From positions 1-53,619 of the forward strand of contig WELB01000325.1 in assembly GCA_009602725.1 (NCBI GenBank): a stretch of 53,619 nucleotides of DNA, in the 5' to 3' direction. The notes below the pieces were generated by a model. That model was given only the letters and a program-made list of their open reading frames with translations, was not told where the DNA came from and made no database searches. The stretch is from Spirogloea muscicola. Taxonomy: Eukaryota > Streptophyta > Zygnematophyceae > Spirogloeales > Spirogloeaceae. The position numbers and the translations under genes are program-made. Below, in pieces: positions 1 through 53,619 of the stretch (positions within the stretch are counted from its first letter, which is position 1; every line of letters begins with the position of its first letter).

Positions 1-2
1 GC

Positions 3-3000
3 ATGGTCCAGCTGCCGGCGGGCCTGCGCCGCAGCACCCCGCGGCTGCCTCTCGCGCTCGCGGCGCGCCTCTTTGCCGGCTACGGGGGACCCGCTGGGGC
101 CGTCGACGCCGGGAGAGGCGACCTCCGCTGTCTTGTCGAGGCCTCGGGCCCGCAGACGGCGCATGTAGGCGTCGAGGTGCCGGTCAGGCATCTCACGAGG
201 GGCTGGCGATCGTGGCAGCCACGCTGCGGCACTGCAGCAGGCCTCCGGAATGCGAGCTTCTGCGGCACTCAAGTCCGGCCAGCTCACACCGACGGCACGA
301 CGAGTGCCCGAGATGATGCCACGGAGGCTGATAGTGCCGGCGAAGGACTGCCAGGGAGCAAGGATGTGGCGAGCTTGCTCGCAAGTAGCTGCGCAGCCGC
401 GAGCCCCCACTCTCCTGATAGCAGTCAGGTGAAAGTCTGTGTTTAGGTGAATTTAAGCTCGGTTGACGTCCAGCCGATTGGTGCACTGCCGCGGCTACAC
501 CAATTTCTCTAGCTCCTCGTCGTTGTGGCCGCAGAGGGTGTGCGACATTCGTGTAGTGCTTGGACCGGCAGAATGCTTCATCCCTTCTGTCGACTTGCAG
601 ATTCTGTCACCTGATGCTGAGAGGCTCCGTTAGTGCCTTGTGGACCAGGCTCAGCGTCTTATGGAGGAGTTCGAGGAAGCAAGGAGGAACTTGACGAGCA
701 TCCCAGAGGGCTTGCATGCCCTCCCGACTATGGACCCCAATGGTGTGCACACTGAAGCAGCAAATTTGCATATCGAATGTCAGTATCTTGGCTAGTATAG
801 CCAAGATGACTGTCTGAGTAACAAGCTGCAATGACTCCTCCCCGTATATTCCATTAACTGCTACTACTACGTAGAGCACTTATGATTGCATCTCTTGTTC
901 CGCCTGTCACATCATCGGGCAGGAGTTTATGCCAATCACAACCTGCGGCTGGACGAAATCAAAATCTTTGGCTTTGATTATGACTACACTCTAGGTACAC
1001 TCTGAGGCCTATTCACGAGTGCAATCAGCACGCGCACAGTTTGTGTTGCCTGATGAGTGATTGCTGAGGCCCTTGTTGAGCCTCCAGAGTGCGTCATTCT
1101 GAAGTGTCCTGCTTGCAGCCCACTACACGAGGAACCTGCAGCCTTTGATTTATGACCTTGCCAAGGAGCACCTTGTGAAGGAGGTCAGAAACTCTCAACT
1201 AGGCCAAGCTTGCTTCAGCCGCATATGCGGCAGAGCTCTTGTTCCTGCAACTGCATCAGCCGTTTATGGAGATTACCTGTGAGAGCATGTTATATTCTGT
1301 GATGCAACTTCAAGAGCAAAGGGAACTTGGGACGTCAGTCACCTGTACTGGCAAGATGCCTTAGGAAAGGTACACTCGAGATATCGAGCACTCATTGCCG
1401 CTCTTCCTCCATTTCGCTGCAGTTGCGCTACCCTGAGTTCTGCTTGCACTTCAAGTATGATCACGAATTTCCAATCAGAGGCCTCTTCTATGACAAGAAA
1501 CGGGGCTACCTCCTCAAGCTTGACTTCTTCCACAGCGTTGAGCCTGGAGCTTGCTACTTTGGACGCCGGAGGGTCCACACCCCTTCCATCTTCCATGGCA
1601 TCAGTGGTTCACTCTTGCCCTCTGCACATACTGGTCTTGAGTTGCTTCTTGTACTTGTGACCATCAGGAGCTTCTATGACAAATTGCTTCAATGTGACTT
1701 GCTTTTGCAGGTGGGCTTGGAAGAGCTGCAAAAGATCTACGGAGGCAACAGGATCAGCGTTGAACACATGTCCAACCTTGTGCCCCTTATGGACTTATTC
1801 TGCCTGAGCGAGGTGATTCTTGCTTGCTAACTGAAATTCCTTGAACCTCACCTACATAGCTTTCTCAGAGTGTTCTTATCTGGCCAATCTCAGGCTGGCT
1901 GTTCTACAAATCTCGTCAGCCTTGACAGTGTTGGCTGTGTCTGTGCTGCCCTGCTTTGTAGGCATGCCTCATCTCAGATGTAGTGCACCACTTTGTAGAG
2001 AAGAGGCTGGACTTCGATCCAGCATATGTATATGAGGATGTGAAGCGGTGCATCGACTATGTCCATCATACACAAGCCATGCACCAGAGGATACTTCACG
2101 AGCCCTCCAAATACCTTGTTCGCAATGTATGTGCCTCGTCTGACGAGACCATGAAGCCGCAGCTCAGCTCCTCATATCACTAGAGTACAAAATGTGCAAC
2201 TCATGTAAGCCAGGAGCTAGTCGGCAAATGTCATGAAGGTTGGCTATCGGCACTGGTGTATTGCTGATGTCCAATCCATGTATCAGCATCTTGTCGCCTC
2301 TTACATGTAGGATGTCCATCCGTGAACAACCAGGAGGCTGTAGTAAAGATGCTACAATCACTCAAGCAGCGAGGCAAGAGGCTCTTCATCCTCACAAATT
2401 CGCCATATCCGTTTGTAGACGGCGGCATGCGGTACCTATTCCAGGTGCGTCTCACAGTACCAGGCTCTGATGGATGCTTTCTACGGAATATTAACTCATC
2501 CATATTTTGCATAGAGTCTCGTGGGCTCTGCATGTATGTGCTCCGAGCTGGCCTTTGAGAAAGTGTGTATGAGCAAAGGCAACTTGTTGCATGGTAAAAG
2601 ACGCGCTCTCCTGCAGAATGATGGCATGTATGGAGAGTCTTGGCACCATCTGTTTGACGTCGTCATGGCCTTGGCAGACAAGCCCAACTTTTACACGTCA
2701 GAGAGACCATTCAGGTCAGAGAGCATTGTCTTAGATGGTCAGCTGATGGCGTTGCTCAGCAAACTGTATTTGCAATCAGTTCAGAGATGCCAGCCTTATG
2801 GTGCTTCTTGTCAAGGCAGAACTGCATAGAAGTGTATTGGCTCAAGATGCTCAGCGACTTGCCCCTCGGACGGCATCCATATGTGTCCAGGTACTACAAC
2901 ACCATGAAGGACAATCTAACCTTCCGAAGGGTTGACCAATTCAAGCACCACGGGGTGTACTACCACGGCTGCCTCAGAGACTTTCTACGGATCACCAAGT

Positions 3001-4464
3001 GGAGAGGCCCTGAGGTTGATGAAGCCCTGCATAACACACCAGCTTAGCTTGGACTACTGTTTGTAGCTGTCTACAATCTTAACTGCTTCCACCAAGATGT
3101 TCTTGACGCTTTGGTAATAAATACAAGAGAAGGGCATGTTCTTAGAGTTTCCCTCCTCGAGAGTTTCCTTAAGAACTTGCAATCGCTATTAGGTCACGCA
3201 ATGACTCGTGTCATCTGTACCTGAAGGTCCTATACTTTGGAGATCACCTTTACAGTGATCTGCGTGGCCCTGCAAGAGCAGGCTGGCGCACAGCAGCTAT
3301 TATCCGCGAGCTTGAGGTAAACATAGCTCGCTCTCGTCACTGGACAGCTCCTTCTTGAGCATGCCGTATCAAGATGTGTTTGTTGAGCTTGTGCCTAGCA
3401 ACAGGCACAGGAACTATGTACAACAGTCCAATCGCAGCGCTGTCTCCTGGCAATGAAGGAAATTCTTTTGAGGATTGCTTGCATATTGCCTCCATGTTGC
3501 TTCTCTATCCGCCTCTTTCCATGAGACTGAGGTGAGGTGCTGCGCTCGATTGAGCTCACGATATACAAATTTGACCTATTGCTGCAGCACGAGATAAGTA
3601 CGCAGAACGAGACCGAGTACAGGTTTCAACAGGTAAGATTCATCCATGCGCAAACGGTGTACAGACACCAATGCTTGATGACATTGATTGTTTGGTTGCG
3701 ATAGTTGTGTTAGTATCTTCCTCACTCTGCGTATATTGTCTCTACAGATGAAGTACCATATACTGCAGGAGATATTGGGTCGCTATCACGCTCTTGCTCC
3801 ATCTGACGTCAAGGGCGACAAGGATCAGGTGTGCCGGATTTTCAGAGTCAAATTCATCTTGCTGACAGTAGAGGCGCCAAAGATGTTGGATATGCAGACT
3901 GCAAAGTCTACTCGCTATTTCAGTCAACCTGTGAAGTCCACAATGCCAGAAGAGCCGGCATCATTTTGTATACGTTGTTTCGGTCTGCAGAAGCTACTCT
4001 TAGGACTCCAGGCTGCAAGAGGCGATGCCCGCCTGGCCATGCGCAAGATGTTCAATCCGTATTTTGGTTCCACTTTCCTTACCGACAGTGCAAGGGAGTC
4101 TGCGTTCTCATACAATGTGCAGAGGTATATGGCTAGTTCTCCTCTGCGGCGCTTTGCCAATCCAGAGCTTCATAGAAGACCAGGCTGCTCCTGTTTGGCA
4201 CCTGCTTCGCTCCAAGGTTTGCAAACTTGTGACCTAGATTAACTGGGATCGACTGGCAGGTATGCGGATGTCTACACAAGTCGATTGGAGAACTTCATGA
4301 GACATTCCAGTGAGGCATGGTTGTACACGCCGTATGACGTCAAAGTCCTACCTCATCATATCAAGGTGCTTCCGCCTCATGCGCATACCAAGAGCCCAAG
4401 TGAGAAAGATGCAGCAGCAGCTAAGGAGTTTGTCTGTCACCAGCTGTTTGGCAATTCCACATAG
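3..4464 (+). CDS. HAD-superfamily 5'-nucleotidase domain protein (NT5DC/IMP-GMP 5'-nucleotidase family)
   Basis: The family dephosphorylates purine nucleotides or has unknown substrates; plant members are predicted organellar or cytosolic. I see the nucleophile motif FGFDYDYTL (exon 923-994), then [19 protein letters not shown] (1119-1183), the [12 protein letters not shown] block (1423-1572), exons 1711-1812 and 1962-2126, motif [15 protein letters not shown] (about 2311-2444), 2616-2711, 2889-3012, the acid motif [10 protein letters not shown] (3226-3316), 3589-3632, 3749-3828, about 3990-4125, and a terminal exon 4259-4464 ending in TAG. Exon 634-742 carries [19 protein letters not shown]. 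The splice into the ILTNS exon, and 3317-3588, are not fully resolved; a small exon may be missing. The 5' exon is uncertain: the open frame from 3 to 428 is in phase with 634, but the true start may lie outside the window. Convergent with the clathrin light chain gene. Confidence 0.85.
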
Positions 4465-4972
4465 CTCATTCCAGATAAAAAAAATGACAGCAGATTCCAG
4501 AAAGTCTTCGCAGTCCTCCCAGCGCCATGATGTGCCCTGTAACAACCCTGCCCAATGCAGCCACATGAGCCTGACAAGATCTCTGTGGCAATACAGATTG
4601 GGCCTAACAATGTCCTCAACGGACTCCTCCAAGGGCAAACTTTAAGCTCTCCATCAACAGGACCAGCGCAAGGACCTGCATAGCTCTCACGCTTTCATGA
4701 TAATTCCGGCAACAGCCAGTTCAGGTCCCCAGCAGCCTGCAAGGATGTGAAACTAGGTCAACTTTTGCAGGCCAGTGTCTTTATCAGAGAAATCGTACCA
4801 ATTAGCAAATCATCAGTGGACGGTGCATGAAGCACCACAACCTATGCTGCCATGCTGTATGTCAGCCTGAGTGCTGGACACCTCCAAACGTTCCATTGAC
4901 AAGATCAATATGTGATACCTAGCTTCCACTGAGCCTTGACGGTCGATAGCTTTGTACAACTCTTCTTCATAC
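4465..4972. other. Convergent intergenic region between 5'-nucleotidase and clathrin light chain
   Basis: This 508 bp stretch separates the stop codons of two convergent genes and presumably holds both 3' UTRs. The short open frames in it show no family motif, and I see no repeat module or RNA gene. Confidence 0.6.
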
Positions 4973-6220
4973 CTACTTAGAAGCTGTCGAAACAACGGGA
5001 GCCGCTGCAGGAGCCTGCTCTTTTGCGGGTGCAGAGCGTGGAGGGGCTGTATGCTTCAATTTAAGTAGGACCTGCAGATGAACTCCCCATGAACGTCAGC
5101 AAAGTCAGCAGTGCAGCAGCAAACAACCTAGCAGACAGACTTGTGACCACAGCAGAAGCCCAAAGGCATCACACAAATCTGCTCACCTGGCGCATGCGTG
5201 CAAGATCCGTCTGCTTGCCAGGCTTGAGATTGGTCGCAGTCTGCGAGGACCGTGTCACGCCCGCCGCTTTGCGCTTCTCGTCCTTCTTTGGAACGGATGC
5301 ATCGAAGTTCACCATCGCCGTGACAGTCTCCCAGTAGTTGGCCCCGCTCTTGGGCGTGTTCAGCGCCTCCAGGTTGGCCAGGAAAACCTTCTCCTTCTCC
5401 CTGCCCCACGTCAAGCGCTCGGTCAGAGGTGCATTGCAGTGGCAACAGCAGGACTAGAGCGACTAGACTGACTGTGTAGCCATATTCCAGCGGCGTGACC
5501 GTCAGGCAGCCTGGTCACTGCCAGCGGCCATCTCAGCAGTTTCGCAAGGCTCACAGGCGCCACCCTTGCTGGCCCAGATCACCTGTTGTTGATCTGGTTC
5601 TGCTCCTTGCTCTTCTGCTGCCGCTCGTATGCCGTTCGCCGCATCTCCTCGGCAGACTCCAGAATCTGCAGCCCAGCGGGACAAGCAGCGGGCTTGAGAG
5701 CCAGCAGCGCAGCGAGGCAGGGGGCCTCCCGAGGCAGCGGCAAGCATTGCAGGAGGCGGGGCTCGGGATGGCCGCCACGGACCCTGTCGTGCTCCATCCG
5801 GGACTGCCGCTCCTTCTCCTCCAGCTCCGCCGCCCTCTTGGCCCGCCACTCTCTGGCGCAGCGCCGCCGCAGCATGCCATCGCCAGCCCAAAACTGGTGA
5901 GGTCGATGGCCGTGTGCCCATGCCCTGTCTTGCCGGGCGCGCCTTTCGTTTGCAGCGCCGCAGCGATGGGAACAATCCCACGCGGCTCAGATCAGGCAGA
6001 CGAGACAGACCTGAGAAGGTGCGACTCCTCGGGCGCCATGGCCGCCGGCGGCGGGAGCTTCGCGCCGTTCTCGTACCCGTCCGCCTCGTCGTCGTGAGCG
6101 CCGCCGTNCGCCGCCGCCGACGCCGCCGCCGTCCATGGCCGCGGCGAAGTGGTCGTCGTACGCCGACGGCGGCGCGTACGCCGGCGACGGCTCCTCCTCG
6201 TACTGGTCGTAGTCCGCCAT
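4973..6220 (-). CDS. Clathrin light chain
   Basis: Clathrin light chain binds the heavy-chain hub and regulates triskelion assembly on coated vesicles. Five exons read in consistent phase: 6220-6011, 5852-5783, 5665-5583, 5400-5187 and 5071-4973. The start gives MADYDQYEEEPSPAYAPP, an acidic, low-complexity N-terminus. Then LLREWRAKRAAELEEKER and a charged helix (ILESAEEMRRTAYERQQKS) form the heavy-chain-binding coiled coil. REKEKVFLANLEAL, NYWETVTAMV, and LKPGKQTDLARMRQ followed by VLLKLKHTAPP match the plant light-chain C-terminus (PGKPTDLxRMRQ, KLKxxPPP). An N at 6108 sits inside exon 1, and the reading frame changes across it, so N stands for a gap that is not one base. Total about 225 residues, somewhat short for plants. 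Confidence 0.93.
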
Positions 6221-7629
6221 GGCGGCCGGGTTTAGCGGCGGCGGAGGCGGCGGGGATCGTGGGGGCCTGCCGCGGCGGCGCAACTTCCAACGAAGCCTCG
6301 TTAGCGAGGGAACCGGTGTGAACGGTGGCGGGGGCCCATTCACACCGGCGCGATGAGGTCAGGCGAGCCGCCCTGCCACAAATCACTCAGTAACCCCTGC
6401 TAAGCAGCCGCAAATCAGAGAGGCTAGGGTCCTGAGAGTGGGTCCCCTGGGCCAGAGCCAGACCTGCCGGTACCCCGCCAACGCGTCGCCGGCTCAAGAC
6501 GCCCGCAGTGGGAGACGGCGGCCTTTCGCTGCCCCAGCCCGCCCGATCACAGCGCCTTCCCGCTGTCCGCTCATGAGGCACAGATTCGTGTCTTGTACAT
6601 TCCTTTGGGCTGGCCTCTCACAGCCGTTGCCGCACATGGGAGAAGCTGTTTTCTCGTCGTTGTGAAGAAAGCCTGTCGACGAGTAAGCTCATCCAAAGGG
6701 GGCGAGGCCTGTGAAAAGCCAGCCCAAGGAAGATGGACAAGGTTTTAAGGAGGAGGCGGTGGGCTGTGAGAGACAAGGCAAGCCCAAAACGAGCCGGGCA
6801 AATTCAAGGGGTTAGAGGTGAAACGGAAGGAAGGCAAGTCGGTTGTGGCTGTGATGCTGATTGGACGAGGTTTGTGCTTAGCGCCGGTCTGCAAGGACCG
6901 ATCACTCAGCAAATCACGCAGTGGCAGCCACAGATAGCTGCTTAAGTACCCGCAGCTACAGATAGCTGCTCATAGATCTGCAGTCAACTGCCCGTCTGCT
7001 TCTGTTTTCGGAGCTGCTGCTGCTGAGTTGAGAAGGTTCCTCTGTTGGCATCAAGTATAACACCAATTGACTGGTGACTGTAAGAGGCCAGCCCAAAGGA
7101 ATGGACAAGGTCTGAAGGGGCCGCAAAAAGCCAGGTACTAAGTGGTAAGACTGCAGCAATGGCTCTCAGTAACATCTAGTCAGTAAGTGCAGATCGGGAT
7201 TGCTAGCAGGCGGATAGAGCATGTTGGCATAAAGAGCATGTTGTCTGTGTGTCTACGATTTCTGTACGTGCTGAATTGAGCTCTTCCAAAGGGGGCGCTG
7301 AAAAGCCAGCCCAGAAAGAATGAACAAGGTCCAAAGGGCCGAAAGGTGCCAAAGCCACACAGCTACGTAAGAGACTACAGCAAAGAGGAGCTTAGTAACC
7401 CCGAGTCACCAGCCGCAAGTCAGAGTGACTTGAAGCTGGAAAAGAGGCACCCCGACAAGACCCATGCTACTGAACGTGACAAGTAGACTATTGTTGTGAT
7501 AACTTAAGCTGGTAGTCCCAGAAGCACCTCAGCATGATTTGCGTACAGGTGCACCCAGGATAGGCTGAATCTCTAAAAGTAGTGTCTAATGTGAACAGTA
7601 TGAAGATAACTAAATGTAGCAAATTACAG
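6221..7629. repeat. Intergenic region with several interspersed-repeat fragments
   Basis: Upstream of clathrin light chain lie scattered modules of the family described at 50.9-53.6 kb. On the minus strand, 6384-6450 reads QGTHSQDPSLSDLRLLSRGY-stop, as in the copies at 35.5 and 51.8 kb. The GCCAGCCC hairpin module occurs near 6600-6740, 7085-7140 and 7296-7350, each time with GACAAGGT and (G)AGGGGC nearby. On the minus strand, 7396-7430 reads SDLRLVTRGY-stop. No independent gene is visible. Confidence 0.6.
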
Positions 7630-10600
7630 TCACCTGGCCGGTACCAGGCTTGTGCAGGGGGCCGGCTGGTGGAAGACAATCTCTTCAAGGATTGGCAGAC
7701 TTGAAGGGCGAGCTGTATGTGCAAGGCGAGTACTGCCATCTTCATCTTGCGTGGTAAGCAGGTGCTCGGCCAGCCAGGAGAGAAGGGCCAAAACCAGAGG
7801 GGAGTCTTGCAGCAAAAGCTGCAGCAGCTTTTGCCATAGCTTCTCCAAGCACTCGGCATCTTTATGAGCATAAGGTAGCCATCCAGCTGAAGCAGGCTTG
7901 TCCAGAGGCAGGGGAAACCCTGACATTGACGGGTCTTTCCACTGTTGGAAAGTCGAGCAATCCTTTGCGAGGCCACTATTACTTGCCAAGAGCCACGTCC
8001 TGCTGCAGGCGTCTTGCTGGTCGGAAAATCTGGGGGTTGTAGCAGCAGTGCAGCCTTTGATGACTGTCCTAGTCCTGGATGGAGTGCCTTTGAAGCTTGA
8101 AGGCTGCAGAGGTGGCAGAGCAGCCTTGAAGCGCCTGTAGAGGCCCTGAATGCGGAGCTTCTGAAAGGGATCCTGCAAAAGCATGGACTCCAATCTCAAC
8201 CTCACTACACTGTCATCCATGAGCAAGCTTGTCTGACTGATCAAGTCTGCATCTTCTCAATGCTTTTGCTGATGTGGAGAGCTCCATTTCAAGCACAGAC
8301 TTGACCGCAGTGGCGCATATTCAAACCCAACAACAGAGCGAAGCCCAAGGCTGCACATATGATGTTGCCCAGCAGCGTGTTTCTACTTGATTTCGGGGAT
8401 ATCAAAGGAAGTATACAGAGGATGCCCTTCTTGAGCTACGCAAGAAGACCCGTACCTTGCTCTGACCGAAGGTCCGGTCCCAGGCGCTTGACTTTGCATG
8501 CGGGGCGGCAACGAAAAAGTGCTCACGCAACACCACAAATTGCATTCCTTTAACAGCGCACTCATACAAGTGCGCAATCTTGTTCATTCCATAGCCCCTG
8601 ATGTACACAAGTACGACAACCGATCAGAAGCGTTCATGATAACCCAATTGTAGCCCAGTCTAATTGTGAAAGCTGTGCAGGATTGAGCACTAAGAGACTG
8701 GGATGCTTCAGCCATTGGTGAGATGAGGCCTGCAGCAGATTTACTCTGACCTGAAGCGTGGATCATACAGTGAAACAGCCTTCCGTGAGCATAGTACATA
8801 CGGCTCAAAGTACTCTCTGCAGCAGTTAAGCACGGTGTAACACATATTGTCAATTTGAAAGCACAATTGTGCACATACTCCGTTGCTGCTCACCAATCTA
8901 CATATGGGTGACTCAGTTGACTGCAAGAGCAGACCTGTATTGTACCATGTAAGGTACACTTGTGGACTTGTCCAGAAACTTCTCAAAGTTGGTCGGTTGA
9001 TGGCCTCTTGGAAAGTGCTGGCAGTGAAAGCCGACGACCTGCCTTTCCTCCCAAGCAGTTCGTAGTTGGTCCATGTCACGAGGCCTCCCACTGATCTTCT
9101 TAGCAACAGTTTCTCCTTCCTCAGCGACATCACCGCGCATCTCAAATGCAGGAATGACGACGACTTGCTTCTCCTGCGTGGTTGCTCTGAGGAGCGCTTC
9201 ATAGTTCTCTTTCTGCGTCAGCTGCTGGTGCAACCTGCAGAACAATCGCAATGCAATAGTTTTGTTTGGCAGGCCTTCAACTGATGCTGTATACTCCTTG
9301 CAGCACGACAAATAAGAAGATGTGCTGCTGCATATCAATCCTCGCAGCAAGCAGGAAGATGTCCTAAGGCCAATGAAAAGTGACCCAAGACGGAGAATAT
9401 TGAGTTGAACTTACCCATCACTAGGAACAAAGTCTGCGTCGAGGAGGATGACGAGCTCAGTGGAGATGCTACTTAGTGCAATATTCCTCAGTGCGTTGAC
9501 CTGTACAAAGGACATGATGTGTGATATTGCCAATTGAGCACCTCACATGTAACCAGACAGCCAGCAAGATGCATGCTCGTCTGTAATGGCAAACAAACTT
9601 CACAAACTGCAGCGTCACCTGCCTCAGTCCAAATATTAGATAGGTAAGTATCACAAACATGACAGGCTATGAGTAGCAAGAGTTACCAGATAGGTAAGTA
9701 TCACAAACATGACAGGCTATGAGTAGCAAGAATTTTGCTTACAGGATAAAGTGCTGCTCCAGCCTGATCCACCTCCATGGCAAACAAGATGTCCAGCCGG
9801 CAGCGCTCTCTGCGTTCTATACGCAAGTGAAGAGCTGATACGAGGAGTATAGCTTCTGGCAGATGCACTTCAGTGGGAACATACAGTGCCACACAAAGCA
9901 CACCATCCCAGGCCTCTGCCATAGCTTCAAGTGCCGATAGTCTGTCTAGGGAAGCCTGCCATTCCATGTACAGTAGGGGAAGAAAGCAGAGGTTCACTGT
10001 CAGCTCATGAAGCCCAGAAGTGCAGCGAACTAGCTGTTGGCGCCATGAAGCACCCAAGTGATACATGCTCACCATATCACATTGATATTCCTGTGGCACA
10101 CCCACCTGTGTGGCTATAGACACATCATGTTCATGGCGAGGTAAACGGCTCTTGAAGTCTGGTACGCCGTCTAGGCTTGTGAGCACTCTAAGCACAGCAC
10201 GTTCGTGGTTGTATACGTGTTGCATGTACGCAACCTGTTCACAAAGCCCAGCATCTACTTCACGGTGAACTCTGGTCAATGCATATCTGGTATTATGTCA
10301 CTACTGCTAACATCCACCATGACATGTGCTGCTCATCTTCATCCCAGGCTCAGTGCTGTGATGGAAGCTGTACCACAGATCGACGCCACAGCCAAGCCGT
10401 GAAGAGAGCAATTGCTGCCATCAGATCTCCTGAAAGTGCATGAGCATCCGCTATATTGCTGTTCACAGTGTTGGCTATTCTGTTAAATCCCTTGCTTGTA
10501 GACCTGCCATTGATCACGATATTACTCAACAGTGAGAATCTCCAAACGGTCCAGAATTTGGTATATACACAATAAGCAAGTCACTAGCCATGGTAAGTTG

Positions 10601-10865
10601 CAGGAATTGCAGGCAGGAAAGGCCAATTCAATATCAGAGAGAGCTGGACAACGAAAGCCCGAGGATGACACCTCTTGGGAGGAGATATGTCCATCTGAAG
10701 TTTTTGGGCAAACCGACGGAGTACTTGACTTCTCCGTAAGCTGACTAGCGCAGATCGAGCCCACTTGGCATCCACAATGCTAGCTATTCGGACGAAGCAT
10801 AGTAGGAGGAAGCAGACAATCGTCATACATAACCAAGTGAAGCCCCTGCTCAAAGTCGCAGACAA
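7630..10865 (-). CDS. GT49 family glycosyltransferase (LARGE/B4GAT1-like), type II membrane protein
   Basis: GT49 enzymes add glucuronic acid or build GlcA-xylose glycans in the Golgi. The first exon (from 10865) has a hydrophobic anchor, WLCMTIVCFLLLCFV, after a short N-terminus. Downstream exons read HDVSIATQ, LVRCTSGLHELT, then AWDGVLCVALYVPTEVHLPE (within about 9750-9960), VNALRNIAL with LVILLDADFVPSD (9500-9415), VVVIPAFE and HFPRGHQPTNFEKFLD (9212-8946), YFEPYVLCSRKAVSLYDPRF (about 8818-8751) and GYGMNKIAHLYECAVKG with PHAKSSAWD (8597-8456). These are the ordered GT49 blocks, with the DxD-type metal site LLDADF. The C-terminal part from 8244 (LYRRFKAAL, then a low-similarity tail) ends near 7630; the last exon junctions are uncertain. 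Exons between about 10270 and 10670 were not fully resolved. Introns of about 40-70 bp occur inside the first GT block. Confidence 0.85.
9638..9731. repeat. Tandem duplication, about 50 bp unit
   Basis: The segment beginning AGATAGGTAAGTATCACAAA at 9638 recurs at 9688 with a single mismatch near the end. It lies inside the GT49 intron between the exon ending AALYP and the exon starting VNALRN. The near-identity implies a recent duplication. Confidence 0.9.
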
Positions 10866-11428
10866 TTCACATAAGAGTTACCATAAGAGTCCCGCCTTCC
10901 CTGCTGTGCATTCCAAATGCAATTCGTGTACGGCAAAGCTTTTGAAGCCAGTGCTTAATCAAATGTCAAACTTTGCTATGAGATCCACTGACCAGAACAA
11001 CATATAGAGGCTCACAAAAAGATACTGTCTTTGACATGGAATACCCTGTCCTTGCAAGCTGACAGAAAGATGAGGATACCTTAAGGTAAGCAGGATATAT
11101 TTGAGCCTCGACCTCCCTGATTGTTGAGCTTGCCGTCTGATCACTCTGCAATGCCGGACCCACCACCATCGTGCTGATCGCCACCTTCTCTTAACTCGCT
11201 TTCTTGCCTGCTCTGAAAATTTGCCCCAGTTCCATCCACCACTTCCCGGTCCCCCGTCTGGCAGGTCCCTGTCATGAGCCAGGCTGAGCGCCTAAGAGCG
11301 CCTCATAGGCAGCCGTGGCATGCGCCAGCCCTCAAGATGCTACCCTTGATTCGACTTTGGGATAAGCAATCAAATGTGCTTGATTCTTAGGCACTCGCCT
11401 TGACAGCATAGAGTATGTCACGAGTGCT
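10866..11428. other. Intergenic region between GT49 start and WW-protein stop
   Basis: About 560 bp upstream of the GT49 start and downstream of the WW-domain gene. It should hold the GT49 promoter and 5' UTR and the WW gene's 3' UTR. I see no coding signal, RNA gene or repeat module. Confidence 0.5.
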
Positions 11429-14400
11429 TCACCTTGGGCCAGCACTACCATACTGGTCAGTCTGGTTATCGTCCCCACCATCATCAGCAGATCTATCAAC
11501 ACCGTCATTATCTTGCCCTGCACCGCTCCCCCACGTCCATGTAAGTACCCATTTAGGATCTGCTGGCTTCGCCTTTACCAGTTCCATAAATATTGCACTA
11601 GCTTGGAAGAACTGAGTTGTATTCTCCTTCTTATACGAGGGACCGTGACATCACAGTAGAAGCACGAATGGTCCTCAGAGCTGTCCACCCCTCACCTTGG
11701 GTAGACGGGCAGGTCAGGGCTTTTCTCAACGAACTTACCTTGCTCGGGGTCTTGGTCCTGTACATCTCCAACGTTATCATTGTCATTTCCATTGTCGTTG
11801 TTGTCGTCATTGTTTTGATTGCCGTTTTGGTCGCTGCCACGATCGCCGTCACCACTGTTATTGCTGTTCCTGTCACCAGCATCAGCAAGTACCTCCCCAA
11901 GCAGAAGTCCACCAAGCAGGCCACCACCGAATCCTGCCAATGTTCACGATAACACTCCCCCACATCAGCTTGGACACTGCACAATCTAGTCCACGCCAAT
12001 CTGCTAATAGGTAGCCTTGCTTTCCACAATAACAAGCTAAGCTGCCATATACTGAGTATCTGGCTGAAGTCATGGCACCCTCCATATACGCACCTCCAAA
12101 GCCACCACCAAAACCACCAAAACCACGGCCATAGCTTCCATATCGTCCACCATAACCACTCCCATACCTGGGACCAACACATCCATAAGTGTCAGAAGTG
12201 TCGGGTTTAATTGTCAGTAATTATGCCATTCACACATCTTGTGTCATAGGATCCTAGATCAAAAGACAACAAATTGTTCCTGTGTACTCTTATTAACCTC
12301 AACCTTCTAAGAAAAGTATGCAAGACTTCTTCTTCTTGACATGGTACTTCTTGTGCAAACTGTGACAAACGATGAGAAGTGTACAGTACTTATACAGCAT
12401 GATGAAAGCTTTGATAGCATTGCACCACAGCTTGTCAGCATGCACTTAAAAGGCATTTGGTGTACTCGCGCTATCCTGACTCAGATATTTCGCGGCACAC
12501 ATTGTGGTAGATTTGACGTACGCTGGCCTGGCAGATGGACCAGGAGCAGCACCATAGCCAGGCTGATAGTAACTTCCAGGTACTCCTCCTGCCAAATCCT
12601 CAGGTGGCCCACCAGCTTCTCAGCATTGTGAAGCTCTCATGTACTGATACTGGACTCATACTAGACAAGAGGAGTACTCTGTGGAGTACCACTTCGAGTG
12701 CAAGCTCTAAATTGTTTCGTAAAAGTCCACTATAAAGCGCGTTAGTGCTACAGCTGTCGGACTGGGATTCGTCTGCTACTGTTTGCTCTGGAACAGCTCA
12801 AAGTTTCTTGCCCCAGAGGATCACAAACATGTCATTGGGCCAGCACCTTGCACTGCTTCCACAAGGGCACTGCCATCAGATATACCTTGGGGATAATAAG
12901 TTTGCTGCGGGTAGGGTGCTGGCTGTGCATATACTGGGTATCCCGGCTGAACCAATGGTGCTGGATATGCAGTGGGGATTGCCTGCGCGACAATGAAGTG
13001 GCTCAATAAAAACATCCACGACTTGACATACGTACTTTCTTAAAAAGATAAACAATCTGTTCGCTTTGAGGCATTGTATGGTGATAGACCGAGAAAGAAT
13101 CACACACAAATGCAAATTTACAGTATGGCGAAGCTGGTGGGCGGATGGGGAGGGGGTTAGCAACGTGCTAGCATCCAGTCTGCAGAAACTTGCAAGTGGA
13201 GATTAGCATCAGTGTACATTCACGAGCAACACAAGCAATGCTCACTTCAGTGGGCTGAGGGCCTGCATTTGCAGTTGCTGCAGCAAGCTGAGAAACAGGA
13301 CCACGTTCCAGTTACATCAGTTGTGAGGACAAGTTCCACCATTTTCAGAGGAGTTCTGTAACTTCTTCGAGGCGTCAATACATCCATGCAATGTGTGACG
13401 CTCTGAAAGGTGCATGCAAGCACTATACTGGACTGATGCATCGTAACCTAGCCTGGGACTCACCTGCACTCTTGGGTCCTCCCAGCTCACTGTCTGTTTC
13501 AGCTCAATGGACATGCACAGGAGGTCAGCTTCAAGGACGTGTCATTGTTGCACCGAAGACAGCTGCATTCATCTGACACGAGCACTCTAAGTTTGACCTC
13601 AGTCCGTAAATGACCCTTCCATGAGCTACTGCATACTGCTCCGGTGGCATGCATCGTGGGCACTAGTATCTGAGCGATGCCGGCCAAGTACTATACATCT
13701 ACTGAAGTAGGTTCGAATTTTCGTCGAGACAACTGCGGCCAGCAGTACCTGAGCAATGTGGTTGACATAGTATGGTCTATTAGAAGTAGGATCGACTTTC
13801 TGTCATGACAAGGCGCAACATCCAATGAGAGGCACTCTTCCTGCACTGTAAGCACTGCAGATTCCCGCAATGTAAGCAGTGCAAGTCAATGGTGACCCGC
13901 AGGGGTCAGTAGTAGTAGATGCTTTCCAGCTTGTCAGGAGTAACCAGTCGTGACAAGACGTGCTGCTGGTACTGACTTTGACAGGCTGTGGTGCCCTCCT
14001 AGGGGTTGTTGTACCTCTTCCCAGCCTGGAGGTAAAGGCATTGCACGAGGGTCCATTGGTTGCTCCCATTGTGTTGCACCGGTGGTGGCGTTGTGGAAGT
14101 ACGGCCTACCAGATTGTGCATCTAAGAATACTGCCCAACCTGCCAAGGCCAGAGGATGACAGACAATGGCAGACCCATATATGAGGGTTTCTTGCACTGC
14201 AAAGTGGATGCATGCTCACGGGCGCTGTGACCCACGACTGTAGCTCTAGCGTGACAGGACACAGTCTGTGATTCAGCTCCAAGTCGTGCACTTGCTTTTT
14301 GCAGGCTTGGCCTACTGAAGAGGATGTCTGCAGTGCTCGGTCTCCTGCTCGCCAAAAGGTTGAAGCAATTGGCTGGGTAGCAGCTGTGAGACGACAGGCC

Positions 14401-15088
14401 CTCAACTGGACTTTGACAGTGCAGTGATTGCAGCGGCAGCTTCTGCAACCTTCACCCACCAGGAGGTAAGGCTTGGGAGGAGAACGGCGTCTGAGCTTGG
14501 TGAGTAGGAGGAGCTGATTGTGGGCCCGCTCTGAAGGCGGAAGTGGTGTCAACAGGCGCCACGGCAGGTCCGGCTGGCTGGTAAGGCTGAGGATAGGGCT
14601 GTGGGGGGTACGATCCAGGCCGAGGAGGAGCACGAGCTTGCTGTGGCAAGCCAGCTGTGAAACCTGGTCCAGCTGCAGTCGACTCCTGGCACAGGGGGAG
14701 ACGATAGGAGCCACGATCAGCTGGAGACTGGATCGTGCAATTACATGCAGCCCGGGCTCGACACAGCCAGGAGCCAGCCTACGAGGCTTGATCACCTGCT
14801 GGTCGCCTTGCCTGATAACGTCAACAGAAGGCTTCTGAGCTGCGTTTCCAGCTGGGTTGTGCTTCAGCAAGTTTCATGCCAGCAGGGGTTACAGCCTGTT
14901 GCCCTGTCTCATCGCTCAAGGACGACCGCAGACTTGGACGGAACGCAGGGAACAATGGCGGGTCCGCCGAAGCACGGGGAGCTCACAGTGGCACCGCGGC
15001 GTGCGCCGGCGGGAGTCGAGGCCGAGACGTTGTCCACGACCTCGTAGCGCACATCCTTGGAGCCCTTGCCGCCGCCGCCGCGGCCCAT
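11429..15088 (-). CDS. Tandem WW-domain protein with Pro-rich and Gly-rich/acidic tail
   Basis: WW domains bind proline-rich ligands; the exact role here is unknown. Resolved exons: 15088-14987 (MGRGGGGKGSKDVRYEVVDN), 14861-14796, 14685-14460 (Pro/Gln/Ala-rich), 14139-14015, 13799-13749, 13493-13464, then about 13288-13247, 12990-12890, 12610-12520, 12165-12090, 11950-11740 and a terminal exon ending at 11429. WW1 is LPPGWAVF...GRPYFHNATTGATQWEQP; WW2 is split over three exons, LPPGWEE + KVDPTSNRPYYVNHIAQ + TVSWEDPR. After WW2 come Pro/Tyr-rich segments (YPAPLVQPGYPVYAQPAPYP), a Gly-rich run (GFGGFGGGFGG), a hydrophobic Gly patch GGGLLGGLLLGEVLADAG, and an Asn/Asp-rich acidic tail. The GG-LLGG-LL-G-D/E motif also ends several plant SRC2-like and WW proteins. 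Later exon edges are approximate. Confidence 0.8.
13671..13735 (-). pseudogene. Decayed duplicate of the central WW2 exon
   Basis: Just downstream (in gene orientation) of the functional exon 13799-13749, the intron holds a diverged copy. Both read CCTACTTC...AGA...ATA-TACT...CAT-GCTCAG, and both end in GCTCAG before a donor-like position. The second copy carries stops and has lost the RPYYVNH reading, so it looks like a dead tandem exon duplication. Confidence 0.6.
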
Positions 15089-15487
15089 GGCCGGGGCGGC
15101 GCAGGCCGGCTCCGGCGGACTTCGCGGCGCCGCGGGCGCGCGGGCGCGCGGCCCGCCGAGCTGCTCAGGCGGGGAGCAGGGGAGAGCCCCTGATCGGTCT
15201 GACGTCAGAGCAGTGGGAACGGGACCCTGCCGCCCTGGCGGCCCGCTTCCCACGCAGCTTCCGGCCCCCACCCAACCCTTTTGACCTGTAGCTACCGCAC
15301 GAGCGTCTCTCCTCGCCGTCCGATGCTATCTCATCGCTCCCCGTCGGGTCGTCCGATACGGGGCTCTCCCCAGCCCTGGCCCCCCTTTAAACCCCTCTTA
15401 TAACCATCCGGAGCAGCGCCTCCGCCGGCGCCCCTGCCGCGGCGCTCGCAGCAGCGGCGGCGGCTGCGGCCGCGCGGGCGGCCAGGC
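15089..15487. promoter_or_regulatory. Bidirectional promoter region, WW protein / RPL11
   Basis: About 400 bp, GC-rich, between two divergent start codons. It should contain both promoters. I see no clear TATA box; TATAACCATCCGG near 15400 and CTTTAAACCCC near 15385 are the only AT-rich breaks. Confidence 0.5.
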
Positions 15488-17372
<1,885 letters not shown>

Positions 17373-17919
17373 TCTGCTGATTACCTAATCAAAGGATATC
17401 CCCTTTAGCGACCCTTTGCCTCTCAGCAAGCTCATCTGCACTATATCCACAGTCCAACTCTTCCTTGAAGCCTGTCCTTCACCATCGTGCACATGCAATT
17501 GTATGTTACTGGCACATGCCAGGGTGCTGCGCGCTGATTGCCTAAGATGGTGAAGGTGTAACGTTGGCCGCTTAAGATTTTGAAGTCGTACCAGTGCCAC
17601 TTAACAAACGTTGCAGACTGTATGTCGCACTTGTTTATGCAAGTTCTGTCATTGATGAGACAATGATGTGCATTTCCATTCCAAGCAAGGGTCCTACCTT
17701 GTCTCTGTGCCCTATCATGTGTACAGTTACAGGAGGAGCCCGAATGGCTCGTTGACTCTTAATTGCTCCCTTGATGTGCCACAAGCCTCACAAAATGCTA
17801 TCGGCGATTTTGCGTGCCTGAACAGGGCCCGACTTTGCAGGTTGCTACTTTCGGTGCAACAACTAAATATCAGAATGGCTGATTCTGGTAGTTGGTCACG
17901 TTTAGGCAGAGGTCTATAG
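17373..17919. other. Convergent intergenic region, RPL11 / DUF2279-like gene
   Basis: About 550 bp between two stop codons. It holds a short inverted pair (CTTCACCATC near 17475 and GATGGTGAAG near 17545), which could pair in the RPL11 3' UTR. No coding signal was found. Confidence 0.5.
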
Positions 17920-18261
17920 TCACACCTCGGCATCGGGCTTCGCTTGTGCGTGGGCCCCCCTAATGCGCAGCATGGCAAGCACCCGACTCGAGGTGCTGAA
18001 GACAGTCAGGCCTAGGCAAGCACCCAAAACATCAGCTGCCATGTCTTTTGCAGAAGCCCTGTCACCGAGGAGCCCCATGCCGTCGGCGAGCTCTTTGAGA
18101 GCGCCGATGAGAATGGCTCCGGCCGCCCCGCAGAGCAAGCGCCACGGACGGGTGCGCTTGTGAGCAGACGCGCAGGCCGCTAGGGCGGCGCTGATCGCGC
18201 AGCAGGCGGCGAGGTGCTCGAGCTTGTCCAGGGCCAGCCAGGCGTCGTCGCCGCCGCTCAT
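17920..18261 (-). CDS. Small membrane protein, DUF2279/YfiM-like
   Basis: An uninterrupted 113-residue frame, MSGGDDAWLALDKLEHLAAC onward. Two or three hydrophobic helices are visible (LAACCAISAALAACA, LLCGAAGAILIGAL, ADVLGACLGLTVF). The spacing DK-x-x-H near the N-terminus, then GALKELAD, then KDMAADVLGACLG resembles the DUF2279 family (bacterial YfiM and plant or algal homologues: DKxxH, GxxKE, KDxxxDxxG). Function is not known. It has no introns, unlike every neighbour. It points away from the MUT9-like kinase gene. The call rests on motif spacing only. Confidence 0.6.
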   Translation of the reverse strand: MSGGDDAWLALDKLEHLAACCAISAALAACASAHKRTRPWRLLCGAAGAILIGALKELADGMGLLGDRASAKDMAADVLGACLGLTVFSTSSRVLAMLRIRGAHAQAKPDAEV

Positions 18262-19047
18262 GGCGCCCGCGCCCGGGCGGCCGGCCGCCGGGCTTCATGG
18301 CGAGAGGCGGGCGAGCGCGGCGCGGCGGGCATGGCGGACTGGAGGTGCGGAAGGCGCTCCGCACTCGGGGTGCCCGCCGACGCGGCGCCGCCTGGGCGTA
18401 GCGATGGACCGACCACCGGCGCGACGACGGGGCACCAGCAACAGAAGAAGTGGCACTCCCAATGGGGGCAAGGGCTGCGAAAAGCCAGCCCAAAAAGAAC
18501 TGACAAAGGTTCGGAACAACAACAACAACAACAACAACAACATCAAGAAGGACAGCACCACCATCACGCCGCGACGTGACGTCGCGGGCGCGTCGCTTGA
18601 CATGCTGGCGGGGCGGCCGGCGGATGGTGGCGGCGCCACCCAAGGGGGCCCCCCCCGGCTTGGTGGCTCTGACGGCGGCGGGGCCGGCTCTTGACTTCCC
18701 CGAGGGGGGTCTTTCCCGCGCGCGACCGGGGGTTGGCTGCCGCGGGCGCAGCTTGAACGGGGATCCGTGGGATAATGGCGCCGCCGCCATTGGGCGCCCG
18801 GCAACGGCAGCAAGCGCGACGGCGAGAAGGAGCCGGCGGGACCGTCGCCCAACCCCCACCACGCCCATCGAGGGCGCATGCCCCCCCCCCATCCTCCGCC
18901 GCACCCTCGGGCCCTCGCCCCGCCCGCGCCGCGACCCGCGCCGCCGCCGCCGCCNTGCGCCGCCGCCGCCGCCGGCGCCGCCGCTGTTGCCGTCGCCGCA
19001 ACCGCTTTGGCCCACAGCAACACATTGGTCGAGTGCATGGGGCAACG
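18262..19047. promoter_or_regulatory. Divergent GC-rich region between DUF2279-like gene and MUT9-like kinase, with an inserted repeat
   Basis: This 786 bp region should hold both promoters. A repeat module (AAGTGGCACTCCCAATGGGG, GCCAGCCCAAAAAG, GACAAAGGTTCGG) lies at about 18448-18512, near-identical to copies at 52.6 and 53.3 kb. An (AAC)n microsatellite follows. The N at 18955 sits in a CCG/GCC tract and marks an unresolved gap. Long frames on both strands here are GC-rich artefacts. Confidence 0.6.
18514..18543. repeat. (AAC)n microsatellite
   Basis: About ten AAC units directly follow a repeat-module end (GGTTCGG), so the tract may be the tail of that inserted element. Confidence 0.9.
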
Positions 19048-22000
19048 ATGCCGGAGTTGCGTAGTGGCGCTCGGCGAACCAGGCAGGCCACTGCTGGCGC
19101 ACTAGCGAGGGCCCCTGCCCTGCGTGAGCCGCCTCCTGCTCGCAGGCCCAAGGCTACACGGCCAGGGACCGCCAAGAACATACCACGCTCTGGTGCACGT
19201 GGAAGGGTTAGACCGCCGGCAGCCGCCCCTCGACCAGCGGCAGTACAGGACAGAGAGGAGGCCGAGGCTGCGGTTGCCAGTGAACCAGGAAAGGAGGAGG
19301 CTGCGTTCCAAGAAGATCAGCGGGAGATGGAGGAGGAGAGTGAGCGGCGGAGTGCAGACAAGGCCGCCAATGAGGAGGAAGGCAGCACAGCGCCTCTGCC
19401 TGAGAGGGTATGGGATGCGCCAACTGGAGCCAGAGCACGGTCCTGTTGTCGCCGCGAGAGTCATCGGCATCTAGGGCTGCAGTCATGCTATGGTCCTGCC
19501 GCGCGTGCAGGTGCAAGTCGGCGGCTCGCCTGTCTACAAGATGGAGAGGAAGCTTGGAAAGGGAGGCTTCGGACAGGTCTATGTTGGCCGGCGAGTGAAT
19601 GGCGGAACAGAGCGGTCAGGGCCTCAAGCAGTGGAGGTATGAGTGCTCGTTCATCTTTTCAGATGTGATGACCTCATCTTGAATTCCAGTGACCGGCCAT
19701 GCCCCTCCCACTACCTGAAGTTGATACATTCCTGAAGCGAGTACCATGTCATCACCACTGCTATATCATGTCCGTACCTGCAGGTGGCACTGAAATTTGA
19801 GCATCGAAGCAGCAAGGGATGTAACTATGGGCCTCCTTACGAGTGGCAAGTGTACAAGTGAGTGATGCAAATCACTCCCACATATTGGCTGCTTGTGACG
19901 TCCCCAGTGGTCTGGTCGCCAGCGTTTACTGTACTTTGAGCATGATTCTCAAGGCTGATGTGTCACACATCTAGTACAACTGCTTAACAATGTCTGCTTC
20001 CAAGTGCTCGATCAGGCAATGAATGCTTATCATCGAAAACTCATCCCTCACGTTCCTGTCAACAGCACTTTAGGAGGCAGCCATGGTGTTCCTCGCGTGC
20101 ACTTCAAGGGGCGACAGGGCGACTACTACGTCATGGTACACACTTTTGCAATGTCCTGCCTGGCATTGATACGGATTTGTCCTGCTGCACTTCCCCAAGG
20201 AATAGCAGTGAGGTCACCAGGTTCCTCCGACATGTCTAAGCACAACTGCAGCTCTGCCCGCCTGCAGCTCATCATCGATCCAAAGCTCATTTGCCAATTT
20301 GCCTGCCTGCAATACATTATAGGTCATGGACATCCTAGGGCCAAGCCTGTGGGATGTCTGGAACAACTCAAATCAGGCGTAAGTGATGCAACTCCACCAG
20401 CCTGCTATCATTGTGGCATGTGCTCAAACCGGCCCAGCTGTGCAATGTCAAGTCTCAAATGGTCGTCTGCGCTACAGTACCCCCTGCACGTGTACTACCT
20501 CAGCTTCTAAGCAAGGCAGCTAGAAGATTGGATTACTCCTGCACAAGATGTGCGCCTTTGTCGAAACGGAAGGTGAAAGGGACTGTCAGGCTGAACTATG
20601 AATTTACCAAGCGCAGCATGTCGACGGAGATGGTGGCCTGCATAGCTGTTGAAGCTCTGTCAATATTGGAGAAGATGCACTCCAGAGGGTACATTCTCCA
20701 GCGTCCTTACTCCTGAATGTTTCATCTACCAAGATTGATGTCTGTCCACATTTGCCCGGACTCGTTTTGCTGCAAACACTGATTCTCACGCATGCTGGAA
20801 TTATATCTCTGTTCTTCCTTGCATCCAGAATGGTTTTGCCCTTTTGACTACCATCTCTTTGATTGCTGTCAGGTATGTGCATGGGGACGTGAAGCCTGAG
20901 AACTTTCTTCTAGGGCAAGCACAAACTCCAGATGAGAAGAAGCTTTTCCTGGTCGACCTGGGCCTTGGTAATCATCAAACTGACTCCGAGACATAGGATA
21001 TAGGCATGTGTTCCGCAACAATGCATCGCCATGTTAGTGATGAGCAGCTATTGGTTTCCTGCTTGGACGTCCAGACAGTGTTGACAAAAAGTATGCACCG
21101 AGGTTTTAGTGTCCTTTTCAGCGAGGCGAGAAGGAAGTCTTAATGCTTGAGGACATTCTTGGAGATCTTTTCTGCTGAAGTATGTGAGGAGACTCATACT
21201 TTCATGCCCCCTGGTGTTCAGCAACAAGATGGAGGGATGCAAACAGTGGCCTCCATGTGGAGTACGATCAGAGGCCTGACATTTTCAGGTCACTTCTTTT
21301 CCATACAGGCTAAATTTTGCAATCAAGGTATCTTTCCTATCTGAGAGATGTCTCACACACACAGAGTTTGATTGTTCGACGATCATGTTGGCTGTGCTGG
21401 CAGGGGCACTGTACGCTATGCTAGTGTACACGCGCATTTAGGTCGAACAGGCAGTCGAAGAGATGACCTGGAGTCTCTTGCATACACTCTTGTATTCCTT
21501 CTCAAAGGCAGGCTACCATGGCAAGGTTATCAGGTACTATCTCCTATGCCTGACATCTCTCATCTTGTAGTGCAGGCTGTGGGCAACTTTGCAATCCTCA
21601 AAGACACCCTGCTTTTAATGCACACTCCCCTTTTGCCCAAATAGTCAGCATGCTCTTCGCGCCTCTGATCATGTGTAATCTCTCTGGTGGCAGGGGGACA
21701 ACAAGGGCTTCCTTGTATGCAAGAAGAAAATGGCTACGTCCCCTGAGATGCTGTGTTGCCTTTGCCCAGCCCCGTTTAAGCAATTTCTTGAGTATGTAGT
21801 GAACCTGAAATTTGATGAGGAGCCAAATTACGCCAAGTTAATATCCCTTTTCGAAGGGATTCTTGGGCCAAATCCTGCAAGCCGACCCATCAACACAGAC
21901 GGTGCCGTAAAGGCCATGGTAATAAGGATGCATCATATTGTGAATGGTATTTTCCGCTGTGCATGACTTTTGTCCGCTTGCACATATTCCCAGCTTGCTT

Positions 22001-23870
22001 TGTTGGGGCCGTTTTGTACCTGTGGGGGGGGGATTCATGATGATGTTTTGGCCACCTTTGCAGAATGGCCAATAGCTTGCCACTGCTAAATTTGCCATCA
22101 TGTTCAATGATGCACACTCTTCACAGTATAGTTGCCCTGAAAATCTGCTCTTTGGTAGTACAGGTTGGCCAGAAACGGGCGAGGGCATCAGATGAAGAAG
22201 AGCTGGAGGATGATCAGCCGAAGAAGAAGATTCGCCTTGGTATGCCTGCCACGCAATGGATCACCGTTTACAATGCCAGGAGACCGATGAAGCAAAGGTT
22301 GGTCTGCCTTTGTCTGCCCCTGTGCTTACCAATACTATCCCAAATCACACAGTGGAGGAAGTAGGAGCAAGTGCTGATGGAAGAGCATCAGTCTTGATGA
22401 TTGACAGCTGGCAGCAACTTAGGTCCGGTGACGTGGAGATGAGGTGCATAGCTATTCATGCACTCTTGGTGGTCATGCATTCCATCTTCAGTGGGAGTTG
22501 CAGCACTATACTGCTGCCAATCAACGCAGGTTAAGTGCCTGACATGGCAGTTCTACTATATGCAGATATCACTACAATGTTGCAGACTCGCGGCTAGCTC
22601 AACATGTTGAGAAAGGCAACGAGGATGGGCTTTACATCAGCAGTGTGGCATCCTGCCAGAACCTATGGGCACTCATTATGGATGCTGGCACCGGTTTCGC
22701 TGATCAAGTCTGGGAGCTGTCACACGTGTTTTTGCCTAAGGTGATCCCAGGAAGATCCAGGAACTTTAGCTGCAGCCTCTTTGCTCTGATCACATCAATG
22801 ATTTCTTTGGGCACACACCTGCGGAATTGAGGGGGGGGTGAGGGGGAGGAGGGGATTGGGAGACGGGTGGGGGCCAAGGCACATAAAAATGGGACAAGTG
22901 AATATCAGCATCCTACAGCAGTCTAATAGCAGTAGGTCAGAGCTTGTGCTGACGGTCTGCATGGTCTATCTGCATTCAGGAATGGATCATGGAGCAATGG
23001 GAGAAGAACTACTACATCAGTGCCATAGCTGGAGCTAGCAATGGCAGCTCATTGGTGGTCATGTCCAAAGGTGACCTTCATGCTTGCCTCACTAGTCAAG
23101 GCCTGCTTGACCTGGCAGTCTTCGTCGGAGCAGCAGGACTAATGTCCCACATTGAACTGCTGGAAGGTTGCCTAACTTTGCTGCTTGTCGCTCACAGGAA
23201 CGTCATACACTCAGCAGTCGTACAAAGTGAGCGACTCCTTCCCTTTCAAGTGGATCAATAAGAAATGGAGGGAAGGATTCTATGTCACATCAATGGCCAC
23301 AGCAGGAAGTCGCTGGGGCGTCGTCATGTCCCGGAATGCTGGCTTCACAGCTCAGGTCTGCCTCCACTTGCTCAAGTAATTCCACGTTGTAGGTATCTGC
23401 AGGCAGGTGGTTTATTGTAATTGTGTGGGGGGTCTATCATTACATGACTGGATTCACTCAGCTGGTGCTTGCGTCTGAAGCAGGTGGTTGAGCTCGACTT
23501 TCTGTATCCTAGCGAGGGTATCCATCGCAGATGGGATAGTGGTTATAGGATTACCTCCTCGGCTGCCACATGGGATCAGGCAGCATTTGTTCTGAGTGTG
23601 CCACGGAGGCGCCCTGCGGACGAGACGCAGGAGACCCTGCGGACATCTGCATTTCCCAGCACACATGTAAAGGTACTCTCCATGGCTGTAGGTGTATCCT
23701 TCTTGTAGCTTGTGGAATGTTGGCAGTGACAACTTTGTCTACCTGTGCTTATTATTGAGATTGTGCATCTTGTTTATACTCACACACTAATACACTTGTT
23801 GTGTTTTCAGGAAAAGTGGGCAAAGAACCTCTATATTGCTGCCGTAAGCTACGGTCGCACGGTATCGTAG
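19048..23870 (+). CDS. MUT9-like / photoregulatory casein kinase 1-type protein kinase (MLK/PPK)
   Basis: In land plants MLK/PPK kinases phosphorylate histone H3 and light/clock regulators; the founding member, Chlamydomonas Mut9p, acts in silencing. Sixteen exons are in phase: 19048-19407, 19511-19636, 19784-19857, 20066-20135, 20323-20378, 20617-20698, 20873-20967, 21222-21288, 21414-21533, 21694-21918, 22164-22297, 22566-22740, 22980-23070, 23198-23355, 23484-23672, 23811-23870. The N-terminus [10 protein letters not shown] is the family signature, followed by a basic/acidic linker. Kinase motifs are [28 protein letters not shown] (HRD replaced by HGD) and DLGLA (DFG replaced by DLG), both usual in this group, then [15 protein letters not shown]. 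The C-terminal half ([40 protein letters not shown]) is the MLK-specific domain. It ends SYGRTVS. Confidence 0.97.
22828..22875 (+). other. G-rich tract with G-quadruplex potential in MLK intron
   Basis: Runs of 8, 5, 4, 3, 3 and 5 G lie within about 48 bp of the intron between exons 22566-22740 and 22980-23070, on the sense strand. Other G-runs lie in introns near 22023 and 23424. Confidence 0.7.
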
Positions 23871-24744
23871 GATAGCGAGGGGCTTGCCCATGCCACCATG
23901 GCCATTTGCCCGATTTGCTTACAAGAGAAAATGTCGAAGAACCATCCGTTTCAATTGTTTGGTTCTATTAAGAGGGTCATTTGAACAGCGTGGTTTGTCG
24001 CACAAGGTGCACGAGTGTGTCGATCTCAATATTCTTGCGACGTACACACCATCACCTAAGTCCTCAGGTGAGACATGCCTCAAAGACTCTTTGGCCTGCA
24101 CAAAAGAGCGCAGGCCCCTCAGGCGAAGGCCTATATCTTACTCCAGATTCCTTATGTACCTCCGCTGTTCTGCCATGAGGCTTGCATGCTATGTGGTGCG
24201 ATGTACAATCAGAGATGGAGATGCTTGCTCCAGACGGCGTGAGATATGCTTAGTAAATTGTGAATCACTTCTCAGTCTGCAACTTGGAGCCACAGAAGAG
24301 AACACAACTCTACCGCCACCCAATGCTCAATCTTGAACTCCAACACCTCCCTTTCTGAACTCCAACACCTCCCTTTCTCCTTGCCCTCCACCCTGACCAC
24401 CTCCAAATGATCAATGGCACTGGGCCATCTAGCTAAATATGCAAGAGGATCTCCTCCGTCAGTTTACCCGCATGATGAGATGTAGACGTCAGCTGGTTCA
24501 CAACAGTGGTGGCTCATGTGGTGGCTCATTAGTTGGCGCTGTGCACCGCCAATAACATTATGAACCCTATAACTCAAGACGCAAGCAACAAATACGACTG
24601 CCTACTACTGGCAGATCTATGTCGCCGCTGTATTAAGGGGCAGAATAAGTCTGTCCCGGAAGTGTGGACATGTCTATGCTGCCTAGGGGGGAGCCCCGCT
24701 AGTCGACGAGATGAATGGACAGATTGGGTGGCTGGGCCATGATG
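23871..24744. other. Convergent intergenic region, MLK / GT90
   Basis: About 870 bp between two stops. A 24 bp direct duplication beginning TGAACTCCAACACCTCCCTT occurs at 24333 and 24355. A 150-codon open frame (23884-24336) has no recognisable motif and probably lies in the MLK 3' UTR. No repeat module of the main family is visible. Confidence 0.5.
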
Positions 24745-27700
24745 TCAAGAGACCCCGCTGAGAACCGAAGCAAGTGTATCAGGTCTTGGTAGCGAGTTAA
24801 GGCTACTGGCTGTGAGCCACGTCCATTCAGCCTCGTCCTTGTCCTTGATGCAGTAATCAAGGCATTGCTGTTCTTCCGAGCTGGCAGCTGACACTTCCAC
24901 CTTACATGCTGCCTCTGCGGCAACTGCCTCGAAGATTGGAGGCCCATCGCAGACGCGCTCAGGCACTGTGATGGCCAAAGGGTCCTCAATAGCACTGGTG
25001 CTGTACTTGTGGAGCAGCAAAGCCCAGTAAAGGGTGCGGCCCTTCCAGGTGCACACCTGGCTGGCCAGGTTGCGGGCATTGGCAATCATCTGGCGCACCT
25101 GTGGATCATGCTCCGTGGCCCACTCAATGGTTGGAAAGAGGTCCTGGAAGCTGCGGGACCAAAGGCCAAGTCATTATAGGTGGACAATGTCCTCCACATT
25201 CACAACTGGAAACTGCAGTGGTCTCTGTTGCAAGCCCTCTTATCATGAGTGACTGTATTGATTGTCAAGTAACAAACAGATGTCAAGGAGTTGAGATAAT
25301 GTAGCCTCTTGTGTGCAAGGACTTGAGGACATCCTTACTGCCATGAGTTGGTGAATTACGAAGGGAGATTGAATGGAAAACTGTACTTAGGTGACTGACC
25401 TGTGCTCTGTATGCAGGTAGTGCAGCCCTGGCACCAAGAGGCTAGTATAAAATTGCCGGAAAGCCGACCTCTGACGGATGGCCAGCTGATGACTGGCCAA
25501 GGCACCGCACATACGTCTTGAACCGACTTTGTCATCAACAACCAAGCGATATTTGTACCTAGCTAGCTGCTCAGAGTCCATGTGGTCGCCAAGCTCAAAG
25601 CCTTTCCTGAAGCATCATAAGTCAAAGATGACAATACAATATGAGGACACAGGACCACCTGATACATGGATTCAAATCATAAGCAATTTGATTGCATCCA
25701 TAGGCTGGACTCAGTCCAGTAGACTCAGCTGAGGAAAGTCCTGTACTAACGCTGCCAACAGATTTGTCATGCAGAAGTTTGACATGAAGTGTCTTGTCAA
25801 GCACAAGCGTCAACAATGATGACTTGCACATCATCTACCTCCACTTACCAAGCAACAGCTCATGTAAGCAGCAATGCTTGCAGATATGCTAAGTCAGGGG
25901 CTCTAGGACATTGGTTCGAATAGTGAACAGCAAGCATGAAGAAAGGCAATGCGCCTCACTTGACGAGGGTCACTTTCACGTGCTCCTGGTCACTCTGTCC
26001 CCACATTGAGATACGAGCATCCAGCAAGTCTGGTCGCACATCACTCATCCGATGGAGCCGTATTTGAGGATTTGCGCCTGTATTCCCCTCCTTCAGGTCA
26101 TAAACTGAGGATGGGCTTCTGTAGACTGCCCTAGCCTCCAACTGTCCATCATGAAGTAGAGTAGCATCAGCAGCATCGTATGTATGCTACCATGATGAAC
26201 ATCCAGCATCAAGTAGGAGCTGACTATGATGGAGCTGTGATGTACATGCAGCTTGCAGTGCTATAGTCACTATCACAAAGCGGATGGATCGGATGTTTCA
26301 TATGTCGGTTGCCATTGTGTCGAATATGTGAATGAGTAGCTGACCCTTCTCCAAGGACGGGGCCTTGTTGGAGAGACCTCTTCTACAAGATCCAATGGAT
26401 CAGGATATGCGATGTCAGTGCAGCCTTCAGTCACCTACAAGGCACACCTCAATCAGGCTATGACAAGCCCTCAATGCTGACAGGCATCCTTGGAGCAATA
26501 CGGCCAGTCATCAGTCACTAGCATCGTCTAGGTTAAGCCGGGAAGGATTTGGGTCCTCAGAATCAGGTGACACATGCAACACATGAAAATGACACGGTCT
26601 TCGGCATATTTAAGAATAGCACTCCACTTGCAGTACACTTGACCAGCTTCGGTAAGTGCTGATCCATTAGCATCTCGTGAGGAGCACGTAACATGCGGCC
26701 TTGCATTGGTCGGTACCTGAGTGCTAAATACTGGAAACCCTGCTCTGCCTGGTGCCAGTGAGTTGTCATAGCTCATTGGCTCATCGCATACGTTTAGATA
26801 AAATTCGGCTCTCATATCTGCACAGAGGACAGTGAGGGCCTAAGGGCTAAGCTCAAGCACACGCACGCGCTTGGCTCAGATGGAGACTTTGCTACTGACA
26901 TCCGAGGCTGGCAATCTTGAGAGCCCCTGTGTATAGAAGCTCTCATGCAACGAGACCTCCTGAGATAGGCTTCTGATGAAGGACACTGCTTGAAACAAAA
27001 AAACAAAAGGAAAGCATGTGGATACTGTGAATTGAAAACCAGCACTGAATACATCAAAGGCTAGCAACTGCTTGTAGCATCTCGTGTCCACAATTTATAC
27101 TTGCCTGTTAACCCATATTCCAGCACTGCATCCTGAATCATGCGGATGCTAAGATTGAACCTCTGTAGCTTCTTCCTTGACGTGATGATGCTTGCATAGC
27201 GGAAGTAGACAGTGGAGTTGATGATCTTGACATGTCCACAACAGCCCTGAAGAGCAGCTGCTGAATGCCAAGTCATCACTGGACTTGCTCCTGCCATACG
27301 AGCAGCAGAGCTGCACACGATACCTTTGCAATTGCAAGTGAAGCATGCACCTTATATTGCTCGCACATAGCCCAAGCCTCCTACCCTTGTGCAGCACATG
27401 ACCACAATATCAACCACACTTCTAACAGTACTCATAAACAGAGAGTAGTGTATGTACAAAGTGAGGTACGTACAAGCATCTTCTCATTCTGTGCCATCCT
27501 CTTTAGAGTGACCGGTTTTATTATCCCTGTCTTGCCCAGGCCAGCAGCAACACCAGGGATCCTCACCCAGAAGCTCAGTTGCTCAGCTGCATCAAGAGAG
27601 TCGGATTTCATGAGATATGTCATCCAACTGGAAGGCAGGAAGCGTACTCCACCACTTGCCAGCATCATGCTGCACTGCTGGCAGAGTAAATTGATAGAAT

Positions 27701-28556
27701 GGAAGACTAGTATGACCAAGTAGCCATGTTTACAATGACATTTGCCTGCAGAATCTTGTATTGCAAGCTAGGCTCCACATTCTTATGCGGCATCCTTCAT
27801 TTCTATTACCCACTTTGGTTGTCCAAGTACTTCCAGGCTACATTCATTTCCTCAGCATTGCAGTATCAAAGACCAGAACAAAGACAGACACGCATTGCAT
27901 CAAATCATGAGCTCTTCGATCGGATCCAGGTTTTTGACCTGCGATGCGAGTGAATGCCGCGACCAGTCCAGAAGTAAGGTCAAAGTTGTCAAGTGCTTCG
28001 ATCTCCATGGCTGGTGAAGAGGACTTGACACTGCCATCCAGTCCCCAGGCTGCAAGCCTTTCCTTCGTTTTGTCCAGTTCCATGATAAGTTCAGGAGAAA
28101 GGCCTATCGAAGGAGCGACGTCGTTCGTGCTGAATCTGATCCATGCCGCCAAGATGGCGTCGTTTGTGGCTCTCGTTGACCACGAAGGCCCCTCCCAGGT
28201 GCCAGATGGCCCCAGGCGGATGCTGGCCGGACAGGCTGCAAGGGAGATCGTTGAGAGCAGTAAGGCGTCATTACTGCGAGCGCCATGGGGCTCAGATGTA
28301 GGCCGCACAAGGGAAACCGAGTCAATATCTCGTGTTGCTAACGAAGCGAGGTCAGCAATGGCACCGACTCCAGTCACTCAAGCTTGCCGCACTGGCAGAG
28401 GAGGCGATGGGCAAACATCGGCCGAGGCTGGCACGCACCCTGGCTGTCGGAGCTGGACAGCCACAGGGCGCGGCAGGCGAGCAGAGAGAAGCCGAAAGCC
28501 GCCAGCAGCACAACCTTGCGCGCCCCGGACCTCAGCCCTGCCGGAGACGCCAACAT
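24745..28556 (-). CDS. GT90 (CAP10 / protein O-glucosyltransferase-like) glycosyltransferase
   Basis: GT90 includes POGLUT/Rumi O-glucosyl or xylosyl transferases of the ER and fungal xylosyltransferase CAP10; plants have many of unknown specificity. The start at 28556 gives a short N-terminus and a membrane anchor, KVVLLAAFGFSLLACRALWL. A lumenal exon follows (28337 to about 27940; SLVRPTSEPHGARSN onward). Family blocks then appear in order: VKIINSTVYFRYASI (about 27200), AEFYLNVCDEPMSYD (26800), GCTDIAYPDPLDL (26400), RAVYRSPSS and RLHRMSDVRPDLLDARISMW (26130-25990), LARYKYRLVVDDKVGSRRM with FYTSLLVPGLHYL (25580-25420), then LFPTIEWATEHDPQVRQMIA and TLYWALLLHKYS (25140-24990). The tail ends at 24745. 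RPDLLDARI, the YKY...D block and the LVPxxHYL block are GT90 hallmarks. Exact junctions are not listed because several exons are short; exon assignment between 27.4 and 27.9 kb is tentative. Confidence 0.85.
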
Positions 28557-31500
28557 CGGGCCGCTCCGGAGGCCGCGAGAGGAGGCTGGCGCCGCCGGCG
28601 TGCGGGAGGACGGCGGCTGAGGCGGCGCGCCGCGCAGCGGCGGGCGCGGCAGCGCGGCACGGCGGCGGGCGCCGTGCCGGCGGGCCGGCACCGGCCGCGG
28701 AGGGCCGGGGGGGTTGTTGTGGCCGTCTGGGAGACAACCTGCTCCACGATAAAAAAGGTCGTCCATGGGAGATTAGATATGCTTGCCTTTGTACTTGGCC
28801 ATTTTGGCCCACGTTTGTTTCAAATACACGAAATTCCTAGAAGGTGAAAGGTCGTGTGGTTGGGGAGCGATAGTGGGCCTGAGCGGCCAAGTACGAAGAG
28901 ACAAGCGCGGCCAGATTGACTGGTGGCTGGGAGAGGCCAGGAGAGAAGGCGCGCGGGGCACATGAAGTGAATGAGGCCAATGCAAACCAATACATTGTGC
29001 AGGCAAAGTCTAGAGCAAACTAAAGAAGGCTACATAATACCTAAAGTTAGGAGGAATGGACGGTCTGAAGAAGCCGGAGTGCTAAGGACTAAGACAACAG
29101 CAACGAGACGTACGAAGGCAAGCACACTGACAGATGTACATCACCTGCTGCTAGCTGACCCGCTCAGTAACTACGAGTCAGCATGTAGAGGTCGCTAACT
29201 GATGCCCGAATACCTGACGGCAATTGACAAGCTCTTGTGCACGCTTAGGCTCGACCAGCTTTCTGGTGCAAAGCATGAGCCTGACTTGCTACAAACAGGC
29301 TGACACACGACATAATGAAGACGACATCCCGGCATGCTCAACTCGGCTGGAAGCACATCCTCACGTCGTGCATATCCTAGACTTTGGCGATGTTTGGGGC
29401 GATGGCTGTGGACTGAAAGAGCTCCGTCAATATAAGACAGTAGCTGTGAGAGGCCAGCCGAATGGGCGCTCAAAGCGGTGGCTCGTCTGATGGATCTGGA
29501 CTGAGAAGGCGCTGTTCTCCAACGAATCACAGGGATAAGCGGAAGGAGCGACATCATAAAGACTATCCCTGGGGCGGCGACCACTTCTTCTCGTGCGCCA
29601 TGTACATCTATGGCGGCTACAGTTCAAAGTGGTCTTCCCTTCTTCATCGCCTGCCACAGCTTGTTGATGCCCGCTGACGTAGTCGGGCGGGTAGCTTAGG
29701 GCACTTTAGTGTCCTGCAAGCAACAGTTGCTTGCTGTATATTGCAACTTTCCTTTTTGCAGCACTTCCAGTCACTCGAGATAAGGCGCTCGAGATACACC
29801 AGCGTGCTGGGCTCGCACTAGGCCAGGCTAATGGCTTGCCTTTTGATGGTCTGGATCCTCAGCTTAGCTTGTCGGATATGTATGTGCTCACTCGTGAGTA
29901 CTACTCGTGGGTGCGTGAGACCCCCTTAACCAGCTTCTTGCTTCGTTACCAACATTTTATAAGGCTCGCATTGACATCCCTTTCCTTCCATGCGCACCGC
30001 GCCCCTTTTTTCGGAAGCGGGGCGATGGCTGTGGGTGGAGATGTGGCTGTGGAAGGCCAGCCCAAAGAGATGGACAAGGTGCGAGTAGGCTCCCAGCCAC
30101 CGCCCTCCTGGACGCGTCTTCCTCCTTCTGCTCACCCGTGGGTACTAATGTCACCCTGTTACCTTAAACACTCTAGTATAGGTCTCCATATTATGTGGCC
30201 TTTATTTTGCACTAGACTCTGCCTGAACAATGTACTCGCTTGATTTGGCCCTTTCATTTCATGCGCACCGTGCGCCTCTCTCTCTTCTGGAGTTGTACGG
30301 CCGTCTCGCCGGCCCCATTGCGGAGACTGTCTGCGAGAAGGTGGGTACCACATGTTCCCGCCCGGCGCACAACTGACCGGCGCTTGACGGTGGCTCGGCC
30401 AAGTGGCCCACAGTTGGGAAGAAGCTGGGCCGCGGCTGATGAAGGCGGCACGCTTCCCATGCGGGCTCGACGTCAAGATGCGTGTTCACCGTGGCCTGCG
30501 GGCCGCCCAAGCCAGTGCAGGACGGTCCAACCCACTTGTCAATGCGGCAGCCACCTGCACACTGTTGCCATCATCTGCTCCGCTACGTGGAGCGTGTGTG
30601 CGTCTGCGTCCTCTCTTCGTGGCTACTACCTGTGTGCTTTAGCTCCTTTCTCTGGCCCCTTCCGAACTTTGTTCATTCTATTTCTCTGGGCTGGCCCCTC
30701 ACAGCCACCGCCCTCTACTGGAAGCGTCCTCTCACTATCATATTCACTCTTCGACTCAAATTCAGAACACCTGGTGGCCAATTGAGTCGGTGTGTGCTTA
30801 AGGCCTCTTCTGGCCCACTCAAACTTTGTCCAATGTTATTTCTGGGTTGGCCAATCCAATCACAGCCTCGCCCTCGGGAAGACTGGAAGAGGCTTTCTCT
30901 TTTCGAGCTGGCTGATTTATAACAGCGGCCGCTCCCTTTGGAAGACGAAGATTCTTCCCAAGGGGGGCGATGGCTTTGAGAGCTAGCTTCATCTTCCGAA
31001 GTGCCGTCCACTTGCACACAGGCCGCGCCTTGGCTGCTGCTTCCGGAATCTTCAGGGCGATTGCATCACCCTGGCACTACAGGCTATCGCTAGACGATTT
31101 ACTATGCTTCATCGCTTCCTCCTTTCATTGAAGGGCCGAGCACCTCTTGCATGAGGTGGCTCGTCTGCGAAACCTGCAAGAGCATCTTTCAGCCGGCTTG
31201 CTGAGTGTGGTGGGGAGCTATCACTCCCTTGAAAGGCATGATAATTTTGCTCATCTGGGGGCGCTGACTGTGAAAGGGCAGCTCAACAAAGGATGGAGTG
31301 AGTCTGTGAGCCGGACAACTGCTGAATTACAGCGCTACCCAAGTGGCTCCTATGAATGGGTACTCACCGATTCGCTACTTCACTCAAAGAGCTTCGTCTA
31401 GGGTCAGGGTTTTGGGTTTTGGGTTCAGGGGTTTAGGATTTAGGGTTTATGTGAGAAGGAGAGAATCTCTCTTCTGTCCTTCTCACCACAGCCCAAGCGC

Positions 31501-32150
31501 GATGCCCATGGCACCTGTTGGCGCGCATACCAGACCAAACCACTCTGTAGCGGTATGTTCTCATAAGCTGGAGCTGGGTCCACCCGTGGCTCAAGGGTTC
31601 GCGATCGATGCCGTGGATTGCTGAGGCTTGCAACGAGCAACGAGCAACCTGCCACGAATACAAAGCACGGCTAAGACGTCAAGTCGATGTCCGAGCCGCA
31701 GGAGCTGTAGCGGCGGGCCGCGACCACCTTACCTCCCCGGTCATCGCAGTCGTTGGGCAGCTTGGGCACACTAGCAGGCGTTACTTGCATCTTACAGTAT
31801 GCTTCTCTCGCAGAGCGTGCAGTGCTCGCAAGCTCTGGCTGTTCATCAGCGTGCTGGGCGCGCTCTAAGTCAGGCCACTCCTTTTATGGCGGCGCTCCGG
31901 ATCCCACACTAGCCTGTCGGATTTGCATTTGCTCACCTGTGTGTACCAACGTCACACTGTTACCTTAGCCACCCTAGAATAGAACGTAGGGGCTGGGAAG
32001 GGCCAGCCCAGAAAGACTAGACAAAGTCCAAAGAGCCAGAAGGCGCCTAAAACCACACAGCTAGACACGAGACACGAGATTAGCATAGGGGGCTTCGTTT
32101 CACGTAGGCTTAGCATTAGCTTTGCTTTTGCCTGAACAAGGTATTGGCTT
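28557..32150. repeat. Repeat island with mixed interspersed-repeat modules
   Basis: No gene-like structure lies between the GT90 start and the GH16 upstream region. Modules seen are: an inverted copy of the 42.22-42.29 kb sequence at 28774-28838; the GCGCG...ATGAA...AATGAGGCCAATGC end module, minus strand, at about 28944-29050; a diverged relative of 42.30-42.48 kb at 29150-29330; coding-like stretches near 29785-29910 (HQRAGLALGQANG, LSDMYVLTREY), 31006-31060 (AVHLHTGRALAAASG) and 31833-31935 (HQRAGRALSQA, LSDLHLLT); hairpin modules near 30055, 30685, 30845 and 32000; and the type II 3' module at 30130-30290. A telomere-like tract lies at 31398-31450. Confidence 0.65.
31398..31450 (+). repeat. 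Degenerate plant-type telomeric repeat (TTTAGGG-like)
   Basis: About 50 bp of TAGGG, TTTTGGG and TTTAGGG-type units, for example GGATTTAGGGTTTATG at the 3' end. It is short, imperfect and interstitial. Confidence 0.7.
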
Positions 32151-32200
32151 GGATTGGCCACCCTTTCATTTCATGAGCACCGCGTGCCTAATCTCTGTCG
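32135..32200 (+). repeat. Type II repeat 3' module just upstream of GH16 gene
   Basis: GCCTGAACAAGGTATTGGCT, then GATTGGCCACC, TTTCATTTCATG and GCACCGCGTGCC, matches copies at 30.22, 35.25, 42.79, 43.22 and 52.99 kb. It lies about 350 bp upstream of the GH16 ATG, so the element contributes to its 5' flank. Confidence 0.8.
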
Positions 32201-32545
32201 GCGAGCTCGCGCCGCCACCGGAGCTGCTGGGCGCGCTGGTGAGAGCCGTCGGATGGGACCCCGGGATCGCCGACATCGGCGGCGCGCAGGCGGCCGCCCG
32301 GTCCGCCAATCAGCGCGCCGCGCGGGAACCCGCCCGGATGAACTCGGCCGTGGTCATCCGCGCGCCCCCCCAGAGTTTCGCCACGTGGCACCGCCCCCGC
32401 CCCCCGCCCATGCCCAACTGCAGGCCAGGCCGCGGCAGCTCTGCATACATGCCCCACTCTCAGCTCAGAGTGCCGCCTTGAGCTCCGACCAGCGCCCTCC
32501 CAGCGCCGCCTCCCTCGCCGCAGCCGCGCCGCCGCCGCCGCCGCC

Positions 32546-34791
32546 ATGGCCGCGTGCTCGGCGGCCCGCCGCGACCCCTACGTCGCCGTGCAGTGCACGC
32601 TGCTGCAGCTGGTGCTGGCCGTGGCGGCTGGGCTCGTGGCTGTGCCGCCCGGGGGCGCCCAAGCAGCCCCAGCTTGGAGCCAGGGCCTGCAGGGCGGGAT
32701 CCAAGTGCTGGCAGCCTTGCCGCGGCGCCTGCGCACGACGGTGGAGCCTCCGATCGTCTATGACGCAGGTCGTTCGCACATTGGCCCGGTCTTTCTGAGG
32801 TCCGTGCATCTGCACTTAAATTCTGTTGCCATGTCATGTGGCGACAAGCACGTCTGCGTGCTAAAGACCCGGCTTTGAACACCTGCAGGTGAAGAATCCG
32901 ATGTGAATCTTTCGGACCCAATCACTATCAGCATGGACGAAGAAGGAAGTAAGTTGTCAAGCCAGCTGGCAGGTGGATGCGAGTAAAAGCCTCTCTGTGA
33001 GACTCTCTTAGGAAGTAAGACCAGCGGAAGTCGCAGCGAGTACTGGTCACCCAAATTTGCACTTGGGCCCTTTTGAGTTGGGCACTATGAGACAACGTCC
33101 TTGAGAGTTAGTGCCTGAATGCTGACCACACCTCCTTTCCCTTGCAACTACTGCAGCAGGGAGAGCACGGTCATCCAACCAGGTCAGAGATCAAGCAGCA
33201 GCAAGTGCGCAGTCATGCTTCTGTGTTGCGTGATGTGGGCACGTAGAGCTTGAGCTTGAGCGACGATCCTCGCTTGCACATACAACCAAGAGGTGGTCAG
33301 TCTTATTACAACATTCTGCTTTCTCATGCCAGTACGGACCAGGCGTGACTTGGACTGGTAAAGTGAAGGTACGTGTCTAGACAGGTGTCCCGAATTCTAG
33401 GCACGAAGCTTTCAGCTGCCTGTCTACACTACCATGCAGAATCACTGCCTCAACTGGCCCACGTTAGTCTTCAGTGCTGAAGCAGTCAGCTCGTATGAGA
33501 GCTGGCAGGATGGTGTCGAGGAGCAGATAAGTAATTACTAGTCCAGCTGATCAAGAGTGTTGCCTATCCTGCAGACTCCATCAGGTCAGACGAATGGCGT
33601 GGTCACAACATTCTACCTGTCAAGCCTTGAAGGCTCCAAAGATCAGGACGAGATAGACTTCGAGTTTCTTGGGAACCAGCAAAATAAGGTGAGCAACGGT
33701 TGGGGCACCTTGTAATGCAACAAGAATTGGGCTCTGTTGGGTCCTGCGCAAGTGTCGCAGCTGCGCAATTGCCGTGTGCATATGCTGTGCCGTATCAGAT
33801 TGCTCTTACTGGGTTTCTGCAGTGCAATCTACAGCATTGCTCTATGTCGAGCGAATGATTCCTGGATGTGCTCTCCCGTTGTGTAGCCTCTTGAGATTTT
33901 CGTGGTGTCAACTGGTGTCCTGCCCGATGTCTCTAGCGAACAGGCCAGATTTGGCATGTCCATGTTTTCATGCATCGTGTATGCTCGTCAATGCTCAAAA
34001 ATGATCTCTACTTTGCCACACTGTCGTCCAGGTTCAGGTCAACTACTATGTGTCAGGTACTTCCGATAAACGAGGCTCAACCTTAGCTTCAAATTTTCCT
34101 AAACAGGTCCTTCTCCAGTATGGTATTTCGCAGACTGCATGATTGTCAGGACTATTGACCTGCCTAATCAACCCCTGGACCTGCTTGTCCAGCACTGCAT
34201 GTTTGGTGCTGAGGCCCTGCATCTCCTGATTACTGCAGATCAGCTCAGAGTGGTTTGTTAACTTCTGACTTTCTGTGCCTCCCATTAACAGGAGAAGGGG
34301 GTCACGAGACAATGATTGACCTTGACTTTAACACCAGTGAGGACTTCCATAGTTATGCCATCTCGTACCAAAGCAATAAGATCATGTGAGTCTTACAGTC
34401 GATTTTGCATTAGCTGCTTAGAGGCTCAGCTAACTCTCAGCGCTTGCATTGTTTCACTTGTACACTTGGCCTGCAATCTGCCTGACTCTTTGCCTTGTTC
34501 AACCTGTGCGCTAAGTATATCTCCTGGCCAATGATGCTTGAAGTAAGTCTTGTGTTGAGGACATCAGCAATAGGAATGCCGCGCTTGCTATGCTGTGGCA
34601 GTTGGTCAATTGATGGCGATTCTGTCCATGAGGTTGACGTTTCAAGTGGCCAAGCCCTTCCTTCAAAGTGTGTCTACCTGTATTTCAGCGTCTGGGACGC
34701 CTCCAGCATCAATAACGGCACGTGGGCAGGAACAACAACCTGGGCTAGTTCGCCGTATGTTGCGAGCTATCAGAGAATCACTGTTGGTTGA
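32546..34791 (+). CDS. Secreted GH16 glycoside hydrolase/transglycosylase (XTH- or glucanase-like)
   Basis: GH16 enzymes cut or rejoin beta-glucans or xyloglucan in the cell wall. The start at 32546 gives an N-terminal hydrophobic segment ([15 protein letters not shown]) and a likely cleavage near GGAQA, so it should enter the secretory route. Exons 32546-32768, 32889-32948 and 33012-33045 are in phase; then probable exons around 33332-33366 and 33440-33530; about 33572-33688 with the catalytic motif DEIDFEFLG (ExDxxE type); VQVNYYVSG (34031-34056); [20 protein letters not shown] (34291-34385); and a terminal exon 34690-34791 ([14 protein letters not shown]...[13 protein letters not shown]). 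The order catalytic motif, V-Q-x-N, DFHxY, WDAS, PY-ASY is typical of GH16. No C-terminal XET_C domain follows, so it may be nearer algal or bacterial-type glucanases than land-plant XTH. The exon just before WDAS is unresolved. Confidence 0.8.
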
Positions 34792-36538
34792 TCTGGGCAT
34801 TAAGTGGATCCCACTTAACAAATAAATTATGTTGCTGAGGCTTAACTGCCAATAATTATTGCTATAGGCACTTAGCATCCACACACCACTATACTGCTTG
34901 GTAGCAGGCGCTTGGTCTAGCATTTGGTAGTGAAAGGATAAGGGCGATCACAGCATTACCGACATTTTACTGACATATTCATGACCACGTCCTAGTACTC
35001 TTAATGATGACTAGCCTGCCAGGCTGCTGCTTGTTCAGGTCGCCAGCCAATGCGCATGATGCAGCTTGCTCGTTGTCGACAAATTAGATAGACCTTGTTC
35101 TTGTTCTCAGTGGCAATACAAATATTGCAGCCAAAGTGCTAGCTGAGATAACAAAACGAGCGAGGACCATGTGGCAGTGTCATTGAGATCATGACAGCAC
35201 ATAGCGGCGGTTACAGCAGTATGTAGCATTGTCTATCCTGCACTAGAGTCTGCCTGAACAATGCATTGGCTTGAATTGGCCTCCCTTTGATGTCATGCGT
35301 TCTGCGCGCCTTCTCTTTCCTTCTTTGGCATCTCTTTCTTTGGCTTTGGACATTGTCCATTCTTTTTGGGCTGGCTTTGCCAACCCTTCTTCTCTATGGG
35401 CGAGCCCTTTCTTCTTGTGTATCGAATGCGCCTGGCCGTCTCGCTGCAGAGGTCCATGGCCCGGGCGCTGCACCTTCGTGCCGGCAGAGCCCTCGCTGCT
35501 GCCTCTGGCTCTGGCCAGGGGACCCACTTCCAGGAGCCCAGCATCTCTGATCTGCGGCTGCTTAGCAGGGGTTACTGAGTGTCTCGTAGCAGCTTTGTTT
35601 CTGTTACTTAGCGCTTCCCCTGGCCCCCTTCTCGTACTCTGTTCATTCTTTTTCGGGCTGGTTGTTCCAGCCCCTATTCTCAATGGGCGAGCACTTTCTT
35701 CTTTTCTTCTTTATGCACACGGCTGGCTTCTACAGCCCCTTTTCGTGATAACGAGAGGAAGGCGCTTCCAGCAGAGGGCGATAGCTGTAAGTGGCCAGCC
35801 CAGCGAAAAGTCCTGATGCAGTGCTTCCTTCTTTCTTCGCGTCTTTCTCTCTTCTGGCTGGCATTAAACAGCCGATTCTTTTATGTTAGCAGCCGCATTC
35901 TTCTTCCTTCGCCAGCCGGGGCCGCTCGCCCGCCCCTCCGCCGCCGGCGTCGCCGAGCTCTCTGCGGCCAGCGGTCGCCCCGGCCACGGTGCCACTCCGC
36001 CGCCGTGCCTGCGCCACTCGCCACAGTCATGGCCGCATGCTGGGCTGTTCCGTTGAGCTTGCCGAGTCGCTGCTTCGGCTGACAGAAGCGAGCCTCTGAC
36101 AAGATCAAAGCACCCCTTGCGCTGGCGCAGCGCCTGGTCCAGGTTGCGTCGTGAGCACAGCCATCACGACGAAATTTTCAGAGGGCAACAATGACAATGG
36201 ATTGCCTTTAGCAGCCATTTCTGCAGCATGCTGACAGCCACTTTCATTGTCTTTGCAAGGCCACCACGCTTGCACGGCAGCATTGTTGGAGGACTTCTTT
36301 GCAAGCTGAGACACTTTGGCTAGGATGGCTGGCTTCAGGGCCGAGCTTGCGGCTATCAAGCCAGGCCTGACCCGGATCGGGTGAGGGACCTCTGCAAATC
36401 TTAGCCTCTGTCAAGGGTCGAAGCCTGGCGATGTGTATCGCGCTGAGTACAGTTGTTTTCAAAATCGTCGTTCGTGAATGAGCTGTCGTATGTCACTTTA
36501 CTCAACTTCCTTGGGGCATGTGTCTCGGACATGTCAGA
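34792..36538. other. Intergenic region between GH16 and dehydrogenase, with a repeat insertion
   Basis: 34792-35230 shows no coding signal beyond the GH16 3' UTR. 35240-35820 is a near-complete repeat copy (separate entry). 35900-36110 is GC-rich and carries an ATG at 36029 (MAACWAVPLSLPSRCF) that could be the dehydrogenase 5' exon, but I cannot connect it in phase. Confidence 0.5.
35240..35820 (+). repeat. Interspersed repeat copy with intact coding module (type I)
   Basis: In order: the 3' module of a type II copy (TAGAGTCTGCCTGAACAATG at 35245 through GCGCGCC at 35311), a GGGCTGGCTTTGCCAACCC hairpin module (35368-35386), an open frame 35426-35578 reading MRLAVSLQRSMARALHLRAG, RALAAASG, then QGTHFQEPSISDLRLLSRGY-stop, a T-rich spacer, a second hairpin GGGCTGG/CCAGCCC (35655-35673), and CTCAATGGGCGAGCACTTTC. 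The same order recurs at 51.8-52.0 and 52.7-52.9 kb. Confidence 0.8.
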
Positions 36539-38961
36539 TGGATCGGAACAGGAGTCATGGGTCAAGCAATGTGTGGACACCTCCAAGCTGCAGGATATGA
36601 TTTGACCATCTTCAATCGAACAGCAAGGTGCTTCTCCACGCCATAATCGCCTGCGACTGACAGTCCACTGGGCTTAGCACGGCGACAATTTGTAGATGGA
36701 TACACGAGAATATAGTAGACCTGCTGGTGACCTCTCATCATAGTCCGACCTCGTGCTGTACCATTTGCACCTGAGAACATCAGTCAATGCATATGGCCAA
36801 TAGCAGTCAGCCTTGAGCATTTCATTGCTAAGCTGACTGAGCACGAGTGCTCCTGTTCATTCCTTTGGAAGCTGTCTCTCCTTAACTGCTACTCCAGGAA
36901 GGCTGAAGCTTTGAGAGAGAAGGGTGCAAAGCTCGTGGACTCGCCTTCTGCCGTGGGATCAGAGAGCGATGTTGTCTTCACGATCGTCGGGTCTGCATCT
37001 TCACCCAAGGTCTGCAGCGCTGCAGCTGCTAGCGACTTGTGGTGCTAAACGTGGGCACGTTCAAATCTGCTGATCCATACGAGCAAGTGGCAGGTGAATC
37101 AAGAGCACAACTGGCTAACTGCATCTCAATGTTCAGTTATCCCGCAGATGTCAAAGAGGTCATCCTTGGTGACACTGGTGTCTTGAAGAGCTTGCAACCT
37201 GGCAGCATTGTGAGTGTTCCCTGCACTGCTACTCACTGTCCATTTCAAGGGCAGTCGCTTGTCTCACAAAACGTTGGTAGAGAATGTTGGGAACTTGGAG
37301 TACATCTACAGGATTTGACTTCGAGTCATGAACTAACTTACACAGGTGGTCGACATGACGACTAGTCAGCCAAGCTTGGCAAGAGACATATATGAAGCTG
37401 CCAGAAAGCGGTAAGTATATTGAGGCCAGCCTCTGCTGTTTCTCTGAGTTGACATAAAAGGGAGCTATAATGTGTTAAGGCATCCTTTATCATTTTCAGA
37501 TTTTGAGAGATGGGCCACGTCTGTGCGTTAGCAAGAGCTCTACTTTGCCGTTGCCACTGTGCAGGGGTTGCAGTGCTGTGGATGCACCAGTCTCAGGAGG
37601 CGACAAGGGTGCAAAATCTGCAACCTTGGCAATCATGGCTGGGGGCGATGAAGCAGTTGTCCAGACGCTTCAGCCTTTGTTCAATTGTCTAGGGAATTGT
37701 ACATATCTTGGACCAGCCGGTTCTGGCCAAAGCTGCAAAATCGCGAATCAGGTCATTCACTAGCTTCTGCTTTCCCCTTCCTCCATTTAGGTAATGCTCA
37801 TGCCTTCGGATTGTGGGGCATGAACTCACTGGACGTCGACATATTGGGTGCAGGTCACAATTGCTTCAACCATGATTGGGATGGTTGAAGGAATGCTGTA
37901 TGCTCACAAGGCTGGTCTAGATGTTCCCGTGTGCGGACCCTCTCCCTCTTGATTGCATAGGTAGACTATCAATGTCATACATCGTAAAAACGCAGGCCTC
38001 CCTTCCAGTCATTCGTGGTTGATTGCTTTGGGAGCATATGATGTATGCATGGTCATCACCTTCCCTGACCATCCTTCTTCACATGCGTGATGCATGCAAT
38101 GTCTTGGGATGTGGGTAATGTTGTTGGTGGAGGCCTTTGTCTTAAGTAGAGCTTGTATTGACATCCTCATTCTGGAATTCCATAGTTTTGTGAAAGCAAT
38201 ATCTGGTGGTGCTGCTGGTTCCAAATCACTTGATATTTACGCTAGCCGAATCCTGCAACGGGACTTTGCCCCAGGTGCGCTTTTCTCTTAGCTCCTCACT
38301 TTTAATATTTGTTCATCACATCAACGTTGGTGCATTGTCAGGTGCTCAGTGTCCAGTTGAGAGAAGCAAGCTGCTGCGAACTTATTGCCTGCATGCCCAT
38401 CAAAGTGGTTGCAAGTGAGTGCTACTTTAGCTCTGGTTTCTAGTACTTTCGTAAAGTGCGCAAAATGGTCGTATGCCAGCCGAATCTCCAAGCAAGATCC
38501 AGCCGGTCATTGATGACGTTTCTGCAGGTTTCTATGTTAAGCACTTCGTGAAAGACCTAGGCATTGCTCTGGAAGAGTGTCAGGCAATGAGACTGGCTCT
38601 GCCTGGAGTGGCTCTTGTAAGGACCTTGGTTTCCCTAGCTTCTGCACGTCACTGTTGCAAGGATTGATAGCGCACAGTCCTTGCTGCTTCCAAAGCCCCA
38701 CTTCATACTAACTTGCCTCTTTCATGCTCGCGTCTGGTTGTCTGCACAATAAGCGTCACGCTAGCTGCAGCGTAGCTGAGATTGCACTATTTTGAAAGCA
38801 CGCTGCTCTGGACGAGAATCAAATTTTGCTGGTGACAACCACCTTGTGCAGGCACAACAGCTGTATGTCTCACTCCAGGCACACGGTGAAGGCGAGCTTG
38901 GTACACAGGCCCTGCTCTTAGCACTGGAGCGACTCAACCACACATCCATTGATGGCAAATG
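36539..38961 (+). CDS. 3-hydroxyisobutyrate dehydrogenase-family NAD(P)-dependent reductase (GLYR/HIBADH-like)
   Basis: The family reduces glyoxylate or succinic semialdehyde (plant GLYR) or oxidises 3-hydroxyisobutyrate in valine breakdown. Exons: about 36539-36628 with the Rossmann motif WIGTGVMGQAMCGHLQAAGY and NRTAR; 36899-36991 (AEALREKGAKLVDSP...VVFTIVG); 37137-37210; 37346-37411 (VVDMTTSQPSLARDIYEAA, the family DxSTxxP region); 37572-37749 (VDAPVSGGDKGAKSATLAIM, the substrate-binding APVSGG motif); 37854-37931; 38192-38272 (SGGAAGSKSL); 38527-38617 (FYVKHFVKDLGIAL, with the catalytic-type Lys in FxxKDLxLA); 38852-38961, stop TGA. The N-terminal exon or exons before 36539 were not identified, so targeting is unknown. 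The neighbouring KH gene is convergent. Confidence 0.9.
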
Positions 38962-39412
38962 ATTAAGCATGTCTGCCAAGTTCCTGCCTGTACTTAATTG
39001 CTGTTATCAGATGAGCAGCAATTGCCTTCGCTTCAGCATCAAAATGCTGGGCACAGAATTCGCGCTGATCGTAATCGGGCAATGGCACAAGACCCTTAAG
39101 CTCCGCATTCTGGCTACCCTCCAGGCACTCTTGGGCTTGATTCTCTAGCTGACTAGGCAATGTGAGTTATGTTATTTCCAAACAGGTGCAGTCCGCCTTG
39201 CTCTCAATGTCTTGGGCATTGTGTATGTTGTCTGAAACCCTGGCCTGTAACAGCTTCCAGGGCTGCACACCACATCCGGTGACCAGGTCACCGTAGCACC
39301 TTAGAAGTGACCCCGTGGAGGGCTATGTGCCATCTTGAAAGCGATACATCTTGCAACGCAGGTGGCAAGCGGTTTCAGGAAACCTGAAACCGCTTTGCTG
39401 GACTACACCCTG
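38962..39412. other. Convergent intergenic region, dehydrogenase / KH protein
   Basis: About 450 bp between two stops; no coding signal. A perfect 12 bp inverted repeat lies at 39368-39394. Confidence 0.5.
39368..39394 (-). other. Perfect 12 bp inverted repeat (hairpin) in KH gene 3' UTR
   Basis: AGCGGTTTCAGG, a 3-base AAA loop, then CCTGAAACCGCT. It starts 19 bp past the KH gene stop codon, so it would form a stem-loop in that mRNA's 3' UTR. Confidence 0.85.
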
Positions 39413-41789
39413 ATAGCTTGCTGGCCGCTCAGCAGGAAGGCCTGTATCAATGCGTGTGCCGCAGCTACCTGCTCAAGTGAGAGCATGAGTTAGCATTCAT
39501 GCGCTGCCAAACTCGAGGCCTGTGCACAGTGGAGTTGCAAACTATGCTTCACACGACTAATTTGTTGAGAGAATAGGTGGATAGACAGATAACAGTTTCT
39601 CAGCAAAGGGCAGGTGATATGTTACTTGAACCCTCGCAAATCGTCATACCTGCTCCGAGCTGCCAGCAATTTCAACCACCCGATCCTCCTCCCCGTCCTG
39701 CTGGTCATGGACCTGGAAAGCGTAGCTTGTATTTGTTAGCCAACTTGAGTGAAGGTGATGTCAAATAGTGGAAGATACTGTCACGACAGAAGCAAGCGAG
39801 AGTCATGTAGCTGCTGATCGTAATTTATCTAATGTTCTGGCTAGAACACGGCACAGGTCAAGAACCTTGATCATCGCTCCAGACATCTGACGAATCTGGT
39901 TGATGTTGGCACCACCCTTGCCGATTATGGGACCCATATGAATCTTGGGGAGGCGCAGCTCCTGCTTGAGCTGTTGAAACACCATGGAGGGTTGCCCTCG
40001 CCCTTGGCCTGGGATGATGCCGACTGCACCCAAGCAGCCGATCACAGTAGTATCATGACAGTATCAGAATTGTCAGGGACACGTGCCGTCAGCCTTCTGC
40101 AGCTGCTTCAAGTGACTTTTACATCCGCAGCACAACGACACTCAGGGAGGCCAATGCTGTGCTCCACTGCCACCGTCCATGGATATGCCGAGATGGTACT
40201 AGTTTGCATCTGCAAGCAAGCCTCAACTGCAGAGACCAAGGACTGATTGACAACGAGATGAAGAAAGACTAGCAGCTGTCAAGATTGAGGCACGAACCTT
40301 GTGGGAGCACAGGTGCACCATGCATGCCCGGGAACTGCCAGGGACTGGCCATCTGATGAATGGTCGGCATGCGGCTTCCAGGCCCAAGCTGCTCCTTTGT
40401 TGGGTTATCTCTACAGCAGATGAGCAGGCCAGTGTTGGTGGACATGTGGCCTGACAAGCTGGTAACCTTGCTCAAACAGCCACACTACGATGAGGCTCAT
40501 GGTTGCTTGTACCTGAGGATGCCGCAGACGAGCTTCAGGGCAGATTCTACAGCCAGTGACTCTCCCGAGACTTGCACCAGGCGGTCTGTCGGGCTCGACC
40601 CTGCTGGGAGGTCCTCCGACACCCTCACGCTGGCCCCCGTTGTCTCTCGGATCTCGTTGATGGTGGCCCCCCCTTTCCCGATGACGCAGCCAGCCTGAGA
40701 GCCGGCAATGAGGAGCCTCACATTGCACGTGGGCGCAGGGCCCGTGCTGTCCTCCTCCATCAACTCATCCTCCTCTTTGCCTTCCTTGGCCTACACAGCA
40801 AGAGTGGTGTCAGGCCAGGATGCATCAGGATCAAGTACATCACGCACAGCTGATGTAGCCCAAGTCAGGGAAGCCACATACCATGTGCAAAGTGCTCAGT
40901 GATCTAGTGAGTAATTTGTATCAATCTCAACACCTGCTCAGCAACCCTACAGCAACCCAACAGCAACGGGTGGGGCCATGGACCTAGTCTGGGTGATAAT
41001 CAGGAATGCAGACCTCAACCAACAAGCTTGTAAGAATGATTTGCTTGAAGGGACAATCTGTTAGGCAATGAAAGTTGGCAGTTTGACCGTGAACTCCACT
41101 CACATTGCTGCAGATAGCCACGAGACGCAGCAGGGCCTCCATGGCTGCTGACCAGGGCTGGCCTTCCTCATCTAGAGATGACACCAGGACAACCCTTTCG
41201 TCGGCGGCCTGCACGACGTTTACAAACAGATGCTGGGCCATCAGAAAACAGTCCAGCTGCAGGCAAAGCTCCGCTTTGAGTAGATTGCAGAGGCCCATCT
41301 TGAGTAGCAGAGTGCAGCAATATCAGATATGCCAGGAAAGGCATCAAAAGGTGAGCCGCTGGTCATGAGAAGGGGTTTCAGAGCTCTGACAGGAACGGAG
41401 TCTGTGATCTTGATCTTGGCGCCTGTGTCCTCACGAAGCTGCTTGACGGTGGCACCCTGCTTGCCGATGATACTGCCCACGCGCTTGGCCGGCACCAGCA
41501 GCCGGAATGACGCCTCCACTGTGGGCCCGGATCCAGCCGCAGCATGCCTTTTGCCAGACCCGTTCTGACGAGAGAGGGGAGATCCAGATTGTGCCCAATG
41601 AGATACTGCATTGGTCGTAAAGGCAGTACCATCTCGTCCGACGCACTGCGTGCATCAAGAGAAGCAATTGGGAAACAATGGGAAGCTGCATTGGAAAGCT
41701 TGGTGGGGCTGTCTCACCTCCATCACCGGCGTGGTGCGCTCAGATCTCGGATGCGCAGGCTCCGCTTCCCCTACCGCCGCAGCCGCCAT
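39413..41789 (-). CDS. Triple KH-domain RNA-binding protein (PCBP/PEPPER/FLK-like)
   Basis: KH domains bind single-stranded RNA; plant relatives act in flowering-time and mRNA control. The start at 41789 gives MAAAAVGEAEPAHPRSERTT. KH1 is FRLLVPAKRVGSIIGKQGAT with VKQLREDTGAKIKI (41519-41390). VVLVSSLDEEGQPWSAAMEA follows (41200-41130). KH2 is VRLLIAGSQAGCVIGKGGAT with INEIRETTGASVRVSE and RLVQVSGESLAVESALKLV (40740-40510). KH3 is LRLPKIHMGPIIGKGGANIN (about 39930), continued in later exons by DRVVEIAGSSEQ and VAAAHALIQAFLLSG, ending at the TAG at 39413. All three GxxG loops are intact (GKQG, GKGG, GKGG). The intron pattern splits KH3 over at least three exons. A start further upstream in the same frame is possible. 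Confidence 0.9.
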
Positions 41790-42134
41790 GCCATCCCACG
41801 GCCCGTCCAGATGGGTAGCCACCGCCCGCCCAGCACCCGCCGCTCGTCGCTTAGGAGGCCCGAGCCTCGATTCCGGCGTCCCCCGAGGCCCCTTCCGGCG
41901 CTCGAGCCGGCCTGCCGTGCCCGCGCTCGGGCTCTCGACGAGCGGGGCTGCACTGGCAGGCACGCTGGTCCGCCCGCCGCGGCTTGCCAGAGGGCGGCGG
42001 CTCGGCCTGCCCACTTCGCACCTCCGCGCTACCGACGCTTATTTACTCGCGCTCGCTCGCTCGCACCCCGTCTGCCCCCACTGGCTCTCTTACTGGCGGC
42101 CCTTGTGGGCCACCTTCCTTTTAATTAGGCTCCT
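41790..42134. other. GC-rich 5' flank of KH gene
   Basis: About 345 bp of GC-rich sequence upstream of the KH start, open in several frames on both strands without motif support; most likely promoter and 5' UTR. Confidence 0.4.
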
Positions 42135-43400
42135 TCCACCTTTTTGGGCTGGGCCTTCTGACCCTTCAGACCCTTCCTCCCCATGTTTTACCATAGCATC
42201 CTCAGGCCCCTTTGTAAGGAAAATTTCGTGTATTTGAAACAAACATAGGCCAATGGCCAAGTACAAAGGCAAGCAAGCACATCTAAATATCTACATAACC
42301 TACAGCAGGTTGACCCGCTCAAAATCCACGGGTCAAAACATAAAGGTCGCTAACCGATGCATGAATACTAGATGTCAGGTACGAAGCCCTTCTGTCACCA
42401 ACTAGAGCCAGCCCAGCTTTCTGATGCAAGGCATTAGCCTGAGCTCGCTGCAAACAGGCCGAAACTCGACGTCGCAAGAACGACAAATATGCAGCTGGCC
42501 TTTGTAGCTGCTCACCGCTCTTAGGCCCCTCTGAACCTTTGTGAATTCTTTTTGGGCTGGCTTTTCGCAGCCCTTGCCCCCATTGGGAGTGTCACTTCTC
42601 TCTTCTGGCTCTTCATCAACGTGCAGGGCGCGCTCTAAGTCAGGCCTCCGGCTTTCGTGGCGGCGCTCCAGCTCCCCAAGTTAGCTTGTCAGATTTGTTT
42701 GTGCTCACCCGTGGGTACTAATGTCATCTTAGGTACCTTAGATTTGGTCTCCGTATTATGTAGCATTGTTTAGTCTGCACTCGACTCTGCCTGAACAATG
42801 TATTGGCTTGAATTGGCCTCCCTTTCAATTCATGCGCCCCGCGCGCCTTCTCTCTCTCTTCTGACCAACACGGTAGACAAGGTCCGAAGGGGCTGAACAA
42901 AAGCGCTGAAACACACCACTGCGGAAGAAAGAAGAAGTGGCACTCCCAAGGGCTGCGAAAAGAAAGAAAGGGCTCGCCCATAGAGACGAGGGGCCGGCAA
43001 AGCCAGCCCGAAAAGAATTGACAGAGGAAAGCTGTCTCCCCGTGTTGCCCGTCCGGCTGCTGACTAGCGGCTGCTGACCGGGAACATCCCCCTCCTCCCC
43101 GTGGCGGCGCCAGGCCGGTGGCGGGCCAGGGGGGACCGGTTGCGCCGTAGGGACCAGGCCGCGGCGCCCCCCTCCGTCGATGCTGCCAAGCGGATGGTCC
43201 GGCAGCACCTCCTCTCCTGAACAGTGTGTTGGCTTAAATCGGCCTCCCTTTCACTTCATGCGCAGAGAGAAGGCGCGCGGTGCGCATGAACTGAAGGGTG
43301 GCCAATCCAAGCCAAAAACCCTGTTCACGCAAAAGCTAGTGCAAAATCTGGGGGCTTCAGACATCGAAGCACTATGCTAAGGTGGCTAAGGTAACAGTGT
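42135..43400. repeat. Repeat island between KH gene and ALG8
   Basis: 42222-42292 matches the inverted 28774-28838 copy; 42300-42480 is a diverged relative of 29150-29330. A hairpin module (TTTTGGGCTGGCTTTTCGCA, then GCCC and CCCATTGGGAGTG) lies at 42547-42595. A coding module follows at about 42606-42720, reading HQRAGRALSQASGFRGG, then LSDLFVLTRGY-stop. The type II 3' module (GCCTGAACAATGTATTGGCT to GCGCGCC) is at 42789-42847. Reverse-oriented modules lie at 42930-43025. A fold-back pair lies at 43213-43320. 43400-43455, minus strand, reads LSDLYLLTRGY. Confidence 0.75.
43213..43320. repeat. Fold-back (inverted) pair of type II 3' modules
   Basis: GAACAGTGTGTTGGCTTAAA...CTTCATGCGC runs on the plus strand and its near reverse complement, GCGCATGAACTGAAGGGTGG...CCCTGTTC, follows after about 20 bp. 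Arms are about 40 bp and imperfect, giving a hairpin-forming unit like a MITE or a head-to-head insertion. Confidence 0.7.
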
Positions 43401-43812
43401 GACCTTAAGTACCCACGGGTGAGCAAATACAGATCCGACAGGCTAACTTGCGCGGCCAGCTTGCTGATGAATTGGCCAGAGCTTTGAAGAGCTGCGCACC
43501 GCGCCTGCTCTCTACGGCTCCCAGATTAGCATGTCGGATCATGTTCACTCATATAGTACTTGGCAATACCCATTTTTGCTGATCTCTCAGTGGCCCAGTT
43601 TTACTAAAGGCCTTTTGCATCAGAGGCCTGTCTTCCTTTCTCAGCGACCGGCTGGGTCTTCAGAAAGCTGCCAAATATTGCTTCATGTTTCAACTGCTAA
43701 AGGTCACTGCATACACTTGATCTACTATGACAGGTATGACATGGCCCCTGCTGACAGACATCAACTGAGTAACCATCCAAACCCCAGGCCCTACTCTCGA
43801 TGCTGACAATCC

Positions 43813-46609
43813 TCAGTGCTTTAACAAGGTTCTCAGCAAAAGTAGCCAAGAGTATACCATGCCCAGCGAGCAATACAGAGAGGTGAGGAGGAGTGGCAGA
43901 AATGGCAGCCTTTGGCCCATCACAATGCGGTGTAAAAACTGACCATACAGCTCTACTACAGGCAAACCCAATAGGTAAGCCCAACAGTGAAGTGGCAGTA
44001 GCTTCACCTTCTCTTGCTCCCCATGCATAAGGTTGCCTGAAGTTTCTGGTCTCTGGTATAATTGCAAGAGCCCGCAGTACAAGCTCATTGCGTACAGTGT
44101 GAGCAACAACATCTTGATTGGATACTCTTGGGGTTGAAATAGAAGTGGAGAGAGGGACCATTGAGCCACTGTGACAGCAAGAAGTAAATTGCACCAGTCA
44201 GACCTTGCATCTCGTGCATAAAAGCATCGAGGCTGCAAGGAGGAGGAGATGCTTTGGCGCTTGTTAAGCAAGTAGTGATCCAAGAGAGTGCTGAAGATGC
44301 ACAAGCTGGTAATCAGAATCATCACTAGCTGCATGCTAATTAAACAGGCTAACTTTCAAGGGCTGTGAAGCAGGCCCGATGTCCATAACTCACCAGTAGA
44401 AAGGAAGTAGTACAGTGAGCCTTCCTTGGCAGTTTGTGCACACGTCAAAGCAAGAGGGATGACAAAATGTAGTGCTGCCTTCTCATGGACGTGCCACCCC
44501 AGCATGTAGCCACAAAAGTAGCTATAGGATACCCAAGTCACCATGTCCATTGTGGAGGGCGCCTGCTTCGTCCAGATTTTATGCAGGCAGGGAATCATCG
44601 CCAGTAGTACCAGGGCCATAGAGATGCCAGGTGTGATCTGCAACAAAAGAGGCACAAGAGGTACTCATTACCTGAAATGAAGAGGTAATGGTACAGGTAT
44701 CCACGAAAATCAGATCAGGTGGTACAACGATGCAGTGAACCAAGTTCAGCTTGCGTCGAACCTGCTCGCAAAATCGTGCATCTTGGGAAAGGCAGTGGAG
44801 CTAACGTTTGGGAGGATCGCATACGGCGTCATGTCGCCAACCAGACCGCCAGTCAAGGCCCCACTTGTGAGAGGCAATTCGAGTCTCGTAAGCACGCCGT
44901 GCCTCCTCAATATACTCATGAGGCATGCCAGAGCTTTGTCAAGTACATTGTAGATCGCCCATACATTGGGTGCCCAATAAGCATGACACAAGCCCCTGCC
45001 AAAGGGGAAGAGCCTTGTGAACAGCTGCTTGCCCTGAGGATGCCAGATCGCAGAGAGTCGAGCTTGTCAAGTGGTAATGCACAAGCAAAGAGCCTGTGAT
45101 TGCATCAAGGTACTCTGCACTGCCAGCTATGTTGGCCTGCGACATAGCACTGCATTACTGGGGTCAGGGTGTTGCAACTTGTTTCTCAACTTGCGCCCTC
45201 TTGGTCAATTTGAAAGATCAATATCCATATGATCACGTGCTTTATCTGTGTAAGGACACCTGTACGATGTCAGAGCAGAAGAGCGAAGACATACCTGGCC
45301 TAGGTACAGAAAAGGACCAAAGGCTGCAAAGACGACCACCAGAACTGATGCCCCCAAAGCCACGAATCTTTGCACTGCTTGCTTTCCCTGGCAGTGATGC
45401 CGAAGGAGGTAGACCAAGAACACGGGTCCAGCAACGGCAAACAGGTGCTTGAAGCAGACAAGTAGAGCAAATAAAACTCCTCCTAGCAAGCCCTTGCCTT
45501 CCTGGGGGACAATATATAGGAGGGTGTGAACAAAGAGTGTCTGTATATGGTGGCATCACCCACTGTAGTGTTGTAACCACCAAGCCAAAGCACAGAGGAC
45601 CTTGCAGGCGCCCAGCCTGTGACATATATGTCTGCACTGAGGAGGACATGCACAAGTGGACATGCTCACCTTCAGCATGGCCAAAGACAGGACGAGAATG
45701 CCGAGTAGGAAGCCATTGTACTGGAAGTGTACATGGTCTACCATGATCAACCCTGGGGAGAGAAGGACGGCAGCACTTGTCAGTCTCCTCCTCTCCTCTC
45801 CCATGTCCCTGGAAACACATGGGCCACCAGTATGCATGTAAGACAATGTGCTTGAGCAGGTAGGGCACCGGTAGGCGAACTTCAGTGGCGTGCTAGAAGC
45901 TCTCATTAGCACTAATTTTGTGCAAATGCTGTTGCTGTGCAAGCCGTGTAGAAATAGGAGCCACCGAGCACCTCACTATGCAGCGGCAAAGGGTCTGAAA
46001 CAGCTGGCAGTGGCCCAGGTGAGCCTGCAGGCTGCACCTACAGAATCGCCACAAGGCGTAGTAGAGCAAGCAGTCTGCGACCATGACTGTGCTCCGGAGG
46101 TAGAGCACCGTGGCAGGGCTGGCATAGCCCAGCCCTCCATGGAGGTCCACCATGAGAGGGTCCACCGCAGCTGCCGGGATGGCAAGGAGGCGCTCGAGCC
46201 AGGCGAAGAGAGGAGGGTAGTCCAGCGTCCACTCCGACGTCTCGTCTGCGTACCACTGCAAACATAGCGCGACGAGGCTCTGGTGCAAGCTGAAGTGCTG
46301 AGCCCCGATCATACGCTCAGCTTCTCAAATTTCAAGCCAGGAGCGCACGCACTCGGACCAAGACACTCAGGGCACGCAGTCTCAATGAAGCTGACGGCGA
46401 GGACCAGCGTCAGAGAAGCTCGTCGAGGAGCTCGAAAGCATGCGCAGGTGCTGCCGCGGGAGCACCTGCGCGAGGGGGAGGGAGCGCGTGAGCGCCATCC
46501 AGTGGCGGTGGACCTCGAAGTCGGTGCTGCGGTATGCCGGCACGAGCAGCAGCTTGAAGGCCGTCGCCGCGCCGGCCAGCCACGCCACGTCCATGGCCGC
46601 TCCGCTCAC
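43813..46609 (-). CDS. ALG8: ALG8, dolichyl-P-Glc:Glc1Man9GlcNAc2-PP-dolichol alpha-1,3-glucosyltransferase (GT57)
   Basis: ALG8 adds the second glucose to the lipid-linked oligosaccharide in the ER lumen before N-glycan transfer. The start at 46609 gives [20 protein letters not shown] with [11 protein letters not shown], then [28 protein letters not shown] separates ALG8 from ALG6. Further blocks: [97 protein letters not shown], then [36 protein letters not shown] and a terminal exon with many hydrophobic segments ending [10 protein letters not shown] at 43813. The protein is polytopic, as expected. Exons lie at about 46609-46466, 46257-46044, and in 45.9-43.8 kb. Confidence 0.93.
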
Positions 46610-47350
46610 AAGCGCGCCGCCGCCGCCGCCGCCGCCGCCCGCAATGGCGGCGGCAGCACGCGAGGCCTGCCAGCAGTGAGGAGGCGCGCGGTGCGCATGA
46701 AATGATGAAATGTGAAAGGGAAATGTAATGGAAGGGAGGCCAAGTTAAGCTAATGTCGCTTTGAGGCAAAAACCCCCTTCGGACCTCGTCAATTGCTCGC
46801 AGAGCCTCCGGCGTCGCCGCCCAACGAGAGTCGCCCACGACGTTTCGGCGTCGTCCCGTCGCCCCACCCCCCCCGGTTTGAATCGGGCTCCCCGCGCCGC
46901 GCCATCGGCGGCTCGCCCTTCGCGCGCCCTTCCTCTGCGGCACAGGAACGGCAGGGGCCCGCTGATCGCTCCAGGCCTCCGCTCCCAGCTGCCGTGACCT
47001 GCAGAGGACTCCCCCCGGCTGGCGTGCTCGGCCGGCAAACCGCCCGGGCCGCCGTTACCGCGTCGGCAACTGGCCGACAAGGTGGCTTCTTCTTCGGCGA
47101 GGCATAAGGTCGTCACCACGGCGTTAGTGTGGATCGCAACTTATTGAGAAGTTAGCGAGCCCTCCCCACCAAGACGCCGCCGCCGGACTGGTCTCCGGCA
47201 GCTCCTGCAGTCGCTCCACGTCCACGCCGCCGCCGCCGCGCCGCCGTCGCCGCCGCCGCTTGTCGCCGTCGCCGCCGCCGCCGTCCCGGCTCCGCTAGTG
47301 GAGCCTTGCGCCGCGCGCCGCGGGCGGCCTGCGCTGCCTCGGCGGCCGCC
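46610..47350. promoter_or_regulatory. Divergent promoter region, ALG8 / SHMT, with an inserted type II module
   Basis: About 740 bp between divergent starts. 46676-46760 holds a reverse type II module (GGCGCGCGGTGCGCATGAAA onward, then GGGAGGCCAAGTTAAGC), which lies only about 70 bp upstream of the ALG8 ATG. The rest is GC-rich, with CCG-repeat character near 47220-47290. Confidence 0.6.
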
Positions 47351-50300
47351 ATGGAGGCGGTCGGCGACTGGGGCAACACGCCTCTGCGCGATGTGGACGC
47401 GGAGATCCACAGCCTCCTCGAGCAGGAGAAGCGCCGGCAGTGGAAGGCACGCTGCTTCGTGCTCGCTCGGACCCCTTGCTTCAGAGCCTGCCCCGCGCCA
47501 AGCGATAGCTGCCGAGACGCCCTTCCTTGCGCCTCTTTAGCACCTATTTTCCCAAACAGAGCATCTCGAGTCTGCTCTGGTCGGAAGCTCAGCGTGGTCC
47601 TTGTGGTCACCTTCTCGATCAATATGCGGCCTGTATATGCGGCCTAGCGCAGCAGGCTCTCCTTGTTGCAAGATTTTGTTCCTTGAAAAGGTCAAAGGGG
47701 TGCTGATCGACGTCTTGGCTCCTCATCCTCGTGCAGGGAATTGAGCTGATTGCCTCCGAGAACTTCACGTCACAGGCTGTCATGGAAGCACTTGGCAGCT
47801 GCTTCACAAATAAGGTGCTGGGGAGACGGGTATCCTTTTGTGTTGGCAACAGCTGAATGCACCCTGAGTCCATGATGTTGTCACAACAAGCTCATTGCTT
47901 GAGGCTGATTCTGCCATGTTGCAGGCCTCACATTAGTGAATTCCAGTGCAGACTAGGATTTAACCTCTGCCACCTGCGCCCTCCGTCACCTGCGCTACCT
48001 TCAATCACTGACTGGTCTTCTATTCTGTTTGCTCAGTACTCGGAAGGTCTGCCAGGAGCCCGATATTATGGAGGGAATGAGGTTGTTGACCAGGTTGAGA
48101 ACATCTGCAGAGCCCGGGCACTGCAGGTTTTCAGAGCAGACCCCGAGAAGTGGGGTGTCAATGTGCAGCCTTATTCTGGGAGCCCGGCCAATTTTGCAGG
48201 TGGAGCTTGGCACATAGAAGTGCTGAACATATTATTAGCTTGCCTCAGTTGGCCTGTTTGACTTGCAGATTGTATTGCCTGTGCTGAGCCTGTTCACTTC
48301 GAGCTTGGCGTTATCTATATATGAGCTTAAATTTTACATAGGATTTGCGCATCCTGGTCATTGTTGCTGATCCTGTACTTCCCAATTGTGACAGTTTACA
48401 CTGCACTACTCAATCCGCACGACCGCATCATGGGCCTTGACCTCCCATCCGGTGGCCACCTAACGCATGGGTAGGCAGCACGCAGCTAATACTCTTTACA
48501 TTCTTGAGACTTGTACGATCATCAAAGACTTTTCCCTCCCAGAAGAAGGCTGCTGCAAGGTGGAGCTAAATGATTCTAAGACCTAATAACTCATTCAAGC
48601 ACAACCTTAATAATGTGTGGCCAACTGATGACCTGTTTCATTGTTGTCATGCAACAGCTACTACAATGCTGCTGGAAAGCGCATCTCCGCAACGTCCATC
48701 TACTTTGAGTCATTGCCATACAAGGTTCACAATGAGACAGGGTACATTGACTTTGAGAAGCTTGAGGAGAAGGCCTTGGATTTCAGGCCCAAGCTTATCA
48801 TATGTGGCGGAAGTGCATATGCACGCGACTGGGATTATCCCAAGTTCAAGGCCATTGCCGACAAAGTTGGAGCTCTTCTGATGTGTGACATGGCACATAT
48901 CAGTGGGCTTGTTGCTGCCGGAGTAGGTTCTGCGTTGGCTTTTCCAATGGTTGCCCGTCTTCTTGGTGCTGCTTCTCGTGCACGTCCCTGTTATAAAATC
49001 TGAAAGGTTGGATGACTTTGGGAGGCCAGATGAGATGTGCAGGAACTTGGGTCGTACTAGCTGCTGTCGGCAATGGACATTGTAGGTCCAGGCAGAGCAT
49101 GTCCACATGGGGCACCAGAGCAGCTACGATTGCTGGTCGTTGCCAACTTCTAGACTCACTTTTTTCATACCACTTGTGTGACTGACGCAGGAAGCAAGCA
49201 GCCCGTTTGATTACTGTGATATAGTTACAACAACCACACACAAAACCCTGAGAGGTCCTCGGGCAGGCATGATATTCTTCAGGAGAGGTCCAAAACCTCC
49301 AGCCAAAGGGCAGCCAGATGGTGCTCTCTACGACTTTGAAGAGAAGATCAATGCCGCTGTCTTTCCTGCACTTCAGGTTGGAACCTGGCCATTGTCTGGT
49401 TGACAGGTTGTTGTCCAGGTGCAGGCACGCTTCTCTGTTGCAGGTTGGTGTCTTGATGATTCTGTGAGCTTCTTCAGGGGACTACTTTTGCATTCTGCTC
49501 TTCAGCAACTTGACTTGAGACAATTACTTTGCTTGGCTCAGGGAGGTCCTCACAATCACCAGATTGCAGCTTTGGCAGTAGCATTGAAGCAGGTATGCAC
49601 CACTTTATCCTGTTACACATTCCCTTCTATATTGCTGCTATGTCTTGTCCCATGTATCTTCTGACCTGCATTAGTGTCTTGTCTTTGACAAGTCCCTTTT
49701 CCACTTATTCAGGCGAGTGGGCCAGCATTCCAAGCTTATGCAAAGCAAGTGAAGGCCAATGCACGGGCCATTGGAGACAGGTTGATGAAGCATGGATATA
49801 AGCTCGTAACAGATGGCACAGATAACCATCTTGTCCTTTGGGATCTTCGTCCTCTGGGATTGACAGGTATGCTACTTGAGCCAGATTGTAAATCATAGGT
49901 CTCCTCAAGCTAAGTCTTCCCATGTTGTTCTGCTATGATGTATTGACCTTCTTAGCTGGCCATTAAGCCTCCTCAAGCACTACCCAACGTGCACAAGGTA
50001 GACTAAGAGGTTATGCTTAACACCTGCCACAGATTTTCTAGGTGGACATGATGCAAGGCATCTGCTGCCTTTGTTGCAGGCAGCAAGGTGGAAAAAATCT
50101 GCGAGTTGTCGCACATAACGCTCAACAAGAATGCTGTGCATGGCGACAGCAGTGCTCTATCTCCTGGTGGAGTACGCTTAGGTATGTGTGTATACATTGA
50201 TGGTTGAGCTGTCTGCAGCTTTGATCTGGCGAACAACTCTGTAGAGATGTAGATGACTGTCATTGACCCGCTCTACCAGGTCTAGCAGCTGAGCTGATCA

Positions 50301-50766
50301 CTCTGTGATGTGGATCAGGTGCTCCTGCCATGACATCCCGTGGTCTCAAAGAAGCCGACTTTGAGCAAATAGGAGACTTCCTTGCTCGAGCCATCACAAT
50401 CACTCTTACTGTACAGGTAACATATGCTCTGGGAGAGTGCTGATTGTTTGCAGCTAAAGATTACTTTCGGGCAACTTATGCTGTGACGATGCGCTGGATG
50501 GGGTTGCATGGCACACATTGTGTGACTGCATGCAAGAGGTTCTGAGAACCTCTAATGCCTAGCTTTGAATGCTCGACATGGATGTATCGTTCATCTCCTT
50601 CACTTGCCTCCCTGCACAGAAGGAGCATGGCAAGCTGCTGAAGGATTTCAACAAGGGGGTCATCAATAATAAGGATATTGCAGCTCTTCGAGAGGATGTG
50701 GAGAAATTTGCATCATCATTTGACATGCCTGGGTTTGATGTGAATGACCTTAGATTGATTGAATAG
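47351..50766 (+). CDS. SHMT: Serine hydroxymethyltransferase (PLP-dependent, cytosolic-type)
   Basis: SHMT interconverts serine and glycine with tetrahydrofolate. Eleven exons join in phase: 47351-47446, 47737-47814, 48037-48199, 48395-48470, 48658-48922, 49191-49376, 49542-49592, 49713-49866, 50080-50181, 50319-50416, 50620-50766 (TAG). The product is 471 residues, normal for a cytosolic form; it starts [20 protein letters not shown] with no evident transit peptide. Motifs: [67 protein letters not shown], the PLP-lysine site [59 protein letters not shown]. The first intron begins with GC (AAG/GCACGC) rather than GT. Confidence 0.97.
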
Positions 50767-51040
50767 CAATGGCAGGTGCTCACGCACGAGCAACCTCTGC
50801 CCCCATTTAGCCTACTGTAGAAGGCCTACATGACGAGTCAGGGATACGTGATCAAATTTAGTCGAGACAAACTGTGCCGTGTCACATTATCCCGGCAACT
50901 TCCAAGGCAAGTGCCACTCCCTTGTCGATGTCTGGGCCCCATGCAATTTAGTTTCGGGCGACAATTCATACTGTTGTATAGAACCTTGTGGTATTACACA
51001 AGGCCCACAAAGCCAGTACAGCGCCTAAGTTACACAATTC
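50767..51040. other. SHMT 3' flank
   Basis: Downstream of the SHMT stop, AT-richer sequence without coding signal, running into the terminal repeat island. Confidence 0.4.
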
Positions 51041-51387
51041 ATTCATTTCCTTGGCTGGGAGAGGCCAGCCCAGAGAAATTCGACGCGCGTGCCATTGACC
51101 GCTGCAGCGAGACGGACAGGCGCATGCGACATACCTGAGCGAGATGAAAGCGCGGCCAGATTGACTGGTGGCTGAGCGAGCGAGAGAAAAGAAGAGCTCG
51201 CCCATAGGAAAGGTGGGCTGGCAAAGCCAGCCCAGAAAGAATTGACAATGTCCAAAGCCAAAGAAAAAGGTGCAGAAAAAGGACTACACTACCAAGCACG
51301 ACAAAGCACTAGGGAAGAAGTGTACCCGCGAAAAGAAGAAGTGGCACGGGGCCTTTGGCGCAAAGTGGCTCGACTTGCTTCACCGCC

Positions 51388-51614
51388 TTGCGCAGCAGGC
51401 CGCGGCCCGCCGCCACGGGCAGCAGGGCGAGCAGCCCGGCTTCAATGTCGCCGGGTCCCTCGCGCAGGTCTTCCGCATGCGGTTGGCCGTCTCGCTTCAG
51501 CGGTCCCTTGCGTGCGCAGTCCACTTGCGCGCAGGCCGAGCTTTGGCGGCGGCTTCCGGCTTCCGTCAGGGCGACGTCTTCCCCCGGCTAGCTACTCAGA
51601 CTTGCATCTCCTGA
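51388..51614 (+). CDS. Repeat-borne conserved open frame, copy A
   Basis: The frame reads ARRHGQQGEQPGFNVAGSLA, then QVFRMRLAVSLQRSLACAVH, LRAGRALAAASGFRQGDVFP and a short divergent end. It matches copy B (52.02-52.29 kb) over about 75 residues. Codons differ mainly at third positions while residues are kept or changed conservatively (V/I, H/Y, F/Y). The upstream extent and any start or splice site are unclear. I do not recognise the family; it may be the C-terminus of a mobile-element protein or of a captured host gene. Confidence 0.5.
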
Positions 51615-52019
51615 CTAGAAGGTTACTGAGCGTCCTCTGGCTGATGTCTTAGTCCTAGTCCACAGGCATGGACTGTAGTGTAGTTCTTTTTCGGCACCTC
51701 TTTCTTTGGCTTGGAAAGTGTTCATTCTTTTCGGGCTGGCTTTGCCAGCCACTCTTCTCTATGGGCGAGCACTTTGTTCTCTGGCTCTGGCCAGGGGACC
51801 CACTTCCAGGAGCCTAGCATCTCTGATCTGCGGCTGCTTAGCAGGGGTTAATGAGAGATTCGTAGCTACTTTGTTTGTTCTTGTGCTTGTTTTTCTTAGC
51901 GCTTCTTCTGGCCCCCTTCACGTACTTTGTTCATTCTTTTTTGGGCTGGCTTTTCCAGCCCCTATCCTCAATGGGCGAGCACTTTCTTTTTCTCCTGACC
52001 AGCTAGCTCGAAGCTGGGA

Positions 52020-52286
52020 AAGCTGGGAAGTGCAGCGGCCCGCCGCCACGGGCAACAGGGTGAGCAGCCTGGCTTTAATGTGGCCGGGTCCCTCGCTCAG
52101 GTCTACCGGATGCGCTTGGCTATCTCTTTGCAGCGGTCCCTAGCCTTCGCCGTTTACCTGCGCGCCGGCCGCGCTTTGGCTGCGGCCTCCGGCTACCGTC
52201 AAGGCGACGTCTTTCCGCCGTCTAGCTATTCAGGGCGAGCACTTTCTTCTTATTCAGACTTGCATCTTCTGACTATAGGTTACTGA
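52020..52286 (+). CDS. Repeat-borne conserved open frame, copy B
   Basis: The frame reads ARRHGQQGEQPGFNVAGSLA, QVYRMRLAISLQRSLAFAVY, LRAGRALAAASGYRQGDVFP, then PSSYSGRALSSYSDLHLLTI-GY-stop. The SGRALS insertion uses GGGCGAGCACTTTCTTCT, the sequence that follows the hairpin in other copies. The terminal SDLHLL...GY-stop aligns with SDLRLLSRGY-stop in other copies, so the C-terminus is shared by the family. The function is unknown. Confidence 0.5.
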   Translation, partial: KLGSAAARRHGQQGEQPGFNVAGSLAQVYRMRLAISLQRSLAFAVYLRAGRALAAASGYRQGDVFPPSSYSGRALSSYSDLHLLTIGY

Positions 52287-53619
52287 GAGTCCCCTTGCTG
52301 CTGTCTTAGTCCTTAGCACCTAGGATTCGTCTGTCCTTGTCCATTCCTTTCGGGCTGGCCTCTCCCAGCCACCAGTCAATCTGGCCGCGCTTGCTCTTTA
52401 AAGAAAGTGCTCGCCCTAAGAAAAAGGGGGCCAGCAAAGCCAGCCCAGAAAGAATCGACAATATTCGAAAGCCAAAGAAAGAAAAGTCACACAGCTAGGC
52501 AGCTAGATAAGAAGACACAACAAGACCACAGGAAGCTCAATACCCACGGGTGAGCAACATCAGGTCAGAGTAGCTCGACGCCGGAAAAGAAGAACTGGCA
52601 CTCCAAATGGGGGCAAGGGCTGTGATAAGCCAGCCCAAAAAGAATTGACAAGGGTTCGGAGGGGCCGACAAGCGTTTAGCAGCTACAGAGGGGCCTGAAG
52701 ATGTCATGTCAGCACAGGGGGAGGATGGTCACTCAGTAGTTACGAGTGAGGAGCCGCAGATGTGACTGCTTAGCAGGGGTTACTGAGTAGTTAGTAGCTG
52801 CTTTGTTTCTTCTTGTGTGCTTCTTTCTTAGTGCTTCGCCTTAGTGCTTCGCCTGGCCCCCTTCTTCTTGGGCATCTTGTACTCTGCTCATTCTTTTTTG
52901 GGCTGGCTGTTCCAGCCCCTATCCTCAATGGGCGAGCTCTTTCTTCTGATGCGACAGACTAGCTGCCGGAAAACTATCCCCCTGCTTGAATTGGCCTCCC
53001 TCTCAATTCATGCGCCCCGCGCGCCTTCTCTCTCCTGCCGAAAGCCAGAGGCCGCAGCGAGAGCACGGCCAGCACGCAGATGTAGAGCATGGGCCATGGA
53101 CCGATGGAGGAGCCAAAACAGCTGCTTCGTAGCTGCTTTGTTTCTTCTTGTGCTTGTTTTTCTTAGCGCTTCCCCTGGCTCCCTTCTCGTACTTTGTCCA
53201 TTCTTTTTTGGGCTGGCTGTTCCAGCCCAAAACCCATGATGGGCGGCCCCTGCTGCAGCAGGTTGTGGAGGAGGTGGCGACTGGCTCGCTGCCTTTCCAG
53301 GAAGAAGTGGCACTCCCAATGGGGGCAAGGGCTGCGAAAAGCCAGCCCAAAAAGTATTCACAAAGGTTCAGAGGGGCCTAAGAGCGGTGAGCAGCTATAA
53401 AGGGGCCTGAGGATGCAATGGTAAAACAGGGGGAGGATGGATCACTCAATAAGTACGAGTGAGGAGCCTCAGATCCGACAGACTAGCTGCCGGGAAGCTA
53501 TCACCCTGACGAAAGCCAGAGCCCGCAGCGAGAGCACGGCCAGCTCGCAGATGCAGAGCGTGGGCCATGGACCGCTGCAGGGATACAGAGAGGCGCATCC
53601 GATATACCTGAGCCCACGA

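Follow-up and report, generated by a model that had tools for sequence, protein, structure and literature searches.

In non-LTR retrotransposons (LINEs) of the group whose single open frame combines a reverse transcriptase (RT) with a restriction-like endonuclease (RLE), the marks given in the parts of PMC5678591 drawn on here are a CX2-3CX7-8HX4C knuckle, an RH, a variant of PD-(D/E)XK with its K in KX2KY, and a GXW. Utopia elements run from zinc fingers through the RT and a further zinc finger to the RLE in the sections of PMC4640811 used, a paper in which a term search found algae unmentioned. In green algae, Chlamydomonas and its relatives are described as carrying L1, Zepp-like and Dualen LINEs, and the clusters formed by Zepp are put down to nesting, in which new copies, often 5'-truncated, insert into those already present (both from portions of PMC8226300). 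For the host group treated here, the portion of the open-licence PMC literature consulted yielded no account of RLE LINEs; a paper on oomycetes and plants had no algal RLE element in the passages used.

The window analysed is the whole stretch from position 1 to 53,619 of contig WELB01000325.1 (53,619 nucleotides), taken from the 153-Mb genome assembly of Spirogloea muscicola. Chlorophyll-binding domains match this assembly in 68 exon-wise rows, one of which has chlorophyll a-b binding proteins as its best PDB match, so that a chlorophyll a/b plastid is indicated; on these matches taken by themselves the host would most simply be a green alga or plant, with euglenids and chlorarachniophytes as less simple options. 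A sequence-only reading had noticed in it an interspersed repeat encoding a protein segment, here called the module, which looked selectively constrained and whose family was not recognised. That family is a LINE, with RT, knuckle, RLE and tail in one open frame. Judged from the frames and alignments described below, the module almost certainly forms the C-terminus of the protein encoded by a LINE of the RLE group, and the RT of this LINE is closest to R2 among solved structures.

Open frames upstream of the module

A protein search of the genome, in which 150 of 13,039 first-look candidates were scored, gave at least 150 matches, one of them with an internal stop; the ranking by protein score biases this listing towards good copies. 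Upstream of the point at which the first of the two plus-strand window copies begins, the open frame of several further copies extends by hundreds of bases, and for this reason an initial reading of the repeat as a 430-bp element with a fixed start at 51345 was rejected. Longer copies with upstream domains, of the kind that the sequence-only reading had proposed to look for, do exist, the frame continuing upstream through the RLE and a Cys-His knuckle into RVT_1. In L042, an open frame of 720 codons contains the larger part of the RT, the knuckle, the RLE and the module, and its match to RVT_1 (PF00078) covers model positions 62–193 of 205 (3.2e-9). RVT_1 scored above the cut-off in four of the five frames scanned, namely this one and those of L051 (1.2e-14), L053 (2.5e-13) and L054 (7.3e-16). 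The exception is L040, whose 639-aa frame matched nothing in Pfam and aligns with the L042 frame only from residue 103.

Free of N, the stop-to-stop frames of L050, L051, L053 and L054 measure 1517, 1521, 1433 and 1243 aa, respectively, and L054 itself seems to be 5'-truncated behind another LINE tail. The N-terminal parts of these four carry CxxC...H...C finger motifs and proline-rich stretches, with Pfam zinc-finger matches below the cut-off, and the order along one open frame is finger motifs, RT, Cys/His knuckle, RLE and module tail. Searching the genome with the 720-aa L042 frame gave at least 64 matches (62 of 17,958 candidates scored); 25 of the 64 listed lie in frames of more than 1,300 aa and contain no stop within the match, N runs being able to lengthen such frames. 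Several groups of listed LINE copies have identical match scores and unbroken frames, which suggests recent copying or mobility in this genome.

The profile search that had been advised was run against the PDB with a profile from six long-frame proteins, and returned three matches at E up to 1, all of them R2 retrotransposon sequences (2.8e-7 to 1.2e-6), which span the RT only (profile positions 214–489) and leave the RLE outside; other RLE clades may lack structures. When single sequences were searched against the PDB, the result was either empty or limited to pseudouridine synthases at E 0.2–0.33, which we take as chance. NCBIfam gave no match to the L042 frame, Rfam none to the window at gathering thresholds, and Pfam only two sub-threshold matches to ten window ORFs, while 44 pattern matches in viral contigs were obtained and none was confirmed.

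The endonuclease signature was read from an alignment of six rows (A1), in which HD, R-x-D-x14-D, KxxKY and GxxW are invariant, the positions concerned including H816 D817, D858-x14-D873 and K903xxK906Y907. The KxxKY motif is exact, the P of PD is replaced by A or V (R[AV]D), and the knuckle stands at its expected place with a spacing of C-x1-C-x12-H-x3-C, which departs from the published CX2-3CX7-8HX4C. The module begins at the HGAFGxxW stretch and is therefore the last edge of the RLE together with the tail behind it.

The nest at the end of the window

Both plus-strand copies reported earlier are present, with boundaries that had to be redrawn, the alignable sequence starting at 51345 in copy 1 and at 52032 in copy 2. 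Alignment with other copies identifies 51345–51584 (+) as 80 in-frame codons of a family-A LINE ORF, comprising the RLE edge (GxxW) and the C-terminal tail; copy 1 is 5'-truncated at 51345, upstream of which other copies extend in frame and the window sequence does not. Compared with open copies the frame is lost after codon 80, and the remaining, out-of-frame ORF end is followed by the 3'UTR, a hairpin (51733–51750) and a tail ending GGGCGAGCAC (51585–51772, +). Directly behind this tail sits the 3' end of a family-C LINE (51780–51982, +), with its last 23 codons (51780–51848), 3'UTR, hairpin (51943–51960) and tail. Copy 2, a 5'-truncated family-A module (52032–52283, +), comes next and continues through its 3'UTR and a hairpin at 52352 to a tail ending GGCCGCGCTT (52284–52392, +). 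With the RT and the greater part of the RLE missing from both, copies 1 and 2 are unable to encode the enzyme.

Behind copy 2 lies an inverted family-A 3'UTR fragment (52400–52482, −), and a further one, with hairpin, is found at 51187–51292 (−). Three minus-strand fragments of related families, 80–84% like family A, consist of module sequence (51084–51143 and 53035–53109) or of module sequence and ORF end (53449–53619). Altogether, the sequence from about 51.0 to 53.6 kb is a 2.6-kb nest of 3'-end fragments from several related families in both orientations. The additional copies listed by the sequence-only reading are thereby real, at 51143–51084 (−), 53109–53035 (−) and 53619–53449 (−) as well as at 35381–35575 (+); the last is a family-C ORF end (35417–35575, alignable from 35381) with 100% identity over 53 residues to L054, and starts, at 35417, 12 nt behind another LINE tail.

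Within copy 2, an 18-nt insert GGGCGAGCACTTTCTTCT (52233–52250, +), read directly from the sequence and representing extra codons relative to L042, is flanked by direct repeats TATTCA (52227–52232 and 52251–52256). It apparently represents an inserted LINE of which nothing but the tail was copied, with a 6-nt TSD, and if a true LINE insertion it is a very short one.

Elsewhere in the window, fragments of more distant LINE families occur at 29543–29901, 42588–42322 (−) and 42608–42718, with 32–65% identity to the ORFs used, and the module of one of them reads FLRRRVSACLQRAQANALHQKAG. LINE fragments in L003, L016, L019 and L027 and at 52984–53033 of the window are accompanied by another, distinct repeat, which resembles GAATTGGCCTCCCTTTCAATTCATGCGCCCCGCGCGCC. 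About six AGGGTTT repeats (78% matches) form an interstitial telomere-like run of the TTTAGGG type at 31406–31449. The idea of a centromere-scale array was dropped, since the 9.9 kb that follow the window, of which 2,238 bases are N, match the ORF library only in their first 120 bases.

3' hairpins, tails and insertion sites

Related families with different ORFs share a 3' hairpin, GGGCTGGC-loop-GCCAGCC, followed by a family-specific tail, and the stem is nearly invariant among copies. Allowing up to two mismatches, the hairpin pattern matches the window 20 times against 1.2 expected, these matches being ten palindromic sites each found on both strands. Stems of at least six pairs are formed in 74 of 87 distinct tails, which were picked by an anchor outside the stem (shuffles, 24%). 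For two families, exact matches to the tail (40 and 41 nt) were counted across the genome and number 115 and 461, respectively, with no occurrence of the reversed controls. From what is known of LINE biology, the LINE protein would bind its own RNA at the 3' hairpin, the RLE would nick DNA, and the nick would prime a reverse transcription that usually ends early, leaving 3' fragments such as copies 1 and 2. More speculatively, sites just behind existing tails might be favoured landing places, at which nests would pile up.

Behind 57 tails from loci picked earlier, positions 2–7 are 84–100% pyrimidine and background is reached by about position 11; behind 20 exact tails of a systematic sample (one place in ten among the first 100 listed for each of two families, a single place being shifted, with low-numbered contigs over-represented), positions 2–10 are 80–100% pyrimidine. 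The 10 nt before 5' ends are not enriched (pyrimidine 0.59 vs 0.57 in the preceding 10 nt). The tract may therefore well belong to the element, as an end of variable sequence, and the notion that it is the target itself is weakened by its presence behind tails and absence before 5' ends. Of 42 copies, 11 have a TSD-like repeat of at least 7 nt joining their two ends (200 shuffles: mean 1.3, maximum 4), and 26 lack any terminal repeat of 6 nt or more. Where TSD-like repeats are present, with lengths of 6–11 nt, the distance from the tail to the start of the repeat varies, and some end repeats are tail sequence rather than TSDs (e.g. GGCGAGC in L025).

The next LINE fragment starts no more than 25 nt behind 28 of the 57 tails (21 in the same sense), figures inflated by the choice of loci, and behind five of the 20 systematic tails (four in the same sense), a fairer but small sample. 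Within 150 nt, a LINE fragment follows 43 of the 57, a figure inflated in the same way, and eight of the 20, and in a control, random 150-nt stretches of window positions 1–50,000 matched the LINE library in 26 of 400 cases.

Head-to-tail neighbours could also have been made in one insertion, the RT jumping from one LINE RNA template to another, instead of one after another, each behind a tail already in place. The R2 reverse transcriptase is known to jump end to end between templates, and the shared sense of most close neighbours in both samples fits this. Set against this are the opposite-sense neighbours (seven of 28 in the larger sample, one of five in the systematic one) and the copy at 35417, which has TTTCTTCTT on both sides, as nested insertion predicts, although pyrimidine tracts resemble one another. 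We regard template jumping as a serious contender that falls somewhat short of being probable. The wider reading that the RLE-only LINE families of this green-plastid genome share one 3' hairpin and prefer to land behind each other's tails, R2-type machinery having independently reached a Zepp-like self-nesting, is offered tentatively and must be called doubtful, the more so because the 5' flanks are not enriched in pyrimidines and the tract may belong to the element. Should the self-nesting hold, L1-type elements would not be alone in landing next to older LINE tails.

Selection on the source gene

Over the 35 codons from MRLA to DVF, the two window copies differ by 15 silent and four replacement changes, the earlier reading having counted roughly 15 and about five. 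Over 63 codons the numbers are 24 silent and six replacement (NG86 dS 0.728, dN 0.053), and the differences are distributed 4/4/23 by codon position; when the same changes were placed at random, a mean of 20.1 and a minimum of 12 codons were replaced in 5,000 trials, against the six observed. The lowest dN/dS of the six frames belongs to +0 (0.07), followed by a minus frame (0.18). CpG decay, which had been named as a possible source of such a pattern, does not explain it, since only four of the 31 differences are CpG-type transitions and the bias persists without them (21 silent vs six replacement changes).

Comparison of dN/dS across genomic copies, as had been recommended, places the constraint on the source lineage, with a low ω for shared variants (0.07–0.13) and higher values for private ones (0.37–0.87). 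Among 36 family-A copies, variants present in at least two copies comprise 73 silent and 12 replacement changes (ω ∼0.07), and those present in one copy 35 and 46 (ω ∼0.57); for the 25 of these copies found by DNA search, the counts are 29 and 5 shared (0.07) and 49 and 41 private (0.37). Twenty more diverged copies gave 0.13 shared and 0.57 private, and all 56 copies together 0.13 and 0.87, the 56 rows having at least 50 of 62 codons aligned and being weighted towards undamaged copies, since matches that were shorter or split by a frameshift had been removed. The ω values on a tree built from 51 copies are 0.25 for internal and 0.53 for terminal branches. Silent-biased shared changes with private changes closer to neutral are the pattern to be expected when an active source gene gives rise to dead copies. 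That private ω stays below 1 (0.37–0.87 by set) may mean that some private changes are old changes of the source, or that damaged copies were lost at the alignment step. The proposal that a source copy is or recently was translated is thus supported, as far as sequence can tell, by open frames of 1,243–1,521 aa that end in the module and by the silent bias of shared substitutions.

Among the five long-frame ORFs compared (L055 left out), dN/dS is comparably low over RT, RLE and module; between L050 and L042, for example, the dN/dS pairs are 0.055/0.276 for RT-linker, 0.065/0.682 for RLE and 0.089/0.502 for the module. With RT and RLE constrained about as much as the module, the module is not a free-standing constrained unit. 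It is very improbable that it represents a host protein domain, domesticated or exon-shuffled and kept for a cellular role: some copies do lie within long stop-free stretches, but those read among the eight long-frame loci are LINE ORFs or frames lengthened by N runs, private changes are closer to neutral, and Pfam gave no match to the knuckle-RLE-tail piece alone. Least credible of all, and close to untenable, is a non-coding interspersed repeat (SINE or MITE) with a codon pattern due to CpG decay, which would suit copies that are short, numerous and in both orientations, many blocks of which start at 51345 when copy 1 is the query, but that start is only the truncation point of copy 1, upstream of which several copies run on in frame, CpG-type differences are few, one frame shows the silent bias more strongly than the others, and the long RT-RLE frames ending in the module contradict it.

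Relation to described LINEs

With the module assigned to the end of a LINE ORF, the repeat, which had seemed to encode a constrained protein of unknown family, can be considered settled as a LINE tail, and a young, multi-family set of RLE LINEs is added to this host group. The type of element is already known, these families being further RLE LINEs. As in R2, CRE, NeSL, HERO and Utopia, finger motifs, RT, a Cys/His knuckle and an RLE with D...D and KxxKY are combined in one frame. Compared with these RLE LINEs, the Spirogloea copies lie on many contigs with no evident single target site, and the host has a chlorophyll a/b plastid. Dualen has two endonucleases and an RNase H. The present elements differ from it in that the long frames of L051, L053 and L054, scanned with Pfam to an E of 1, matched neither an RNase H model nor one for an APE-type endonuclease, and resemble it in that Dualen, found in Chlamydomonas, is likewise a LINE of green algae (PMC8226300, in the portions used). 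They depart from published RLE LINEs, as characterised in the passages drawn from PMC5678591, in knuckle spacing and in having GxxW instead of GXW. The nested arrays made mostly of 3' ends are like those of Zepp and ZeppL of green algae, but Zepp is an L1 element (both points from the same portions of PMC8226300), whereas here the three scanned frames gave no APE-type match, the endonuclease is a C-terminal RLE and the nest measures about 2.6 kb.
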